Positions 1 through 64,000 of a stretch of DNA of 64,000 nt are shown piece after piece. This stretch comes from Erysipelotrichaceae bacterium 66202529 (GTDB taxonomy: Bacteria; Bacillota_I; Bacilli_A; Erysipelotrichales; Erysipelotrichaceae): positions 558,001 to 622,000 of the forward strand of contig CP046174.1 in the NCBI GenBank assembly GCA_017161075.1. The letters are read 5' to 3'. The translations under genes were made by a program, and so were the position numbers. Positions within the stretch are counted from its first letter, which is position 1. Each line of letters opens with the position of its first letter. A model generated the notes under the pieces. That model did not search any database, had not been told where the DNA came from, and was given only the letters and a program-made list of their open reading frames with translations.

Positions 1-59
1 TGCTGTATTTTTGAAGAACAGGAAATTTGCATACATTAAAGAATGAAGAAGGAGAACGG

Positions 60-176
60 ATGAATACAAATCCACAATCACATATTCAATATTTTAGAAG
101 TAAACATAACCGTTATCAATCTCGGCTTGAAAGATTGATGTTAAGGAGAAGGTATACTAGGATGACTGTTAAATGA
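60..176 (+). CDS. small basic ORF, 38 aa, unknown
   Basis: An ATG lies six to eight bases behind a good GAAGGAGA ribosome binding site and opens a 38-codon frame ending in TGA. The product is strongly basic (many Arg and Lys, with an Arg triplet near the end) and has no membrane segment. I do not recognise it. It could be a real small protein or the tail of a larger arrangement whose upstream part is outside the window. The support is the binding site and residue composition only. Confidence 0.35.
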   Translation: MNTNPQSHIQYFRSKHNRYQSRLERLMLRRRYTRMTVK

Positions 177-630
177 GTCATTTATAATATACCAAGATGA
201 TATTATGTAAAATTCAGAAGGAGCTGTGATTGATCCTTCGCTGAATAAATAAAGCTGGATACAGCAGCATGCTTGAACGTATATGATGAGTTTCCTGCTA
301 ACGAAAAGCAGTATGGAATGGCCGCTGAGTATTTCCACATACATGCAGAGGATAGATATATTCTATTGTAGTGATATGTCATAGCCGCCTGCAGTGGTAA
401 ACAGAATATAAGGCATCGATTCACATCCCTAAGAAAAGAGAAAATGTTGAAACAGCCTGCTATAGAAATGATCATTACTATACTGTATTTTTTCCCTGCT
501 TTTGAGTGTATTGCACAGAAACCTGATTCGGCTGAGAATCATAACAGATAAGAGGCACTTTTTTAATTTTTGTTTAAAAACTGGCGTACACCTGTATGCT
601 GTGGTAAACTTATGATATGAGGTGGTAGCA
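177..630. other. 454-bp region without a supported gene
   Basis: Only short frames lacking ribosome binding sites are present, all on the minus strand and ending or starting inside rapZ. The stretch is AT-rich. It presumably holds the promoter of the rapZ operon, but I see no convincing -35/-10 pair. Confidence 0.5.
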
Positions 631-1485
631 ATGAACGAACAAAACGTAGTATTGATTACGGGAATGTCAGGTGCCGGGAAAACAACAGCCATGGGTATTC
701 TGGAGGATATGGGATATCACTGTATCGACAATTTTCCTGTGCAGCTGCTGGAATCTCTGGGAAAAATCATAAACGCCAAGCCGGATCCGCGTTACAGCAA
801 TATTGCTCTGGCAACGACAGCGATTGATTATCCGAAATTTCTGCAGTATTTTGAAAATATCGATGTGAATGTACGCGTGGTTTTCCTGGATGCATCCAAT
901 GAAAAACTGCTGCTGCGCTATAAATTTACAAGACGCCATCATCCGATGATGATGTTTTCCAAGGCGAATACGCTGGAGGAAGCCATCGAGGTGGAGCGTG
1001 ATATGTTTAATGCTTTGAATGAGCGCGCTGTGTTGCATATTGATACGACGATGATGGATCAGCACGGTCTGAAAAGTGTATTGATGGAAAAGCTGTCCCT
1101 GAACAGCAAACAGGTATTTTCCATATCCTTTGTATCCTTTGGCTTTAAGCACGGGGTGCCGATGGATGTTGATCTTGTTTTTGATGTCAGATTTCTTCCC
1201 AATCCATATTATATAGAGGAGCTGCGTGAACAAACAGGCGATGATGCACCGGTCTATGATTATGTCATGAGCTTTGAACAGACAACGGAATTTATCCGCC
1301 ATCTCAAAAGCTTTCTGGATTATGTATTCATCCAGTATAAAAATGAAAAGAAAAATCATCTTACAGTAGGTATCGGCTGTACCGGCGGACATCATAGAAG
1401 CGTGTCTGTCACCAACTGGCTGTATTCCCACTATAAAGACCAGTATCATTGTTATAAATCACACAGAGATAAGAAAGTAGGCTGA
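631..1485 (+). CDS. rapZ: RapZ/YvcJ family nucleotide-binding RNase adapter
   Basis: This 284-residue cytoplasmic protein has a Walker A motif GMSGAGKT at about residues 11-18 and the family C-terminal signature GCTGGHHRSV near residue 254. In enterobacteria RapZ presents the sRNA GlmZ to RNase E and binds GlcN6P; in Bacillus YvcJ is an NTPase linked to competence. I chose ATG 631 over GTG 622 because AGGTGG at 620-625 is well placed for it. The gene is followed after 4 bp by yvcK and then whiA, the order conserved across Firmicutes and actinobacteria, so an operon is likely. Length is normal for the family. Confidence 0.96.
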   Translation: MNEQNVVLITGMSGAGKTTAMGILEDMGYHCIDNFPVQLLESLGKIINAKPDPRYSNIALATTAIDYPKFLQYFENIDVNVRVVFLDASNEKLLLRYKFTRRHHPMMMFSKANTLEEAIEVERDMFNALNERAVLHIDTTMMDQHGLKSVLMEKLSLNSKQVFSISFVSFGFKHGVPMDVDLVFDVRFLPNPYYIEELREQTGDDAPVYDYVMSFEQTTEFIRHLKSFLDYVFIQYKNEKKNHLTVGIGCTGGHHRSVSVTNWLYSHYKDQYHCYKSHRDKKVG

Positions 1486-1489
1486 CCGA

Positions 1490-2461
1490 ATGAAAAATGT
1501 AGTCGTAATCGGTGGAGGGACTGGTTTATCTGTTATGCTACGTGGTATGAAGCAGATTGAAAATATCAATTTGACCGCCATTGTAACGGTAGCGGATGAC
1601 GGGGGAAGTACCGGACGGATCCGACGTCAGTTTCATATTCCAGCTATGGGCGATGTGCGTAATGTCATGTGTGCCATGGCGGAGGAGGAGAGTATCTTTA
1701 CATCACTTATGAACTATCGTTTTGATGGAGAATGCGGGGATGTGGGCGGACACAATCTGGGGAATCTGATTCTTACTGCGATGACCAAGACAACCGGAAG
1801 CTTTATGGAGGCAATCCGCACATTTTCCAAATTCCTGAATGTTAAGGGACAGATCATACCAAGCTCCCTGCAGGTTATTACCCTGTATGCCGTAATGGAG
1901 GATGGAACGATCGTCCGCGGAGAAAGCAACATACCAAACTTCAACAACCGGATTGAAAAGGTATTTTATCAGCGTAAGGTGGAGCCAACAAGAGAAGCAT
2001 TACAGGCTATTCATGAGGCAGATGTCATCGTCTATGGGATCGGTAGTCTGTATACAAGCATCATGCCGAATCTGATCGTAGACGGTGTTGTAGAGCAGCT
2101 GCGCAGCAATACAGTGAAAAAAATCTATTTCTGCAATGCGATGACCCAGCCGGGAGAAACGGATGACTTTACACTGGAGGATCATGTTGCGGCGATTCAG
2201 AAGCATTCCTTCCCGGAAGCAGTGGATATCGTTATTACCCACAATAACCGTGCATCGGATCATATCCTAAAGAAATATAAAGAAATGGGAAGCGAGCCGG
2301 TACGGGTGGCGCAAAAGGAGCACTCCTATCAAATCCTGTATCGGGATGTATTAAACTTCGATGACGACCTGATTCGTCATGATTCAAATAAAATCCGGGA
2401 TGTTCTCGGTGAGATTATAAACAGTAAGGATGAAGAGGAATGTCTTTTACAACAGAAGTAA
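1490..2461 (+). CDS. yvcK: YvcK/GlmR, gluconeogenesis factor (2-phospho-L-lactate transferase-like fold)
   Basis: The 323-residue product opens with the nucleotide-sugar binding loop VVIGGGTGLSVMLRG and the conserved DDGGSTGRIR segment. In Bacillus YvcK/GlmR binds UDP-GlcNAc and stimulates GlmS, routing carbon to cell-wall precursors during growth on gluconeogenic substrates. It lies between rapZ and whiA and its 3' end overlaps whiA by 22 bp, which implies translational coupling. It is cytoplasmic, full length, and shows no anomaly. Confidence 0.96.
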   Translation: MKNVVVIGGGTGLSVMLRGMKQIENINLTAIVTVADDGGSTGRIRRQFHIPAMGDVRNVMCAMAEEESIFTSLMNYRFDGECGDVGGHNLGNLILTAMTKTTGSFMEAIRTFSKFLNVKGQIIPSSLQVITLYAVMEDGTIVRGESNIPNFNNRIEKVFYQRKVEPTREALQAIHEADVIVYGIGSLYTSIMPNLIVDGVVEQLRSNTVKKIYFCNAMTQPGETDDFTLEDHVAAIQKHSFPEAVDIVITHNNRASDHILKKYKEMGSEPVRVAQKEHSYQILYRDVLNFDDDLIRHDSNKIRDVLGEIINSKDEEECLLQQK

Positions 2462-3378
2462 AATCACAGATTGCAGCAAATGAACTGCATCCCTGCTGCA
2501 TGAAGGCGGAGCTGACAGCAGTCCTGCAGATGTGCTCTACGATGAATTTCACATCAGAGGGAATGCATCTGACAATTAAAACGGAAAATGCCAATACCGC
2601 AAAGCGTGTCTTTCGTTTTCTGAAGGAGCTGTATCATGTGGAAACCCAGCTTTCTGTCATTAAGAAAATGAAGCTGAAGAAAAACAATATCTATGTGATC
2701 CGCGTAAAGAATAAAGCGATGGAAATCCTGCGTGATCTGGAAATCATGACGGAAAAGGGATTGCAGAATCATCCCTCCAGTAAAATGGTACGCAAGGAAT
2801 GCTGTGCAAGAGCTTATCTTGCCGGTGCATTTCTGGCGGGAGGCTCTGTGAATTCTCCCAGTAAATCCAATTATCACCTGGAAATCAGTACACAGAATGC
2901 TGATCTGGCAAAATTTATATGGAAGCTGATGCAGCGCTTTGATTTACCTGCAAAGCAGATCAAGCGTAGGAATCAGGAGGTCGTGTATCTGAAAGCGAGT
3001 GATAAAATCAGTGATTTTTTGCGCTGTGTAGGAGCAAGCGATGCTGTATTCACCTTTGAAGACAGCCGCATTCAGCGTGATTTTATGAATTCCCTGACAC
3101 GTCTGGATAACTGTGAACTGGCAAATGAAATGAAAAGCATAACAGCAGGAAAGAAGCAGCTGGAGGATATACAGTGGATTGAAACCTACCGTACACTGGA
3201 CAGCCTACCGGAGAAGCTGCAGCATGTGGCCCTTGCTAGAAAGGAGCTTCCCGAGGCAAGCTTGAATGAGCTGTGTGAATATTGCGCTGATGAATTTCAG
3301 GAGACGATATCAAAATCCGGTATGAAGCATCGTCTCGCAAAGCTGCGGGAGCTGGCAGATCAATATCGAAAGGAATAA
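2440..3378 (+). CDS. whiA: WhiA DNA-binding protein
   Basis: This is a 312-residue protein with a LAGLIDADG-like N-terminal fold (segment AYLAGAFLAGGSVNSP at about residues 126-141) and a C-terminal helix-turn-helix (LARKELPEASLNELCEYC onward), as in WhiA. In Streptomyces it acts with WhiB in sporulation septation; in Bacillus it affects division and chromosome segregation. The start lies inside the end of yvcK with GAAGAGG as binding site. The catalytic acidic residues of true homing endonucleases are not expected in WhiA and are not obvious here. Confidence 0.95.
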   Translation: MSFTTEVKSQIAANELHPCCMKAELTAVLQMCSTMNFTSEGMHLTIKTENANTAKRVFRFLKELYHVETQLSVIKKMKLKKNNIYVIRVKNKAMEILRDLEIMTEKGLQNHPSSKMVRKECCARAYLAGAFLAGGSVNSPSKSNYHLEISTQNADLAKFIWKLMQRFDLPAKQIKRRNQEVVYLKASDKISDFLRCVGASDAVFTFEDSRIQRDFMNSLTRLDNCELANEMKSITAGKKQLEDIQWIETYRTLDSLPEKLQHVALARKELPEASLNELCEYCADEFQETISKSGMKHRLAKLRELADQYRKE

Positions 3379-3415
3379 AATTGAATAAAAAGTGCAGACT
3401 ATAAAGGGTGATCTT

Positions 3416-3967
3416 ATGAAATTAAGACTGTTTATCATGTTTGCACTTTTTCCTTTTCTGCATGCGACAAGCTATACGGCAAAGCTTGTTAGCTGCAATC
3501 AGGATCAAATCATACTGAAAAGTCAGGACAGTGACGTAAAGGTTGCACTGTTCAATACAAAAATAACAAAAGAGGAAGGGTGGAAGGAAGCCTGCGAGCT
3601 GCTGGAGGATGCTAAAACCATTCGCTTTGAAATCGATCCGTCAAGTAAAATCGAAGAACCCGTACCGGTCTATCTGTTTGCGGATGATAAGCTGGTACAG
3701 GAGGAGCTGATGAAGCAGGGGTATGCATACCCAATGATCCGCAATCCGGAATATACATATGAAAAGCGACTGGAAGCGGCCTATGATGCGACCCAGACGA
3801 TGGCAAAGCCGGCAGAGATAAACACAAAAAGCCGTCCGGCACTGGTTGGCCCGCTGTATCTTGCAGGCGCACTGCTGCTGTGGTGTGTGATGGCGTTGTA
3901 TATCCTATACCGGCGCAGAAAAAAACAGAAGCCGGTACAAAGGAAACAGACAGAAACACCAGACTAA
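3416..3967 (+). CDS. SNase-like domain protein with C-terminal membrane anchor
   Basis: The 183-residue protein has an N-terminal hydrophobic signal segment (residues 1-16), a compact region resembling the staphylococcal-nuclease fold (an OB-type strand set followed by DDKLVQEELMKQGYA and YEKRLEAAYDATQ, the usual SNase C-terminal helices), then a transmembrane helix (about 143-165) and a basic tail. I do not see the full catalytic Arg-Asp-Glu-Arg set of active thermonuclease, so activity is doubtful. I chose ATG 3416 because it follows AAAGGGTGAT. It probably sits outside the membrane, anchored by its C-terminus. Cotranscription with whiA is possible (37-bp gap). Confidence 0.6.
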   Translation: MKLRLFIMFALFPFLHATSYTAKLVSCNQDQIILKSQDSDVKVALFNTKITKEEGWKEACELLEDAKTIRFEIDPSSKIEEPVPVYLFADDKLVQEELMKQGYAYPMIRNPEYTYEKRLEAAYDATQTMAKPAEINTKSRPALVGPLYLAGALLLWCVMALYILYRRRKKQKPVQRKQTETPD

Positions 3968-3982
3968 TCAAGTTTTTACGCT

Positions 3983-4012
3983 TTTACATTCACAGATGTG
4001 CGGTTTTATATT
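3983..4012 (+). promoter_or_regulatory. sigma-A-like promoter for the 89-aa membrane protein gene
   Basis: TTTACA at 3983-3988 and TATATT at 4007-4012 are separated by 18 bp, about 30 bp ahead of the next start codon. A second overlapping TATAAT begins at 4012. Confidence 0.45.
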
Positions 4013-4043
4013 ATAATGAGAGAAGAAAGCGAGGAAATCGTAC

Positions 4044-4313
4044 ATGGATGTTATCATTTATTTACTCTTTATCTGCCTGGTTATTTTTTTGGTGATAACA
4101 CTGCTGCCGGTGATACTGCCGATTGTAGCTTTCATCGTCATAGCTTTTTCCATTCTTATCTGGTATGCCAAACGCAAGGTGCGTAAGCATATGGAGGAAT
4201 ATGAAAATGACTGGAATCAGCAGCAGGAGGATTATACAACAGGAAACAGCTCGGATCTGGGTTCTGATGATATTATAGATGTGGAATTTACAGAACGGGA
4301 AGAAGACGAGTAA
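4044..4313 (+). CDS. small membrane protein with acidic tail, unknown
   Basis: This 89-residue protein has one long or two tightly packed hydrophobic segments (residues 3-42), a basic stretch (KRKVRKH) expected to be cytoplasmic, and a strongly acidic C-terminus ending in an IIDVEF-type motif. I do not assign a family. It is followed after 3 bp by the acetyltransferase gene, so the two are likely cotranscribed. Confidence 0.6.
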   Translation: MDVIIYLLFICLVIFLVITLLPVILPIVAFIVIAFSILIWYAKRKVRKHMEEYENDWNQQQEDYTTGNSSDLGSDDIIDVEFTEREEDE

Positions 4314-4316
4314 GCT

Positions 4317-5231
4317 ATGCTGAGAAATGCAGGAAAACAGGACAAGGCAGAGATATATGAATTATGGAAGCAATCCTATCCGAATCAGAATCGAAATTAT
4401 CTGAATTTTTATTTTAAAAATTTATTTGACAAGGGACGCTGTACTGCGCTGGAACAGGATCAGCGCATCATTTCCAGTCTGCAGATCAATGAGCATATCC
4501 TGCGCTTGCGGGAGAAGCAACTGAAAATCAGCTATTTACTCGGAGTATCCACACTGCCGGATTACCGCAGAAGGGGACATATGCGCAGGCTGATGGAATC
4601 CGCGATTGATGAAGCAGGGCATAATCATCTGGTAACACTGATTCGCGGCTTTTATCCGAAGCTCTATGAGCAGTTTGGTTTTGAAACCATCTATGAACGA
4701 AAGCTGTATACAGTTCCCAGAGAATGTCTGCATAAGGTTTCTTTAAAAAATATATCCTACTCCGCAGAGCCGCAGGAGCTCTTACAGGCCTACCAGAGCT
4801 TTACCAAGCATTTTGACGGGAACTATGTTCGCGACCGTGAATATTATGTGCTATTGCAAAATGAGCTTGTGATTACGCAGAAACAGATGGTCGTTTACAG
4901 GAACAGGCAAGGGGAAGTATGCGGCTATGTTATCTTTCAAAAAAAGAAGCAGGAGATTCATGTGGAAGAAGCGGTATATCTGGAATCTGTGGTTTTAATG
5001 CGTCTGTTGAAGGCCGCAATCGGCAAGGAGCAGGAGATACTTGTAGAGGTTTCACAGAGTGAAAAGCTGGAAAAGATATTTCCACTGCTAATACCAAAGA
5101 AACAGCCGTTTATCATGGCAAGGATCAATAATCTGGAGCTGTTTAACAAGCTTTATAATTTGGAAGTGAAGTCAGCAGCTGAGGCGTTTGCTTCGGCAAG
5201 TCGTCCGTTGTGGATTCATGAATATTATTGA
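4317..5231 (+). CDS. GNAT N-acetyltransferase, Eis-like
   Basis: The 304-residue protein carries the acetyl-CoA binding signature VSTLPDYRRRGHMRRLM at about residues 79-95 and a C-terminal extension, matching the Eis/COG4552 group of GNAT enzymes rather than single-domain GNATs. Related proteins acetylate amines, including aminoglycosides in some lineages, but the substrate here cannot be read from sequence. The start codon follows the upstream stop by 3 bp. The region after the stop (5232-5478) contains no gene. Confidence 0.8.
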   Translation: MLRNAGKQDKAEIYELWKQSYPNQNRNYLNFYFKNLFDKGRCTALEQDQRIISSLQINEHILRLREKQLKISYLLGVSTLPDYRRRGHMRRLMESAIDEAGHNHLVTLIRGFYPKLYEQFGFETIYERKLYTVPRECLHKVSLKNISYSAEPQELLQAYQSFTKHFDGNYVRDREYYVLLQNELVITQKQMVVYRNRQGEVCGYVIFQKKKQEIHVEEAVYLESVVLMRLLKAAIGKEQEILVEVSQSEKLEKIFPLLIPKKQPFIMARINNLELFNKLYNLEVKSAAEAFASASRPLWIHEYY

Positions 5232-5478
5232 AGGATGTGCCTGGTGCATATCTTTTTATTATTTTGTAAGGCTTTAACATATTAGTCATGAGATAAGCTG
5301 AAACAGTGTATTTGTTAATACGTTTCTTACTGCGTAAAGCATCATGATTACCCCGTTATTGTAAAAGCTCCTGGTATGGGCAGCTATATTAGGATAAAGG
5401 AAGATATCCAATAAAAAGTAGATATCCAACAGTATTATATGAGTTCGATAAAAAGGCAGAGTACTTGTTTTATATATG

Positions 5479-5517
5479 AAAAAAGACACAAGTCCACGTA
5501 TAGGTGAACCTGTGCCT
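5479..5517 (-). terminator. intrinsic terminator of the minus-strand membrane gene
   Basis: Read on the minus strand, an 11-position stem (CACAGGTTCAC with its near-complement, 9 of 11 paired) is followed by six T. It lies 62 bp downstream of the 5579-6145 gene. Confidence 0.75.
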
Positions 5518-5578
5518 GATTATTATGAATAAAATACATGAAAGCAAATAGGAGTTTCAACAGCTTTCCGTATCCGGA

Positions 5579-6145
5579 TTACTTCTTGTCTGCAAGAGAA
5601 GGATTTGCTTTTTTATAAAATAAAGCACGTACCTGAAACAGGGAAATACAAATCGCAAGGATTCCCAGTGCGATACACATGGCTTTCATCAGGTCATCGT
5701 AGCCTCCCTCAGAAAACGGCAGAAGAATAATCAGAATGCCGAACAGCAGGTAGGCTGCAATCTTCATATAGATTTTCTTCGTTTCCTCACTTGCGGCAGT
5801 CAGCAGTCTTGGCGGTCGTTCCTTCGGTTTAAAATTTGGAATCTGCGTCTGCTTCTTCAGGAATAAACGAAACTTCACTTCCATCAGTACATAGGCTGCC
5901 ACTCCAATAACGATAGAGAGCAGAGCCCCCAAATCAAGGGAATATGCCAGAATTCCGCCAATCAGACCTACGATGAAGCGAGAACTGTAGGTTTTGTATT
6001 TTGGAATATCATTCAGGATGTAGCCTACATGATTGAAAACATTATAATACACATAGCGGTTGTGATCATCCTTATAGATATGCATGCCGGCGAGCTCTTC
6101 GCCATTCATGCCCTTTTTCTTCTTATTTACAGCTTTATTAGCCAT
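5579..6145 (-). CDS. conserved membrane protein, four predicted helices, unknown
   Basis: The 188-residue protein has a short basic N-terminus, a soluble stretch rich in Tyr and His (about residues 18-45), and hydrophobic segments near 52-68, 71-85, 128-143 and 157-173. I chose the second Met of the frame (6145) because AGAGGTGAT lies just ahead of it. No enzyme motif is visible. It stands alone on the minus strand between a GNAT gene and the AgaS operon. Confidence 0.65.
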   Translation of the reverse strand: MANKAVNKKKKGMNGEELAGMHIYKDDHNRYVYYNVFNHVGYILNDIPKYKTYSSRFIVGLIGGILAYSLDLGALLSIVIGVAAYVLMEVKFRLFLKKQTQIPNFKPKERPPRLLTAASEETKKIYMKIAAYLLFGILIILLPFSEGGYDDLMKAMCIALGILAICISLFQVRALFYKKANPSLADKK

Positions 6146-6255
6146 GTTATCACCTCTTGTGTACATTATATATGGAAACGCTTTTTTCGTCTAGCAAAAC
6201 AAGAATATAAATTAGCAATAATTTTGCACAAATTAACAACATTTTACGGCTCTCG

Positions 6256-6284
6256 TTGTTTTTTTATAAACGCTGAGCTATAAT
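6256..6284 (+). promoter_or_regulatory. promoter of the agaS-EIIA-yajC operon with an operator-like inverted repeat
   Basis: TTGTTT at 6256-6261 and TATAAT at 6279-6284 have ideal 17-bp spacing. Immediately downstream, GAAATC (6285-6290) and GATTTC (6302-6307) form an inverted repeat across the expected transcription start, a reasonable operator for a local regulator such as the AraC protein at 8538-9710 (inference). Confidence 0.65.
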
Positions 6285-6332
6285 GAAATCGTAATGAAAA
6301 GGATTTCAAATCCAGAAAAGGAGTGAATGAAC

Positions 6333-7511
6333 ATGATCTTTGGAAAAGACACAAAAGAATGGGAAAGTTTAAAAGGAATTTACACGGCAACAGAAATCAA
6401 CCAGCAGCCGGACACCTGGAAAAAAACCATTAAACAGGTGGAGGAACACAAAGAAGAAATCAAGGCATTTATTGAAAATGTCACAAAACACGATGATTAC
6501 GATATTATCCTGACAGGCGCAGGTACCAGTGAATTTGTTGGAAATGCTATTTTCACATATGTAAGCAAGAGAACAAATTACAAAACAAAATCATATGCTA
6601 CTACAGATATCGTATCAGCTCCGGAAAACTATCTGTCTCAGACAAAGCCAACACTGCTGATCTCTTACGGACGCAGCGGTAACTCACCGGAATCTGTAGG
6701 TGCTGTCGATGTGGCAGACGAGGTATGCGGTAAGAACCTGTACCACCTGTTCATTACCTGTAATCATGAGGGTGCTCTTTCAAAAGCTGCAGAAAAAAGA
6801 GAAAATGCTTATGCTATCAATCTGACTCCTGAAACACACGATCAAAGCTTTGCTATGACTTCCAGCTTCTCCAACATGATGCTGGCTACGCTGCTGTGCT
6901 TCAGTCTGGACAATCTGGATGAAGTAAAGGCTGAGCTTGCGGATATCATTCAGGGTGCTGAAAAGATGCTCGCTAATAATTGGGAATTCTTTAAAAATGC
7001 AGTCGCAGATTACGACTTCAACCGTATTGTTTATCTTGGTGCTAACTGTCTTAAGGGAATCGCGCAGGAGTCTCAGCTGAAAATTCTGGAGCTGACTGCC
7101 GGAAGAGTTGCTACAATGTATGACTCACCAATGGGATTCCGTCATGGGCCAAAATCTATTATCAATGATGATACGCTGACCATTATTTATCTGAGTGATG
7201 ATCCGTATACCCGCCAGTATGAGGTTGATCTGATTAAGGAAATGAGTCCGCAGCGTAAGGGAAACAAGCTGATGGCTGTTATGAATAAGAGAGACGATGA
7301 GGTTGCTGGACTGGTAGATTACGCATTCTCATTTGATCTGGAGAATGAACATGAAAATGCATTCCTTGGATTTGATTACATCGTTGCCGCTCAGGTACTT
7401 GCATTATTCAAATCTTTATCATATGATATAACTCCGGATAACCCATGTCCTACGGGAGAGGTTAACCGTGTTGTAAAAGGTGTAACTCTGCACCCTTACA
7501 CAAAGAGATAG
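6333..7511 (+). CDS. agaS: AgaS-type SIS-domain sugar isomerase/deaminase
   Basis: This 392-residue protein has two SIS domains: the first with ILTGAGTSEFVGNA and SYGRSGNSPESVG, the second with the family signature YDSPMGFRHGPKS. AgaS proteins convert galactosamine-6-phosphate to tagatose-6-phosphate (a deaminase/isomerase role in GalNAc and GalN use). I chose ATG 6333 over 6327 because AAAAGGAG is then correctly spaced. It heads an operon with EIIA and YajC; EIIB-EIIC-EIID lie 2.6 kb downstream, so imported amino-sugar phosphate would be processed here. Confidence 0.88.
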   Translation: MIFGKDTKEWESLKGIYTATEINQQPDTWKKTIKQVEEHKEEIKAFIENVTKHDDYDIILTGAGTSEFVGNAIFTYVSKRTNYKTKSYATTDIVSAPENYLSQTKPTLLISYGRSGNSPESVGAVDVADEVCGKNLYHLFITCNHEGALSKAAEKRENAYAINLTPETHDQSFAMTSSFSNMMLATLLCFSLDNLDEVKAELADIIQGAEKMLANNWEFFKNAVADYDFNRIVYLGANCLKGIAQESQLKILELTAGRVATMYDSPMGFRHGPKSIINDDTLTIIYLSDDPYTRQYEVDLIKEMSPQRKGNKLMAVMNKRDDEVAGLVDYAFSFDLENEHENAFLGFDYIVAAQVLALFKSLSYDITPDNPCPTGEVNRVVKGVTLHPYTKR

Positions 7512-7528
7512 AAACGGAGGATAATAAT

Positions 7529-7957
7529 ATGATCGGACTAATTGTAACCGGACACGGTAATTTTGCTACCGGATTAACCAGCTCACTGAAGCTGATTGCC
7601 GGAGAACCTAAAAACTATGTGGCTGTAGATTTCCTGGAAAGCTATTCTGTGGATGATCTGGAACGTGAATTGACAAAAGCACTGGATGAGCTGAAGGACT
7701 GCGAAGGCGTTCTTGTTCTTTCTGACCTTGGTGGAGGCTCTCCATTCAAAACAGCAGTTATGGTTGGATATCCAAGAGGCAACGTGGAAGTTGTTGCCGG
7801 AACAAACCTGCCAATGCTGATTGAGGTCAACATGGGACGTCAGTTTGTTGAAGAGCTGGGTATGCTTACCGAAATGGCAATGAACACTGGAAAAGATCAG
7901 GTTGTTCGTTATGAATTTAAGCCTGTTCAGCAGGAAGAACCAACGGACGGAATCTAA
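7529..7957 (+). CDS. PTS mannose-family EIIA component
   Basis: This 142-residue cytoplasmic protein matches EIIA-Man: the phosphorylatable His sits in GHGN (residue 9), followed by LSDLGGGSPF, the conserved active-site partner segment. It accepts phosphate from HPr and passes it to EIIB. It lies 17 bp after agaS and ahead of the yajC-like gene, separated from its EIIB-EIIC-EIID partners by the minus-strand AraC gene. Confidence 0.92.
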   Translation: MIGLIVTGHGNFATGLTSSLKLIAGEPKNYVAVDFLESYSVDDLERELTKALDELKDCEGVLVLSDLGGGSPFKTAVMVGYPRGNVEVVAGTNLPMLIEVNMGRQFVEELGMLTEMAMNTGKDQVVRYEFKPVQQEEPTDGI

Positions 7958-7971
7958 AAGGCTGCTAATTC

Positions 7972-8268
7972 ATGATTGATTGGCATACCATACTCTGGTG
8001 CTGTATCACGCTTGGCTTTCTTCTCGTATGCTTTCTTATCATCTATTATATCGTGAGTGCACGAATGATGAAAAAGAAGAGAGAAGAATTAAAGGAACAG
8101 CTTGTTCATATGAAGCCTGGCAAGGATATTCTGTTCGCAGGAGGTATCAGAGGAAAGATTATCCGCGCTAAGGATGAGTATCTGGATGTTGAAGTGGCAA
8201 AGGGAATTGAAATTACAATTTCCAGACTTGCTGTCAACCAGGTGCTGGAGAAAAAAGCAAAAAAATAA
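7972..8268 (+). CDS. yajC: YajC-like membrane protein in a PTS operon
   Basis: The 98-residue protein has one N-terminal transmembrane helix (residues 8-28), a basic KKKREELKEQL segment, and the small beta domain with GKDILFAGGIRGKI typical of YajC, the Sec translocon accessory subunit. Its place inside a sugar-PTS operon rather than beside secDF is notable. As I recall, a yajC paralogue also accompanies mannose-family PTS genes in streptococcal glycosaminoglycan clusters, so the link may be functional. The ribosome binding site is weak. Confidence 0.8.
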   Translation: MIDWHTILWCCITLGFLLVCFLIIYYIVSARMMKKKREELKEQLVHMKPGKDILFAGGIRGKIIRAKDEYLDVEVAKGIEITISRLAVNQVLEKKAKK

Positions 8269-8324
8269 TAGAAACAGATACGCAGATTGAAGCTTCCTAT
8301 TTGATCATGTGTATTAAAAAAATA

Positions 8325-8379
8325 AGAGATTTCAAAATCTATTGACTATGTATCAATGGATTCGGAAGTCTCTTTTTTT
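8325..8379 (+). terminator. strong intrinsic terminator of the agaS operon
   Basis: A two-part hairpin: outer AGAGATTTC (8325-8333) with GAAGTCTCT (8365-8373), inner AATCTATTGA with TCAATGGATT, ending in seven T (8373-8379). Confidence 0.9.
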
Positions 8380-8537
8380 GTCTCATTCGAAAGTAAGGAA
8401 GAGGCTGATGGAAATGTATATTTTTTTATCTATAGAGAAAAGGCTTTAGCAGATGCTCTCATAAAATCCGGTATCGCATACCAGCGTATTTCACTTATCA
8501 GGACTGGTGCTTTGATAATGGCTTTGTTTACGTATAT

Positions 8538-9710
8538 TTAATTATAAATGGTTTTTGCATAATCTGTCGGTGTGATACCAAACTGCTGCTTGAACTTCCT
8601 TGAAAAGTAATGAATGGAGGTAAATCCCATCATACTCGCAATTTCACTTATTGTATAAACACTTTCCTTAATGAGCAGCTTGCTTTTATTCAGCTTCAGA
8701 TCGCTGATATACTGCTTCGGTGCAACTCCGAGGTTATTTTTGAATAGTGTTTGCAGACTGGAGCGTGAAATGGAGAATTTCAGACAGATTTCCTCAATGG
8801 TAATCTGTTCATAAATACTGTCGTTAATAAAAATGACAATTTCATTTAACAGCTCATTTTCAAAGCGCTGCTGCATCGGTGTGGAGGCAACCGGTGAGCT
8901 GGAGAGAAAATCATATTGCAGGATTTTAATAAGGAGCTCTTTTAAATAACAGAGCATGAGTTCACTGTCATACAGCATATCGTTGCTGGATACCTTGATA
9001 AAGTTATTTAATGCATTATGGATATCGCGGTGTGCATTATAGACACGGTTTGTTACCAGATAGGAATCCGGAATCTCCATATCAAACATAATGGTGAGAT
9101 ATGAACAGGATTTCGCATGACCAGTTTTCTGTGTATGGTACTGACCAGGGGCATACAGAATCAGATCCAGCTCATCAAGCTGATAGGTTTCTCCATCGAC
9201 GGTGGTTTCCAATTCACCGTTATCAATAAAGGTTAATTCCCAGTAATTGTGTTTTTCCCCTGGAAAGGTATAGCTTGCATTGCGAACCTGGTAGTAATAC
9301 GCAAGAATTTCCTTTACTTCAAAGGTCGGGATAATTGGCTCATATACTATAGGATTGTGGTCATAGGTGGACATCTGCAATTTCTTTGCCTTGAAATCCA
9401 TTTCCACCTCCAGCTTTGCACTCGAGGAAATGCAAAGAAAATTGAATTTCACACCCTTTCGGATTTTGATATGGCGATGTACTACAAAGCGTTCATAATT
9501 TCTGGCGGTATCATCCTTGGTAACAACCAGCATAACGATCCCGCTTTGCACGCGTACATAGATGTCACTGTTGTAGTACATGAAATTATCAAAGCTCTTA
9601 TCCTTCAATTTCACAATCGTCCGTGTCAGCTTCGGTGTCTGACGCTTTGTCAGCTCATTAACGATTTCTCCATATTTATTGAAAATAAAGCTTGTTGTTT
9701 TATTAAACAT
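8538..9710 (-). CDS. AraC-family regulator with cupin-like sensor domain
   Basis: The 390-residue protein ends in a double helix-turn-helix (ITIEEICLKFSISRSSLQTLF and IASMMGFTSIHYFSRKFKQQF), the AraC DNA-binding domain. The middle (GEKHNYWELTFIDNGE, LILYAPGQYH) looks like a cupin ligand-binding barrel, and about 150 residues precede it. The start at 9710 was preferred to 9719 because GAGAGG touches the first ATG but is 9 bp from the second. It faces away from the EIIB-EIIC-EIID operon and lies between the two halves of the PTS system, so it likely controls them. Confidence 0.88.
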   Translation of the reverse strand: MFNKTTSFIFNKYGEIVNELTKRQTPKLTRTIVKLKDKSFDNFMYYNSDIYVRVQSGIVMLVVTKDDTARNYERFVVHRHIKIRKGVKFNFLCISSSAKLEVEMDFKAKKLQMSTYDHNPIVYEPIIPTFEVKEILAYYYQVRNASYTFPGEKHNYWELTFIDNGELETTVDGETYQLDELDLILYAPGQYHTQKTGHAKSCSYLTIMFDMEIPDSYLVTNRVYNAHRDIHNALNNFIKVSSNDMLYDSELMLCYLKELLIKILQYDFLSSSPVASTPMQQRFENELLNEIVIFINDSIYEQITIEEICLKFSISRSSLQTLFKNNLGVAPKQYISDLKLNKSKLLIKESVYTISEIASMMGFTSIHYFSRKFKQQFGITPTDYAKTIYN

Positions 9711-9817
9711 GACCGTCATCCTCTCATTACTATTAGTATAGCAAATTCGGATTTGATAGAAAAGTAAAAAGGAATAAAAACGAATTGTATGAAATCACTG
9801 AAAACAGCCCGTTTTTA

Positions 9818-9831
9818 TGTAAGTGTTTTCA
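9818..9831 (+). promoter_or_regulatory. candidate cre site (CcpA operator)
   Basis: TGTAAGTGTTTTCA differs at one position from the cre consensus TGTAARCGYTWTCA. It lies in the divergent region between the AraC gene and the EIIB operon, where catabolite repression of a sugar PTS would be expected. Confidence 0.5.
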
Positions 9832-10044
9832 TAAAATGGAAATGGTAATAAAAAAAGACGAAAATCAATTTTTTATCACATAATTAACAAAATTTAACGT
9901 GATATGTAAAATTTTGATGCAGGTATGTATATTTCTGATAGTTTGCATTATTTACCTGTGAAATCTCTTAAAAATTACTAAAAAGTGCAAAATCACTGAT
10001 AAAAAGTGTAAAGAAATCTGCTATTTTTTGACATAGAATCTAAG

Positions 10045-10102
10045 TGAACTGAAAGGGTTTACTTATCGAACCCACCTCATCAAGGTTCGGTAATTTAGTT
10101 CA
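10045..10102 (+). promoter_or_regulatory. structured leader with two mutually exclusive hairpins
   Basis: Outer arms TGAACT (10045-10050) and AGTTCA (10097-10102) enclose two competing stems: GGGTT/AACCC (10055-10059 with 10069-10073) and CGAACC/GGTTCG (10067-10072 with 10084-10089). They share bases and cannot form together. No T-run follows. A TTGACA lies at 10028-10033 and TAGAAT at 10034-10039, but neither forms a properly spaced promoter pair. Confidence 0.4.
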
Positions 10103-10130
10103 TGTCTAATGGTAGAAGGGAGAGAGCAAA

Positions 10131-10607
10131 ATGCCAGATATCGTATTAACAAGAATTGACAACCGTTTAATTCACGGACAAGTTGCAACACAGTGGTGTG
10201 GAGTTGTAGGAGCAAACCTGCTGTTAGTAGCTAATGATGCAGTGTCCACAGATGACTTCCGTCAGGGACTGATGAACATGGCAGCACCGGCTTACGCACA
10301 GACACGTTTCTTCTCAATTCAGAAGACAATTGACATTATTGGAAAAGCTAGTCCAGCACAGCACATTGCAATTATCTGTGAAACTCCACAGGATGTACTA
10401 AGATTAGTAGAAGGTGGAGTACCTATTAAGAAGGTCAACATCGGAAACATGCACATGGCAGATGGAAAACGTCAGGTTGCTACATCTGTTGCTGTAAATG
10501 ATGACGACGTTGCAACTTTCAAAAAGCTGCAGGACTTGGGCGTAGAGCTGGAAATTAAACGTGTTCCAGATACACCTGCAGAAAATATTGATAAATTATT
10601 CAAATAA
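10131..10607 (+). CDS. PTS mannose-family EIIB component
   Basis: This 158-residue protein begins with LTRIDNRLIHGQVATQW, the EIIB-Man phosphorylation motif with the active His at residue 15. It transfers phosphate from EIIA to the sugar during passage through EIIC-EIID. The sequence fits the AgaB/AgaV (galactosamine) type, consistent with nearby agaS. A good AGGGAGAG binding site precedes it. The gene has no counterpart in the inverted copy at 14.6-16.5 kb. Confidence 0.92.
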   Translation: MPDIVLTRIDNRLIHGQVATQWCGVVGANLLLVANDAVSTDDFRQGLMNMAAPAYAQTRFFSIQKTIDIIGKASPAQHIAIICETPQDVLRLVEGGVPIKKVNIGNMHMADGKRQVATSVAVNDDDVATFKKLQDLGVELEIKRVPDTPAENIDKLFK

Positions 10608-10668
10608 CAATTTATCAAAAAATTTAGATTTTCGTATCTTAAATCATTGATTTGAAAGGAGAAACAAC

Positions 10669-11490
10669 ATGGATGTAAATATCATTCAAGCTTTACTGGT
10701 ATTCGTAGTGGCGTTCATTATGGGTATTGACCAGTTCAGTTTCTTAGAGTCCCTGTATCAGCCAATTGTGCTGGGACCAATTATTGGTGCTATCTTAGGC
10801 AACTTTGAATTAGGTATCGTTGTCGGTGGTGCATATCAGTTAGTACAGATTGGTAGTATGCCAATCGGTGGAGCACAGCCGCCTAACGCAATCATGGGTA
10901 CTATCATGACTGCTGTATTCGCTGTTTCCATGAATCTTGAACCAACTGCTGAGGGTGTAGGTCTGGCTGTAGGTCTGGCTATTCCATTCGCAGTATTCGG
11001 ACAGTATGCAGTTACTTTAACATTTACAATTATGTCCGGTTTAATGGCGAAGGCTGATAAAGCTGCTGAAGAAGCAGACGGAAAAGCAATCGCAATGATC
11101 AACTTCACTGAAATGGCAATTCTGGGTATCCTGTTTGGTATCCTGGCTGTAGCTGGTGTTTACGGAGGATCCAAGCTTGGTGTAACTCTGAAAGACCTGT
11201 CCTTCCAGTTCTCTTGGGTAATGGCTGGATTAGACGCTGCCGGTGGTGCTATGAAGTTTGTTGGTTTCGCTATCCTGATGAAGGTTATGATGTCCGGCGA
11301 AATGTGGGGCTTCCTGTTCGCAGGTTTCGTTATGGCAAATATCTGTATGGGTATTGAATCCGTAAGCAGCGCTACTCTGTTGCTGTGTGCTTTCGTAGGT
11401 CTGGCTATTGCATTATATGACTACCAGATCAACACAAAAATCAAAAATAATGCAGGTTCAAATGTAGGAGGTGTTTCTGATGGCATATAA
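10669..11490 (+). CDS. PTS mannose-family EIIC permease, copy 1
   Basis: A 273-residue polytopic membrane protein of the EIIC-Man family, with glycine-rich signatures LGPIIGAILGNFELG and GSMPIGGAQPPNA and several long hydrophobic helices. With EIID it forms the sugar channel. It overlaps the EIID gene by 11 bp. Its first 36 residues are identical to copy 2 (15674-16495), including the GAAAGGAGAAACAAC leader, and similarity is high throughout. Confidence 0.94.
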   Translation: MDVNIIQALLVFVVAFIMGIDQFSFLESLYQPIVLGPIIGAILGNFELGIVVGGAYQLVQIGSMPIGGAQPPNAIMGTIMTAVFAVSMNLEPTAEGVGLAVGLAIPFAVFGQYAVTLTFTIMSGLMAKADKAAEEADGKAIAMINFTEMAILGILFGILAVAGVYGGSKLGVTLKDLSFQFSWVMAGLDAAGGAMKFVGFAILMKVMMSGEMWGFLFAGFVMANICMGIESVSSATLLLCAFVGLAIALYDYQINTKIKNNAGSNVGGVSDGI

Positions 11491-12484
11491 TATTCCTGAA
11501 AGATATAGTGACTTAACTCCGGCAGCTAAGCTGGATAAGAAAACACTGAACAAGATGGTATGGATGTCATGCTTCCTGCAGGCTTCTTTCAACTATGAAA
11601 GAATGCAGGCCTGTGGATGGCTGTGGGGTATTCTCCCAGGTCTTCAGAAAATCCATACAAACAAGGATGATCTGAAGGCTTCCATGGCGCACAACCTGGA
11701 CTTCCTGAACACTCACCCGTTCCTGGTTACCTTTGTAATGGGTATCGTATTGTCTCTGGAACAGAACAAAGCTGATACAGCTACCATCCGTTCCGTACGT
11801 ATCTCCGCTGCCGGACCTTTAGGTGGTATCGGTGATGCATTGTTCTGGCTGACCTTAGTTCCAATTACTGCAGGTATCACTGCAAATATGGCACTGAATG
11901 ACAAGAGCATTATTGGTGCTATTCTGTTCCTGATCATCTTCAATGCTGTACAGTTTGCGGTTCGTTATTTCCTGATGCACTGGTCTTACAACCTTGGTAC
12001 TAAGGCTGTAACCATGCTGACAAGCAACGCAAAAGAGTTTACACGTGCTGCTAGTATTCTTGGTATCTTTACAGTAGGTGCTTTGATTGCTAACTACGGT
12101 TCTACTTCTCTGCGTATTGCTATTGCAGATCCTGCAATCAATGTACAAAATCTGTTAAACGGTATCCTGCCGAAGCTGCTGCCTCTTGTTATCACAATCG
12201 GTCTGTACTTCCTGATCAAAAAGGGTTGGACACCAATCAAATGTATCCTTCTGATTCTGGTAGCAGGAATCGTAGGTTGCGCATTCGGTATCTTTGCTGG
12301 TGACTCTAAGGCAATTGATGAAAATGGTAACTCAATCAATGGTGGATACAATCCGCTTGTTTCCTGGTATGACTATCCAGAACCTGCTCCTGCAGAAAAA
12401 TCTGGACAGCAGGCATATGATGCTATCCAGGGCGTTGTAGATCAGCTGAATAAAGCTGGTGTCAACGTAACAATGCCTGAATAA
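11480..12484 (+). CDS. PTS mannose-family EIID component, copy 1
   Basis: The 334-residue protein shows EIID signatures (LQASFNYERMQACGWLWGIL, FLNTHPFLVTFVMGI, SAAGPLGGIGDALFW) followed by C-terminal hydrophobic helices and a polar tail. ATG 11480 was chosen over GTG 11471 because GTAGGAGGTG is then well spaced. It is the partner of EIIC and membrane bound. About the first 110 residues are nearly identical to the inverted copy; the tails differ (DQLNKAGVNVTMPE here). Confidence 0.94.
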   Translation: MAYNIPERYSDLTPAAKLDKKTLNKMVWMSCFLQASFNYERMQACGWLWGILPGLQKIHTNKDDLKASMAHNLDFLNTHPFLVTFVMGIVLSLEQNKADTATIRSVRISAAGPLGGIGDALFWLTLVPITAGITANMALNDKSIIGAILFLIIFNAVQFAVRYFLMHWSYNLGTKAVTMLTSNAKEFTRAASILGIFTVGALIANYGSTSLRIAIADPAINVQNLLNGILPKLLPLVITIGLYFLIKKGWTPIKCILLILVAGIVGCAFGIFAGDSKAIDENGNSINGGYNPLVSWYDYPEPAPAEKSGQQAYDAIQGVVDQLNKAGVNVTMPE

Positions 12485-12544
12485 GTATTACGATAATCTA
12501 AAACTCTCTCATCCTACTTAAGATACATGAATGTGTATCGAAAG

Positions 12545-12580
12545 AAAAAGATCATAGCACTTCGGTCTATGGTCTTTTTC
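12545..12580 (+). terminator. intrinsic terminator after EIID copy 1
   Basis: AAAAAGATCATAG pairs with CTATGGTCTTTTT around an 8-base loop, 60 bp after the EIID stop. It separates the PTS genes from the 224-residue protein gene. Confidence 0.88.
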
Positions 12581-12605
12581 TAAATTAAATAAAAGAGGTG
12601 AATTT

Positions 12606-13280
12606 ATGGACGGTATGGCAATCGTTATTGCAGTTGGCTTCATCGTATGCTTTCTTGCTTATCAAATTATGAAAAATCATGTTTTATCCAACATTAGTAA
12701 AGCAATGCAGAATCAAAATTATGATTTGGTGTTGAATATGTCAGAAAAGCCTTTATATAAAAGGTTTATGGGTATATATACTTGTGACTTATATGTATTG
12801 CGCGCTTTGCTGAACAAAGGGGATGATGCAGGATTTAAACAGTATCTTATGGATACGTTAGATAAACCCTATCCTTTGGAAAAACGTAAAGAGATTCTCG
12901 ATATATATTTCTATCATTTTATTTTCCGTGAGGATAAGGAATGGTCTTTTAAACTGTTAGAGAAAATAAGAGAAACAAACGACCGGCAGTATATAACGTA
13001 TAATGAGGAAGCCTACGAAGTAATGATTGAGAAAAAAACGGATTTACTGGAATCCATGATTGAAGGCATTGAGAATAAGAAATATGGAGGTCTTGGTCTT
13101 GGAATTGCTGTATTTATGGTAGGTATGCAGTATAAGCTGTTAAATGATAAAGAAAATGCGAGAACCTATTTTTATAACAGTCTCAGCTGCTTTCATAAAA
13201 AATCCTTTTATTACGCAGAGGCTAAAGCCTATGTTGATCAGTTAACAGAAGAAATGAATGTCGAAGCACTGGATTATTGA
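12606..13280 (+). CDS. 224-aa membrane-anchored helical protein paired with PTS, copy 1
   Basis: An N-terminal transmembrane helix (residues 3-22, then YQIMKN) is followed by an all-helical cytoplasmic part with TPR-like features (ARTYFYNSLSCFHKKSFYYAEAKAYVDQL). The family is unrecognised. A clear paralogue (13765-14439) keeps the same length, the same DKPYPLEKRKEILDIY-type block and the same LDY C-terminus. Both copies follow an EIID gene behind a terminator, so a scaffold or regulatory role for the permease is plausible but unproven. The start follows AGAGGTG. Confidence 0.7.
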   Translation: MDGMAIVIAVGFIVCFLAYQIMKNHVLSNISKAMQNQNYDLVLNMSEKPLYKRFMGIYTCDLYVLRALLNKGDDAGFKQYLMDTLDKPYPLEKRKEILDIYFYHFIFREDKEWSFKLLEKIRETNDRQYITYNEEAYEVMIEKKTDLLESMIEGIENKKYGGLGLGIAVFMVGMQYKLLNDKENARTYFYNSLSCFHKKSFYYAEAKAYVDQLTEEMNVEALDY

Positions 13281-13503
13281 AATAAACAAAGAAAAGGCTT
13301 GAGAAAAAGATTGGTTCTTATTCACAATGGAGAACTGATTATGCTGGTAAGAATGAAAAATAGAGCTTCTACAGTTTAGATTCTTTATTTTTATAGGAAA
13401 CATACATCTTCTATTCTTATTTGTTTTATTTCTTGAAGTGAATCAGTTACGAAGGCACATTTCAGTACAGTACTTTTTTAATGGAATGATATACTATGAA
13501 AAG

Positions 13504-13525
13504 AAGCAGGCAAACTGCTTTTTTT
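13504..13525 (+). terminator. intrinsic terminator downstream of copy-1 224-aa gene
   Basis: AAGCAG/CTGCTT stem with a 5-base loop and a seven-T tail. Confidence 0.75.
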
Positions 13526-13632
13526 ACGTTTAGTGATAGCCGACGATGCAGTAAACAGTCTTTCCACATACTCCTGCAGTAACAGAAGGACTCTATTTTT
13601 CCCTATACCTGTATCCACATTAGAAATCTAGC

Positions 13633-13674
13633 AAAAAAAACGCAAAAGCAGCCTGCAGAACAGTTGTTTTGCGT
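13633..13674 (-). terminator. intrinsic terminator of the inverted 224-aa gene
   Basis: On the minus strand ACGCAAAA pairs perfectly with TTTTGCGT and is followed by a run of T. It lies 90 bp after the 13765 stop. With the plus terminator at 13504-13525 it insulates the two convergent cassettes. Confidence 0.82.
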
Positions 13675-13764
13675 AATTCTTGTTATTCATGAAAACGTAA
13701 AAGAAATATATTTGGAAAAGCATACACTTGTCACAGCACTGTGATTCGCATGCTTTCCATATGT

Positions 13765-14439
13765 TTAATAATCCAAATCCGTCTCATTCATATCCTCTGT
13801 TAATTTGTCAACCCATGCCTTTGCATGTGCCGCATAAATGGACTTTGCATGAAAACAGCTTAAACTGTTATAAAAGAAAATCCTTGCATTTTTCATGTCC
13901 TTCAGATAGTAATATTGCATCGCTGCCAAATATAATGTTATTCCCAATGCAAGTCCGTGGTATTTTTTATTATCAATATCCTGGATCATATCCTCCAGTA
14001 AATCGGTATGCTTTAAAATTATTACATCATAGGCATTGGCATTATATTCTATGTAGGAAGCATCATTTGTCTCTCTGATCCTATCCAGTAAGGCTTGTGC
14101 GTAATCTGCATCCTCTTTGAACAAAAACTGATAATAATATATATCCAGGATTTCCTTACGCTTGTCCAGTGTATACGGCTTGTCCAAAACCTCATTCAGA
14201 TACTCTTTTAATTCCTGTAATTGACCGGTCTTAAATAAAACACGCAGCATATACAAATCGCAAACATAGGGACTCAGGATACGCTGGTTGAAGGATTTCT
14301 CTGCAATCTGACGAATCACAGCTGTATTATCAGATGCAAGTGCTTTATTCAAGCGGTTTAACAGACTGTTTTTCATAATCTGATACAGGAGAACAAGGAT
14401 GGCACCAATGATAAGGATCGTAATTAAAGCAGTGTTCAT
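13765..14439 (-). CDS. 224-aa membrane-anchored helical protein paired with PTS, copy 2
   Basis: Paralogue of 12606-13280, roughly half identical by eye: N-terminal transmembrane helix (residues 4-20), DKPYTLDKRKEILDIYYYQF block, RIFFYNSLSCFHAKS block and the LDY terminus. Helical repeats resemble TPR units. It is transcribed on the minus strand after IIC-IID copy 2, from which it is separated by a terminator at 14545-14573. It has its own ATGAGGTAATT binding site. Function unknown. Confidence 0.7.
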   Translation of the reverse strand: MNTALITILIIGAILVLLYQIMKNSLLNRLNKALASDNTAVIRQIAEKSFNQRILSPYVCDLYMLRVLFKTGQLQELKEYLNEVLDKPYTLDKRKEILDIYYYQFLFKEDADYAQALLDRIRETNDASYIEYNANAYDVIILKHTDLLEDMIQDIDNKKYHGLALGITLYLAAMQYYYLKDMKNARIFFYNSLSCFHAKSIYAAHAKAWVDKLTEDMNETDLDY

Positions 14440-14544
14440 AAATTACCTCATTTCTTTTTGTAAAATGATACAAAATCAGAATTGATATGCACTCTTGTTA
14501 TCTATATAAAAGGTATTGTCTGTAGTACAGGATGCGGTATTTAA

Positions 14545-14573
14545 GAAAAAAGGTTTCCGAAGAAACCTTTTCC
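14545..14573 (-). terminator. intrinsic terminator after EIID copy 2
   Basis: AAAGGTTTC and GAAACCTTT pair around a 4-base TTCG-type loop with a T-rich tail on the minus strand. Confidence 0.85.
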
Positions 14574-14637
14574 ACGCATGAACTGTACGTTAAAGGAGAG
14601 AGAGCCCTTTACTATATTGATAACAGCAGTTTAGCTA

Positions 14638-15684
14638 TTATTTCTGTTCGTAACCAGAACCACCGTAGCCTAAGCCACCGATAGCATCTGCAGTTGCATC
14701 AATTTTGATACCCAAATCCTGCAGCTGTTTAACAATTTCCTGAGTTGCATGCTTCTGTTCGATAGCGGATGGTTCTTTTTCGCCGCCATCATAGGTATAC
14801 CATTCAACCAATGGATTGTATCCACCTGCGATTGTGTTTCCATCATTGTCCATAGCTTTGGAATCACCAGCCCAGATACCGAATGCACATCCAACGATAC
14901 CGGTAACCAGAATCAGAAGGATACATTTAACAGGTGTCCAGCCTTTTTTGATCAGTGTATAAATACCTAATGTAATCAGTAATGGAATCAGTTTAGGCAG
15001 AATACCGTCAATCAGACTCTGAATGTTGATTGTAGGAGAACCAACAGTAATACGCAGAGAAGTAGCACCGTAGTTAGCAATCAGACCACCAACGACGAAG
15101 ATACCAAGGATAGAAGCAGCACGTGTAAATTCCTTCGCATTGCTTGTCAGCATGGTTACAGCCTTAGTACCAAGGTTGTAAGACCAGTGCATTAACCACC
15201 AGCGAACGATGAACTGTACAGCGTTGAAGATAACCAGGAACAATACAGCACCCAGAATGTTGCCTTCCATTGCGATATTTGCAGTCAGACCTGCAGTAAT
15301 CGGAACTAAGGTCAGCCAGAACAATGCATCACCGATACCACCTAAAGGCCCGGCAGCGGAGATACGTACAGAACGAATTGTCTGTGTTTCTGTTTTGTTC
15401 TGTTCCAGAGATAATACGATACCCATTACGAAGGTAACCAGGAACGGGTGAGTGTTCAGGAAGTCCAGGTTGTGCGCCATAGAAGCCTTCAGGTCATCCT
15501 TGTTTGTATGGATTTTCTGAAGACCTGGGAGAATACCCCACAGCCATCCACAGGCCTGCATTCTTTCATAGTTGAAAGAAGCCTGCAGGAAGCATGACAT
15601 CCATACCATTTTGTTTAATGTCTTTTTATCCAGCTGAGGAGCCGGAGTTAAGTCACTATATCTTTCAGGAATATTATATGCCAT
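14638..15684 (-). CDS. PTS mannose-family EIID component, copy 2
   Basis: The 348-residue EIID is nearly identical to copy 1 over the first 110 residues and then diverges mainly in membrane segments and the C-terminus, which here is longer and ends in a Gly/Tyr-rich GYGGSGYEQK tail. ATG 15684 was chosen as in copy 1. It overlaps EIIC copy 2 by 11 bp. No EIIB or EIIA is encoded with it, so it must borrow EIIB from 10131-10607 or another locus (inference). Confidence 0.93.
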   Translation of the reverse strand: MAYNIPERYSDLTPAPQLDKKTLNKMVWMSCFLQASFNYERMQACGWLWGILPGLQKIHTNKDDLKASMAHNLDFLNTHPFLVTFVMGIVLSLEQNKTETQTIRSVRISAAGPLGGIGDALFWLTLVPITAGLTANIAMEGNILGAVLFLVIFNAVQFIVRWWLMHWSYNLGTKAVTMLTSNAKEFTRAASILGIFVVGGLIANYGATSLRITVGSPTINIQSLIDGILPKLIPLLITLGIYTLIKKGWTPVKCILLILVTGIVGCAFGIWAGDSKAMDNDGNTIAGGYNPLVEWYTYDGGEKEPSAIEQKHATQEIVKQLQDLGIKIDATADAIGGLGYGGSGYEQK

Positions 15685-16495
15685 CAGAAACACCTCCTAC
15701 ATTTGAACCTGCATTATTTTTAATTTTCATGTTAACCTGGTAATCGTACAGTGCGATTGCGATACCAACGAATGCACACAGAAGCAGAGTTGCTCCGGAG
15801 ATTGCGCTGATATTGCTGCAGATAACTGACATAGCGAAGCCTGCAAGCAGGAAGCCCCACATTTCGCCGGACATCATAACCTTCATCAGGATAGCGAAAC
15901 CAACGAACTTCATAGCGCCACCGGCAGCATCCAAACCAGCCATTACCCAAGAATATTCAAATGACAGGTCTTTCAATGTGATACCTAACTGAGATCCACC
16001 GTATAAACCAGCTACAGCCAGTGCACCGAACAGACATCCCAGGATACCCATTTCGATAAAGTTGATATTACGAATACCTTTTACGTCTGCATTTTCAGCA
16101 CAAGCATCAGCCTTTGCCATCATACCGGACATAATTGTAAATGTTAAAGTAACTGCATACTGTCCGAATACTGCGAATGGAATTGCAAGACCCATTGCTG
16201 CTCCGACACCGTCTGCTGTTGCTTCCATGTTCATAGAAACTGCGAATACAGTTGCCATGATACCACCCAGAATAGCGTTAGGCGGCTGTGCTCCACCGAT
16301 TGGCATACTACCAATCTGAATCAACTGATAAGCACCACCAACGACAACACCCAGCTGGAAGTTTCCAAGGATTGCGCCGATAATCGGACACAATACGATT
16401 GGCTGATACAAAGATTCCAAGAAGCTGAACTGATCAATACCCATAATGAATGCCACTACGAATACCAGTAAAGCCTGAATAATATTTACATCCAT
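15674..16495 (-). CDS. PTS mannose-family EIIC permease, copy 2
   Basis: This 273-residue EIIC has the same length as copy 1 and is mostly identical. Differences cluster in the cytoplasmic loop (residues 123-145) and near 225-240. The ribosome binding site and 15 bp of leader are the same as in copy 1. The homology upstream of the start ends at the last codons of EIIB in copy 1, marking the duplication edge. Confidence 0.93.
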   Translation of the reverse strand: MDVNIIQALLVFVVAFIMGIDQFSFLESLYQPIVLCPIIGAILGNFQLGVVVGGAYQLIQIGSMPIGGAQPPNAILGGIMATVFAVSMNMEATADGVGAAMGLAIPFAVFGQYAVTLTFTIMSGMMAKADACAENADVKGIRNINFIEMGILGCLFGALAVAGLYGGSQLGITLKDLSFEYSWVMAGLDAAGGAMKFVGFAILMKVMMSGEMWGFLLAGFAMSVICSNISAISGATLLLCAFVGIAIALYDYQVNMKIKNNAGSNVGGVSDGI

Positions 16496-16630
16496 GTTGT
16501 TTCTCCTTTCAAATTATTAAAGATTACATTAACAAATTATTATTTGAATAATTCATACAATACATCATATAGGTAAGAATAACCGCTATAAGAAAGGAGA
16601 AATCGAATTCCGATGAAAAGCCACCTATGT

Positions 16631-16642
16631 TAGCTACGTGTT
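16631..16642 (+). repeat. 12-bp direct repeat left of the tyrosine recombinase
   Basis: TAGCTACGTGTT, identical to 17798-17809. The two copies bracket the recombinase gene and may be its recombination core sites. Confidence 0.55.
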
Positions 16643-16723
16643 CGCAACCGATGATTTCATTATTGCAATTCCGCAGCTGACATTGTATGGTTTATATGAA
16701 GAAAGCAGTTGGAAGGTGTAAGC

Positions 16724-17794
16724 ATGAGAGGGAAAGCAATCGGTATAAAAAAAGCAAACGGTATGGGCAGTGTATACAAGCTGCAGGGAAACAGGAGAAA
16801 GCCCTGGGTTGCATGCGTAACCGTCGCCTATCAGCGTAAGGATGGTGCACGGCATCAGAAACGGAAAATCATCGGCTATTATGAAACGGAGGAAATGGCG
16901 GAGTTTTCTCTCTGGAATTATAATAAGAATCCTGTTCTGTTTGCGGAAATCGAAAAGCTTGGAACGATCACTTTTGAAAATGTATATATGGAATGGTCTT
17001 CAACGAAATATAAAAATATATCACAGACTGCAATCAATGGCTACAAGGCAGCCTATGCCCGCTGCTCCAGTATATGGAATGTCCGCATGACGGATTTAAA
17101 AGCCATGCATTTTCAAAGGATCATGGATGAAAGCACCCTTTCCTTATCCAGTGACTTGAAGCTGCGCTCTTTGATGATGCTGGTATGTGAATATGCGGTG
17201 CAGAATGATATCATTCAGAAAAATTACGCAAAATACGTGATTATCAATCGAAAAGAGGATCATCCGGAGATACACAAACCCTTTACAGAATGGGAAATTG
17301 AGCAGTTGTTTGATCATGATAACATTCCATTTGTAGATACGGTACTGATTATGATTTATACCGGGTTCCGGGTAGGCGAGCTCTTTAATATACGCAGAGA
17401 GGACGTCGATGTACAGAATATGACCATACGGGGCGGTAGTAAAACCGAGGCCGGTAAAAACAGGCTAGTACCGGTGCATGAAAAGATTCAGAAGTATGTT
17501 ATGGATTATTATCTGCAAAACTATGAATATCTGATCAGTGATACGGATACGGGAAAGAAATTCAATTACCATATGTATCGGAACCAGTATTTTGATAAGA
17601 TCATGGACATGCTGGATATGGAGCACCTTCCCCATGACTGCCGGCATACGTTTGCGACACGGCTCAGCAACTATGGCGCAAACAGCACCTGTATAAAGAA
17701 GCTGATTGGACATAGCTCATATGCCACTACGGAAAAAATTTATACCCATAAGGATGTTGCGCAGCTTCGCCGTGCGATATCCACTCTGAAATGA
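16724..17794 (+). CDS. solitary tyrosine recombinase (phage-type integrase)
   Basis: The 356-residue protein has an arm-binding N-terminal domain (GSVYKLQGNRRKPWVACV), a SAM-like core-binding region and a C-terminal catalytic domain with Arg in YTGFRVGEL, the HxxR box in LPHDCRHTFATRL, LIGHSS and the nucleophile Tyr in EKIYTH. All catalytic residues appear present. ATG 16724 follows GGAAGGTG. No phage or conjugation gene accompanies it. Its position beside the outer edge of the PTS inverted duplication and the flanking direct repeats suggest a small mobile or switching cassette. Confidence 0.9.
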   Translation: MRGKAIGIKKANGMGSVYKLQGNRRKPWVACVTVAYQRKDGARHQKRKIIGYYETEEMAEFSLWNYNKNPVLFAEIEKLGTITFENVYMEWSSTKYKNISQTAINGYKAAYARCSSIWNVRMTDLKAMHFQRIMDESTLSLSSDLKLRSLMMLVCEYAVQNDIIQKNYAKYVIINRKEDHPEIHKPFTEWEIEQLFDHDNIPFVDTVLIMIYTGFRVGELFNIRREDVDVQNMTIRGGSKTEAGKNRLVPVHEKIQKYVMDYYLQNYEYLISDTDTGKKFNYHMYRNQYFDKIMDMLDMEHLPHDCRHTFATRLSNYGANSTCIKKLIGHSSYATTEKIYTHKDVAQLRRAISTLK

Positions 17795-17797
17795 TGA

Positions 17798-17809
17798 TAG
17801 CTACGTGTT
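17798..17809 (+). repeat. 12-bp direct repeat right of the tyrosine recombinase
   Basis: TAGCTACGTGTT again, three bases after the recombinase stop. The right site is followed at once by a second TAGCTAC, giving two overlapping half-copies. Confidence 0.55.
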
Positions 17810-17852
17810 AGCTACAGTATGAAATCGTATGCTAAAAAGGAAATGCTGAAGG

Positions 17853-17892
17853 AAAAAAGGTCAGGGTGCTGCTAATCGCGGGTATCCTGACC
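17853..17892 (-). terminator. intrinsic terminator of the thioesterase gene
   Basis: GGTCAGG and CCTGACC pair perfectly; on the minus strand six T follow. It is 88 bp beyond the 17981 stop. Confidence 0.8.
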
Positions 17893-17980
17893 AAATTTAT
17901 GCAAAAGAGGCTTTACATTCTCTGATTCATACATCTTTTCCTGAAAAAAAGACAGTTCATAAGAACCATCTCAGTTAATG

Positions 17981-18466
17981 TTAATCTTTATTCTTTGCCA
18001 TATTCTGTAACTGCAGGCGGATTTCTCTTCTGCGGATACCTGTCTGATATTCCTGCTTTTCTTCTTCAGTATCACAAATCAATGCAGGAACAGTGGCAGG
18101 ACGGTCTTCATCATCGAGAGCTACCTCTGTCAGGTAGGCAGTGTTGACGAGCCGTCGCACACCGTCACGGTTTTCCACATAGCTGTCAACGCGGATTTCC
18201 ATTGAAGTATTACCCACATAAGTAACCTTGCCATGCAGTACCATCAGCTCATTCAGATGGACTGCTTCCTTAAAATTGAGGCTGTCGATAGAAGCTGTGG
18301 TAATGTTACGGTTACAATGCCTTCTGGCAACCACACCGGCCAGTACATCAATCCACTCCGCAAGCTGCCCGCCAAACAGACGTCCACTGCCATTCAAATG
18401 ATTTGCCATGACCAGCTGCACCTGTTCTGCTTCAGATTCACATACCTTCTTTGCTTTTCGCTCCAT
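17981..18466 (-). CDS. acyl-CoA thioesterase, hotdog fold
   Basis: This 161-residue single-domain hotdog protein has the YciA/BACH-like motif NHLNGSGRLFGGQLAEWID (substrate-binding helix) and the ASIDSLNFKEAVH strand. Such enzymes hydrolyse acyl-CoA esters in the cytoplasm; specificity cannot be read. The start follows AAAGGAAGTGAT. It is followed on the plus map by clpP, also on the minus strand, and may be in the same transcript (65-bp gap). Confidence 0.88.
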   Translation of the reverse strand: MERKAKKVCESEAEQVQLVMANHLNGSGRLFGGQLAEWIDVLAGVVARRHCNRNITTASIDSLNFKEAVHLNELMVLHGKVTYVGNTSMEIRVDSYVENRDGVRRLVNTAYLTEVALDDEDRPATVPALICDTEEEKQEYQTGIRRREIRLQLQNMAKNKD

Positions 18467-18531
18467 TATATCACTTCCTTTATATGTTATATTTTACCAT
18501 ATCATATAAGGAAAGGGCAGAGCTTTTTGCA

Positions 18532-19101
18532 TCAGATGATCGTATCGATCAATCCATAGGCAAGTGCTTCCCCAGCATCCATATAACAATCACGGTCACA
18601 GTCCTGCCGCAGTGTTTCTATATTCTGGTGTGTATTCTCGCTCAGTATGCTGTACAGGCGTTCCTTCAGCTTCTGTATATGCAATGCCGCAATTTCCATA
18701 TCCTTTGCCTGCCCCTGCATACCGCCCATCGGCTGATGAATCATAATTTCACTATTCGATAAAGCACTCCGCTTTCCGCGTGTTCCTGCACTGAGGAGCA
18801 CCGCTGCCATGCTGGCACAGATGCCCATGCAAATGGTACTTACATCACAGCGGATATATTTCATGATATCATAAATAGCCAGCCCTGCACTGACACTGCC
18901 GCCCGGTGAATTGATATACATCTGAATCGGCTCATTGTTCATGCTGGACAGATACAGCAGCTGTGCACATATGGAGCTTGACATCGCATCATCAATTTCC
19001 CCTGTCAGAATGATGATTCGCTCTTTCAGCAGGCAGGAGTACAGATCATACACCCGTTCACTGCTTGCATTTCTTTCTATAATTGTCGGTACAAAGACCA
19101 T
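18532..19101 (-). CDS. clpP: ClpP ATP-dependent protease proteolytic subunit
   Basis: The 189-residue protein contains the catalytic Ser in GICASMAAVLLSAG, the His in MIHQPMGG and the Asp region RDCDRDCYMDAGEALAYGLID. It forms the tetradecameric barrel that works with ClpX/ClpC. I chose the ATG at 19101 behind GGGAGTGAT rather than the ATG 24 bp upstream (19125). Length is a few residues below the usual 193-200. A second clpP elsewhere is possible, since the sequence is somewhat divergent in the C-terminal half. Confidence 0.92.
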   Translation of the reverse strand: MVFVPTIIERNASSERVYDLYSCLLKERIIILTGEIDDAMSSSICAQLLYLSSMNNEPIQMYINSPGGSVSAGLAIYDIMKYIRCDVSTICMGICASMAAVLLSAGTRGKRSALSNSEIMIHQPMGGMQGQAKDMEIAALHIQKLKERLYSILSENTHQNIETLRQDCDRDCYMDAGEALAYGLIDTII

Positions 19102-19174
19102 GCTATCACTCCCGTCTCTATACACAGTATGCTCGAAAGGCTGGTTTTAATACTGCATGAGCAGCAGGATTCCA

Positions 19175-19188
19175 TGTAATCGTTTACA
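19175..19188. promoter_or_regulatory. candidate cre site between clpP and gapA
   Basis: TGTAATCGTTTACA fits the cre consensus without mismatch at the fixed positions and is nearly palindromic. It lies 122 bp upstream of the gapA promoter and about 75 bp upstream of the clpP start. Confidence 0.5.
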
Positions 19189-19309
19189 AAACGCGGTTGT
19201 TTGAAATCGTAAAAAAAGCCCGTTTTCAAAGGGGATTTCGCAATTTCTGGCGGATATCGTCAAAAATGGATAGAAGGCTGAAAAAAACGATAAGTGAAAA
19301 GATTCTCAA

Positions 19310-19338
19310 TTGACATTTACCTATGAAATACGTATAAT
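19310..19338 (+). promoter_or_regulatory. consensus sigma-A promoter of gapA
   Basis: Perfect TTGACA at 19310-19315 and perfect TATAAT at 19333-19338 with 17-bp spacing, fitting a highly expressed glycolytic gene. Confidence 0.95.
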
Positions 19339-19365
19339 AAGAGTGTTAAAAGGAGGACTTTGAAG

Positions 19366-20379
19366 ATGACAGTAAAAGTTGCTATTAATGGATTTGGACG
19401 TATTGGACGTCTTGCATTCAGACAGATGTTTGGGGCTGAAGGTTATGATGTAGTTGCAATCAACGACTTAACTTCTCCAAAAATGCTGGCTCACTTATTA
19501 AAATACGACTCTACACAGGGTACATACGCTAAAGCTGATACAGTAGTTGCTGGTGAAAACTCTATCACAGTTGATGGAAAGGAAATCACTATTTACGCTG
19601 AGGCTGATGCTAAAAACCTGCCTTGGGGAGAATTAGGTGTAGATGTTGTTCTGGAATGTACAGGATTCTATACTTCTAAAGCAAAAGCTTCTGCACACAT
19701 TGAAGCTGGTGCTCGTAAGGTTGTTATCTCTGCACCTGCAGGAAACGATCTGCCTACTATCGTATTCAACACAAACCACGATATCCTGAAACCAGAAGAC
19801 ACAGTAATCTCTGCTGCTTCTTGTACTACAAACTGCTTAGCTCCTATGGCTGATGCGTTAAACAAATTAGCTCCTATCCAGAGCGGTATCATGTCTACAA
19901 TCCACGCTTATACAGGTGATCAGATGACACTGGACGGACCTCAGAGAAAAGGCGATCTGCGTCGTTCCCGTGCTGCTGCAGTAAATATCGTTCCTAACTC
20001 TACTGGTGCTGCAAAGGCTATCGGTCTGGTTATTCCTGAACTGAACGGTAAACTGATCGGTTCTGCACAGCGTGTACCTACTCCTACAGGATCAACTACA
20101 ATCTTAGTTGCTGTTGTTAAGGGTAAAGTAACAGTTGATGAAATCAACGCTGCTATGAAGGCTGCTGCTACTGAGTCTTTCGGATACAATACTGACGAAA
20201 TCGTTTCTAGCGATGTTATCGGTATGCGTTACGGATCTCTGTTCGATGCTACTCAGACGATGGCTATCGAAATGGAAGATGGAAATACTCAGGTACAGGT
20301 TGTATCTTGGTATGACAACGAAAACTCTTACACTAGCCAGATGGTTAGAACAATCAAATACTTCTCTGAATTAGCTTAA
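19366..20379 (+). CDS. gapA: glyceraldehyde-3-phosphate dehydrogenase, type I
   Basis: The 337-residue protein has the NAD-binding start [17 protein letters not shown], the catalytic Cys in [12 protein letters not shown] and the C-terminal WYDNENSY motif. It catalyses the NAD-dependent oxidation of glyceraldehyde-3-phosphate in glycolysis. ATG 19366 was chosen over TTG 19360 for its spacing from AGGAGG. Codon use is highly biased, as for abundant proteins. It is a monocistronic unit between a consensus promoter and a terminator. Confidence 0.98.
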
Positions 20380-20403
20380 TTTTAGAAGGTAAAGAGTGTT
20401 ATG

Positions 20404-20432
20404 AAAAAGAATCACAAATGTGGTTCTTTTTT
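20404..20432 (+). terminator. intrinsic terminator of gapA
   Basis: AGAATCAC/GTGGTTCT stem with a 4-base loop and six T. Confidence 0.9.
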
Positions 20433-20599
20433 CTATTTATAGCTAAAAATATCAGTAGAGTTACGTAAGCTGTAACAGAATGCTGGATGCATGACTGATA
20501 CGCATATTCCTACATGTAAAAATATTTTAACCGCAAACAGCATTCGTTCAAGCTGGCTGTGAAGCGGAACTCTTTTTTTGTCGATTCCCGTTTTCCACG

Positions 20600-20629
20600 T
20601 TGTCTTGCTATCCATAGGCGTGCTATAAT
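20600..20629 (+). promoter_or_regulatory. promoter of the diguanylate cyclase gene
   Basis: TTGTCT at 20600-20605 and TATAAT at 20624-20629, spacing 18 bp. Confidence 0.6.
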
Positions 20630-20656
20630 TGTCATATCAATTATGGGGAGAAATGT

Positions 20657-21781
20657 ATGGATAGAAAAAAACGAATCAGCAGAGTAGACGTACAGGTATC
20701 TATAGTGACAGCAGTTATTGTTATCACATCTTTCATCTGCGTCTACTTTTTTAATTATTATATAACCCATGAGGATATGATTAACAGTCTGCAGGAGCGT
20801 GCGGAAAGTATATATGTTTATGTTGACGATTATGTAGATAAATCAACCTTTCATAATACAACGAAATTAAAAAAAGAGAATCCTGCTTATATTCGGATGA
20901 AGGAGAAGCTGAAGGAAGTAAAAGCAAGCACAAATGTGCGCTATCTGTATACCGCGCAGAGGAATGAAAACGGGGAATATGTCTATTTGGTGGATGGCCT
21001 GCCATCTGACAGCGCTGATTTCCGCAATCCCGGTGATAAAATTGAACAGGAGATCATACCGGAGCTGCAAGCTGCTTTGAATGATAAAATCATTTTGCCA
21101 AACCAGATAAAAAATACGGAATGGGGGCCTATTTTTATATCCTATTTTCCAATTCATGAAAATGATAAGGTGGTGGGGGTGCTTGGGATTGAATTTGATG
21201 CCTCTCATCAATACCGTGCATTTCAGATGATACAAATCGGAACGCCGATTATCGCTGTGATTGCCTGTTTGATCGCTGTATGTATTGCTGTGCATTTATT
21301 TAAGCGCATTAGCAATCCCATGTATAAGGACATGGCGAATACAGATTTTTTAACCGGCTTGAAAAATCGAAATGCTTTTGAGCTTGATATTGAAAACAGA
21401 CAGGATAAGAGGCTGGGAATATTGATTGCGGATTTAAACGGTTTAAAGAAAATCAATGATGAGCTAGGTCATCAGATAGGGGATGAGTATATAAGAAGGG
21501 CGGCTGTTATTCTTAGCAAATGTGCCGGTATTCATCCTGTATACCGGTTTGGCGGTGATGAATTTGTCATTCTTGTGAACGAGGGGAATGATAAAGCTAT
21601 GAAGATGCTGTGTGAAAGGATTCTTGCTTATACGCAAGCTGGTGCCAATGATTCTGCTTACGCTGTTTCTTTGTCAGTAGGCTTTGCGATATATGATCCC
21701 TGCGATGCATGCTCCATACAGGATGTATTCCAGCAGGCGGATGAACAAATGTATAAAATGAAAAACAAGATAAAAAAATGA
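20657..21781 (+). CDS. membrane diguanylate cyclase with extracytoplasmic sensor
   Basis: The 374-residue protein has transmembrane helices at about 16-36 and 193-214 enclosing a Cache-like sensor domain (GPIFISYFPIHENDKVVGVLGIEFDAS is a typical Cache ending). A cytoplasmic GGDEF domain follows, starting at DFLTGLKNRNAFELD with an intact active loop FGGDEFVIL. It should make cyclic di-GMP in response to an unknown external signal. No RxxD inhibitory site is obvious. No EAL domain gene is nearby. The gene is alone, with its own promoter. Confidence 0.9.
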   Translation: MDRKKRISRVDVQVSIVTAVIVITSFICVYFFNYYITHEDMINSLQERAESIYVYVDDYVDKSTFHNTTKLKKENPAYIRMKEKLKEVKASTNVRYLYTAQRNENGEYVYLVDGLPSDSADFRNPGDKIEQEIIPELQAALNDKIILPNQIKNTEWGPIFISYFPIHENDKVVGVLGIEFDASHQYRAFQMIQIGTPIIAVIACLIAVCIAVHLFKRISNPMYKDMANTDFLTGLKNRNAFELDIENRQDKRLGILIADLNGLKKINDELGHQIGDEYIRRAAVILSKCAGIHPVYRFGGDEFVILVNEGNDKAMKMLCERILAYTQAGANDSAYAVSLSVGFAIYDPCDACSIQDVFQQADEQMYKMKNKIKK

Positions 21782-21849
21782 GTAGAACCCTTTTCAAATA
21801 TAAGAGAAAGGTGTAAACTATAACCACAGTTTTGAGTGAGGTGAATACC

Positions 21850-22038
21850 ATGGCGTTGCGTACGAAGCTGAATACAAATGATGAGGGTGAAACAAACGGT
21901 CTTGATGAATTGGACGATCTGGATGCAGTCTATGTGGATGAGCTGAAAAAATCCGGTTTGAGTGAGAATCTGATGGCCCAGTTTATGGATATTTCAAAGG
22001 CTTTGGAAAAGGAAAAAAGCGAGGGAAATGAGCGGTAG
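21850..22038 (+). CDS. small acidic protein, 62 aa, unknown
   Basis: ATG 21850 follows GTGAGGTG; the product is highly charged, with an acidic middle (DELDDLDAVYVDEL) and a helical C-terminus. No transmembrane segment or known motif. It lies just ahead of the T-box leader of cysS and may be the end of the preceding transcript. Confidence 0.5.
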   Translation: MALRTKLNTNDEGETNGLDELDDLDAVYVDELKKSGLSENLMAQFMDISKALEKEKSEGNER

Positions 22039-22088
22039 TATTGAAATCTGCGATATTCCCTGCTATACTAAAACAAGATAAACCAGTG

Positions 22089-22298
22089 ACAAGGATGAGT
22101 ACCGGCATATGTGTGGAAAACAGCGATTTCTGAATGGTGGAAGCAGAGACAAAGCAGGCTGGGAATGCCCCTTGGAGGGATTTTTCGATAATGTAGAAGA
22201 ATACGTAGTTCGGCGTTAACGGTACAAGTGGAAAAGCATTTTTCAAATAGAGTGGAACCGCGCGGATACAGCGTCTCTATAATATAAGTGCTTTTTTT
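22089..22298 (+). promoter_or_regulatory. T-box leader, cysteine-specific, controlling cysS
   Basis: The conserved antiterminator bulge TGGAACCGCG is at 22253-22262. Stem I folds with lower helix CAAGG (22090-22094)/CCTTG (22170-22174) and upper helix CCGGC (22102-22106)/GCTGG (22158-22162). The loop between has ATGAGTA on the 5' side and GAATGCC on the 3' side, the canonical specifier layout, giving codon TGC (22166-22168) for Cys. A terminator arm AAAAGCA/TGCTTTT ends in seven T at 22292-22298. Uncharged tRNA-Cys should promote readthrough. Confidence 0.92.
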
Positions 22299-22316
22299 AT
22301 TTATAAGGAGGAAATT

Positions 22317-23657
22317 ATGATGAAATTATTTAATAGCATGAATCAGAAGGTGGAGGATTTTAAACCCCTGCATGAGCATGAGGTGCATATGTATGTATGC
22401 GGACCAACAGTATATAACTATCCCCATATTGGGAATGCCCGGCCCATCGTTGTATTCGATACGCTGAAGCGTACGTTTCAGGCGATCGGATACAACGTTA
22501 AAATGGTATCAAACTATACCGATGTTGATGATAAAATCATCAAGGTCGCTAAGGAATGTGGAGTAAGCGAAGCAGATATTACAGAGAAATTTATCGATGC
22601 ATACAATAAGGATCGTTTATCCCTGCATGCCATGATGCCGGATGCGGCTCCCAGGGTAACGGAAACCATGGATGCGATTATTGCATTCATTAAGCTGCTG
22701 GTGGATAAAGGAAATGCGTATGAAATTGATGGCGATGTATATTTTAGAGTGAATAGCGTGGAGAGCTATGGAAAGCTGTCAAACCAGCAGGTAGAGGATT
22801 TGCTGGTAGGTGCGAGAATAGATGAAAACAGCAAGAAGGAGAATCCATTGGATTTCACCTTGTGGAAGAAGACGGAGGAGGGGATTCAATGGGATTCCCC
22901 GTGGTCTGTCGGACGTCCCGGCTGGCATACGGAATGTGTGGTCATGATCAATCAGGAGTTTCATGGTGAGCATACCATTGATATTCATGGTGGTGGAATG
23001 GATTTGAAATTTCCGCATCATGAAAACGAGATTGCACAATCAAGAGCTGCCTATGATTCACCGATTGCCAATTACTGGATTCATAACGGTATGGTGAATA
23101 TTGATGGGGAGAAGATGTCAAAGAGTCTGGGTAATGTTATCTGGGCAAAGGATATGATTGCGAAAATCGGTGGCAATGTGCTGCGCTGGGTAATGCTGTC
23201 TGCACATTACCGTGCACCGTTAAATATCAATGAGGAAGCAATCGAAACGGCAAAGAAGGAGCTGAACCGCGTAGCTACTGCTATGAAGCAGGCATATGTA
23301 AAGCTTAATTTGGCAGATGTTACGGTTGCGGAAGCATATGATGAGACACAGCTTGCGCCGTTTCTAGATGCAATGCAGGATGATCTGAATACGCCGAATG
23401 CATTTGCGGCAGTGTTTGAAACCGTTAAGGTGTTAAATCAGACACTGCGTCAGCGTGATGCGGATTTGAACGCTGTTGCAGCCCTTGTTCATACATTGGA
23501 GAAAATGATGGAAGTGCTGGGAATCGATATTCCGCGCCTTACGATGTGTGAGGAGGATAAGCAGCTGCACAAGCTGTGGAAGGCAGCAGTGAAGGAAAAG
23601 GATTTCGCTACTGCCGATCAGTACCGTGCACAGTTGATAGAAAAAGGTATCCTGTAA
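22317..23657 (+). CDS. cysS: cysteinyl-tRNA synthetase
   Basis: This 446-residue class I synthetase has the HIGH box as HIGN in GPTVYNYPHIGNARP, the zinc-site Cys/His residues, and the KMSKS loop in GEKMSKSLGN. It charges tRNA-Cys. Two ATG codons are adjacent (22317, 22320), both acceptable after AGGAGG at 22306-22311. Length is normal. The stop overlaps the mrnC start by one base, so cysS, mrnC and rlmB form a coupled operon under the T-box. Confidence 0.98.
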   Translation: MMKLFNSMNQKVEDFKPLHEHEVHMYVCGPTVYNYPHIGNARPIVVFDTLKRTFQAIGYNVKMVSNYTDVDDKIIKVAKECGVSEADITEKFIDAYNKDRLSLHAMMPDAAPRVTETMDAIIAFIKLLVDKGNAYEIDGDVYFRVNSVESYGKLSNQQVEDLLVGARIDENSKKENPLDFTLWKKTEEGIQWDSPWSVGRPGWHTECVVMINQEFHGEHTIDIHGGGMDLKFPHHENEIAQSRAAYDSPIANYWIHNGMVNIDGEKMSKSLGNVIWAKDMIAKIGGNVLRWVMLSAHYRAPLNINEEAIETAKKELNRVATAMKQAYVKLNLADVTVAEAYDETQLAPFLDAMQDDLNTPNAFAAVFETVKVLNQTLRQRDADLNAVAALVHTLEKMMEVLGIDIPRLTMCEEDKQLHKLWKAAVKEKDFATADQYRAQLIEKGIL

Positions 23658-24043
23658 TGGATATTAAGGAATATAACGGAACATCACTTGCCTATATGGG
23701 GGATGCTGTCATGTCGCTGCTGGTCAGAGAGATGCTGCTGGCACAGGGCTGGCAGAAGTCTAAAATTCTGCAGAAAAAAAGCGAATCATGGGTCAGTGCT
23801 AAGGCACAGGCATATTTCCTGATTCAGCTGAAGGAGCGTGAATTTTTCAGTGAGGAGGAGTATGCAATCGTTCTAAGGGGACGCAATACCCATTCCGCAA
23901 GTAAGGCGAAGAACGCAGATGTTACGACGTATCGTATGTCAACCGGTCTGGAGGCTTTGTTTGGCTGGCTGTACCTGACGCATCAAGAAGCTCGCCTGCA
24001 GGCTTTGTGGGAGGAAATCCAGAAGATAGGAGAATATCAATGA
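23657..24043 (+). CDS. mrnC: Mini-ribonuclease III
   Basis: The 128-residue protein consists of an RNase III catalytic domain without the dsRNA-binding domain: LAYMGDAVMSLLVREML carries the acidic signature helix and LRGRNTHSASKAKNADV the basic helix. Mini-III matures 23S rRNA ends in Bacillus. The start overlaps the cysS stop (TAATG) and its end overlaps rlmB (ATGA). The gene order matches Bacillus cysS-mrnC-rlmB. Confidence 0.95.
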   Translation: MDIKEYNGTSLAYMGDAVMSLLVREMLLAQGWQKSKILQKKSESWVSAKAQAYFLIQLKEREFFSEEEYAIVLRGRNTHSASKAKNADVTTYRMSTGLEALFGWLYLTHQEARLQALWEEIQKIGEYQ

Positions 24044-24762
24044 CGCAGTATGTATATGGAAAAAATGTAGTGAAGCAGCTTCTGCAGGATGGCAAAACCA
24101 TCCATGAGGTTCTGATTCAGGAGGGTATCCGCGATACCGCGCTGGAAAATGAGATCCGTAAGAAGCAGATACCGGTTAAAATTCTTGGTAGAAAAAAAAT
24201 GGATCAGCTGCTGAACGGAAATCATCAGGGCATTGCTGCCAGTATTGATGATTATAAGACATGGGAGCTGGAGGAGCTGCTGGAAGCTATTCCACAGGGA
24301 AAACAGCCGCTGCTTGTTATGCTGGATGGATTGGAGGATCCCCACAATCTGGGGGCAATTCTTCGTACCTGTGACTGTATTGGCGCAGATGGTGTCATTA
24401 TCGGCAAGCATCGTAATGTACGTCTGACACCGACCGTTGCCAAGGTGAGTACCGGAGCCATTGATACGGTGAAGGTAAGCGTGGTTACCAATCTTGCACA
24501 GGCTATCAAATATCTGAAAAAGCAGGGATACTGGGTTGTTGGTACAGATTTTGAAAACTCCCGCGATTATCGGGAGGGACAATACGATGTTCCACTTGTT
24601 TTGGTGATTGGCAGTGAAGGCTTTGGAATCAGCTCTCTTGTGAAAAAGAATTGTGATTATTGTGTCCGCCTGCCAATGGAGGGAAGTGTCAGCTCTTTGA
24701 ATGCCTCCGTTGCTGCAGGAATTCTTCTCTATCAGATTCACGCACAGCGCCACCCTCTGTAA
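24040..24762 (+). CDS. rlmB: 23S rRNA (guanosine-2'-O-)-methyltransferase, SpoU/TrmH family
   Basis: A 240-residue protein: an N-terminal L30-like substrate-binding domain (VYGKNVVKQLLQDGK) and a SPOUT knot domain with DGLEDPHNLGAILRTCDCIGAD, VIGSEGFGIS and the LPMEGSVSSLNASVAAGILLY motif. It probably methylates G2251 in 23S rRNA. The start overlaps the mrnC stop. Confidence 0.94.
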   Translation: MTQYVYGKNVVKQLLQDGKTIHEVLIQEGIRDTALENEIRKKQIPVKILGRKKMDQLLNGNHQGIAASIDDYKTWELEELLEAIPQGKQPLLVMLDGLEDPHNLGAILRTCDCIGADGVIIGKHRNVRLTPTVAKVSTGAIDTVKVSVVTNLAQAIKYLKKQGYWVVGTDFENSRDYREGQYDVPLVLVIGSEGFGISSLVKKNCDYCVRLPMEGSVSSLNASVAAGILLYQIHAQRHPL

Positions 24763-24791
24763 TATTCGCTTCCCTTACGGGGAGAGAATAT

Positions 24792-25376
24792 ATGGAAGAA
24801 GTATACTATAATGATTATGAATTACTATATTTAATACGACAGAAAAACGATATGGCATTCGCGCTTCTTATGAAGAAATATGAGGAGATTGCGGTTATGC
24901 TGATGAAAAAATATAGCAGGACGTATAAAATCGGTATATCCGAGGATGATTATCTGCAAATGGCGAGAATAAAGCTGCTGCAGTCGATCAATGAATATCG
25001 CGAGGATCAGGAGGCCAGCTTTTACCATTACTTCTGTAATGTGTTTCATAATCTGCTGATTGATCTATATCGGCATTCTTTGCGAGAAAAGCATATTGTC
25101 TCTCTGGATTCCTGTATTCAGGAGGAGGAGGGAAGCTACTGTCTTCTGGATATTATGGAGAAGCCGAATGAGAGCTTTTATGTATCCTATGAATTTCAGC
25201 ATCGTGTAAACAGCCGCAAGGAAACACTCAGCAGTCTGGAAAAAAGAATTCTGGATTTGCGTGCCCTCGGTTATACGTATCAGCAGATTGCCGACACTCT
25301 GCATATCAAGGCAAAGAAGGTTGACAATACGCTTCAAAAGATACGCAAGGATAAAGAGGGTGCAGAAAAGGCGTAA
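24792..25376 (+). CDS. sigH: RNA polymerase sigma factor, SigH-like
   Basis: This 194-residue sigma-70-family protein has a region 2 (FALLMKKYEEIAVMLMKKY ... YFCNVFHNLLIDLYR) and region 4 (LSSLEKRILDLRALGYTYQQIADTLHIKAKKVDNTLQKIRK). Its position after rlmB and before rpmG-secE-nusG equals that of sigH in Bacillus, which starts sporulation by driving spo0A. The start at 24792 follows GGGGAGAG. The sequence is divergent enough that promoter specificity should be treated as inferred from synteny. Confidence 0.85.
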   Translation: MEEVYYNDYELLYLIRQKNDMAFALLMKKYEEIAVMLMKKYSRTYKIGISEDDYLQMARIKLLQSINEYREDQEASFYHYFCNVFHNLLIDLYRHSLREKHIVSLDSCIQEEEGSYCLLDIMEKPNESFYVSYEFQHRVNSRKETLSSLEKRILDLRALGYTYQQIADTLHIKAKKVDNTLQKIRKDKEGAEKA

Positions 25377-25549
25377 CATACTTGCGGTGTGGAAAAGCGA
25401 AGCATGGGAGGTAGGTGCATAAAGCAGGAATACCTGTCTTCGTTGGTGTTGTAAAACAGCAGATACAGTAAATATGCCGTATTTATCATCATTGCAGCAT
25501 GGATTCGTGATGTTTTCACAGGCAATCCGGATAGGAATTGGAAATTAAA

Positions 25550-25578
25550 TTGACGAAACCACTTCTTTATGATAAAGT
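25550..25578 (+). promoter_or_regulatory. promoter of rpmG-secE-nusG
   Basis: TTGACG at 25550-25555 and TAAAGT at 25573-25578 with 17-bp spacing. Confidence 0.6.
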
Positions 25579-25605
25579 AAATAGGCAAAGAAAGAGGTGT
25601 TCCTG

Positions 25606-25755
25606 ATGAGCGATAAAGTCATATTAACCTGCACCGAATGTCTTTCTCGAAACTATACAACTACAAAAAACAAAAAAACGCATAATGAGCGTATCGAATT
25701 GATGAAGTTCTGCAAGAAATGCGGTAAGCATACACTTCACAAGGAAACGAAATAA
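25606..25755 (+). CDS. rpmG: ribosomal protein bL33
   Basis: The 49-residue protein has the zinc-ribbon cysteine pairs in [11 protein letters not shown] and FCKKCGKH, the C+ form of L33 that needs zinc. It is a component of the large ribosomal subunit. The start lies behind AAGAGGTG. It is followed after 11 bp by secE, the standard Firmicute order. Confidence 0.96.
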
Positions 25756-25766
25756 GGAGGCTTTTT

Positions 25767-25946
25767 ATGAAATGGTTCAGTATTAACGGGATTTTAACTG
25801 AAATGAAGAGAATACGCTGGCCAAAGGCAAAGGATCTTGCCCGCGACAGTGTAACAGTATTTGGATTTGTAGCATTCCTGGCCTTATTCTTTTTCCTGTG
25901 CCAGGTAGTATCATCCGGTTTCTTGAAGCTGATCGGAATCGTGTAG
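25767..25946 (+). CDS. secE: SecE preprotein translocase subunit
   Basis: A 59-residue protein with the conserved amphipathic segment EMKRIRWPKAKDL followed by a single transmembrane helix (about 29-55). It is an essential part of SecYEG. GGAGG precedes the ATG; nusG follows after 10 bp. Confidence 0.96.
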   Translation: MKWFSINGILTEMKRIRWPKAKDLARDSVTVFGFVAFLALFFFLCQVVSSGFLKLIGIV

Positions 25947-25956
25947 GAGGAAAAGC

Positions 25957-26508
25957 ATGGCTGAGGAAAATAAAAAGCAGTGGTATGTGGTCAATACATA
26001 TGCCGGACATGAGAATCGTGTAAAAGAAAATCTGCTGCGTCGTGTGGAATCCATGGGACTTCAGGATTATTTGTTCCGTGTGGTTGTCGCAGAAGAAAAA
26101 GAGATTGAATATAAGAATGGTAAGGAAGTTGAAAAGACGACCAATCTGTTCAGCGGATATCTGTTTGTTGAAATGATTATGACAGATGAAGCATGGTATA
26201 TCGTACGTAATACGCCGGGTGTAACCGGATTTATCGGTTCCAGTGGTGGTGGTGCAAAGCCGTTTCCTGTCGCAGAGGAGGAAATGGAAAGCATCCTGCG
26301 CCGTCTGGGTATGAGTGAGCGTAAGGTACAGATTGATTTTGCGGTAGGAGACCGTGTGCGTATCCTGAGCGGAGCCTTTGCGAATGTGGAAGGAACGGTT
26401 GAGGAGCTGCATGAGGATTCTCAGACAGCAGTCGTGCTTACGATTCTGTTTGGTCGTGAAACACCAACAGAAATCGGCTATGGCGAGCTGGAGAAAGTAG
26501 AGCTGTAA
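25957..26508 (+). CDS. nusG: NusG transcription elongation factor
   Basis: The 183-residue protein has the NGN domain (WYVVNTYAGHENRVKENL at the start, FSGYLFVEM in the middle) and a C-terminal KOW domain (VGDRVRILSGAFANVEGTV). It binds RNA polymerase and modulates pausing and Rho-dependent events. The terminator stem begins at the last base of the stop codon. Length is normal. Confidence 0.98.
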   Translation: MAEENKKQWYVVNTYAGHENRVKENLLRRVESMGLQDYLFRVVVAEEKEIEYKNGKEVEKTTNLFSGYLFVEMIMTDEAWYIVRNTPGVTGFIGSSGGGAKPFPVAEEEMESILRRLGMSERKVQIDFAVGDRVRILSGAFANVEGTVEELHEDSQTAVVLTILFGRETPTEIGYGELEKVEL

Positions 26509-26535
26509 GAATCTTAGCGATAAGATTCTTTTTTT
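26508..26535 (+). terminator. intrinsic terminator of nusG
   Basis: AGAATCTTA/TAAGATTCT perfect 9-bp stem with a 4-base loop and seven T. Confidence 0.95.
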
Positions 26536-26630
26536 CGTTTACAGGAAGGAAAAGCAGTATCCCGGTTTTCAAAGTATAAGGAGCAGCTCTTACAGCTTGA
26601 AGTGGAGGCTCCATCATTTTTTTTTGCACC

Positions 26631-26850
26631 ATATGGCAATGCAAACTTAAACTGAGTAATCTTTTACCAATAGTGTATGACAATGCAAACGCAGCTGTTT
26701 GTTTTTTTGTATTATATGGAAATTCAAATGCTATTATCTGTTTCTTGGAAATCCTATGGAAACGCAAATTTAGCTATCATATAAAAATACGGATCGCGTT
26801 ATCTGATTTTTCGTGCTCCATATGAAAATTCAGACTCTGCTATCTGTGTA
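26631..26850. repeat. degenerate tandem repeats of about 40 bp
   Basis: Six units begin with variants of ATATGGAAATGCAAAC at about 26631, 26675, 26714, 26754, 26779 and 26820. Most also contain a GCTATTATCTGTTT-like second half. Spacings are 44, 39, 40, 25 and 41 bp. A weaker relative (AATTCAAAAACCAGCTATC) occurs near 26907. No gene is seen in 26536-27113, and the repeat has no dyad or conserved spacer pattern. Confidence 0.55.
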
Positions 26851-27113
26851 GTCCTGACAACCTGAGGTATTCGTTTTTTGTCCGGTAAGTTTGCTTGAAT
26901 AAAGAATTCAAAAACCAGCTATCGTGTGGTATCACTGTATCTAAGCTGCATGTGTATCAGCGCATGACGATATAAAATCATTCCTGTATCATTGTGGAAA
27001 AAACTGACGGTTCCATGCATATGCAGCAGATTAAAAAATTATGCCTGTGACTGTGTGAAAGTGACAAAATTCGTCGCACAGAGTTCTTATAATAAAGGCA
27101 GGAAGTGATAAAA

Positions 27114-27305
27114 ATGCGGGAACGGGCAGGATTTATCATAGGTATCAGTGGTGTTGTGCTTCTTCTCAAGCCGAATTTTGATCCGGAACAAATGGCGATG
27201 TATTTCAATTATCTTGTGGGAAATTACTGGCCAGCCATACTGATTATCGTAGGACTGCTCCTTGTCAACCCGAGGAAGAAGAAAACAAGAGGGAAAAGCA
27301 GATAG
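27114..27305 (+). CDS. small two-helix membrane protein, 63 aa
   Basis: Two hydrophobic helices (about 5-21 and 37-52) are joined by a short loop and followed by a very basic tail (PRKKKTRGKSR). This layout resembles the membrane module of LiaF/DUF5668-like proteins, but the identity is uncertain. ATG 27114 was preferred to GTG 27105 because GGAAGTGA then serves as binding site. Confidence 0.55.
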   Translation: MRERAGFIIGISGVVLLLKPNFDPEQMAMYFNYLVGNYWPAILIIVGLLLVNPRKKKTRGKSR

Positions 27306-27365
27306 CCGCTACTTGACAAAACCAGTGCTTTCTATATCATTAAGGAGTAGAAAGCAGGTGGCTGT

Positions 27366-28130
27366 ATGAAAAAAACATATTTAATAGATTTGGATGGAAC
27401 GATGTATAGAGGCTCTCAGATCATAGAGGGCGCTAAGGAATTCATTGACGCTTTATTGAAAAACAATGAGAGCTTTGTCTTTTTGACAAACAATGCAAAA
27501 AGAACAAAACGGCAGAATGTGGAGCATATGGAGCGTATGGGCTTTACCGGTATACGGGAAGATCATTTCTTTACCTCCAGTATGGCTGCGGCAAGATATG
27601 CGGCTGCGCATTATGAGGGCAGAAATGCATGGTATATCGGACAGGATGGTCTGAAGGAGGCATTGGTGGATGCCGGCTTCACCATAGCGGAGGAAAATGT
27701 GGATTTGGTTTTTGTAGGACTGGATACAGAAGGAACCTATGATAAATATTCCAAGGCTCTGGATTTCCTTTTGCATGGGGCGAAACTGATTGGTACCAAC
27801 AATGACCGGCTGCTTGCACAGCCTGGAGGCTTTGCGGTTGGAAACGGCTCTATTGTGGCAATGTTTGAATATGCGACAGGGCAGGCTTCTCCGAAAATCG
27901 GGAAACCGCATGCACCGATTTTGGAGGAAGCGCTGAAGTACTTTCAACTGCGCAGAGAAGATGCTGTCATTTTGGGCGATAATCTGGAAACTGATATTCT
28001 TCTGGGCGTGGAGAATCATGTGGATACAATATTCGTGACCAGCGGTGTCCACCAGCGTGAGGATGTAGAAAAGCTGAACATCCATCCGACGCAAACGATC
28101 GATGATCTCAGGGAATTGATAGATAAATAA
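27366..28130 (+). CDS. HAD-family phosphatase, NagD/YutF-like
   Basis: The 254-residue protein has HAD motif I in LIDLDGTMYRG, motif II in FLTNNAKRT, a C2-type cap and the motif III/IV region GKPHAPIL ... ILGDNLETDI. Members dephosphorylate small phosphometabolites. It lies directly upstream of eno with its own spacing and no clear operon link. Confidence 0.88.
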   Translation: MKKTYLIDLDGTMYRGSQIIEGAKEFIDALLKNNESFVFLTNNAKRTKRQNVEHMERMGFTGIREDHFFTSSMAAARYAAAHYEGRNAWYIGQDGLKEALVDAGFTIAEENVDLVFVGLDTEGTYDKYSKALDFLLHGAKLIGTNNDRLLAQPGGFAVGNGSIVAMFEYATGQASPKIGKPHAPILEEALKYFQLRREDAVILGDNLETDILLGVENHVDTIFVTSGVHQREDVEKLNIHPTQTIDDLRELIDK

Positions 28131-28164
28131 ATTGTGTGAAAATGTGTTAGATTGAGCAAACTCC

Positions 28165-28193
28165 TTTTGAGAGCAGGGTGTTTGTGCTATACT
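28165..28193 (+). promoter_or_regulatory. extended -10 promoter of eno
   Basis: TATACT at 28188-28193 is preceded by TG at 28185-28186; TTTTGA at 28165-28170 is 17 bp upstream as a weak -35. Confidence 0.55.
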
Positions 28194-28217
28194 GAGCATG
28201 TATAAGATTGTAGATAA

Positions 28218-29531
<1,314 letters not shown>

Positions 29532-29560
29532 TCAGCGTTCTACATAAGCAAAATGAAACG

Positions 29561-29596
29561 GGTATCCTGTCTGTTCCTACAGCGGGATGCCTTTTT
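29561..29596 (+). terminator. intrinsic terminator of eno
   Basis: GGTATCCTGT pairs with ACAG and GGGATGCC across an 8-base loop, then five T. Confidence 0.88.
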
Positions 29597-29982
29597 ATGT
29601 GCTGAGAAGGTATGTCAGAAATCATCTATTGTATGGAATATAAGAGGCTTTAGTAAGCTGAATAAGGTAAATTGGCTATTATTATAAAAGGGTAAGAGAG
29701 TGATTGGGGATGGTTGGGGGAAGGATTGTTACCTCATACATGGTTATCGCTGTGAAATATCATGATATGGAGCCTGCTATAAGGTAACATTTCCATTTCA
29801 TACCGAGAATGCAGTAGGCACACCAGCATCAAGCGATGTAATTTTATACAGGATTGTTTGCTTCTATAGGACATCCATGCACAAACATCACAAGAAATAC
29901 TTTCATTTCTATAATGATTTTCTATCATTTTTTGCGAAAATATATCGTATATAAAGTTTATCTAAATAAAACCGTGACTGGA
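29597..29982. other. 386-bp gene-free region upstream of kimA
   Basis: No supported frame and no recognisable riboswitch. The minus-strand frame at 29734-29928 has no binding site. Confidence 0.5.
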
Positions 29983-30010
29983 TTGACTATTTTCTCTAGA
30001 GGCATAAAAT
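29983..30010 (+). promoter_or_regulatory. promoter of kimA
   Basis: TTGACT at 29983-29988 and TAAAAT at 30005-30010, spacing 16 bp. The resulting leader is only about 45 nt, too short for the c-di-AMP ydaO riboswitch that precedes kimA in Bacillus. Confidence 0.6.
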
Positions 30011-30059
30011 AGTGTCAGCAGATAAGCTCTGCGTACTTATAGAAATAGAGGGTGCATCT

Positions 30060-31895
30060 ATGTTAAAGAAAATAAAGCATCTGATACTGGGGGAATCTCT
30101 GCGCAGTGATGCGCTTGCACATGAAAAATTCAGTGTGTTATGGGGACTTCCCGTGCTGTCAAGTGATGCGATATCATCTGTTTCCTATGCCTGTGAAGAG
30201 ATTTTGATGGTATTGATACCGGTTATGGGATTGGCCTCCTACGGGCCGTTGATGAAGGTTGGCTTTGCGATTGTATTTCTGCTGTTTATTCTGGTATTCT
30301 CCTATCGGCAGACAATCAACTGTTATCCGCAGGGAGGCGGCTCTTATATTGTAGCCAGTGACAATCTGGGAAAGGTGTTCGGTCTGATTGCGGCTTCTTC
30401 CCTAGCTATTGATTATGTGCTGACGGTTGCAGTCAGTGTATGTGCGGGAACAGCTGCGATTACATCTGCATTTCCCCAGCTGTTATCTGTCCGTACGGAA
30501 ATTGCATTGCTGATTATCACGCTGCTTACGATTGGCAATCTGCGTGGTATGAAGGACAGCAGTATTCTGTTTGGGATTCCCACGTATCTTTTTGTATTTA
30601 CAATACTCCTTATGATTCTGACTGGCTTTGTGAAGGTATTCGTTTTTCACGAGATTCCAAATCCTCCAGCAGCTGTCCCTGGCACTGTGGAAAGCCTTAG
30701 TCTGCTTCTGTTCCTGAAGGCATTTTCAAGTGGGTGTACAGCGCTGACTGGAGTTGAGGCGGTCAGTGACGGTATTCCGAATTTTCGTGCGCCTGCCCAG
30801 AAAAATGCAAAGCGGGTGCTGTATCTGCTGGCTGCCCTGGTGTTTATCATCTTCCTGGGGATTTTATCCCTTGCTTCAGTGTATCATATTGTGCCTCATG
30901 CGAATGTGACGGTAATAGCTATGATTGCAGAGGAGGTATTTGGCAAAGGTACACTGCTGTTTTACCTAGTGCAGATTACCACTGCGATAATTTTGACGAT
31001 GGCTGCCAATACTGCATTTGCTGATTTGCCCCTGCTGCTGTCTATCCTGGCAAGAGATGGCTTTGTGCCGAGACAGTTTCTGTCACGCGGCAGCCGTTTG
31101 AGCTTTTCCAATGGGATTTTATTGTTGTTTCTTCTGTCTGCAGCACTCGTTATTGCCTTTCATGCCTCCTCCCATCTGCTAATGCCGTTGTATGCAGTGG
31201 GCGTGTTTCTGTCATTTACTCTTTCACAGGCAGGGATGTTTGTACGCTGGATGAAGAGAAAGGAAGGAAACTGGCGGCATAAGGCAGTTATCAATGGTTC
31301 CGGTATGCTGATTACAGCCATAACCTGTGTGATTATTGCAGCTAGTAAATTTATGCATGGTGCATGGATCGTACTGCTCTGTATTCCTGTTCTGGTATAT
31401 CTTATGGAACGGATTCACCGGCATTATGCATATGTCAAAGAAAGTCTGAAGATACGAAGCGACCAGGAGCTGCAGCCCTGTGCTATACAGAGTGGTGGAA
31501 AAGTTATATTGCCGGTGGATTCTATCAATCGCAGCTTTCTGAAAGCATATCATTATGCCTGCTCCTTGCAGGTAAAGCAGATGGAATTTTACCATGTCAA
31601 TACGAATGCGGAGGCGGCAATGAAATTACAGGCTGTGTATGAGCAGATGCAGTTGAATATTCCGCTGGTTATGGAGGAAGCTCCCTATCGCAATGTAAAT
31701 GAAATGATATTACAGCATGTGAGAGCTGCCCAAAAGGATTTGAAGCCAAAGGAAAGTGTGACTGTGATTCTGCCGCAGTTTGTTATGAAAAAGAAACGGT
31801 TTCATGCCCTTCATAACCAGACCTCCATGCAGTTGAAGCTGCAGCTTAGTAAACTGCGCAATGTATCAGTTATCAGTGTTCCCTATATTATGTGA
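30060..31895 (+). CDS. kimA: KimA/YdaO-type potassium importer (APC superfamily)
   Basis: The 611-residue protein has about twelve hydrophobic helices with strong KimA signatures (LSSDAISSVSYACEEIL, YPQGGGSYIVAS, LKAFSSGCTALTGVEAVSDGIP) and a cytoplasmic C-terminal domain ending in VTVILPQFVMKKKRFHALHNQT, as in Bacillus KimA. That protein is a high-affinity proton-coupled K+ importer inhibited by c-di-AMP. ATG 30060 behind GAGGGTG was preferred to GTG 30012. It is monocistronic. Confidence 0.9.
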   Translation: MLKKIKHLILGESLRSDALAHEKFSVLWGLPVLSSDAISSVSYACEEILMVLIPVMGLASYGPLMKVGFAIVFLLFILVFSYRQTINCYPQGGGSYIVASDNLGKVFGLIAASSLAIDYVLTVAVSVCAGTAAITSAFPQLLSVRTEIALLIITLLTIGNLRGMKDSSILFGIPTYLFVFTILLMILTGFVKVFVFHEIPNPPAAVPGTVESLSLLLFLKAFSSGCTALTGVEAVSDGIPNFRAPAQKNAKRVLYLLAALVFIIFLGILSLASVYHIVPHANVTVIAMIAEEVFGKGTLLFYLVQITTAIILTMAANTAFADLPLLLSILARDGFVPRQFLSRGSRLSFSNGILLLFLLSAALVIAFHASSHLLMPLYAVGVFLSFTLSQAGMFVRWMKRKEGNWRHKAVINGSGMLITAITCVIIAASKFMHGAWIVLLCIPVLVYLMERIHRHYAYVKESLKIRSDQELQPCAIQSGGKVILPVDSINRSFLKAYHYACSLQVKQMEFYHVNTNAEAAMKLQAVYEQMQLNIPLVMEEAPYRNVNEMILQHVRAAQKDLKPKESVTVILPQFVMKKKRFHALHNQTSMQLKLQLSKLRNVSVISVPYIM

Positions 31896-32339
31896 CATAA
31901 TGAAAAGCTGAAATCCTGTTGTACAGGAAAGGGAAGTTTGGTTTGTGGTTTCTTCTTTAAGGTATAAGGATAAAAGGCTTATAAGACATTGAGTATGTTG
32001 TTCTTCATGATGCTCATATGCCCATTGGTCGAAAAAGAACCTATTCTGTGAATATCTGTTTGTTATGCAGGCAGGATAAACTGGTATACATGACAAAAGG
32101 CTGAAGCCTCCTGAAGCAGTTAAAAATAATATCTGAGATGCAAAAATTATTATATGGTATGATATGTCTGTTATGTAAGTGGCAGAAAAAGAAACAGCGG
32201 ATTTACTTAATTTGCCATATTGCATGGTGAATTATTATACGAAATGTATCAGGAAGATCGTCTTTTACAAAAAATAAATTGTTTTTTATGAAAGTGTTTG
32301 TTATAATGATTAGGAACGTATTGAGAAAGGAGGATTATT
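31896..32339. other. 444-bp region between kimA and secG without a supported gene
   Basis: The minus-strand frame across 31866-32225 lacks a binding site and overlaps the kimA end. An AAAGGAGG site at the right edge serves secG. I see no clear terminator for kimA. Confidence 0.45.
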
Positions 32340-32570
32340 ATGGGCATTTTAGACACCTTACTGATGATTGCAGCGGTCGTTTTAATAATACTCTCCTTAT
32401 TGCAAAGCGGAAAATCTGACGGATTGGGAAGCGCCTTCGGTGGTAGCGAAGGTCTGAATCTGTTTGCCAATGTCAAGGAACGTGGCTCTGAAAAAGTCAT
32501 GTCCAATGTCACCCTGGTTACAGGAGTCGTGTTTTTCGCACTTGTTATAATCATTCGTATTGTTAAGTAA
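32340..32570 (+). CDS. secG: SecG preprotein translocase subunit
   Basis: The 76-residue protein has two transmembrane helices (about 4-22 and 56-74) with the SecG linker QSGKSDGLGSAFGGSEG. It assists SecYEG. It is followed by rnr, the conserved Firmicute order secG-rnr-smpB-ssrA. Confidence 0.96.
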   Translation: MGILDTLLMIAAVVLIILSLLQSGKSDGLGSAFGGSEGLNLFANVKERGSEKVMSNVTLVTGVVFFALVIIIRIVK

Positions 32571-32576
32571 GCAAGA

Positions 32577-32599
32577 AAGACCGTCTAAGGTCTTTTTTT
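32577..32599 (+). terminator. terminator between secG and rnr
   Basis: AGACC/GGTCT stem with a 6-base loop and seven T. Confidence 0.75.
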
Positions 32600-32601
32600 A
32601 A

Positions 32602-32610
32602 TGGTATAAT
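32602..32610 (+). promoter_or_regulatory. extended -10 element upstream of rnr
   Basis: TGG directly ahead of TATAAT (32605-32610), just after the secG terminator. No good -35 is seen. Confidence 0.5.
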
Positions 32611-32642
32611 AAATATATGGAAAAAAGGAGTGCTGATAAGCT

Positions 32643-34775
32643 ATGAATAAAAAAGAAGAATTGCTTGCGCTCATTCATGGAAACGGTTATCGGGGAATGC
32701 ATGCTGCGCAGCTATCAAGAGCCCTGGATATGGAAGACAGTGCATCGTTCACGGAGCTGATGAAGCTATTGAATGAACTGGAAGCACAGCATATACTTGC
32801 CAGAGATGCAAAAGAACGTTATTTCACAAGTGAAGAGTTAGGTTATGTTAGCGGAACTCTGCGAATCAATCCGAAGGGATTTGGATTTGTGGAGACTGCG
32901 GAAAACAGTTACTATATCGGAAGGGATCATCTGGGGCTTGGCATGGATCATGATACGGTGTATGCAAGAACCTGGACGAATAATGATAAGAGTGTTGAAG
33001 GAGAGGTTGTAGAGGTTCTGGAGCACAGTGTTAAGCAGCTTGTAGGAACTGTAAAAATCAAGGAAGGAAGAAAATATTTCCTGTCGGATGGATTTCTGAA
33101 TTACCGCAAGGTGCGGGTGACCAATTTCGATGATTTCCGTCTGGTCAATGATTCCAAGGTATTATTGGGAATTGACAGCTATGGTACGGTTTTAAAGTGT
33201 CATATCATAAGGGAAATCGGATATAAATATGATCCCGGAATTGATATTTTATCCGTACTGCTGGAAAAGGATATCAATCCGCAGTTTCCTGAGGATGTCA
33301 TGCAGGAGGTGCAGCAGATTCCAGAAACCATTCATGAGGATGAAATTACACAGCGTGAGGATTTCCGCAGGCTGTTGACAATAACCATTGACGGAGACGA
33401 TGCAAAGGATCTGGATGATGCAATTTCTGTGGAAAAGCTGGATAATAACAAGGGCTATCGCCTGTATGTTCATATAGCGGATGTTTCCCATTATGTAAGA
33501 GCAGGCAGTGCAATCGATCGGGAAGCCTATGCTCGGGGAACCTCTGTGTATGTAGTGGATCGTGTGGTACCGATGCTGCCGCATGCATTATGCAATGGTA
33601 TCTGTTCCCTGAATCCAAAGGTGGATCGTTTAACATTGACCTGCTGTATGGATATTGATAAAAAGGGAGAGGTTACCAATTACCGTATTGTTCCATCGGT
33701 TATCTGCAGTGATGAGAGAATGACCTATAAAAAGGTCAATGCGATTCTTGCAGGGGATGAAGGTGTACAGAACGAGTATCCGCAGCTGTTGAAGCTGTGC
33801 CTGGATATGAAGGTATTAGCCGGTATTATCCGCCGTAGGAGAGAACGTCTTGGAGCGATTGACTTTGATACAAAGGAAGCAAAAATTCTTGTGGATGAAA
33901 AGGGGAATCCGACCGATATCGTCCTGCGAGAGCGTGGAGAGAGCGAGCGGATCATTGAGGATTTTATGATTGCCGCTAATGAATGTGTTGCGATGCACGT
34001 AAAATGGATGGAGGTTCCTTCCATGTACCGTATTCATGAGGCTCCGGAGGCGAAAAAAATGCAGGATTTCGCAAAAACGGCGAAGTCTTTGGGCTATACG
34101 TTCCAGGGCGGTATTCAAAATGTGTATCCTGCACAGCTGCAGAATCTGTTAAATGAGGCAAGAGGTCAGGAAAACTATTCCGTGCTATCAAGCTTTATGC
34201 TGCGGGCGATGCAGAAGGCCCGTTATGATAACCGCTGTATCGGACATTTTGGTCTGGCATTAAAAAATTATCTGCATTTCACTTCACCCATCCGGCGATA
34301 TCCCGATCTGGTGGTGCATCGTATGCTGCGGCGTTATGTCTTTACTACCTGTGATGACGCACAGCGTATGGAACGTGATGAGCAATGGTGTGAAGCAGCT
34401 GCTAATCAGTCAAGTGAGCGGGAGCGCAATGCTGTTGATGCAGAACGTGAAGTCGATGACATGAAGAAGGCACAGTATATGGAACGCTATGTCGGTCAAA
34501 GCTTTGATGGCGTAGTCAGCGGGATTACGAAATTCGGCATGTTTGTGGAACTGGATAATACCGTTGAGGGGCTTGTGCATGTAACAACTCTTGACGATGA
34601 TTTCTATCATTATGATGAAATGACAAAATCTCTGATAGGAGAGCATACTGCCAAGGTTTATAAAATGGGACAGAAGGTGCGTGTAAAATGCACCGGGGCG
34701 GATCGCTTCAAACGGGAAGTGGATTTTGAAATCGTAAAGAAGAAAAACAGACAGCGCAGAAAAGCAGCTCGTTAA
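32643..34775 (+). CDS. rnr: ribonuclease R
   Basis: The 710-residue protein has an N-terminal helix-turn-helix, cold-shock domains (GTLRINPKGFGFVET), the RNB catalytic core with DGDDAKDLDDAISVE (metal-binding Asp cluster) and a C-terminal S1 domain (GVVSGITKFGMFVELDNTVEGLVHV) plus a basic tail. It is a processive 3'-5' exoribonuclease that degrades structured RNA and works with SmpB-tmRNA, whose genes follow. Confidence 0.97.
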   Translation: MNKKEELLALIHGNGYRGMHAAQLSRALDMEDSASFTELMKLLNELEAQHILARDAKERYFTSEELGYVSGTLRINPKGFGFVETAENSYYIGRDHLGLGMDHDTVYARTWTNNDKSVEGEVVEVLEHSVKQLVGTVKIKEGRKYFLSDGFLNYRKVRVTNFDDFRLVNDSKVLLGIDSYGTVLKCHIIREIGYKYDPGIDILSVLLEKDINPQFPEDVMQEVQQIPETIHEDEITQREDFRRLLTITIDGDDAKDLDDAISVEKLDNNKGYRLYVHIADVSHYVRAGSAIDREAYARGTSVYVVDRVVPMLPHALCNGICSLNPKVDRLTLTCCMDIDKKGEVTNYRIVPSVICSDERMTYKKVNAILAGDEGVQNEYPQLLKLCLDMKVLAGIIRRRRERLGAIDFDTKEAKILVDEKGNPTDIVLRERGESERIIEDFMIAANECVAMHVKWMEVPSMYRIHEAPEAKKMQDFAKTAKSLGYTFQGGIQNVYPAQLQNLLNEARGQENYSVLSSFMLRAMQKARYDNRCIGHFGLALKNYLHFTSPIRRYPDLVVHRMLRRYVFTTCDDAQRMERDEQWCEAAANQSSERERNAVDAEREVDDMKKAQYMERYVGQSFDGVVSGITKFGMFVELDNTVEGLVHVTTLDDDFYHYDEMTKSLIGEHTAKVYKMGQKVRVKCTGADRFKREVDFEIVKKKNRQRRKAAR

Positions 34776-34793
34776 GCTGTAGAGGGAAAGTGT

Positions 34794-35957
34794 ATGAGGA
34801 AAGCATGGATCATTTTGGGGTGCTTGTTGCTGACAGGGGGATGCTCTGCAAAGGAAGTCAGTAAGCAAAACAAGACAGAAAAGGAAACACCGGTTGCTAA
34901 GAGTGAGGTGGCGGATGATATCCGTGATGTATCCTTTGTAGCCGTAGGCGATAATCTGATTCACGGGGCTATTTTCTATTACAATGCGAAGGAAGATGGT
35001 ACCTATGATTTTAAGGATATCTATGAGCATACAAACAGCTATACACGCAAGGCGGATATTGCCTATATCAATCAGGAGACGATTTGCGGAGGTACCGAGC
35101 TGGGGTTGAGTCATTATCCATCCTTTAACGGGCCGTATGAGGTTCTGGATGCTGTTGCGGATGCCGGCTTTGACTGGATGGCAGCGTCCAGCAATCATAC
35201 ACTGGATGCAGGTACACAGGGGATTTTGAATCAACTGGAGTATATGAAAAAGCATCATCCGGATATCAGGGTTACTGGAAGTCATGCAACTAAGGAAGAA
35301 AGCGAACAGCTGCAGGTGATTACACGCGATGATGTGCGCTTCGGGATTCTTGGCTATACGTATGGGTTAAACGGCTATGTGCTGCCCAAGGGAAAAGAGT
35401 TCATGATCGATTTGATTGATAAGGATAAAATAAGAAGTGATGTGGAAAAGCTGAAAAAGGTGAGTGATGTTCAGATTGTCAGCATGCACTGGGGAACAGA
35501 GTATTCTTTTGAACCTAATGAGGAACAAATGGAGCTGGCACAGCTTCTGAGTGATCTGGGGGTGGATGTCATTATCGGTGAGCATCCGCATGTGATACAG
35601 CCGATGGATTATGTAACCGGGAAAGATGGAAATAAAACGCTGGTCATTTACTCTCTTGGAAATTTCCTGTCTGCGCAGGATGATCATGAGAATATGCTGG
35701 GTGGTATGGCCAGGTGGACATTATCCTATAATAAGGCGAATGGTGATATCAGCTTTAAGAATGTGGAATTTCTTCCTACCGTTACACACATAGAAGGAAA
35801 CTTTTCCTTTTTCCGTACATATGCTTTAAAGGATTATACAAATGAACTGGCGGCGCGGCATACGCTGACAACACAGTATCAACAGGATAATACAAGAGAA
35901 TATTACATCAGCCTTACAAATAAGGTTATGAATGATAAAGTGAAAATCGTATATTAG
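34794..35957 (+). CDS. CapA-family lipoprotein (PGA_cap metallophosphatase-like)
   Basis: A lipoprotein signal with lipobox LTGGC (Cys about 17) leads into a CapA domain: VAVGDNLIH, INQETICGG, ASSNHTLDAG and VIIGEHPHVIQP are the metal-site segments of the family. The 387-residue protein should sit on the outer membrane face. Relatives take part in poly-gamma-glutamate export, but no capB/capC is nearby, so the function is open. It is inserted between rnr and smpB, 18 and 15 bp from each, so it is cotranscribed with the trans-translation genes. Confidence 0.88.
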   Translation: MRKAWIILGCLLLTGGCSAKEVSKQNKTEKETPVAKSEVADDIRDVSFVAVGDNLIHGAIFYYNAKEDGTYDFKDIYEHTNSYTRKADIAYINQETICGGTELGLSHYPSFNGPYEVLDAVADAGFDWMAASSNHTLDAGTQGILNQLEYMKKHHPDIRVTGSHATKEESEQLQVITRDDVRFGILGYTYGLNGYVLPKGKEFMIDLIDKDKIRSDVEKLKKVSDVQIVSMHWGTEYSFEPNEEQMELAQLLSDLGVDVIIGEHPHVIQPMDYVTGKDGNKTLVIYSLGNFLSAQDDHENMLGGMARWTLSYNKANGDISFKNVEFLPTVTHIEGNFSFFRTYALKDYTNELAARHTLTTQYQQDNTREYYISLTNKVMNDKVKIVY

Positions 35958-35972
35958 TAAAGGAGTACATGC

Positions 35973-36428
35973 ATGGCAGGAAAAAAGATTATTGTATTCA
36001 ACCGAAAAGCATCGCATGAGTATTTTCTGGAAGAACGTTTTGAAGCAGGTCTGGTTCTGCAGGGGACGGAGATCAAGTCAATCCGTCAGGGTCATGTGCA
36101 GATCCGTGATGCATATATCAGCTTTACAAATGATGAGGCATATGTGAAGGAGATGCATATTCTTGGCTATGCATTCGGTAATCGGTTCAATCATGATGAA
36201 ACCAGAATCCGTAAGCTGCTGTTGCATAAGGAAGAAATACGCAAGCTGCAGCAGAAGGTGAAGCTGAAGGGCTACACGGTCATTCCGATTTCGGTGTATT
36301 TGGAAAAGGGGATGGCGAAGATGGAGATTGCGCTTGCCAAGGGAAAGGATCTTCATGATAAGCGGAATGCGCAGAAGGAAAAAGATGCCAAGCGGGAAAT
36401 TGAAAAGGCGCTGAAGAATCAGTATTAA
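35973..36428 (+). CDS. smpB: SmpB tmRNA-binding protein
   Basis: The 151-residue protein has NRKASHEYFLEERFEAGLVLQGTEIKSIR and the C-terminal basic tail KGKDLHDKRNAQKEKDAKREIEKAL, characteristic of SmpB. It brings tmRNA to stalled ribosomes. AAAGGAG precedes the ATG. tmRNA begins 77 bp downstream. Confidence 0.97.
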   Translation: MAGKKIIVFNRKASHEYFLEERFEAGLVLQGTEIKSIRQGHVQIRDAYISFTNDEAYVKEMHILGYAFGNRFNHDETRIRKLLLHKEEIRKLQQKVKLKGYTVIPISVYLEKGMAKMEIALAKGKDLHDKRNAQKEKDAKREIEKALKNQY

Positions 36429-36454
36429 CTGCTTATTCTATCAAAAAAACAAAC

Positions 36455-36496
36455 GGCATTGTAGTTTACGGTATTTTGTGGTAAACTAACAATGCC
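36455..36496 (+). other. long hairpin directly upstream of tmRNA
   Basis: GGCATTGT and AGTTTAC pair with GTAAACT and ACAATGCC (15 bp with one bulge, 11-base loop), ending 8 bp before mature tmRNA. On the minus strand a T-rich tract follows; on the plus strand none does, so it may be a processing signal for a smpB-ssrA transcript. Confidence 0.65.
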
Positions 36497-36504
36497 TGAA
36501 AACC

Positions 36505-36887
36505 GGGGGTGTACTGGTTTCGACAGGGATATGTCTGGTACAGATTGCAGTCGAGTGGTTACGTAATAACCAATTAAATTTAAACGGAAAAACTAAATTA
36601 GCTAACCTTTTTGGTGCAAACCAGAGAGTAGCTTTCGCTGCTTAATAACCGACATAGGTTCGCAGCCGCCTCTGCATGCTTCTTCCTTGACCATGTAGAT
36701 GTGCGCAAAAGACGCAAGGGATAAGGAATCCGGTCTGCCTGGGGCCGGGCTCACGAAAATCATTTCAGGCGCATTCATCAGTGGCTGTTCATGACCGTCT
36801 GATGTCTTACTCTTCATGAACTAAACTGTAGAGGTCTGTACGTGGGGCTGTTTCTGGACAGGAGTTCGACTCTCCTCACCTCCACCA
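36505..36887 (+). ncRNA. ssrA: transfer-messenger RNA
   Basis: The 5' acceptor strand GGGGGTG pairs with CACCTCC (36877-36883), followed by A and an encoded CCA end. The tRNA-like part contains GGTTTCGACAGG and GGAGTTCGACTCTCC (T-arm). The tag frame ends ANQRVAFAA with tandem TAA stops at 36643-36648. By comparison with the Bacillus tag (AGKTN...) the encoded peptide probably begins GKTKLANLFG at 36586. Function: rescue of stalled ribosomes with SmpB. Confidence 0.95.
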
Positions 36888-36899
36888 AATAAAAGTGCC

Positions 36900-36963
36900 A
36901 AGTTGGATGCCATCGAAAAAAGCCGATAAATAAAGGCTTATTCGATGATTTGTCCAACTTTTT
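36900..36963 (+). terminator. terminator of tmRNA
   Basis: Outer AAGTTGGA/TCCAACTT, with inner ATCGAA/TTCGAT and AAGCC/GGCTT stems, followed by a short T-run. Confidence 0.85.
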
Positions 36964-37041
36964 CATTTACCCATTCACCGTGGATGTCATCAGAATTTTA
37001 TGAAAAATGAGCGATTTTTGGGTGCTGAAATTTAAAGAACT

Positions 37042-37054
37042 GTGCCAAGTTGGA
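37042..37054 (+). repeat. 13-bp direct repeat of the tmRNA terminator arm
   Basis: GTGCCAAGTTGGA here repeats 36895-36907, 147 bp upstream. The second copy lacks the complementary arm. It could be a relic of insertion next to tmRNA. Confidence 0.45.
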
Positions 37055-37745
37055 CGACACTGTATCAAATATTGTGAGGGATGGCATCTTGTGATATGCT
37101 TGGTATAAGCTATGTAATAAAATTGGTGATTTGACAATCTTTAAATTAAAGACATAAGAAGAATACTTTATGGATAAAAGATAGAGCAAGTGCAAATACT
37201 GCTCGAAAATTATCAAGTTTGAAGCTCTTAGCAATGAAAAAGTTGAATATGTTAATAAAAAGTTTTCCAGTGGGAACTGTATTGAGAAGGTATGAAGCAA
37301 CTTTTTTCATAGATCAATTAAAAGAAAAGTATTAGGATCAAGATATGTCCTACCATGAGTTGCCGTTTTATGAGACTGATTCATTATTTCATCATACAGA
37401 TTATGATATGAAGTATTATCCAAATAAATTGAATATGAGATAGCTGAGGATCTACAGTCGTAGGGAAGCGCTGTAATCGGATGTATCTGTATGGAGATAG
37501 AAGAACTGCAGAAACAAATACAAGCAAAAGAACAGTAGATAGAAAATGTTCAAAAACAGTAGGGTGATCAATCAAATGCTGGAAGAATCTTCACAAGTTA
37601 TGGAAGAAACATCCTTGTTGCTAAAAATGAGATAATAGAATTATTGAGACAAATAGAATAAAAGTGTAAATACAAAAACAGAAACTAATGATTGTTTCTA
37701 TTCAGTTGTGCTATAATAAGAAAACAGAGAAGGAGGAAATAGTAT
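37055..37745. other. AT-rich decayed sequence downstream of tmRNA
   Basis: No intact gene. A 33-codon open stretch from ATG 37345 reads like protein (MSYHELPFYETDSLFHHTDY) but is followed by repeated in-frame stops. Later segments rich in Glu/Gln/Lys codons (37493-37610) also look like broken coding sequence. It may be a degraded mobile-element gene; I cannot name the family. Confidence 0.4.
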
Positions 37746-38498
37746 ATGATCATTAAAACCTCAATAATACAGTTTTTAAAAGATACTCCTAACTCAGCGT
37801 ACAATTCTATAAAAACAGAATTTTTATACCATTCAAATAAATTAGAGGGAAGCACCTTCACAAAAGATAATTTGGAAAAATATCTGCAAGAAAATATCGT
37901 AGAAGGTAGTCATAAAATAGATGATATATACGAAACAATAAATTCTACAAAGCTGTTTGATTTTGTTGTAGCTACATTAAGCGAACCTTTAACAAAACGT
38001 TTGATACTTGAATTTCATAGTATGTTAAAAAAGAATACACTGGATCAGGAACGAGGTTTTGCAGGATGTTGGAAAAAAATTCCTAACATGATAACAGGGA
38101 CACAGTTAGAGTTAGCTCAGCCTTGGGAAGTTGAAATAAGGATTGAGGAATTATTAAATGAATGGAATATGTCAGAAAAAAAACTTGATGATATAATGAG
38201 GTTTCATGCAAGATTTGAGAAAATACATCCCTTTCAAGATGGAAATGGTCGCATTGGAAGATTCCTAATGCTGAAGCAATGTATAGAGAATTGTATTGAT
38301 TTGATACTGATTGACGATGAATACTCAAAACAATATAAAGAGGCTCTATACAGGGCTCAAACAGAAAATGAATATGCAGAGCTTAAAAGGATTTTCATAT
38401 CATGTCAAGAGCGCCTGAACGATAAACTCAGTTTTTTGAAAGAAACATTGGAATATATGGAGACATATAATGTGAAAATGAATGAGCCGTCAATATGA
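37746..38498 (+). CDS. Fic-domain protein with N-terminal inhibitory helix
   Basis: The 250-residue protein has a complete Fic active site HPFQDGNGRIGR at about residues 160-171, so AMP transfer (or related) activity is expected. SNKLEG near residue 31 fits the [ST]xxxE[GN] inhibitory motif placed N-terminally (class II). The flap IPNMITGT precedes the core. The gene is much more AT-rich than its neighbours and lies next to decayed sequence behind tmRNA, which suggests transfer. No partner antitoxin is seen, in keeping with the built-in inhibitor. Confidence 0.9.
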   Translation: MIIKTSIIQFLKDTPNSAYNSIKTEFLYHSNKLEGSTFTKDNLEKYLQENIVEGSHKIDDIYETINSTKLFDFVVATLSEPLTKRLILEFHSMLKKNTLDQERGFAGCWKKIPNMITGTQLELAQPWEVEIRIEELLNEWNMSEKKLDDIMRFHARFEKIHPFQDGNGRIGRFLMLKQCIENCIDLILIDDEYSKQYKEALYRAQTENEYAELKRIFISCQERLNDKLSFLKETLEYMETYNVKMNEPSI

Positions 38499-38506
38499 AA
38501 GATGAT

Positions 38507-38534
38507 ACAGATCTTATAAGAGATCTGTGTTTTC
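38507..38534 (+). terminator. terminator of the fic gene
   Basis: ACAGATCT/AGATCTGT perfect 8-bp stem, 6-base loop, then GTTTTC. Confidence 0.7.
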
Positions 38535-38697
38535 TTGTGAATGGAAGAACAACAGGGAGAGTTTAAATTCATTTCAAGATTTCATGCGAATTCACAAATT
38601 ATTGCTTCTCACTACACATAAGAATCAGAGGATTCTGAACGAGGAATGTTAAAATATTATGAATTCCATTAACATGTAAATACAGGGAGGGCTATTT

Positions 38698-39216
38698 ATG
38701 AAGCTTACAGTGACAGCATTTTCTAATACATTGCAGGTGCGCAAGCTAAATGAGCAGGATGCACAAAGCATATATGCCTTATGCAAAGCAAACAGAACCT
38801 ATTATAAATATTTTAAAACAGAGCCAACAGTGGAAAATATCACAGAGGATTTATATCGTACACCGCAAGGAACGACAAGTGAGGATAAATATTTTCTCGG
38901 TTTCTTTCATCAGGATGAAACACTTGCAGCTATTCTTGATTTGATTGCAGGATATCCGGATAAGGATACAGCATTTATCGGACTTTTTATGATGGCAGTT
39001 AATCTGCAGAAAAAAGGGATTGGTACAGCAATACTGCAGGATGTTTTAAAACAACTAGGCAGACAGGGATTTTCCCGTATAAGACTTGGCTGTATTGCAG
39101 ATAATCAGGAAGCCTTATCCTTTTGGAAGCGAAACGGATTTCAAGTGACAGGGCAGCGGACACAAACAGAGGATTATGAGATAATCATCATGGAAAAGGC
39201 TTTGACAGCTAAATAG
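38698..39216 (+). CDS. GNAT N-acetyltransferase
   Basis: A 172-residue protein with the GNAT acetyl-CoA loop LQKKGIGTAILQDVLKQL and the following LGCIADNQEALSFWKRNGF segment. Substrate unknown. The start follows GGGAGGGC. No operon partner. Confidence 0.85.
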   Translation: MKLTVTAFSNTLQVRKLNEQDAQSIYALCKANRTYYKYFKTEPTVENITEDLYRTPQGTTSEDKYFLGFFHQDETLAAILDLIAGYPDKDTAFIGLFMMAVNLQKKGIGTAILQDVLKQLGRQGFSRIRLGCIADNQEALSFWKRNGFQVTGQRTQTEDYEIIIMEKALTAK

Positions 39217-39300
39217 TACAGAACACGATACTATATGTTCAGAAAATATCGGGTTTCTTTCATAACAAACAGCTAGAATAGGGATGGAAGGAGAATGGTG

Positions 39301-40140
39301 ATGGAACTGATTACTGGAATCAATAAGGTTATGGCATACACGGAAGAAAACCTGAAGGGTGAGCTTGATCCAAAGAAAATTGCTTTGCTTTGCGGATGTC
39401 CCTATGCGGAATTTCAGCGCATGTTTTCTTTAATAAATAATATGAGCTATCTGGAATATGTCAGAGCGAGAAAGCTGTCACAGGCAGCTGTGGATATTCT
39501 TCATACAAAAAAGCGGATTCTGGATATTGCGTTGGAGTACGGATATGAAAGCGGTGATGCATTTGCGATGGCATTTCGCAAAGCCTATGGCTGTTCCCCC
39601 AGTAAGGCTCGGAAGCAAAATATGCAGCTACAGCTGTTTCTGCCAAGAACCTTTGACCTTGCCATTCATGGTGATAAAGGAATGAAATATGAATGTATGA
39701 CAAAAGCAGCCATAAAGCTGTGCGGGCTGTCTGTGATTTCTTCACAAAATGAAAACCGCTCCATAGCCTTCTGGGCGAAGGTTAAAGCGGATGGCACTCT
39801 GCAAAGCATGATGAAGGAAGCGGGTACAGCTATTTCTTATGGCCTGTGCTTTGGTTATGAACCAGATGGAAGCAATCGCTATATGATTGCGGTGGAGGGA
39901 CTGCTGGCAAAGCCGCTTGAAACATATGTGCTTCCTGCAGCACAGTGGATGGTATTTCAGAATACCGGCCCTGTATCCACCAGATTGCCTGCTCTGTGGA
40001 AAACGATTTACACCGAAGTGCTGCCCGCATGCGGCTATGATAGAAATACGGCATTACCAACAGTGGAAAAGTATGGAGAAGGGAATTGTGAAGCACAGGA
40101 TTTTCATATGGAAATATGGATACCGGTCATACCAGGGTGA
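39301..40140 (+). CDS. AraC-family regulator with GyrI-like effector domain
   Basis: The 279-residue protein starts with the AraC helix-turn-helix pair (DPKKIALLCGCPYAEFQRMF and ILDIALEYGYESGDAFAMAFRKAYGCSPSKARK), then a GyrI/SoxR-effector-like domain (YECMTKAAIKLCGLSVIS to the end). This order is that of the Rob/TetD-like or MarA-plus-effector group, often sensing small organic molecules. ATG 39301 was chosen for its 8-bp spacing from GGAAGGAG. Confidence 0.88.
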   Translation: MELITGINKVMAYTEENLKGELDPKKIALLCGCPYAEFQRMFSLINNMSYLEYVRARKLSQAAVDILHTKKRILDIALEYGYESGDAFAMAFRKAYGCSPSKARKQNMQLQLFLPRTFDLAIHGDKGMKYECMTKAAIKLCGLSVISSQNENRSIAFWAKVKADGTLQSMMKEAGTAISYGLCFGYEPDGSNRYMIAVEGLLAKPLETYVLPAAQWMVFQNTGPVSTRLPALWKTIYTEVLPACGYDRNTALPTVEKYGEGNCEAQDFHMEIWIPVIPG

Positions 40141-40365
40141 TGTGTATATGGAGCTCAGACTATTATAGGCTTCATGACAAAAAAGCTGAAAATCAAAGGA
40201 AAAAGCATCGCGTATGAAGTGATTCCTTTACAGAACATAAGCTGCGGAGTGTTTTTATACCATTGTCGATACAATGGATAAAAGCATTCTTTTTTATGTC
40301 CTCATATAAGAAGAATCTTATCATTTTGCGATGCTTTACGCTGTGAATTTTTTTATGCTGACCTG

Positions 40366-40872
40366 CTACTCCTCACCCAGCTGATTGACATATTTCTGGA
40401 ACGCTGTCTGATACTGACTGAGCTTGTCTGTTTTTAAATCCAGTCCGGAATTCGCCTTGATTTCATTATTTTGTACAATCTGATCCGATTCCTTGATACC
40501 GTCGTACAGCTTCTTCCACGCATATTTTACATCATCATACGTTTTATCCTTCAATCCGGTTATAAATGTATTATACTCTTCAAGCTTTGCGACAGCTTCC
40601 TTGTATTGCTTCAGCGTCAGCTCAATGTCCAACTCCTGTCCGGTCGCGGAAGTACCACTGGATGTATAATAGGCCATATCGCATAGACCCAAATTCCAGA
40701 TATCCGTGATATACCAGTCGTTGATTTCACGCAGCTTATTCTTCACTTCCTTTACTGACAGCTCGGATGAGCTTTCACTGCTTTTCTCAGAATCACCCTT
40801 TGAATTATCCCCATTACTGCATCCGGTAAGGATGAGCATTCCTGCAAGTAAAGCAAACAATAATTTTTTCAT
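40366..40872 (-). CDS. lipoprotein, 168 aa, unknown
   Basis: A signal peptide with lipobox LILTGCS (Cys about 18) is followed by a Ser/Glu-rich linker and a helical domain containing ELDIELTLKQYKEAVAKLEEY. No domain recognised. ATG 40872 was chosen over 40887 because GGAGGCG then has normal spacing. A terminator-bearing leader lies 95 bp upstream (40967-41068), so expression may be attenuated. Confidence 0.7.
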   Translation of the reverse strand: MKKLLFALLAGMLILTGCSNGDNSKGDSEKSSESSSELSVKEVKNKLREINDWYITDIWNLGLCDMAYYTSSGTSATGQELDIELTLKQYKEAVAKLEEYNTFITGLKDKTYDDVKYAWKKLYDGIKESDQIVQNNEIKANSGLDLKTDKLSQYQTAFQKYVNQLGEE

Positions 40873-40966
40873 AGTAAACGCCTCCATATGTATATCATAT
40901 CACTTTTTCTCATACATAGGATATGATTCTGATAACTTTTTAAATGTAAATTTTTTCCATAAAAAT

Positions 40967-40996
40967 AAAAAAATCCGACAGCATATCACTGTCAGA
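40967..40996 (-). terminator. intrinsic terminator upstream of the lipoprotein gene
   Basis: On the minus strand TCTGACAG pairs with CTGTCGGA around a 7-base loop and is followed by seven T. No protein gene ends before it. Confidence 0.85.
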
Positions 40997-41068
40997 AACC
41001 TAGGCAGGCCATCATCGGGAAACTGATTTGTGAGAATGAAGTTAAAAGCCAGATATCTCGATGACGGT
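40967..41068 (-). ncRNA. candidate 100-nt leader RNA or sRNA
   Basis: It runs from a promoter at 41075-41103 to the terminator at 40967-40996. The 5' end forms a 9-bp stem CCGTCATCG/CGATGATGG (41059-41067 with 41009-41017), followed by the terminator hairpin. No coding frame with a binding site lies inside. It could attenuate the lipoprotein gene at 40872 or act alone. Confidence 0.6.
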
Positions 41069-41074
41069 ATGGTT

Positions 41075-41103
41075 ATTATAAACGATTTTTGCACAAAATG
41101 CAA
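41075..41103 (-). promoter_or_regulatory. minus-strand promoter of the candidate leader RNA
   Basis: TTGCAT (41103-41098) and TATAAT (41080-41075) with 17-bp spacing on the minus strand. Confidence 0.7.
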
Positions 41104-41236
41104 TATATTATTTATAATATAGTAACTAAAAATATGCTAATAATCATAAGAAATGTTACAAATAGCATAATATAAGTTTAAATCAGAAAATACTGGTAAC
41201 ACTTATACTATAATAAAATATATAAGTGGTGATACT

Positions 41237-41587
41237 ATGGAAAATGACGTTATGATTGAAAAATTCATTGATTATGTAAATGACAGAATAGAGGATTTGG
41301 ATATGACAAAGTCTTCTCTGGCAAGAAGTGTCGGTCTGGATAAAAATTCTGTCACAAAATATCTGAAAAAGGAACGGGCTATGCCTCTGCATGCGGCCTT
41401 GAAAATCGCAAATTATCTGAATATGGATATCAGCAGAGTCTGTGGAGTGAAAACGGAACAGGTACTGCTTCCTATTGAATTAAATCTGATTCGTGAGCTG
41501 CGAAGTGTTAAGGATGAGACTACAAAGGTACGTCTTACACTGGATTTCATCAGTATAACCAAATCCTTTAATTCCAGCAGTCATTAG
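41237..41587 (+). CDS. XRE-type helix-turn-helix protein
   Basis: The 116-residue protein has an N-terminal helix-turn-helix (SLARSVGLDKNSVTKYLKKERAMPLHAALKIANYL, residues about 27-61) and a C-terminal helix region. It is probably a transcriptional regulator; target unknown. It has a GTGGTGAT binding site and its own terminator. Confidence 0.75.
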   Translation: MENDVMIEKFIDYVNDRIEDLDMTKSSLARSVGLDKNSVTKYLKKERAMPLHAALKIANYLNMDISRVCGVKTEQVLLPIELNLIRELRSVKDETTKVRLTLDFISITKSFNSSSH

Positions 41588-41600
41588 AATCGGCAAATCA

Positions 41601-41627
41601 AAAGGCACCCAACAGACGGTGTCTTTT
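41601..41627 (+). terminator. terminator of the XRE-type gene
   Basis: AAAGGCACC/GGTGTCTTT stem with an 8-base loop and a T-rich tail. Confidence 0.8.
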
Positions 41628-41686
41628 CTGCTGTCTTGGCTTTTTAGCGACAATCCGCTATAATGTTCATAATCAGGAGGCAGGTT

Positions 41687-42907
41687 ATGAAAATCAATGA
41701 GGAACGTTTATGGAGACATATACAGGAGCTTGGACAGATTGGACGCTCAGCGGATGGCAGTGTGACGCGTTTTCCGTTCACGAAGGAGGATGAGGCTGCT
41801 GCCAGGCTGTTGAAAGGCTGGATGCAGGAGGCAGGTCTGTGTGTTCGTGTGGATGCGTGTGGAAATATCATAGGAACCATACCGGGGAGGAATGAGAAGC
41901 TCGCTCCGGTAATCTGCGGCTCACATTTTGATACGGTGAAGGAGGGCGGAATCTTTGACGGCTGTCTCGGTGTTCTGGCAGGTATAGAGGTATTACAGAC
42001 GATACAGGAAGCAGGAATACAGCCCAAGCGGCCTTTAAAGGTCATCGGCTTTCGGGATGAGGAAGGAAACCGCTTCGGCTATGGTATGATTGGCAGTCGC
42101 TCTGTTTGCGGTAACGTAGATGCTGCAGGCCTGCAAAGTGAGGATCATGACGGCATAACGCTTGCACAGGCTATGCAGGAGGCGGGCTATCATCCCCAAC
42201 GCTATATTTCATGCCGTATAGCTCCGCTCGCTGCCTATTACGAGCTGCATATTGAGCAGGCGGATGTTTTATATGCGCATGATTGTCCGGTAGGAATCGT
42301 AGAAGGGATTGCCGGACTTGTTCGCTATACCGTTACCATCAGCGGTCGAAGTGCACATGCAGGGGCTACCCCGATGCAGCGGCGGCATGATCCAGTAACT
42401 GCTATGGCACGCTGGATTACGCAGATTACACAGCTGGCTTCGCAATATCCGCATACAGTGGCAACGATCGGAGAAATTCATACCCTTCCGGGTGCGTGTA
42501 ATATCATTTGTGATCATGTACGCTTCTCCTTGGATTTACGCTCCCTTGACGACCTTGTAATTGTGAGGATTCTAGATGTCATGCAGGAATTTGAAAAGCG
42601 GTTGGAAAAGGAACAGGGAGTACAGGTGCAGCGCCGGCTGGAACAGAAGCTAAATGCCTCTTTGTGCAATGAGAGTCTGAAGCAGGAGCTAAAACAGTGC
42701 TGTGAACAGCTCGGATTACAGACCATGCAGCTTGCCAGTGGTGCGGGGCATGACTGTATGAACTTCAGGGATATTTGTCCGACTGCGATGATTTTTGTAC
42801 GCTCTCAACATGAGGGAGCCTCTCACTGCTGTGAGGAATACAGTACCAAAGAGGACTGCAGAGATGGGTGTCAGCTACTGCTGGAGGCATTGAGGAAGTA
42901 TTTGTAA
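41687..42907 (+). CDS. M20-family amidohydrolase (allantoate or N-carbamoyl amino acid hydrolase-like)
   Basis: The 406-residue zinc enzyme has metal-binding segments GSHFDTVKEGGIFDG, GFRDEEGNRFG and a terminal His in GAGHDCMNF, with a lid/dimerisation domain starting near GLVRYTVTISGRSAHAG. Family members cleave N-carbamoyl amino acids, allantoate or ureidoglycolate. The position beside a guanine permease and adenine deaminase favours a purine-catabolic role such as allantoate amidohydrolase, but the specificity residues were not checked. The start follows AGGAGGCAGG. Confidence 0.82.
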   Translation: MKINEERLWRHIQELGQIGRSADGSVTRFPFTKEDEAAARLLKGWMQEAGLCVRVDACGNIIGTIPGRNEKLAPVICGSHFDTVKEGGIFDGCLGVLAGIEVLQTIQEAGIQPKRPLKVIGFRDEEGNRFGYGMIGSRSVCGNVDAAGLQSEDHDGITLAQAMQEAGYHPQRYISCRIAPLAAYYELHIEQADVLYAHDCPVGIVEGIAGLVRYTVTISGRSAHAGATPMQRRHDPVTAMARWITQITQLASQYPHTVATIGEIHTLPGACNIICDHVRFSLDLRSLDDLVIVRILDVMQEFEKRLEKEQGVQVQRRLEQKLNASLCNESLKQELKQCCEQLGLQTMQLASGAGHDCMNFRDICPTAMIFVRSQHEGASHCCEEYSTKEDCRDGCQLLLEALRKYL

Positions 42908-42939
42908 ACAATCAGGTAACAATTACCTATGCATAGCCG

Positions 42940-42968
42940 TTTACAATTTGTTCTACTATCGGTATAAT
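42940..42968 (+). promoter_or_regulatory. promoter of the purine permease operon
   Basis: TTTACA at 42940-42945 and TATAAT at 42963-42968, spacing 17 bp, 15 bp ahead of the riboswitch. Confidence 0.8.
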
Positions 42969-42983
42969 GAACTCTGTTGTGCT

Positions 42984-43048
42984 CACCATATAATGTCGGG
43001 ATATGGCCGGCAGTTTCTACATCTCACCGGAAATGAGATACTATGGTG
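42984..43048 (+). promoter_or_regulatory. guanine-class purine riboswitch
   Basis: P1 is CACCATA/TATGGTG (42984-42990 with 43042-43048). P2 carries the conserved GATATGG loop and is followed by CAGTTTCTAC, and P3 is ATCTCA/TGAGAT with a CCGGAAA loop. The J3/1 base in ATACTATGG is C, the guanine/hypoxanthine type (T in adenine riboswitches). A second TATGGTG at 43075-43081 could compete for the 5' arm of P1. No typical terminator T-run is seen before the gene. Confidence 0.93.
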
Positions 43049-43104
43049 CTTCTTCTTTCATGATTATCATGGAATATGGTGAGGACATGGAATAGGAGGA
43101 AATT

Positions 43105-44439
43105 ATGAGCAAGATCGCAGATTTTTTCAAATTTAAAGAACGCAATACCAGCTATAAGACTGAGCTTATTGCCGGTATCACAACGTTTATGACAATGGCG
43201 TATGTACTCGTCGTACAGCCGGGAGCGATTGTCGGTTATGGGGATGCCGCGTTTATTACAGATGTTAACGGTGTCATGATTACCAAGGAGGCAATCGTTG
43301 TCACCTGTGCCATTATCAGCGGGATAATCACCCTTTTCATGGCGCTGTATGCGAACTTGCCGTTTGCACTGGCAACCGGTATGGGAAGCAATTTCATGTT
43401 TGGGGCATTGATTCAGAGTCAGAAGCTGTCCTTTGGCGGGGCAATGGCTATGACGCTGATTTCCGGTCTAATCTTTTTGCTTTTGACGATTTTCGGTATT
43501 CGTGATTTGATCGTCAAGGCGATACCGAAGAATATCAAAATATCCATTGGTACTGCAATCGGATTTTTTATTGCTTATCTGGGATTTAAAAACACAGGAA
43601 TCGCAGCCTTTACAGATAGTGGCATGGGAATGGGAAATTTCAAAGACCCGGCGGTTATGCTGGCTGTTCTGGGACTTGTCATCATCGCTATTCTGACTGC
43701 TTATAAGGTCAACGGTGCCATTCTGATCGGTATTATCATTGTTACGCTGGTGGGAATTCCGGCAGGTGTTACAACTGTTCCGTCCACCTTTGCCAAGGTA
43801 CCTGATTTCACTGGTCTGGGAAATGTCATGTTCAATCTGGATTTTAAATCCGTATTCAGCTTTTCATCTGTTATTCTGATTTTTACAGCATTCTGTGGGG
43901 ATTTCTTTTCTACCCTGGGAACAATTCTGGGTGTTAGTGCAAAGGCCGGAATGCTGGATGAAAATGGTGATTTGCCGAATATTCAGCAGCCGTTTCTGGT
44001 CGATGCAATCGGAACCTGCGTAGGTGCACTTACCGGTAATACGGTCATTACTACCTTTGTAGAATCCAGTGCAGGTGTGGAAGCAGGCGGACGTACCGGC
44101 TTTACCAGTGTCGTCGTATCCGTGATTTTTATGGTTATGGTATTTCTTTCACCGCTGGTACTGATGATTCCCGATGCTGCAACCGGACCGGCTTTGATTT
44201 TTGTAGGCTTTTTAATGATCAGCGGATTTAAGGATATTGATTTCGCAGATTTCACAGAATCCTTCGGGCCTTTTGTCATGATTATGTTTACGGTATTTAC
44301 AGGCTCTATTGCCAGCGGTATCTCTGCCGGTATTCTGGCATTTGTTCTTATCAAAACCGCTACCGGAAAATTCAAAGAGGTGCATCCGATCATGTATGTG
44401 ATGGCGATACCTCTGGTCTGCTATTTTGTATTTGGATAA
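43105..44439 (+). CDS. pbuG: guanine/hypoxanthine permease, AzgA/PbuG type
   Basis: The 444-residue membrane protein starts like PbuG (RNTSYKTELIAGITTFMTMAYVLVVQP) and shows GMGSNFMFG, FCGDFFSTLGTILGV and TVITTFVESSAGVEAGGRTGF, signatures of the NCS2 AzgA-like subfamily. It imports guanine and hypoxanthine with protons. It is controlled by the riboswitch above. A terminator-like hairpin separates it from ade. Confidence 0.94.
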   Translation: MSKIADFFKFKERNTSYKTELIAGITTFMTMAYVLVVQPGAIVGYGDAAFITDVNGVMITKEAIVVTCAIISGIITLFMALYANLPFALATGMGSNFMFGALIQSQKLSFGGAMAMTLISGLIFLLLTIFGIRDLIVKAIPKNIKISIGTAIGFFIAYLGFKNTGIAAFTDSGMGMGNFKDPAVMLAVLGLVIIAILTAYKVNGAILIGIIIVTLVGIPAGVTTVPSTFAKVPDFTGLGNVMFNLDFKSVFSFSSVILIFTAFCGDFFSTLGTILGVSAKAGMLDENGDLPNIQQPFLVDAIGTCVGALTGNTVITTFVESSAGVEAGGRTGFTSVVVSVIFMVMVFLSPLVLMIPDAATGPALIFVGFLMISGFKDIDFADFTESFGPFVMIMFTVFTGSIASGISAGILAFVLIKTATGKFKEVHPIMYVMAIPLVCYFVFG

Positions 44440-44442
44440 AGT

Positions 44443-44469
44443 AAAGGATGCATGAGAATGCATCTTTTT
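44443..44469 (+). terminator. terminator between the permease and ade
   Basis: AAGGATGCAT/ATGCATCTTT stem (with one G:T-type end) around a 4-base loop and five T. It ends 20 bp before the ade start, so it may reduce, not abolish, readthrough. Confidence 0.8.
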
Positions 44470-44488
44470 GAGAAAGGAAGTGTTGTAT

Positions 44489-46261
44489 ATGAGGCTACAG
44501 CCAAAAAATAAAAAACAACTGCTAAAGGCAGCGCTTGGAGAAATACCAAGTGATCTGCTGATTAAAAATATTCAGCTGGTCAACGTGATTACCGGAGAAA
44601 TTTATCCTGCAAATGTATTTGTTTATGACGGTATGATCGCCCATGTGGAATATAAGGATCTGCAGGCTGATCTGGATAAGGCAAAGACTGTTGTGGATGG
44701 ACAGGGACGCTATCTGATTCCCGGCTTTCTGGATGCGCATGAGCATATCGAAAGCTCCATGATGACACCGCGTAATTTCGCTAAGGCTGTGATTCCGCAT
44801 GGGACAACAACTGTTATCACTGATCCCCACGAGATTGCCAATGTATGGGGAATGGACGGTGTACGGTATATGCATGACAGCGGTGAAGGTCTGCCGATGC
44901 GTCAGCTGATTGATATTCCAAGCTGTGTGCCTGCTGTACCCGGTCTGGAGAATGCCGGGGCGGATTTTCTGGCAGAACAGATTGAAGAGCTGTGCGGCTT
45001 AGAACGTGTAATCGGTCTTGCGGAGGTCATGGATTTTCTTGCTGTTATTCACGGCGAGGATCGCATGATGGATATACTGAAGGTTGCGGAGGAGCGCGGT
45101 TTGTATATGCAGGGACATGCTCCGTATGTAAGCGGGCGTATGCTGTCAGCCTATCTGTGCGGCGGCCCGAATACCTGTCATGAAACCCGTGCATCTGAGG
45201 AAGGACTGGAAAAGCTGCGCAGTGCCATGTATGTGGATGCCAGAGACAGCTCCATCACAAAGAATGTAAAAGATATCTGGGAAGGTGTCAAACATATTAA
45301 ATTCTTTGATCATCTGTGCTTTTGTACGGATGACCGTGAGGCGGATGATATCCTGAACAACGGCCATATGAATGATGTTGTACGTAATGCAATCCGCTGC
45401 GGAATGGATCCGGTAACAGCAATCAAGAGTGCCACCTATAATACGGCGCGTGAAATTAAAATCGAGAATCTGGGAGCGATTGCTCCGGGCTTTGTGGCAG
45501 ATATGCTGATTGTGGAAAGCCTGGAGGAATTAAAGCCAAGTCATGTGTTCTTCAATGGCACACTCGTGGCGGAAAATGGAAAGCTGCTGGCTGAAATCAA
45601 GGATGAAAGCTATGCTATAGAACACCGCAATTCCATGCATGTAAAGGAATTAACGGCAGAGGATTTCCGCATTCAGGCACCTGTGAAAAACGGAACAGTG
45701 AAGGTGAATCTGATGGAATATAAGGATTTGCTGCTGTCAAGTACTCTGGTTTCCTGTGAGGAGCTTCCGGTGGAAAACGGATATCTGAAGCTGCAGGATC
45801 CGGATTTGAAATTTGTAGCTGTTGTCAACCGTCACAAGGGGCACGACACGGTTGCACTTGGCGTTGTGCGTGGCTTTGGTACGACAACGGGGGCGCTTGC
45901 TTCCACAGTATCACATGACTCACATAATCTGACCATTGTATTTGATGATGCAGAACATGCACTGCTTGCGGCAAAGGAGCTGATTGCATGCGGCGGTGGA
46001 ATGTGTGCAGTTAAGGATGGCGAGATTCTGCATACCCTGCAGTTGCCGCTTGCTGGTCTGATTTCTTTGAAGCCTGCGGAAGAGCTTGCTGTAGATAATG
46101 CGAAAATGAAGGATGCAAACCGTGCCCTTGGTTTAGTGGATATGGAAAATCCACTGCTGAGAATCGTCACCTTGGCACTGCCGGTTATTCCAGAAGCAAA
46201 AATGTCTGATCTGGGATTGATCAATGTTTTGAAAAAGGAAATTATCCCGCTGTTTGCATAA
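44489..46261 (+). CDS. ade: adenine deaminase
   Basis: The 590-residue amidohydrolase has the metal site PGFLDAHEHIESSMMTP, the DPHEIANVWG segment, CTDDREADDI and the C-terminal adenine deaminase domain (VVNRHKGHDTVALGVVRGFG; GGGMCAVKDGEI). It converts adenine to hypoxanthine, feeding the purine salvage pathway together with the permease upstream. ATG 44489 was chosen for its spacing from AAAGGAAG. Confidence 0.96.
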   Translation: MRLQPKNKKQLLKAALGEIPSDLLIKNIQLVNVITGEIYPANVFVYDGMIAHVEYKDLQADLDKAKTVVDGQGRYLIPGFLDAHEHIESSMMTPRNFAKAVIPHGTTTVITDPHEIANVWGMDGVRYMHDSGEGLPMRQLIDIPSCVPAVPGLENAGADFLAEQIEELCGLERVIGLAEVMDFLAVIHGEDRMMDILKVAEERGLYMQGHAPYVSGRMLSAYLCGGPNTCHETRASEEGLEKLRSAMYVDARDSSITKNVKDIWEGVKHIKFFDHLCFCTDDREADDILNNGHMNDVVRNAIRCGMDPVTAIKSATYNTAREIKIENLGAIAPGFVADMLIVESLEELKPSHVFFNGTLVAENGKLLAEIKDESYAIEHRNSMHVKELTAEDFRIQAPVKNGTVKVNLMEYKDLLLSSTLVSCEELPVENGYLKLQDPDLKFVAVVNRHKGHDTVALGVVRGFGTTTGALASTVSHDSHNLTIVFDDAEHALLAAKELIACGGGMCAVKDGEILHTLQLPLAGLISLKPAEELAVDNAKMKDANRALGLVDMENPLLRIVTLALPVIPEAKMSDLGLINVLKKEIIPLFA

Positions 46262-46376
46262 ATTGCAGTGCTTCTGTTTGAAAAGAAGTCAATACACTGA
46301 ATACATAAAGTACAGTACTTTGTCATAGGAATAGAATCGGTTGGCAAAGAAGCTGGCGCTTACATATTAAATTTAG

Positions 46377-46416
46377 AAAGCAGAGAATGTCAGTAATTTC
46401 GGATTCTCTGCTTTTT
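46377..46416 (+). terminator. terminator of ade
   Basis: AAAGCAGAGAAT/ATTCTCTGCTTT perfect 12-bp stem with a T tail. Confidence 0.92.
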
Positions 46417-46845
46417 CTATGCCTTTTTTTGTATGCTGCTTCCTAATTCTATGATGAATTCAGTATAAAAAATACAGGATGGCGCTCACATCAACAGTTT
46501 AGCAAGGGTCTGCAATATCGCAGTATATGGTTTCTTGCATTGGCGTATCGGCAAGCAAGTCCTTTCGGTCATAACCGTATACGAAAACAATCATGGTTGA
46601 AGCCTTTTTTCATCCTCACTTTTTTTTTCAGTTAATGATTTACAATATCGCCACTAAAATAGGATTGCCGATTCATGAATCACGAAAGCAAGCTGCAGAG
46701 AATAGATGATACTGACATAAATGTAACGATTACAGTGCTAAATCGAAATAGATTCATAGAACGCGTATATGTTTTCACCATAGCTGTAGGATGTGGAAAA
46801 CTATTGTAATCCTGCAATTACATGTGGATTCCCTGTACAGGACTG
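46417..46845. other. gene-free region of about 430 bp
   Basis: No supported frame, no structured RNA recognised, low complexity in places (for example T-rich near 46620). Confidence 0.45.
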
Positions 46846-46873
46846 TTGACGCAGGAAACGGATATGCTACAAT
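46846..46873 (+). promoter_or_regulatory. promoter upstream of the acetyltransferase/VOC pair
   Basis: TTGACG at 46846-46851 and TACAAT at 46868-46873, spacing 16 bp. The leader to the next start would be about 165 nt with no gene in it. Confidence 0.5.
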
Positions 46874-47042
46874 GAGGATGAGCATTTGAATAGAATGATA
46901 GATTGATTACGTTTTGCAGCTCAAAAAACTACAGCGTATAAAAAAGAGAAATGAATTAAGAAATTTGTTTGATAATATAAAAATATTATAAGCAAATTCT
47001 TCATTATTTGTAATCGTTTGTAGCGAGAGAATGGAGGTAATT

Positions 47043-47327
47043 ATGATAATAATGAATGAGAAGCATCGCCTGTATGTGGAACAGGAAGGAAAGTTGCTTG
47101 CAGAGATAACATTTCCGTTTGTAAAAAATCAGATTGTGGATATCAATCATACCTTTGTCCATACGGATTTACGCGGTCAGGGTATGGCAGGGGTACTAAT
47201 GAGGGAAGCGGCCACTGTCATACGAGGGAACCAGTGGAAGTGTATAACAACCTGCCCTTATGCCCTTGCATGGATGAAAAAGCATCCCAAGGAACAGGAT
47301 ATATGGTTAGGAGAGGTTCTCTTATGA
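47043..47327 (+). CDS. YjdJ-type short GNAT-like acetyltransferase
   Basis: The 94-residue protein matches the short COG2388 acetyltransferases: INHTFVHTDLRGQGMAGVLM is the acetyl-CoA loop and CPYALAWMKKHPK the typical C-terminal Cys/Pro/Tyr segment. ATG 47043 follows TGGAGGTAATT and was preferred to 47031. It overlaps the next gene by 4 bp (ATGA), so the two are coupled. Confidence 0.82.
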   Translation: MIIMNEKHRLYVEQEGKLLAEITFPFVKNQIVDINHTFVHTDLRGQGMAGVLMREAATVIRGNQWKCITTCPYALAWMKKHPKEQDIWLGEVLL

Positions 47328-47767
47328 AGCTGGCCTGTGTCTATATCTCTGCACAGCATTTTCATGAGACAGTAGCCTTTTATGAGCAGCTGCTGGAGCA
47401 GGTGGGAAAAGAGATAACGCCAAATCGCTGGGTGGAGTTTTCCTGCGGACATACACTTGCTGTCATGAATGCAGCGTATGATGATGAGCGGCTACAATGG
47501 GAACAGGAAGTAGAAAAGCATTATAATAAGGAGTATATCAGAGATTGCATTCAAAAAGTGAATCAGGGAAATGATGTCATGATTCAGAATTATGTGTGTA
47601 ACGATTTGAAAAAAGAATATGAGAGATTACAGTACCTGAAAATCGGGGAGCTTTCACCATTGTATTATGTGTCTATTTCCATGCCGTACTGGTATTTCAA
47701 TTTGACAGACCCGGAGGGAAACGAATTGGAGATTACAGGGCCTTATGATATGACAGATTGTGTATAG
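47324..47767 (+). CDS. VOC/glyoxalase-fold protein
   Basis: The 147-residue protein has two beta-alpha-beta-beta-beta modules (start MKLACVYISAQHFHETVAFYEQLL; end YFNLTDPEGNELEITGPYD), characteristic of the vicinal-oxygen-chelate fold. Substrate unknown; could be resistance or metabolite detoxification. It starts within the preceding gene. Confidence 0.82.
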   Translation: MKLACVYISAQHFHETVAFYEQLLEQVGKEITPNRWVEFSCGHTLAVMNAAYDDERLQWEQEVEKHYNKEYIRDCIQKVNQGNDVMIQNYVCNDLKKEYERLQYLKIGELSPLYYVSISMPYWYFNLTDPEGNELEITGPYDMTDCV

Positions 47768-47810
47768 GGGCAGGTCTTAGGATGCATACTAAGACCGGAG
47801 TGTGATAGAT

Positions 47811-47963
47811 ATGGAACAAAAAAAGAAACCCTGCTGTAACAGTGAGGAGCTGCTGCATATGGAAGAAGCGAAAAAGACTGCCGGTAATAATCAATGGACA
47901 AGTAATAACCTGAAATATTATCCGGATGAGCGGGAGCGTCAAGACGGGCCTGGCGGTAACTGA
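47811..47963 (+). CDS. small protein, 50 aa, unknown
   Basis: ATG 47811 follows CCGGAGTG. The product is hydrophilic with a Cys-Cys pair (KKPCCNSEELL) and a Gly/Asp-rich end (RQDGPGGN). A hairpin GGTCTTAG/CTAAGACC (47773-47796) lies just upstream and a strong terminator just downstream, which supports it as a real transcribed gene. Confidence 0.5.
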   Translation: MEQKKKPCCNSEELLHMEEAKKTAGNNQWTSNNLKYYPDERERQDGPGGN

Positions 47964-47970
47964 CAAAGGA

Positions 47971-48016
47971 AAAAAGACCGATGCTTTCATCCTTGGAGTG
48001 AACAATCGGTTTTTTT
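47971..48016 (+). terminator. terminator after the 50-aa gene
   Basis: ACCGAT/ATCGGT stem with a long loop and seven T (48010-48016). Confidence 0.7.
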
Positions 48017-48270
48017 AATTCAGCTCACATGTGTATGAAAAATAGATACATCATAGAAATTATGCTTTCAAACACCTGTTAATACTACAGCAGGTTGAAA
48101 CTGGTAGTATATGAAACAAAAAACTTCATCAAGAAAAAGGAATCATTTATCTGATAGGTTTCATTTCGAGCTGCACTTTTCGATGAAATTTTTTGAAGCT
48201 GTGAAAGCAACACCTTATATCCTAACCTCCATATTCAAAAGCTCTGTTTCTGTGTACATATATCAGGCGT

Positions 48271-48687
48271 CTATACATCCGTTAGAATTTGCTGAATTGT
48301 AATTTCTCTCAGCTTTTTTCGATATTCCAGCTCTGCCCCGTATAAATAATGCATAATCTGTCGTTCCTTTTCCTTAACCTGCTTACGAGAATCAAAAACC
48401 TTATCCACAAGATTTGTACTGACGGCAAATTCTTCCTCTCCCTCAATGGCGTTAAACAAATCGAGAAAGGTGATTTGGGAGGGGGAGCGAAGCAGAACAA
48501 AGCCACCAGTTTTACTGGCAATGGAGGAAACGATATTTGCTTTTACAAGCTGTCGCATAATTTTCTTTAAATAGGAATCTGATACATCCAGTTTTTTACT
48601 AAGCTCACCGCTTTTTACCGGCCGGCTGCTTGTGCTGATTAACAGTACAATGCAGATAGCTTGTTCCAGACTGCCGCGTATCCTCAT
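48271..48687 (-). CDS. Rrf2-family transcriptional regulator
   Basis: This 138-residue winged-helix protein has the Rrf2 start MRIRGSLEQAICIVLLIS and the helix-turn-helix VKSGELSKKLDVSDSYLKKIMRQLVKANIV. It lacks the three-cysteine Fe-S cluster of IscR (one Cys only), so it should sense something else. It is transcribed away from the YhgE gene at 48893, the usual divergent regulator-target layout. Start behind AAGGTGAT. Confidence 0.9.
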   Translation of the reverse strand: MRIRGSLEQAICIVLLISTSSRPVKSGELSKKLDVSDSYLKKIMRQLVKANIVSSIASKTGGFVLLRSPSQITFLDLFNAIEGEEEFAVSTNLVDKVFDSRKQVKEKERQIMHYLYGAELEYRKKLREITIQQILTDV

Positions 48688-48812
48688 AGCATCACCTTCT
48701 AACAGCTATAGTATAGCGGTATCTACTTTCCTATTGCAAGCCTTTTCTTTTTTTTGATCGTCCATTTCTCTGTGAAATTTTCATAACAAATCTAAACATT
48801 CTGTAAATAGCA

Positions 48813-48840
48813 TTGACACCTGCATATAATGTACTATAAT
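48813..48840 (+). promoter_or_regulatory. promoter of the YhgE/Pip gene
   Basis: TTGACA at 48813-48818 and TATAAT at 48835-48840, spacing 16 bp. It lies 125 bp from the Rrf2 start, so the regulator may act here. Confidence 0.75.
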
Positions 48841-48892
48841 TCCAGTATTCCGTGGATATGTAATATCTATGGATTAGAAAGAAGAGGATACG

Positions 48893-51457
48893 ATGAAAGA
48901 AGAATGGAAACAGATTATGAGCAGTACCTGGATAAAAATCGTGCTTGCGGCAATTGTGGTAATTCCCATGCTGTATGCAGGTATTTTTCTGGGATCTATG
49001 TGGGATCCTTACGGGAATGCGGATAAAATTCCTGTTGCAGTCGTTAACGAGGATCATACAGTATCTTATAACGGGTCCAAACTTCATATAGGGGACGATC
49101 TGGTTTCAAATTTAAAAAAGGCAAAGGAAATGGACTTTCAATTTGTGGATACAAAGCAGGCTGAGCAGGGACTGAAGCATGGTTCCTATTATATGATTAT
49201 CACCATACCAAAGAATTTTTCAGCCAATGCAACGACACTATTGGAGGAACAGCCAAAGAAAATGGAGTTGAAGTATACTACGAATCCGGGTACGAATTAT
49301 ATTGCATCGAAAATGGATGAAACTGCGATATCCAAAATTCGGGAACAGATTTCTGCCACTGTGACAAAAAGCTATGCGGATACATTGTTTTCAAATGTAA
49401 AGGTATTGAGCAGCGGATTGAAAACGGCGGGACAGGGTAGTCAGAAAATCCAAAACGGCTTATCTGACAGTATTTCAGGAAATCGCACAATTACGGAAAA
49501 TCTGAATACTCTGGCGTCCAGCTCGCTGACATTTCGAGATGGTAGTGAAGCTGTGCAGAATGGTTTACTGGCATATACAAACGGCGTTGCATCTCTTCAG
49601 AAGGGAACTCAGCAGCTGCGAAGCGGGGTACGCACCATGGATAGCAAAAGCGCTGTGCTGGTGAGTGGAGTAGCTGCTATGGATACAGGAAGTGATGAAC
49701 TGCGTCAGGGTGTACAGGCTTATACGGCTGGAGTTGCTGCTTTACAACAGGGCAGCGGGCAGCTCATGGAAAACTCCAATGCTTTAAATCAGGGTGTCGA
49801 TGCTCTTGCGCAGGGCACCTCAGATTTGAAAAAGGGCAGTCATCTAATCCTGCAGAAATTACAGGAGGCTTCCGCATCCTTAAAGGGCAGTGCCTCTTAC
49901 AATGCCAAGCTGTTGAATGATCTTCATCAAAAGAATACCGAGGGCAGTCTGGATTTAATGCAGCTTTCACAGGATGCAAAAACGCTGGTGCAGAAGATGA
50001 ATTCACAAATCGAAGCAAATGAGACAACAAGACAAAATCTTAACACAGCTGTACAGGCATTGAAGGATAACAATAACAAGATGTCTGAAGAAACGATTGC
50101 AAGCATTGAGGCGGCGGCAGAGCAGTTAAAAGAGGAAAATGATACCTATACAGCATGGATTGCAAAGCTGTCTGGTATGGTGTCTAAAAGTGAGGATATG
50201 GCGAAGCTTCTTGCCGGTAATGATCAGGCTCTGGTTAAGCAGCAGCAGGGACTTACCAATATGCAGCAGGCACTGGATAAACAGGGAACAACAGCTGATA
50301 CCATGGGACTGATTCAGGGAATGCAGCAAATACAGAGCGGTCTTGATACAGCAGATGCATCACTGTCAGGAGAACAGGGATTGTCGACCGGTATCCATGC
50401 CTATACACAGGGGGCAGATACGATTGGAAACGGACTATCTGCATTGAATCAGCAATCTGCTTCTCTTACAAACGGAGCAGTACAGCTGCAATCAGGGGCA
50501 GCACAGCTCTATGCAGCCGTTCCTGTTCTACGCAATGGTATTACACAGCTGCAACAGGGTGCTGACGGGTTGTATCAAGGAGCATCCGTATTAAATAGCC
50601 GCAGTGCAGACTTGGTGAACGGATTACAGCAGCTTCGTGAGGGTTCATCAAAGATCAGCAGCGGGGCACAGCAGCTTGCTCAGGGATCCAATACACTGGG
50701 GGACGGGCTACTGCAGTTAAAGGATGGCTCCGGCACATTAACCACTTCTTTGAAGAAAGGAGCAAAGCAAAGCTCTGTTTCATCAGCCCCAAAGACCGCA
50801 GATATGCTGGCGCAGCCGGTTGCAACCAGTCATCAGGAGCTGAGTAAGGTGGAAAACAATGGGACAGCCATGGCTCCTTATATGATGTCGGTTGGTCTGT
50901 ATGTTGCCTGCATGGCTTTTACCTTGATGTATCCGTTACTGAAGAATACATGTCAGACAACTTCCGGCTTCCGGCTATGGCTTTCCAAAGCCTCTGTCAT
51001 GTATGCAATATCAACACTGATGGCAATTATCATGATCACAGTACTGATGCTGGTTAACGGTTTATCTCCGTATCAGACATTCCAGACCTTTGTCATGGCT
51101 GCTCTGATATCGGCAGGCTTTATGTCAATGATTGTGTTTTTCAATATCACCTGCGGAAAAATTGGCAGCTTCCTTGTTTTAATTTTTATGGTTTTGCAGC
51201 TTGGCGGGGCAGCAGGCACTTATCCGATTGAAACATCCTCCGGGTTTTATAATGCCATTCATCCGTTTATGCCGTTCAGCTACAGTGTACATGCCTTCCG
51301 TAATACACTGGCGATTGGAGGATCTATTGGGGCTGATGCACTTGTCTTTGCAGGTATGCTTATTGTGTTCTCTGCATTATCCATACTGTTCTACCACTGG
51401 AAGGCAGGAATCAGTGAGGAACATTTTCAACAGACACCGCTGGCACAGTTTCATTAG
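48893..51457 (+). CDS. YhgE/Pip-domain membrane protein
   Basis: The 854-residue protein has one N-terminal transmembrane helix (about 14-36), a YhgE/Pip first domain (IPVAVVNEDHTVSYNGSKLHIGDDL), a very long extracytoplasmic helical region built of repeats such as LQQGSGQL and LSQGA-type units, and five or six C-terminal transmembrane helices. Pip of Lactococcus is a phage receptor component; YhgE-like proteins also accompany type VII secretion. No ESX genes are nearby. Probably repressed by the divergent Rrf2 protein. Confidence 0.9.
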   Translation: MKEEWKQIMSSTWIKIVLAAIVVIPMLYAGIFLGSMWDPYGNADKIPVAVVNEDHTVSYNGSKLHIGDDLVSNLKKAKEMDFQFVDTKQAEQGLKHGSYYMIITIPKNFSANATTLLEEQPKKMELKYTTNPGTNYIASKMDETAISKIREQISATVTKSYADTLFSNVKVLSSGLKTAGQGSQKIQNGLSDSISGNRTITENLNTLASSSLTFRDGSEAVQNGLLAYTNGVASLQKGTQQLRSGVRTMDSKSAVLVSGVAAMDTGSDELRQGVQAYTAGVAALQQGSGQLMENSNALNQGVDALAQGTSDLKKGSHLILQKLQEASASLKGSASYNAKLLNDLHQKNTEGSLDLMQLSQDAKTLVQKMNSQIEANETTRQNLNTAVQALKDNNNKMSEETIASIEAAAEQLKEENDTYTAWIAKLSGMVSKSEDMAKLLAGNDQALVKQQQGLTNMQQALDKQGTTADTMGLIQGMQQIQSGLDTADASLSGEQGLSTGIHAYTQGADTIGNGLSALNQQSASLTNGAVQLQSGAAQLYAAVPVLRNGITQLQQGADGLYQGASVLNSRSADLVNGLQQLREGSSKISSGAQQLAQGSNTLGDGLLQLKDGSGTLTTSLKKGAKQSSVSSAPKTADMLAQPVATSHQELSKVENNGTAMAPYMMSVGLYVACMAFTLMYPLLKNTCQTTSGFRLWLSKASVMYAISTLMAIIMITVLMLVNGLSPYQTFQTFVMAALISAGFMSMIVFFNITCGKIGSFLVLIFMVLQLGGAAGTYPIETSSGFYNAIHPFMPFSYSVHAFRNTLAIGGSIGADALVFAGMLIVFSALSILFYHWKAGISEEHFQQTPLAQFH

Positions 51458-51465
51458 TCTATATT

Positions 51466-51533
51466 AAACGATATATGAAAAGCTACTTTTCTCTGATACT
51501 GGAAAGGGAACGCTGCTGCATATATCGTTTTTT
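51466..51533 (+). terminator. terminator of the YhgE/Pip gene
   Basis: AAACGATATATG/CATATATCGTTT perfect 12-bp stem with long loop and T tail. Confidence 0.85.
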
Positions 51534-51613
51534 CTATATCTTTGTCCTATCCAGGCAGGTTTTCTCCCTCATACTATGAAATGAGGTGAGAGCCTCAGTT
51601 AGGAGGATTTTAT

Positions 51614-51868
51614 ATGAAGTATGCAAATGGAGCCTGCTGCCCCTGGTTACAGGGAGAAAAGGCTGATACAGAAGAGTATTGCTATGATGATGTGGATTTT
51701 ATGAATCTGAAGCCTGCGAAAAAACCTCAGCAGGTACAGACGCCGGGTATGGCATATGTACCGATGCAGGTATGGAAAAAACCGTATGAAATGGAGATAG
51801 GATTTCAGAGAGGGACAATCTTCCATGCTCTGGACAAACCGTTTTTAGGAGATGAGGGGGCGTGCTGA
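51614..51868 (+). CDS. cotJA: spore coat protein CotJA
   Basis: The 84-residue protein ends in the CotJA pattern MAYVPMQVWKKPYEM ... RGTIFHALDKPFLG. In Bacillus CotJA is part of the inner coat and needed for CotJC assembly. Start behind AGGAGG. A CATACTAT at 51570-51577 resembles a sigma-E -10, but no good -35 is seen. The stop overlaps the cotJB start (ATGA). Confidence 0.92.
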   Translation: MKYANGACCPWLQGEKADTEEYCYDDVDFMNLKPAKKPQQVQTPGMAYVPMQVWKKPYEMEIGFQRGTIFHALDKPFLGDEGAC

Positions 51869-52113
51869 TGAACAGAGAACGATTGTTAAGAAGACTGCAA
51901 ATACTGGATTTCGCGATTCAGGAAACAGCCTTGTTTTTAAATTCTCATCCAAAAGACAAAGATGCGATGCAGTATTATCAGAATGCTTTGCGGGAGCGTA
52001 AGAGTATCGCAGGTGATTTTGAAAGATGCTACGGCCCGTTGACGAACCGGGATAATCAAAGCGAAAGCTGGGAGTATATCAAAGGGCCATGGCCATGGGA
52101 AAGAGAGGATTAG
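51868..52113 (+). CDS. cotJB: spore coat protein CotJB
   Basis: The 81-residue protein has LLRRLQILDFAIQETALFLNSHPKDKDA and the C-terminal YGPLTNRDN ... WEYIKGPWPWE of CotJB. It belongs to the sporulation mother-cell coat operon cotJA-cotJB-cotJC. Three bases separate it from cotJC. Confidence 0.92.
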   Translation: MNRERLLRRLQILDFAIQETALFLNSHPKDKDAMQYYQNALRERKSIAGDFERCYGPLTNRDNQSESWEYIKGPWPWERED

Positions 52114-52116
52114 TCT

Positions 52117-52371
52117 ATGTGGACATATGAAAAAAAGCTGCAGTTTCCAGTGAATATCAAAAAGCCGGATCCTGCATTCGCAAAGATTGTAATTTCGCAA
52201 ATCGGAGGACCAGATGGTGAATTGGCTGCTTCCATGCGATATCTGAATCAGCGTTATGCGATGCCTTATGACAGGGTAAGAGCAATGCTGACGGATATTG
52301 GTACGGAGGAATGCGTACATAAAAGTTATCCGTCAAAAAAGCCTTTATTTATGGGAGATTTTCGGGTATAG
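52117..52371 (+). pseudogene. cotJC: cotJC, 5' part only, interrupted by prophage
   Basis: Residues 1-68 match CotJC (MWTYEKKLQFPVNIKKP; GGPDGELAASMRYLNQRYAMPYD; LTDIGTEECVH), a manganese-catalase-like coat protein normally near 190 residues. After the metal ligands Glu65 and His68 the frame runs into unrelated sequence (KSYPSKKPLFMGDF) and stops at 52371. The rest of the catalase is absent, and a phage recombinase begins there. The 3' part should lie at the other prophage end, outside the window. Confidence 0.93.
52309..52345. mobile_element. probable attL junction inside cotJC
   Basis: Homology to CotJC ends at or soon after codon 68 (52318-52320), and the recombinase stop is at 52345-52347. 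The crossover core should lie between. GTAC occurs at both 52302-52305 and 52315-52318, but I cannot fix the exact core without attR. Confidence 0.6.
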
Positions 52372-53892
52372 GTAGAGCGTGAAATTATCTGCGGTGCCGC
52401 CATCGCGTATGGAACACTCTCTTTCATACTTGACACAGCGCAGGACTTCCTTCAGCATGGAGTTCTTTTCAAGGGCACTCATATTCTCGTACTGCAGGAG
52501 AAGCTGCTCTGTCATCGGGATGATGCTGGTGGCACTTTCAATGCGTTTGTTCTCTTCTATTATTTCCTGCTGCAGTGTCTTCTGCTTCTCTTCGATTTCT
52601 GTTATTCTGGAGGATATCTTCTGAGAACGCTGCAGGAAGGTGTCCACGTCATAGATGCCTTTTTCCAGAAAGTCGTGAATGTTATCATTCTGCTTGTTCA
52701 AATCCACTGTCTCTTCCCGCAGATCAGCCAGCTGGTTCTGCAATATCTGAAGAACACTGTCGTCGATCTGTGTGTGGCCATTGCTGATTCTCAGTTTTTC
52801 TTCCTTGATATATTCTGCCAGAACTTCGATGAGCTTCTGTTCAACATCATCAAAAGGTGCACTGACATTCCTGCATTTATTGTTGGGGCAGATCAGCCCG
52901 GTTCGAATGTTTTCTCTTTGATAAGGACGTCTTTGCATCTTGGCACCGCACTTCGCACAGATCACAAGCCCTGCCAGTGGATTTTTCATTTCTCTAGCGG
53001 AGGCTGGCAGTGGTTTATGCATGGAGAATTTCTTCTGGACCTGGTCGAAGAGCTGCTGATCAACGATAGGCGGATGAATACCGTCAGCCAGCAGATAGTC
53101 ATCACTGCGGGGACGGCTTACAGATACGGAGCCGTTCTTTACTCTTTTACGCTGTCCTCTCCACCCCCAGCGGATCTTCCCAACATAGACCGGGTTCTGT
53201 AGGATATCTCTGACAGTAGGGTACACCCATTGTTTACCGGTCTTGGATGGGATCGCCATTTCGTTCAGCTGATCAGCAATGGTGGAGATGCCATGTGCTC
53301 CATATGCATACCAGCGAAACATCATCCTTACGACCTGTGCTTCCTTCTCCAGCGGCTTTAGAGTATACCCCTTGTCGTTCTCTATCTTGATACGTTCATA
53401 GCCGTATGGAGGACGGTTGCCCACATATTTGCCTTCCTTAACGGATGCCTGTCTGCCGTTGTTCAGTCTGCGTTTGATCGTCTTATATTCACGGCGGGAC
53501 ATGAAAAGTCCAAACTCAAAATACTCTTCATCGAACTCGTTGTTTGGATCGTATGTTTTAATCGGTGTGATGATCTTCGTATCGGACAGCTTGAAGGCCT
53601 GGGCTACGATGCCCTGGTCGATCGTATCACCTCTTGCAAGACGTTCTACTTCCATGACCAGTACACCATCCCATACACCCTGTTCCACTTCAGACAGAAG
53701 CTGCTGCATCATCGGTCTGGAGGCAATGGTTTCTCCAGATACGACTTCACGATAAATGTCAGCAATCGGCAGGTGCTGACGTCTGGCAAGCTCCAGGAGC
53801 GCTTTTTCATGACGGGCAAGTGTTTCTCCTTCACCACGCAGCTCCGCTTCCTGGTCAGCGCGGGACTTCCTTAGATAAATTAAATATTGCAT
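52345..53892 (-). CDS. int: large serine recombinase (prophage integrase)
   Basis: The 515-residue protein starts with the resolvase domain (LIYLRKSRAD with the nucleophile Ser10; VMEVERLARG; FGLFMSRREYKTIKRRLNNGR), then the recombinase domain (GNRPPYGYE), a zinc ribbon (CAKCGAKM ... CPNNKC) and a long coiled coil (about 395-450), as in phiC31/A118-type integrases. Its stop lies within the cotJC junction. Excision needs a directionality factor, not identified here. Start behind GGAGGTATC. Confidence 0.95.
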   Translation of the reverse strand: MQYLIYLRKSRADQEAELRGEGETLARHEKALLELARRQHLPIADIYREVVSGETIASRPMMQQLLSEVEQGVWDGVLVMEVERLARGDTIDQGIVAQAFKLSDTKIITPIKTYDPNNEFDEEYFEFGLFMSRREYKTIKRRLNNGRQASVKEGKYVGNRPPYGYERIKIENDKGYTLKPLEKEAQVVRMMFRWYAYGAHGISTIADQLNEMAIPSKTGKQWVYPTVRDILQNPVYVGKIRWGWRGQRKRVKNGSVSVSRPRSDDYLLADGIHPPIVDQQLFDQVQKKFSMHKPLPASAREMKNPLAGLVICAKCGAKMQRRPYQRENIRTGLICPNNKCRNVSAPFDDVEQKLIEVLAEYIKEEKLRISNGHTQIDDSVLQILQNQLADLREETVDLNKQNDNIHDFLEKGIYDVDTFLQRSQKISSRITEIEEKQKTLQQEIIEENKRIESATSIIPMTEQLLLQYENMSALEKNSMLKEVLRCVKYERECSIRDGGTADNFTLYLYPKISHK

Positions 53893-53905
53893 GTTGATAC
53901 CTCCA

Positions 53906-53935
53906 TTTACATTTTATGCTTAGTTGTGGTAAAAT
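53906..53935 (+). promoter_or_regulatory. promoter of the candidate phage RNA
   Basis: TTTACA at 53906-53911 and TAAAAT at 53930-53935, spacing 18 bp, divergent from the recombinase gene. Confidence 0.55.
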
Positions 53936-53940
53936 AGAGG

Positions 53941-54038
53941 CATAGAAAAAGATATGACTGGGTAGGTCATTTTTCTATGCTTGATATCAGTTGGCGCTGA
54001 TATCGGACACTCTCTGTTGGCGCAGGGGGTGTTTTTTT
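53941..54038 (+). ncRNA. candidate structured RNA with two identical TTGGCG hairpin loops
   Basis: Three consecutive hairpins: (1) GCATAGAAAAA/TTTTTCTATGC plus ATGAC/GTCAT, 53940-53980; (2) GATATCAG/CTGATATC with loop TTGGCG, 53983-54004; (3) ACACTCTCTG/CAGGGGGTGT, 10 bp counting G:T pairs, with the same loop TTGGCG, 54007-54032, followed by seven T as a terminator. No coding frame. I do not recognise it as a known RNA family. Confidence 0.65.
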
Positions 54039-54160
54039 GTTTTATATGTTTAAAAGCTGTTTCTCACGAGCTTCGGATTCTTCTTGCATAGTTGAGGAAT
54101 GGATCATTGCAACAGGGTGCCTTTCTTTTTTTATGGACGCATATAATTATTCTTTGTTTT

Positions 54161-54910
54161 TTAATGCATGTATTTCAAAAAAGAGAGAGCTATTGAATTG
54201 ATTTCATCATCCATTTGTTTATCAGTTTCTATAACTCTGTTCTTTCTAGGTCTATATACGTATCCTTTTGCTTGTGATTTTTTTGCTTCATATAAAAATT
54301 CTTGAAGCTCCTGTTTTATTCCATGAATTTCCCTTTTTGTTAATGCTTTTTCACAATACTCCACACACTTATTTATATCTATTTTTTTTAGTATTTTAGC
54401 AGCTCTTAAAATTGAAGAATCCCAACCCACTTCGTTAATTGCTATATCTGATAAAATACTAAGAGCGCTAGTAAAATCATATTCTTTTTCGTAGAGTTCC
54501 GATAATATGAGTAATATTGACGATTTAGGAATAAGTTGGTTTACTCGAAACCAATCTTCATTATTAGCCTTATCAACATAATTTTGTATATATTCGATTG
54601 CTGCAGGACGATAAAATGCACCTTTTTCTTTATATGCTAGTCCTGTTACTAATTGATCATAAAGTAAAGGCGAATCTTTATATTTTAAGACCATCAGCTC
54701 AAACAATATGTAACGACATTTATAGATAACGTTGTTTGAAAGAGAATAAAATTTTAGTGATTTTATATCAGCTTTATTAGACATCTTAATTATTTTCATA
54801 ATTAAATTTTGCTCATCTTCATTTATGGTGTCAAACTGATAATATTCATTAGTTTTATTTACAGATACATTAGTAGTTTTATGTGAAAACAGCTTATCAA
54901 AAATTCCCAT
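54161..54910 (-). CDS. prophage protein of unknown function, 249 aa
   Basis: A hydrophilic, mostly helical protein with short Asn/Lys/Ile-rich segments and possible TPR-like helices (ELYEKEYDFTSALSILSDIA; INKCVEYCEKALTKRE). It is distinctly AT-rich compared with the recombinase. ATG 54910 follows AAGGTGAT. It lies immediately downstream of the repressor on the same strand, a common site for lysogenic-conversion or exclusion genes; the role is unknown. Confidence 0.65.
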   Translation of the reverse strand: MGIFDKLFSHKTTNVSVNKTNEYYQFDTINEDEQNLIMKIIKMSNKADIKSLKFYSLSNNVIYKCRYILFELMVLKYKDSPLLYDQLVTGLAYKEKGAFYRPAAIEYIQNYVDKANNEDWFRVNQLIPKSSILLILSELYEKEYDFTSALSILSDIAINEVGWDSSILRAAKILKKIDINKCVEYCEKALTKREIHGIKQELQEFLYEAKKSQAKGYVYRPRKNRVIETDKQMDDEINSIALSFLKYMH

Positions 54911-54927
54911 ATATATCACCTTATTTC

Positions 54928-55650
54928 TTATTTAGTTGATATAACTTTTCCGATACAGATGGTATTGTTTGTAAGAGGGATATTCTTATACTTTTTATTA
55001 TGGCTAATTAAAACACCGTCACCAAGTTCTTTTACAAACGCTTCTCCATTGATCATGAAGATACCTGTCTCACCGACACATATCTCTGACTGCTTCTTTA
55101 TCAGTAGCGTATCACCATCATAGTACGTAGGTTCCATACTATCTCCATTTACACCGATAGCAAAATCCACTTGCATGTTATCCATCTCATTTTCTATTTC
55201 AATCATTTCTGGTGGGATGTCATCGAATACATATTGCCCGGTCCCGGCAGATGCCACATGGCCATAATAGGGTACTAATAAAGGGGGCTGAAGCATTATG
55301 AATTCCTTTGCTTGCTCTGTCCGCCGAGAAATAGATAATCTTTCTATAATATCATTAACTATTTTTTTATCACATTCTTCTAAACTGCGATATTTCTTTA
55401 TGTGGCTGCTTTCGCTCTCGGAAAGTTGTGCTTCAGCTTTTATTAGCTTTGTCATTTCATCTTGATAAAGATAATTTGCATCACATTTTAATGCATCAAA
55501 GAGCTTATACAATAGTTCAACTTTCGGAGAACTAACGCCATTTTCATAATTAGCAATGGCAGAAGGGGTTACTCCGATTAAGTTAGCTAGTTCGATCCGG
55601 GTTAACTTTAAATCTTCTCTTCTTTCTTTGATTCTGCTATTCAAGCTCAT
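54928..55650 (-). CDS. CI/LexA-type phage repressor
   Basis: The 240-residue protein combines an N-terminal XRE helix-turn-helix (LTRIELANLIGVTPSAIANYENGVSSPKVELLYKLFDAL) with an S24 peptidase domain: catalytic Ser in VNGDSMEPTYYDGD and Lys in INGEAFVKEL. The cleavage site is plausibly the Ala-Gly in HVASAGTG. It maintains lysogeny and would self-cleave on SOS induction. It is transcribed from the promoter at 55681-55708 and binds, by inference, the TTACAAG operators. Confidence 0.93.
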   Translation of the reverse strand: MSLNSRIKERREDLKLTRIELANLIGVTPSAIANYENGVSSPKVELLYKLFDALKCDANYLYQDEMTKLIKAEAQLSESESSHIKKYRSLEECDKKIVNDIIERLSISRRTEQAKEFIMLQPPLLVPYYGHVASAGTGQYVFDDIPPEMIEIENEMDNMQVDFAIGVNGDSMEPTYYDGDTLLIKKQSEICVGETGIFMINGEAFVKELGDGVLISHNKKYKNIPLTNNTICIGKVISTK

Positions 55651-55680
55651 AAAATCACCTAACTTTCTGTATATATGTTC

Positions 55681-55708
55681 ATTATAACAAGAACTTTTGA
55701 TTTTTCAA
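55681..55708 (-). promoter_or_regulatory. promoter of the repressor (PRM-like)
   Basis: On the minus strand TTGAAA (55708-55703) and TATAAT (55686-55681), spacing 16 bp. Confidence 0.75.
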
Positions 55709-55726
55709 TACTTTATTTACATAAAA

Positions 55727-55793
55727 CTTGTAAAAATGTATTGACTTTACAAGAAATATTGATATTATAAAGGTGTTACAAGATTCTTGTAAC
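55727..55793. promoter_or_regulatory. repressor operators and rightward promoter
   Basis: The motif CTTGTAA or its complement occurs four times: CTTGTAAA (55727-55734), TTTACAAG (55746-55753) and the palindrome GTTACAAGATTCTTGTAAC (55775-55793). The rightward promoter TTGACT (55741-55746) with TATTAT (55763-55768), spacing 16 bp, lies between and under them, so repressor binding would block it. Confidence 0.82.
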
Positions 55794-55794
55794 T

Positions 55795-55830
55795 AAAAAG
55801 GATGTTACCTCCGCATAGTGATTAACATCC
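55795..55830 (-). terminator. terminator of the antisense small gene
   Basis: On the minus strand GGATGTTA pairs with TAACATCC (loop 15 bases) followed by five T. It sits right beside the rightward promoter start. Confidence 0.8.
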
Positions 55831-55852
55831 CTACTATTAAATTGGTGTTTCC

Positions 55853-55990
55853 CTAATAGTTCTGTTTTTCTAAAAAGAAAGTACGAGCTGGACTGCCTAT
55901 CCAGTAAGCCATTGAAACGATTTTATAGCCTTTTGCTATTGCACTCTTTACAACAGATGGCTTTGAGGTACAAAACTTCTTTTTTCTCAC
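55853..55990 (-). CDS. small basic protein antisense to the early leader, 45 aa
   Basis: GTG at 55990 follows a near-perfect AGGAGGTGATTTA binding site. The product is basic at its N-terminus (MRKKKFCTSKPS) with a more hydrophobic middle (YKIVSMAYWIGSPARTFF). A terminator follows. It lies on the repressor strand but within the leader of the rightward early transcript. Function unknown. Confidence 0.65.
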   Translation of the reverse strand: MRKKKFCTSKPSVVKSAIAKGYKIVSMAYWIGSPARTFFLEKQNY

Positions 55991-56053
55991 TAAATCACCT
56001 CCTATCTAGCGGAGGCACCAATTATTCTTATTATAACAGGAAGGAGAGATGAA

Positions 56054-56281
56054 ATGAAAGAATTCACCTACGAAACCTTAGTAAGTAATATCAAAAAATT
56101 GATATTTGAGAAAGGAATAAAACAGGGAGTAGTGGCCAAAAGAGCACATTTTACTGAGAGTGAGTTTAGCAATATGCTGAATGATAGAAGAAAGCTCATC
56201 AGGGCGGAACATCTCCCGCGGATAGCTTTTGCTCTTGGTGTTAATGTAAGCGAGCTTTTTAAAACCAGCGATTCAGATTAG
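56054..56281 (+). CDS. Cro-like XRE helix-turn-helix protein
   Basis: The 75-residue protein is almost only a helix-turn-helix (KQGVVAKRAHFTESEFSNMLNDRRKLIRAEHLPRIAFALGV). Placement as first gene of the rightward operon fits a Cro-type repressor. Start behind GGAAGGAG. A 29-bp copy of its 3' end recurs at 57182-57210. Confidence 0.82.
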   Translation: MKEFTYETLVSNIKKLIFEKGIKQGVVAKRAHFTESEFSNMLNDRRKLIRAEHLPRIAFALGVNVSELFKTSDSD

Positions 56282-56301
56282 GAAGGGAAGTGAGAAATCT
56301 G

Positions 56302-56505
56302 ATGATTTTATTTATGCAAATATCCAGTGCGATAATAGTCTTATTATGGTTAATTTCTGGATTTGCTTACGCCTGTGGTTCTGTAAGTTTCTTGTATATA
56401 TGTACGAAAAAGAAATTGAATATATGGCTAATGGTTTTTGCAGTAACAACCGCAATCATAATTACCGCATTAGTTTGTGTTTATTTTTATGAATATGCCA
56501 GGTAA
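56302..56505 (+). CDS. small two-helix membrane protein
   Basis: 67 residues with two hydrophobic helices (about 4-27 and 37-60) and a short Lys-rich loop. ATG 56302 is preferred; GTG 56290 in frame is possible but crowds the binding site. Role unknown; early phage membrane proteins of this kind may act in exclusion. Confidence 0.5.
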   Translation: MILFMQISSAIIVLLWLISGFAYACGSVSFLYICTKKKLNIWLMVFAVTTAIIITALVCVYFYEYAR

Positions 56506-56523
56506 GAAAGGCGGTATCTGAAT

Positions 56524-56805
56524 ATGTATGTTGTTCTATCTTATGGTGTAATCGGCAGAGTATCCGAAATCTGTACGTGTGAAGAATGCAAGAAGCGTGG
56601 AGAAACAGAAGTATTTATTGATGATCTGCGTGGTAATTATTTGGATTGTATCAAGTACCATGATTTATTTGACAGAAATGTAGTCTTAAATATTGGCAAG
56701 AAATTAGAGGATTTAACCATTAGCCGTGCAAACGAAGAAATGAATAAAGTGGTGGCAGATTTGTATCAAGGCGAGTTCCTCAGGAGCGATAGAGAAAGAA
56801 AGTGA
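56524..56805 (+). CDS. phage protein with CxCxxC motif, 93 aa
   Basis: Hydrophilic protein with CTCEECKKRGETEV near the N-terminus, which could bind zinc, and a helical C-terminal half. It follows a GAAAGGCGG site. No family assigned. Confidence 0.6.
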   Translation: MYVVLSYGVIGRVSEICTCEECKKRGETEVFIDDLRGNYLDCIKYHDLFDRNVVLNIGKKLEDLTISRANEEMNKVVADLYQGEFLRSDRERK

Positions 56806-56809
56806 GAAA

Positions 56810-56974
56810 ATGAACAAAAGGAAAAAGAAAAAGGCTTCATCCAAATCTGCCAATTTGAAAAAGCCAATTTCTATTTCAATTCCATTGGTTATAAACAAAA
56901 AGGAAGCCGCTGAGGTTATTCGTTCGTATTTAGCCAATCATGATAGAGATGAAGTAGGCGCAACGAAATCTTGA
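56810..56974 (+). CDS. small basic phage protein, 54 aa
   Basis: ATG 56810 lies 4 bp after the previous stop behind GAAAGTGAG. The N-terminus is a Lys cluster (MNKRKKKKASSKSA), and the second half is a short helix-forming region (INKKEAAEVIRSYLANHD). Its 3' end overlaps the minus-strand gene at 56916-57131 by 59 bp. Confidence 0.5.
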   Translation: MNKRKKKKASSKSANLKKPISISIPLVINKKEAAEVIRSYLANHDRDEVGATKS

Positions 56975-57131
56975 AATCAATCGTCGCTTGCGACGTGGCG
57001 AGGCTGCCCAACGTTTTTTCCAAGTCATCACTATAAACGGTAACAGATTTCGTGTTTCTTCCCGCATCGTCGAATATTTTAGCAACGGTTTCGGGTGTGA
57101 GAGATTCAACAAATCGTTTAAAGTCTTTCAT
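56916..57131 (-). CDS. minus-strand phage protein, 71 aa
   Basis: ATG at 57131 follows AAAGGAGG with 9-bp spacing, and an extended -10 (TGA before TATAAT on the minus strand, near 57152-57160) lies upstream. The product MKDFKRFVESLTPETVAKI ... is acidic and helical. It runs against the early operon, so it may be expressed in the lysogen or act by convergent transcription. Confidence 0.6.
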   Translation of the reverse strand: MKDFKRFVESLTPETVAKIFDDAGRNTKSVTVYSDDLEKTLGSLATSQATIDFKISLRLLHLYHDWLNTNE

Positions 57132-57181
57132 AGATCGATTCCTCCTTTCAACGATATTATATCACACAGGAGGTAAAGATA

Positions 57182-57210
57182 TTTTTGAAACCAGTGATTC
57201 AGATTAGGAA
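57182..57210 (+). repeat. 29-bp remnant copy of the cro-like gene 3' end
   Basis: Matches 56256-56284 at 27 of 29 positions, including the SDSD stop context (in frame IFETSDSD then TAG). It marks a past duplication of the cro-like gene whose 5' part is lost. Confidence 0.7.
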
Positions 57211-57255
57211 AGGTCAATTCAAAAGAATACGCATACCTTATAAAGGAGGGATGTA

Positions 57256-57462
57256 ATGGATGTGACAGCAAATGTAATTGCAGATTATATGCGAGGGAAT
57301 ACCCGTATCGTTATATTGGATGATGCGATAGAACCAGAAGAGGAGCAGGAGCTCATCTATGAACGTGTCAGAGGTATCATCACAAGATCGCGTCTGCGTA
57401 GACAAAAAGAAAAGGATGCTCACCCCGTCGAAAGTGCAGCATCCAAACTCAAACCCTTATAA
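57256..57462 (+). CDS. phage protein, 68 aa, unknown
   Basis: Start behind AAAGGAGGG. An acidic middle (EPEEEQELIYERV) is followed by a basic segment (RSRLRRQKEKD). Helical, no known motif. Confidence 0.6.
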   Translation: MDVTANVIADYMRGNTRIVILDDAIEPEEEQELIYERVRGIITRSRLRRQKEKDAHPVESAASKLKPL

Positions 57463-57519
57463 AAAGGATACGCCTTTATTATAAGGGATACATATGCGAA
57501 AAGCAAGGAGGAGTAGCGC

Positions 57520-57711
57520 ATGACAGCAAATGAATCAATAAATGCAGAATGTCGCAAAGCTAAAAATGAAGAAATCGATAAGGCCGTATCCGGTTTGACG
57601 CTCAATGATGCAGAAAGAAAGTTTCTTGCATTTCTTATCGACATGGAAGACTTGGAAACCGTATGTAAAATTTGTAGCATCATCCGGAAGGCGAAGGAAT
57701 ACCGGCAGTGA
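57520..57711 (+). CDS. phage protein, 63 aa, unknown
   Basis: Start behind AAGGAGGAG. Predicted helical throughout (MTANESINAECRKAKNEEID; LTLNDAERKFLAFLIDMEDLETV). Its stop overlaps the next start (GTGA). No family recognised. Confidence 0.6.
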   Translation: MTANESINAECRKAKNEEIDKAVSGLTLNDAERKFLAFLIDMEDLETVCKICSIIRKAKEYRQ

Positions 57712-57932
57712 AGATATGGAGAGTGTCAGCAGCCAGCGTGGCGGTCCTGACCATATCAGCCTGCGCCTTATTGGCCAAAGCTGACTGGGAACATAAGATC
57801 GAAGAGCTGCAGGTGTTGAATCAGGTAAATCATGAAGAAATCGATATGCTGCAGTCTAAGGTCAAGGAACTGAATGCAGAATTAAGAATCAAAGAAAAAA
57901 AGATCGTCGAGCTGGAATCACAACCGAAATGA
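57708..57932 (+). CDS. membrane-anchored coiled-coil protein, first part of a split 3D-domain gene
   Basis: From GTG 57708 a transmembrane or signal helix (about 5-24) is followed by a long heptad-type coiled coil (HEEIDMLQSKVKELNAELRIKEKKIVELE). A single TGA (57930-57932) ends it. The next gene (57945) is in the same frame, four codons later, and encodes a 3D domain. Phage 3D proteins commonly have exactly this anchor-coil-3D order, so the two look like one gene interrupted by UGA, or two coupled genes. Confidence 0.65.
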   Translation: MKIWRVSAASVAVLTISACALLAKADWEHKIEELQVLNQVNHEEIDMLQSKVKELNAELRIKEKKIVELESQPK

Positions 57933-57944
57933 ACAGCTCTCGAA

Positions 57945-58211
57945 GTGAGGATAACGTATTACTGGCCAGGTGAAGACGAGTGGGGTGATATCAGCAAGTA
58001 TCCATGTGATGGCGAGCACAAGGCCATAGAAGGGCATACGATTGCAGTGGATCCAAGCGTGATACCACCTGGAAGTGCAGTGCTGATAAACGGCCATGAA
58101 TACATAGCAGAAGATATAGGCGGAGCTGTAAAAGGCAATGTTATTGATATTTATAGCAGTGTACCTCACTATGAATCATATGAAACTATAGTTTATGTAA
58201 AGGAGGAATAA
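57945..58211 (+). CDS. 3D-domain (double-psi barrel) protein, second part
   Basis: The 88-residue product has the 3D signature HTIAVDPSVIPPGSAVLINGHEY and AEDIGGAVKGNVIDIY with the conserved Asp residues, as in cell-wall-cutting or stationary-phase Sps/YabE-like proteins. The GTG start at 57945 has no clear binding site and no signal peptide, which makes independent secretion unlikely. Export would need the anchor encoded by 57708-57932. Confidence 0.75.
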   Translation: MRITYYWPGEDEWGDISKYPCDGEHKAIEGHTIAVDPSVIPPGSAVLINGHEYIAEDIGGAVKGNVIDIYSSVPHYESYETIVYVKEE

Positions 58212-58541
58212 ATGAGCACAACAGCAACCCTATTGATGGATATGGGTATCACTCCTGATTTGAAAGGATTCGATTATATTAGATTGGCGGTAGCATTCGT
58301 TATAACGGATAAGGCAAAGTACAGAAATGTAACAAAGACACTTTACCCGGATATAGCCAAAGCATTTTGCTCTACTCCTGTAAGAGTAGAGAGGGATATC
58401 CGGCATGCAATAAGTAAAGCAATCTATTTGGATCATGGAGAAATTAAAAATTTAATCGGCGTATCGCCATACAAAAATAAAATGACTAATTCAGAGTTTA
58501 TATTTTCGTTGGCATATGTTGTAAATGAAAATGGAGGATAA
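58212..58541 (+). CDS. stand-alone Spo0A C-terminal (DNA-binding) domain protein
   Basis: The 109-residue protein aligns with the Spo0A effector domain across its whole length: TATLLMDMGITPDLKGFDYIR, TKTLYPDIAKAF, STPVRVERDIRHAI and the C-terminal MTNSEFI motif. The receiver domain of Spo0A is completely missing. In Spo0A this domain binds 0A boxes (TGTCGAA). Start right after the previous stop; binding site AAAGGAGG. Could bind host 0A boxes or phage sites. Confidence 0.92.
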   Translation: MSTTATLLMDMGITPDLKGFDYIRLAVAFVITDKAKYRNVTKTLYPDIAKAFCSTPVRVERDIRHAISKAIYLDHGEIKNLIGVSPYKNKMTNSEFIFSLAYVVNENGG

Positions 58542-58546
58542 AAGTA

Positions 58547-59065
58547 ATGGAAATGTACAAGAATCCACGTTCTGAAAGTAATATTATCCACAGACTTCAG
58601 AAACTTGGCTTCCGAGAAACGATGGGATACACTGATGGATCGTACCAACTAATGAAACAGGACAGGAGTGCAACGATACTCGTCAGTGATGATGGTGAGC
58701 AGTTTCACTACTATGGACCAGAAGGTACCGCAACGCATGAGGATGCAGAACTTGAAGGAGAAGAATGGTACAAGCAGCTTCTGCAGGCAATCTATCTGCC
58801 GGTGATTAAGCCTGGAATGCTGGTCGCGTATGACCCTGGATATAAGGTAGAGCTTGGCAAGGTCAAACGCCTCAGCAAAGATGGTACAAAGGCCTTTGTC
58901 TGGTATCACAGTGGCGATACTGCAGCATGCACACAAATCGAAGATCTGTATCCGATTGAAAGGGATTTTGTCCGGCAGCATAGGGATATGTTCGAAAATG
59001 CATATGCAATCGATGACATCATTGCAAAGGAAGGAGAAGAGTATGAATATGGAACACAAGTTTGA
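58547..59065 (+). CDS. phage protein, 172 aa, unknown
   Basis: Start behind GGAGG. The N-terminal half contains SATILVSDDGEQFHYYGPEG, and the second half has a small beta region (PGMLVAYDPGYKVELGKVKRLSKDG ... YHSGDTAACT), which looks like an SH3/KOW-type barrel. No family assigned. It overlaps the next gene by 23 bp. Confidence 0.6.
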   Translation: MEMYKNPRSESNIIHRLQKLGFRETMGYTDGSYQLMKQDRSATILVSDDGEQFHYYGPEGTATHEDAELEGEEWYKQLLQAIYLPVIKPGMLVAYDPGYKVELGKVKRLSKDGTKAFVWYHSGDTAACTQIEDLYPIERDFVRQHRDMFENAYAIDDIIAKEGEEYEYGTQV

Positions 59066-59672
59066 AATCAACATCAATTTCGGGGAGGTGAAATTCACAT
59101 GTCCGGATCTAATTGAAGCGGCTAAGATCCTTACAGGGGCCACATCCGGAAAATTAAAAGTAGAGGGTAAAGATATCGGAAAGAGTTTAACAAAGACCAT
59201 CGCTGAGCCCTTAACAGAAGCAGCCGGTAAGACCGATCCTAGTGAGCTGAGCGATACGATTATGGCAGAAACGCCAAAGACAACTAAGCATCTGCATTAT
59301 GGGCTGCAGGCAGATGGTGTAAGCACCTATACCAAGTGGGACGATATGTGCAAAGCGCTTGACCATGCGAGAGAGACGCAGGGACCTGCTAAAGTTAAAG
59401 AAGTATTGACCGCCTACAGTGATAACGGTGAGTATGGCGGTGTCCAACCTGCAAATTGGGACAAGGTCATCAAAGCCTGCACAGTGCAAGACGAAGCTGC
59501 AAAGTCCTATACAATCGAGCAGATGAGAGCGCTAGCTAGAAAAGTACAAACGGAAAAAGGTAAGGAAACCCTACACAGTATTTTCCAAGAATTTGATAAG
59601 GTAAAATTATCACAATTCGAAGCTGCTGATTACCCAAAACTTTATGATAGATTGCTCCAGGAGGTACAATGA
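59043..59672 (+). CDS. phage protein, 209 aa, unknown
   Basis: ATG 59043 follows AAGGAGAAG and lies inside the end of the preceding gene. The protein starts with a beta strand segment (HKFEININFGEVKFTCPDL) and has a C-terminal helical region (IEQMRALARKVQTEKGKETLHSIF) seen in other phage proteins of replication regions. It directly precedes the DUF2800 gene by 1 bp, so it is probably part of the replication module. Confidence 0.6.
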   Translation: MNMEHKFEININFGEVKFTCPDLIEAAKILTGATSGKLKVEGKDIGKSLTKTIAEPLTEAAGKTDPSELSDTIMAETPKTTKHLHYGLQADGVSTYTKWDDMCKALDHARETQGPAKVKEVLTAYSDNGEYGGVQPANWDKVIKACTVQDEAAKSYTIEQMRALARKVQTEKGKETLHSIFQEFDKVKLSQFEAADYPKLYDRLLQEVQ

Positions 59673-59673
59673 C

Positions 59674-60819
59674 ATGCCAGGAGCTCATGCTTATCTCAGT
59701 CCATCCAAGGCTAAGCAATGGATCGCCTGCACTCCATCTATCAAACTGGAACAGAATTTTCCGGAGAAAGGTACAAGTGAAGCTGCCAAGGAAGGGACAC
59801 TTGCGCACAGTATAGCCGAGCAGAAACTGAACAAATGGATACTTCGGAAGAGGAATAAGATTGTCTGCGATGATAAGGATATGGATACTTATACTGATGA
59901 TTATCGGGATTATGTTATTGAAGTATACAACCAAGTTAAAAAGACATGTAAAGATCCAATCATCAAAATAGAGCAGCATCTCGATCTGAAAGAATGGATC
60001 TTAGAAGATGGTGGAACCGCCGATGCTATCATAATCGGAGACGATACTCTTCATATCATCGATCTAAAATATGGTCAGGGTATCTTGGTGGAAGCTAGAG
60101 ATAACCCACAGATAAGGCTCTATGCATTAGGTTCTGTTAAAGAGTATCAGCTGCTCTATGATTTCACAAAAGTGCATATGCATATCTTCCAGCCTCGTGC
60201 CGGTGGCGTGAGGGATGAAGTAATGACAGTCGATGATCTTATAGCTTGGGGTGATGAGATCGTTAAACCCGCCTCAGTGCTCGCAATGAAAGGCGAAGGA
60301 GATTATCATCCAAGTGAAGAAACATGCCGGTGGTGCCGTGCTAAAGGTGCATGCAAGGCAAGAGCAGAACATAATGAACAGATTCGTAGATATGGCTTCA
60401 TGGATCCAGATCTACTGAATAATGAGGAGATTGGAAAGATCCTTACAGGGGTTGATGAGCTTACTAAGTGGGCGAACGATGTGAAAGAATTCGCACTTGA
60501 TGCCATGCTCAAAGGGGCGCAGATACCAGGTTTCAAGGTCGTCGAAGGGCGTAGTATACGTAAGGTGACTGATGAGCAGATGCTGGTTGATAACCTGAAG
60601 AATGCAGGGTATGAAGAAGCCGTTCTCTATGAGAAAAAATTACTGACGATCACGAAGCTGGAGAAGCTGACCAGTAAGAAAGATTTTGCCATCTTATCAG
60701 CCGGCTGTGTCGAAAAGCCAAAAGGTTCTCCTACTATTGCACCAGAGTCAGATAAACGTCCAGAATACGATAGCGGAGAAAATGACTTCAAGGAGGAACT
60801 CCAAGGAGTACCTTGCTGA
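59674..60819 (+). CDS. DUF2800 protein, PD-(D/E)XK nuclease-like
   Basis: The 381-residue protein begins HAYLSPSKAKQWIACTPSI and has EWILEDGGTADAIIIGDDTLHIIDLKYGQG, the Asp and DxK of a PD-(D/E)XK (RecB/Cas4-like) nuclease, plus a Cys cluster (EETCRWCRAKGACKAR). DUF2800 proteins accompany DUF2815 and family A polymerase in many Firmicute phages, likely acting in recombination-linked replication. Start behind GGAGG. Confidence 0.9.
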   Translation: MPGAHAYLSPSKAKQWIACTPSIKLEQNFPEKGTSEAAKEGTLAHSIAEQKLNKWILRKRNKIVCDDKDMDTYTDDYRDYVIEVYNQVKKTCKDPIIKIEQHLDLKEWILEDGGTADAIIIGDDTLHIIDLKYGQGILVEARDNPQIRLYALGSVKEYQLLYDFTKVHMHIFQPRAGGVRDEVMTVDDLIAWGDEIVKPASVLAMKGEGDYHPSEETCRWCRAKGACKARAEHNEQIRRYGFMDPDLLNNEEIGKILTGVDELTKWANDVKEFALDAMLKGAQIPGFKVVEGRSIRKVTDEQMLVDNLKNAGYEEAVLYEKKLLTITKLEKLTSKKDFAILSAGCVEKPKGSPTIAPESDKRPEYDSGENDFKEELQGVPC

Positions 60820-60866
60820 TACAATAATACGATTAGTAATGAATAAGAAAGTTGAGGAAAATAAAT

Positions 60867-61505
60867 ATGACAAGTAATGGACAATTAAATACAAAGGTGA
60901 AGACAGGTGAAGTGAGATTATCTTATTGTCACTTGTTCGAACCACATGCATTCGATGAAGGGCAGGAAGCTAAGTATTCTGTGCAGATCATCTTTGATAA
61001 GAATGATAAAGTAACTGCTGGATTTATCAGCCAAGCTTATAAGAACGCAAAGCAGAACGGTATCAACAAATTCGGTCAGAAATTTGGTCAGTTGGTCAAT
61101 GATCTGATGTGTAAGCCTGGTGACAAGACCGGACTTGTGCGTGATGGAGATACTGATCCTCGATATAGTGATGACAAAGATACATATGCAGGAAAATACA
61201 TTATGAATTGTAAGTGTTCTACGGCTCCCGGTGTATACACAAAAGAGACTGGTACAAGGAAGTTAACTTTGCAGGATCAGGAACTTGTCTACTCCGGCTG
61301 CTATGGGAAAGTGACCTTTAATCTTTATCCATATAGTAAAGCAGGGAATACCGGCATCGGTGTTGGATTGAACAATGTATTGAAGACAAGAGACGGTGAT
61401 AATCTCGGAGGTCGTGTATCTGGTGAAGTTGATTTCGCCGATGAATTTAAAGATGAGAGCAGCTTTCCGGGTTTCAATGATGCCGAAGACGATCTGTTAG
61501 GTTAG
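60867..61505 (+). CDS. DUF2815 protein, probable ssDNA-binding protein
   Basis: The 212-residue protein has the DUF2815 start (KVKTGEVRLSYCHLFEPHAFDEGQEAKYSVQIIF) and an OB-fold-like beta core, with an acidic C-terminus (FNDAEDDLLG) typical of ssDNA-binding proteins that recruit partners. ATG 60867 behind TGAGGAAA. Sits between DUF2800 and the DNA polymerase. Confidence 0.9.
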   Translation: MTSNGQLNTKVKTGEVRLSYCHLFEPHAFDEGQEAKYSVQIIFDKNDKVTAGFISQAYKNAKQNGINKFGQKFGQLVNDLMCKPGDKTGLVRDGDTDPRYSDDKDTYAGKYIMNCKCSTAPGVYTKETGTRKLTLQDQELVYSGCYGKVTFNLYPYSKAGNTGIGVGLNNVLKTRDGDNLGGRVSGEVDFADEFKDESSFPGFNDAEDDLLG

Positions 61506-61509
61506 CCTC

Positions 61510-63486
61510 ATGAAAACACTGCATATCGATCTGGAAACCTATAGCTCGATTGACCTTAATTCATGTGGTGTATATAAATATGTAGAGAGCGAGGACTTTG
61601 AAATCCTCCTCTTTGCTTATGCGATCGACGATCAGCCCGTCAGAGTGATTGATCTGGTGTCGGGAGATATCATCCCCCTGCCGATTCAGGTGCTGATTAG
61701 AGATCCTTCCATCATCAAGTGCGCACATAATGCAGCATTCGAGCGACTGTGCCTGTCCAAACACTTAAGCGAGCATTTCACTGCAGATCAATGGCATTGT
61801 TCAATGGTGCACGCTTCCATGCTCGGTATGCCTGCATCATTGAAGGACGTAGGCATCGTACTGGGGCTGGACGAAGATAAGCAGAAGCTTCGTACAGGAA
61901 CAGCCTTGATCAGTTATTTCTGCAAACCCTGTAAACCGACCAGAACGAATGGACAAAGAACAAGAAACCTTCCTCGTCATGCGCCTGAGAAATGGCGGCT
62001 GTTCAAGGAATACTGTCAGCGAGATGTAGAAACAGAACGTGAGATCAGCTATAAGCTTGACAAGTTTCCAATACCAAAGGAAGAGCAGGAACTGTGGTGC
62101 TGGGATCAGAGAATGAATGATTATGGGGCAAGGATCGATACCGAGCTTGTAAAAAACGTACTTAAGTTTGGCATGAAAAAAGACGAGCAGATGAAAGATG
62201 AATGCATCCGCATCACAGGAGGGATCAATCTGAACAGCGTAATTCAGCTGAAGGAATGGATAGGAAACAGAGAGAACCGAGTAGTAGATAAACTGGACAA
62301 GGATGCAGTCAAAGAGCTCCTGCAGGATGAAACGCTTTCCAGTGAAACAAGGAGACTTCTGCATCTGAGACAGGAAGCAGGTAAGACCTCAGTAAAGAAA
62401 TATGATGCAATTGTCAGAGCGATATGTAAAGATGACCGATTGCATGGAATCTTCCGCTTCTACGGAGCAAATCGGACAGGGCGCTGGGCAGGACGTATCT
62501 TTCAGCCTCAGAACCTTCCTAGAAATGCTTTCGATGATATCGAATTGGCAAGACAGCTGGTCAAGGAAAAAGATTTTGAAACAATAGATATGCTGTACGG
62601 ATCCTATAATCAGGTATTCAGCACTCTGATCAGAACGGCAGTTATTCCGCCTGATGGACATATGTTTGCTGTAGCAGATTATTCAGCTATCGAGGCAAGG
62701 CTCACTGCATGGTTTTGTAATGAAAAATGGAGACAGGATGTATTTGCTTCAACAGGAAAGATCTATGAAGCTTCGGCTGCACAGATGTTTCATGTACCAG
62801 TCGAACAGGTCACGAAAGGCTCTGACCTGCGTAAGAAGGGGAAAGTGGCGGAGTTGGCACTGGGCTATGGCGGAGGTGTATCTGCACTGGAACGTATGGG
62901 AGGCGCGTCTATGGGACTATCGGAAGAGGAGATGCAGGATATCGTACATAAATGGAGATTAGCATCTCCAAATATCAAGAAGATGTGGTATCAGGTTCAG
63001 GATGCAGCCTATTCGGCTGTGAGAGACCGAAGAAGAGTACAAGTGGCACATGGTGTGAGTTACTTTTATCAATCGGGTGTCCTCTTTGCGCAGCTGCCAT
63101 CCGGTCGAAAGTTGGCATATATCAGGCCTAAACTCGTACCAGGCAAGTATGGAGAAGAACTCACCTATGAAGGATATGGATCTGATCAGGATGGTAAACA
63201 AACAAAAAAGTGGTGCCGGCAGAAGACATGGGGCGGCAAACTGTTCGAGAACCTTATCCAGGCCATTGCACGTGACTGTCTGGCAACAGCGATGCTGCGC
63301 CTTGATCAGCAAGGCTATAGGATAGTTATGCATGTGCATGATGAGGTAGTCGTGGAGGTGCCTAAGGAGAATGCTCGTGCCGCTTTAGAGGAAATAGAGA
63401 GTATCATGGCAGAGCCGTTGAGCTGGGCACCGGGTGCTATACTTACGGCTGACGGATTCGTCAGTGAGTATTACAGAAAAGATTAA
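61510..63486 (+). CDS. phage family A DNA polymerase
   Basis: The 658-residue protein has an N-terminal 3'-5' exonuclease (LHIDLETYSSIDL; HNAAFERLCL) and the polymerase motifs A (AVADYSAIEARLTAWF), B (KKGKVAELALGYGGG) and C (VMHVHDEVVVEV). It replicates the phage genome. The 5' nuclease domain of bacterial Pol I is missing, as usual for phage enzymes. Confidence 0.96.
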   Translation: MKTLHIDLETYSSIDLNSCGVYKYVESEDFEILLFAYAIDDQPVRVIDLVSGDIIPLPIQVLIRDPSIIKCAHNAAFERLCLSKHLSEHFTADQWHCSMVHASMLGMPASLKDVGIVLGLDEDKQKLRTGTALISYFCKPCKPTRTNGQRTRNLPRHAPEKWRLFKEYCQRDVETEREISYKLDKFPIPKEEQELWCWDQRMNDYGARIDTELVKNVLKFGMKKDEQMKDECIRITGGINLNSVIQLKEWIGNRENRVVDKLDKDAVKELLQDETLSSETRRLLHLRQEAGKTSVKKYDAIVRAICKDDRLHGIFRFYGANRTGRWAGRIFQPQNLPRNAFDDIELARQLVKEKDFETIDMLYGSYNQVFSTLIRTAVIPPDGHMFAVADYSAIEARLTAWFCNEKWRQDVFASTGKIYEASAAQMFHVPVEQVTKGSDLRKKGKVAELALGYGGGVSALERMGGASMGLSEEEMQDIVHKWRLASPNIKKMWYQVQDAAYSAVRDRRRVQVAHGVSYFYQSGVLFAQLPSGRKLAYIRPKLVPGKYGEELTYEGYGSDQDGKQTKKWCRQKTWGGKLFENLIQAIARDCLATAMLRLDQQGYRIVMHVHDEVVVEVPKENARAALEEIESIMAEPLSWAPGAILTADGFVSEYYRKD

Positions 63487-63507
63487 ATGGTATGGAGGTA
63501 AAGGCAG

Positions 63508-64000
63508 ATGCATGATATGGAGATACAGATATCGGTCGGAAAGAGCCGCTATGAAAAACAATGGAAAAATCAAACGATGATGTGGTCTGCCTTCCTGGAC
63601 AAGGTCAGGGATACATACAGGACCAGAGAAACGATGTCTGAGTATCTAAAGCTGACAAAGAAGAAACAGGATGAGATCAAGGATATAGGCGGATTCGTTG
63701 GTGGACAACTAAAAGAAGGACGCCGCCTAGATACGAACGTCACGAATCGCACTCTGATCACTCTTGATGCAGATTATGCATCACCAGACCTATGGGACGA
63801 TATCGATCTGCTGTTTGGTTATAGCTGTTGTATGTACAGTACACATAAACACAGACCAGATAGTCCTCGTTATCGTTTGATCATACCGCTGTCAACTCCA
63901 GTAGGACCTGAACAATATGAAGCAATTGCACGAAAATTGGCTGAAGATATAGGAATCGACTATTTCGATGATACGACATATCAGCCCTCGAGATTGATGT
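63508..64000 (+). CDS. primase/helicase-like phage protein, 5' part
   Basis: Start behind GGAGGTAAA; the frame runs open to the window edge (164 codons). The segment LITLDADYASPDLWDD followed by STHKHRPDSPRYRLIIPLS resembles the N-terminal prim-pol-like domain of the VapE/D5-type replication proteins that normally follow the polymerase in this phage group. The helicase part lies outside the window. Confidence 0.75.
   Translation, partial: MHDMEIQISVGKSRYEKQWKNQTMMWSAFLDKVRDTYRTRETMSEYLKLTKKKQDEIKDIGGFVGGQLKEGRRLDTNVTNRTLITLDADYASPDLWDDIDLLFGYSCCMYSTHKHRPDSPRYRLIIPLSTPVGPEQYEAIARKLAEDIGIDYFDDTTYQPSRLM

Follow-up and report, generated by a model that had tools for sequence, protein, structure and literature searches.

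This locus raises the question of whether a prophage that cuts into a spore coat gene has simply broken it, or is an element that leaves the chromosome during sporulation and thereby rebuilds the gene. The original prediction favoured the latter, likening the arrangement to the skin element in sigK and to SP-beta in spsM. In the stretch of DNA analysed (the window, 64,000 nucleotides in full), the following features bear on the answer:

51570-51577, plus strand: CATACTAT, candidate sigma-E-like -10 upstream of cotJA
51614-51868, plus strand: cotJA, intact (Pfam PF11007 CotJA, whole 35-position profile, E 8e-16)
51862-52113, plus strand: cotJB, intact (Pfam PF12652 CotJB, 2-76 of 76, E 4e-25)
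52117-52311, plus strand: cotJC 5' part, codons 1-65, MWTYEKKL...LTDIGTEE (Pfam PF05067 Mn_catalase 1-69 of 284, E 2e-21)
52309-52310, plus strand: putative crossover dinucleotide GA in the Glu65 codon, centre of attL, from comparison of the halves in relatives
52311-52334, plus strand: phage arm of attL, ATGCGTACATAAAAGTTATCCGTC, with a mirror image at the far end of the sister phage G002
52345-53892, minus strand: large serine recombinase (integrase), 515 aa, with Resolvase, Recombinase and Zn-ribbon domains (PHROG 95 'integrase', E 3e-99)
53915-53918, minus strand: CATA of CATAAAAT, candidate sigma-E-like -10 just upstream of the integrase RBS
54928-55650, minus strand: S24-type phage repressor, HTH plus peptidase S24 (profile match)
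56054-56281, plus strand: Cro/C1-type HTH regulator (profile match)
57232-57240, plus strand: CATACCTTA, candidate sigma-E/K-like -10 before the RBS of the candidate RDF, with a near-identical copy in the phage G001
57256-57462, plus strand: candidate recombination directionality factor (RDF), 68 aa, acidic, named for the co-occurrence of its family with the integrase
60852-61505, plus strand: Enc34-type ssDNA-binding protein of a phage replication module (profile match)
61510-63486, plus strand: phage DNA polymerase A (profile match)

The near-complete profile matches of cotJA and cotJB bear out the expectation that both are intact. The element lies within the coding region of a sporulation gene, as do the known sporulation gene-intervening elements (skin, SP-beta, vfbin, gin and yin), the 5' half of cotJC meeting phage DNA at codon 65; the Mn-catalase profile is conserved in this part, and residues 1-65 share 68-69% identity with two uninterrupted CotJC proteins. 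The break had been placed after residue 68, with the ligand His68 retained, and neither position was upheld, as CotJC homology stops inside the Glu65 codon and residues 66-84 of the open frame (the 'CVHKSYP...' tail) are attachment arm and phage DNA. The site-specific serine recombinase encoded by the element does stand at the junction, as had been noted, whereas it does not start there: it lies on the minus strand, so that its 3' end (52345) and not its start codon (53892) faces cotJC. The window is best read as showing the left junction of a temperate phage whose own large serine integrase placed it in the Glu65 codon of cotJC. The closest phage DNA in a nucleotide search was a single record (75.9% over 342 bases). 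No second CotJC match was found within the window; the right end of the element lies outside it, and for this strain we infer it.

Two phages in IMG/VR, G001 (40,067 bp) and G002 (38,628 bp), carry integrases 99% and 98% identical to that of the window, respectively. Read in the orientation of cotJC, the far end of G002 is GACGGATAACTTTTAGGTACTCAC-GA-GCTTGCTCATCTGGAA (host side TCAC-GA-GCTTGCTCATCTGGAA), while the window junction is ...GGTACGGAG-GA-ATGCGTACATAAAAGTTATCCGTC. Joined to each other, the host parts of the window and of G002 give MLTDIGTEELAHLE, which is in frame (...GTEE-LAHLE), and the halves found in relatives meet at the same codon, 65. The halves of relatives and the arms centred on GA thus show that a break at residue 68 is wrong, that the crossover falls within the Glu65 codon and that the apparent His68 is phage DNA. 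A different target in G002, whose right end GTACTCACGAG... looked out of frame with the window, was considered and rejected, the discrepancy being resolved by a core at GA and not at GTAC.

The phage arms of the window and G002 mirror each other about GA at 21 of the 30 positions compared (six of them undetermined bases), and in 13 of 14 arm pairs the mirror match was best at zero shift about GA (a shift of 3 in the remaining pair, L125). True arm pairs score 12-21 of 30 and mismatched pairings have a mean of 13.2 and a maximum of 21; since five true pairs (L087, L119, L122, L125 and L147) score 12-14, the level of mismatched pairs, the arms alone are modest evidence. The arms of the window and its sister, together with attP-like sites in relatives, have the form of a large-serine-integrase attP, of about 50 bp with mirror-image arms and a 2-bp core. 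Among the 58 loci with no cotJC half close to the integrase, 10 have such a site with a GA centre (L003, L005 and L041 represent one phage); other centres exist as well, for example TT in L051, L054 and L060. In L006-L009 and L036, whose integrases are 88-95% identical to that of L003, the site is split at the GA of L003 beside a cotJC 3' half. Used as search patterns, the left arm matched G002 only and the right arm ten contigs, G001 among them. The contigs of L001 (the end of G001) and L004 stop exactly at the GA core, which might reflect mixed integrated and excised forms or chance trimming.

That the insertion is precise and reversible in frame is, as a matter of geometry read from these sequences, nearly certain. 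Integration would join attP and attB at the central GA, and recombination between attL and attR would then return the codon and restore cotJC. The integrase by itself would integrate, and the small acidic phage protein at 57256-57462 would be the probable directionality factor that switches it to excision.

The recurrence of this arrangement was surveyed with one integrase query, which gave 147 fetched loci (67 viral loci plus the best 80 of 144 genome loci, several of them near-duplicates) with integrases 38-99% identical to that of the window. In this set, which on the genome side holds the best 80 of 144, a cotJC half lay within 1.6 kb of the integrase 3' end in 64 of the 147 loci (45 with the 3' half and 19 with the 5' half); seven others had the core motif only, 18 were cut by a contig end and 58 had none, a class that includes L144 and L147, which carry cotJC halves farther from the integrase. 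On these counts, a cotJC half at the integrase is more than chance. The element was found in both orientations, and a CotJB match was obtained in two of the five loci tried. In an alignment of the relatives (103 rows), CotJC similarity ends (5' pieces) or begins (3' pieces) at codon 65; five rows are without GA there, namely L073, the second-piece rows of L095 and L105, L081 (a register slip) and L128 (a frameshift), and one row of L138 is a piece from another part of cotJC. As GA belongs to any Glu codon, the telling point is where the similarity stops and not the letters. A query of viral contigs with the 5' half gave ten further loci, six of which stop at codon 65 and four of which (L162-L165) run through it. 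That removable elements interrupt cotJC at a few fixed points in many spore-forming relatives suggests that these bacteria excise DNA to rebuild it as they form a spore.

A rival reading is that cotJC is broken and decaying, with the prophage stranded in it. In its favour, residues 1-65 by themselves make up about a third of the protein, the right end in the window strain lies beyond the window, and four cotJC genes of one other family have frame breaks. Evidence on this point came from dN/dS. The input retained 38 5' halves and 78 3' halves; the rows removed were 28 short 3' ones and, for stops, length or a different cut site, five 5' ones (L128 included), and uninterrupted or duplicate loci were partly left out of the pairs. 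Ratios for the 5' halves were 0.08-0.17 within the group of small elements and 0.08-0.31 over all 29 pairs; those for the 3' halves (71 rows, many of them the same genome twice) were 0.03-0.24 within groups and up to 0.42 in pairs with L026, L058 or L182. By these ratios the cotJC halves are under purifying selection, including those at elements of 3-10 kb whose scanned cargo is not phage-like. With the halves mostly open and selected across species, and the right junction of the sister phage exact, plain inactivation is very improbable.

Synonymous distances show less about how long element and gene have travelled together. In the group L119-L151, dS was 0.38-1.28 for the integrase (one pair identical) and 0.49-1.44 for the 5' halves; both approach saturation, and the data are therefore no more than consistent with element and gene having been inherited together. 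A later or horizontal insertion is indicated for L079/L080 (integrase 0.03, cotJC 0.54) and for L128/L133 (integrase 0.38, cotJC 1.09, over 44 codons, some beyond a further cut), because their integrases are less diverged than cotJC.

Whole genomes were searched for uninterrupted copies in 40 cases, taken from the best 80 of 144 genome loci and picked for a cotJC half or motif in the locus. Eight of them also have an uninterrupted Mn-catalase gene, 31 have pieces only and in one (G023) the copy is contiguous but carries a frame break, so that an uninterrupted copy is absent in 32 of the 40, counting G023. A family-wide draw took 120 genomes from the family of Blautia parvula (G033), of which 79 have the Mn-catalase profile; by a reading of the table by eye, 44 have uninterrupted genes only, 23 are split with both sides seen and without an uninterrupted copy, six have split and uninterrupted genes, four have a single piece ending at a site and two (G073, G117) are ambiguous. 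Split copies were thus read in 29 of the 79 catalase-bearing genomes, three of which (G033, G014 and G034) were known as split before the draw; the DNA at the break was read for eight of the 23 split genomes (G053, G059, G060, G068, G119, G140, G165 and G167), the others being taken from the table. The profile occurs in 54 of 59 genomes from the family of G044: an uninterrupted gene is present in 24 (three of which also have a stray piece), 15 are split into at least two pieces without an uninterrupted copy (G031, G044, G047 and G049 known earlier), and 15 others have single pieces, frame breaks or other Mn-catalases.

These surveys bear on a second explanation, that of an ordinary prophage for which cotJC is a convenient target, the gene being dispensable and excision occurring at random or on phage induction, with no developmental control. 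Active-site codons conserved across species would make a good phage target, and related integrases occur in phage records (Dorea phage DO134P1 44%, THSA-485A 44%, phiIBB_P123 47%). Dispensability has a parallel in the C. difficile cotCB and cotD mutants, which are described in the excerpted text of PMC11222575 as having lost catalase activity without a significant coat defect. The 44 genomes with uninterrupted genes only and the six with both kinds likewise count against a developmental role. On the other side, 23 of the 79 genomes gave no uninterrupted copy, and cotJC halves are conserved. Three further observations, set out below, speak against an ordinary prophage: small elements without phage-like scanned cargo retain the integrase and the candidate RDF, mother-cell-type motifs are enriched before the RDF gene, and one relative sits at sigK. 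We consider an ordinary prophage unlikely.

The candidate RDF belongs to a family of acidic proteins of about 50 aa that an iterated profile found in 105 of the 147 integrase loci (genome part, best 80 of 144) and did not find in the other 42, several of which are on short contigs; this co-occurrence makes it the candidate directionality factor. It gave no significant match to Pfam or PHROG, no credible relative among solved structures and no sequence relation to SprB, and the family was not matched in the stretches from other cut sites (L197-L209, L211-L214 and L216, which are parts of elements only) or in L215, a Glu65-site element with an integrase 35% identical to that of the window. The small elements, of 3-10 kb, carry the integrase, the acidic protein of about 50 aa and differing cargo; they measure 3.3 kb in L108, 4-5 kb in L119, L128, L139 and L151, 6 kb in L147 and about 10 kb in L122 and L144. 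Ten cargo proteins from five of them gave no phage-family match, one giving no match at all, and those scanned include AAA/RloB, aldo-keto reductase and two-component genes. The AAA ATPase and RloB-like pair in the cotJC element of L128 is possibly a defence module, and L147 has similar-looking reading frames.

The upstream regions of the small-protein genes were thinned to 86 and compared with other genes of the same loci, CATA being counted after it had been noticed there. At positions -36 to -12, CATA preceded 53 of 86 candidate RDF genes and 134 of 1137 control genes (P=6e-25); 33 of the 86 are without it, and it was found upstream of 30 of 111 integrase genes. A box of the form [AT][AT]AGGACA[AG] or GTACAA was present before 26 of 86 candidate RDF genes and 22 of 1137 controls (P=2e-19), while the plain SpoIIID consensus was less marked (20/86 and 107/1137). 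In a motif-free count, the top enriched 5-mers in these windows were GCATA (30/86 and 31/1137) and TAGGA/GTACA. Over the 60 regions that have CATA within a slightly wider window, ACAA stood before CATA by 11 nt in 16, 12 nt in five, 13 nt in four and 17 nt in seven. In the window itself, motifs of the CATA type stand upstream of cotJA, of the integrase and of the small protein, the gene of the latter having no clean SpoIIID-like box. The motifs are named sigma-E/K and SpoIIID after the respective consensus sequences, as is the sigma-E-like candidate CATACTAT at 51570-51577. A promoter specific to cotJC carriers was rejected, CATA being no commoner in cotJC-adjacent loci (27/49) than in those with none seen (16/30) or cut off (9/12). 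A mother-cell sporulation promoter, of the sigma-E type and often with a SpoIIID-like box in relatives, would probably drive the small protein, in which case excision and the rebuilding of cotJC would fall in the terminal mother cell and the spore chromosome would retain the prophage.

The related integrases are also found at other genes. In L117 the integrase adjoins the 3' part of an asparagine synthase gene (NCBIfam), six other loci (L029, L088, L130, L134, L137 and L140) being similar by eye, and in five (L135, L143, L145, L146 and L155) it adjoins a LysM-containing protein read as a YaaH/SleL-like spore hydrolase; of three LysM neighbours scanned, two matched spore-protein LysM models weakly, short of the curated cut-off, and one (L155) gave no match. 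YaaH/SleL and an asparagine synthase both belong to the sporulation programme. The asparagine synthase 3' part beside those integrases begins near DEIFGGYPW. In L039 an integrase of the same family adjoins the 5' part of sigK (SigK profile 2-147 of 227), a skin-type arrangement, while the neighbour in L120 is V-type-ATPase-like by eye and other loci have unidentified neighbours. In an integrase tree of 81 labelled tips (13 labelled by neighbour gene, three set as cotJC by hand), the asparagine synthase and LysM groups each form a monophyletic clade (support 0.998 and 0.999) nested among the cotJC users under midpoint rooting, on a weak backbone with support down to 0.06.

Comparison supports the likeness to skin and SP-beta, given the insertion within a codon, the frame-restoring junction of G002, the relation to YokA, the locus at sigK, the candidate RDF with mother-cell-type motifs and the conserved halves without an uninterrupted copy; the prediction went astray on the position of the break and the orientation of the recombinase. 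The YokA integrase of SP-beta is the closest solved chain to the window integrase (E 3e-56). SP-beta is likewise a temperate phage in a spore-envelope gene, spsM of B. subtilis, with a large serine integrase and a small RDF (SprA/SprB; excerpts of PMC4191935), and sprB has a similar upstream motif, GACAA...CATACATA; it differs in its target gene, in its integrase (that of SPBc2 is 28.9% identical) and in its SprB, unrelated in sequence to the candidate RDF. The C. difficile skin element in sigK is excised in the mother cell, and sigma-E and SpoIIID reportedly control its RDF, CD1234 (excerpts of PMC5025042), with the L039 integrase of the window family beside a sigK 5' part as its counterpart here; its target is a sigma factor, whereas here it is a coat enzyme, in many species and at several sites in one gene. 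The excerpted texts of PMC5595907 and PMC10747680 describe gin, with gerE as its target, and yin, with yabG, as gene-intervening elements, with a serine recombinase and a small factor, one of them non-phage; their target genes are others, and yin is reported there as unique to one strain.

The closest precedent for the target is C. difficile phi027, likewise a prophage at a cotJC-type gene (CDR20291_1465/cotG). In the excerpts of PMC11222575 and PMC12122855 it lies beside the cotJC homologue, a 678-bp gene downstream of attR, and an interruption is not described. The prediction that cotJC is not a described target holds in the literature searched, where no report of an interrupted cotJC was found (preprints and most subscription journals being outside its scope) and the nearest reports put phi027 beside the gene and not inside it. 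A paper on sporulation genes in gut phages (PMC10294663) has no 'cotJ' in its text, and a survey of large integrases (PMC10083194) analysed target-gene families, and its supplements may list Mn-catalase.

We read the window element as skin/SP-beta-like and as one member of a wide system that acts on this coat gene at several sites. Probably it is also excised as skin and SP-beta are, in the mother cell, to rebuild the gene of the coat catalase, sporulation excision being drawn from the junctions, motifs and conserved halves; mother-cell excision of the cotJC element as such is graded likely on the same sequence evidence. A version of this, which does not exclude it, is that excision serves the phage, restoring host spore fitness as phage DNA leaves a dying cell, with no regulatory benefit to the host. 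Carriers such as G001 and G002, phages of 38.6-40 kb, fit it, and attP-like sites on contigs suggest free forms, whereas the persistence in some genomes of small elements carrying non-phage cargo speaks against it; we regard it as possible, on the lesser side of an even chance.

Pieces of cotJC end at about Gly30-Pro32, at Asp60-Gly62 (two loci read), at Glu65, at residues 95-109 and at the GA of Glu136; both of these Glu residues are metal ligands. The integrases at the Gly30-Pro32, Asp60-Gly62 and Glu136 sites are merely 22-27% identical to that of the window. In G032, G017 and G037 the pieces imply three breaks, partly across separate contigs, G017 also having an uninterrupted copy. On balance, we lean slightly towards cotJC being a gene in pieces across spore-forming Clostridia and relatives, with distinct serine-integrase families at several fixed places, two or three mother-cell excisions in some lineages, and elements domesticated long ago of which integrase, directionality factor and cargo are left. 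If mother-cell excision is true, programmed DNA rearrangement in sporulation would be widespread in spore-forming Clostridia and their relatives, of which many live in the gut, with one coat gene, cotJC, as a main stage for it, and genome annotations may often give a coat enzyme as truncated or absent. The integrase, its small partner protein and 50-bp sites with a known core would offer a ready system in which to study what draws phages to mother-cell genes, with many natural integrase/RDF pairs to choose from.

Two minor observations concern the gene itself. G519 apparently has two differently split cotJC copies (1-37 + 33-197, and 1-66 + 59-156 + 149-197). In L235, L236, L237 and L128 (G481, G490, G500 and G044, of one AT-rich family), cotJC has a +1 frame break exactly at CGG, in the contexts CTT-CGG-ACA, ATT-CGG-AAC, GAC-CGG-AGA and ATA-CGG-AAC. 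CGG is nearly absent as a codon in that family (7 occurrences in long reading frames that total about 43,000 codons, from 13 loci, some of them near-duplicates), and the breaks may be a +1 frameshift site, an unassigned codon or an assembly error.
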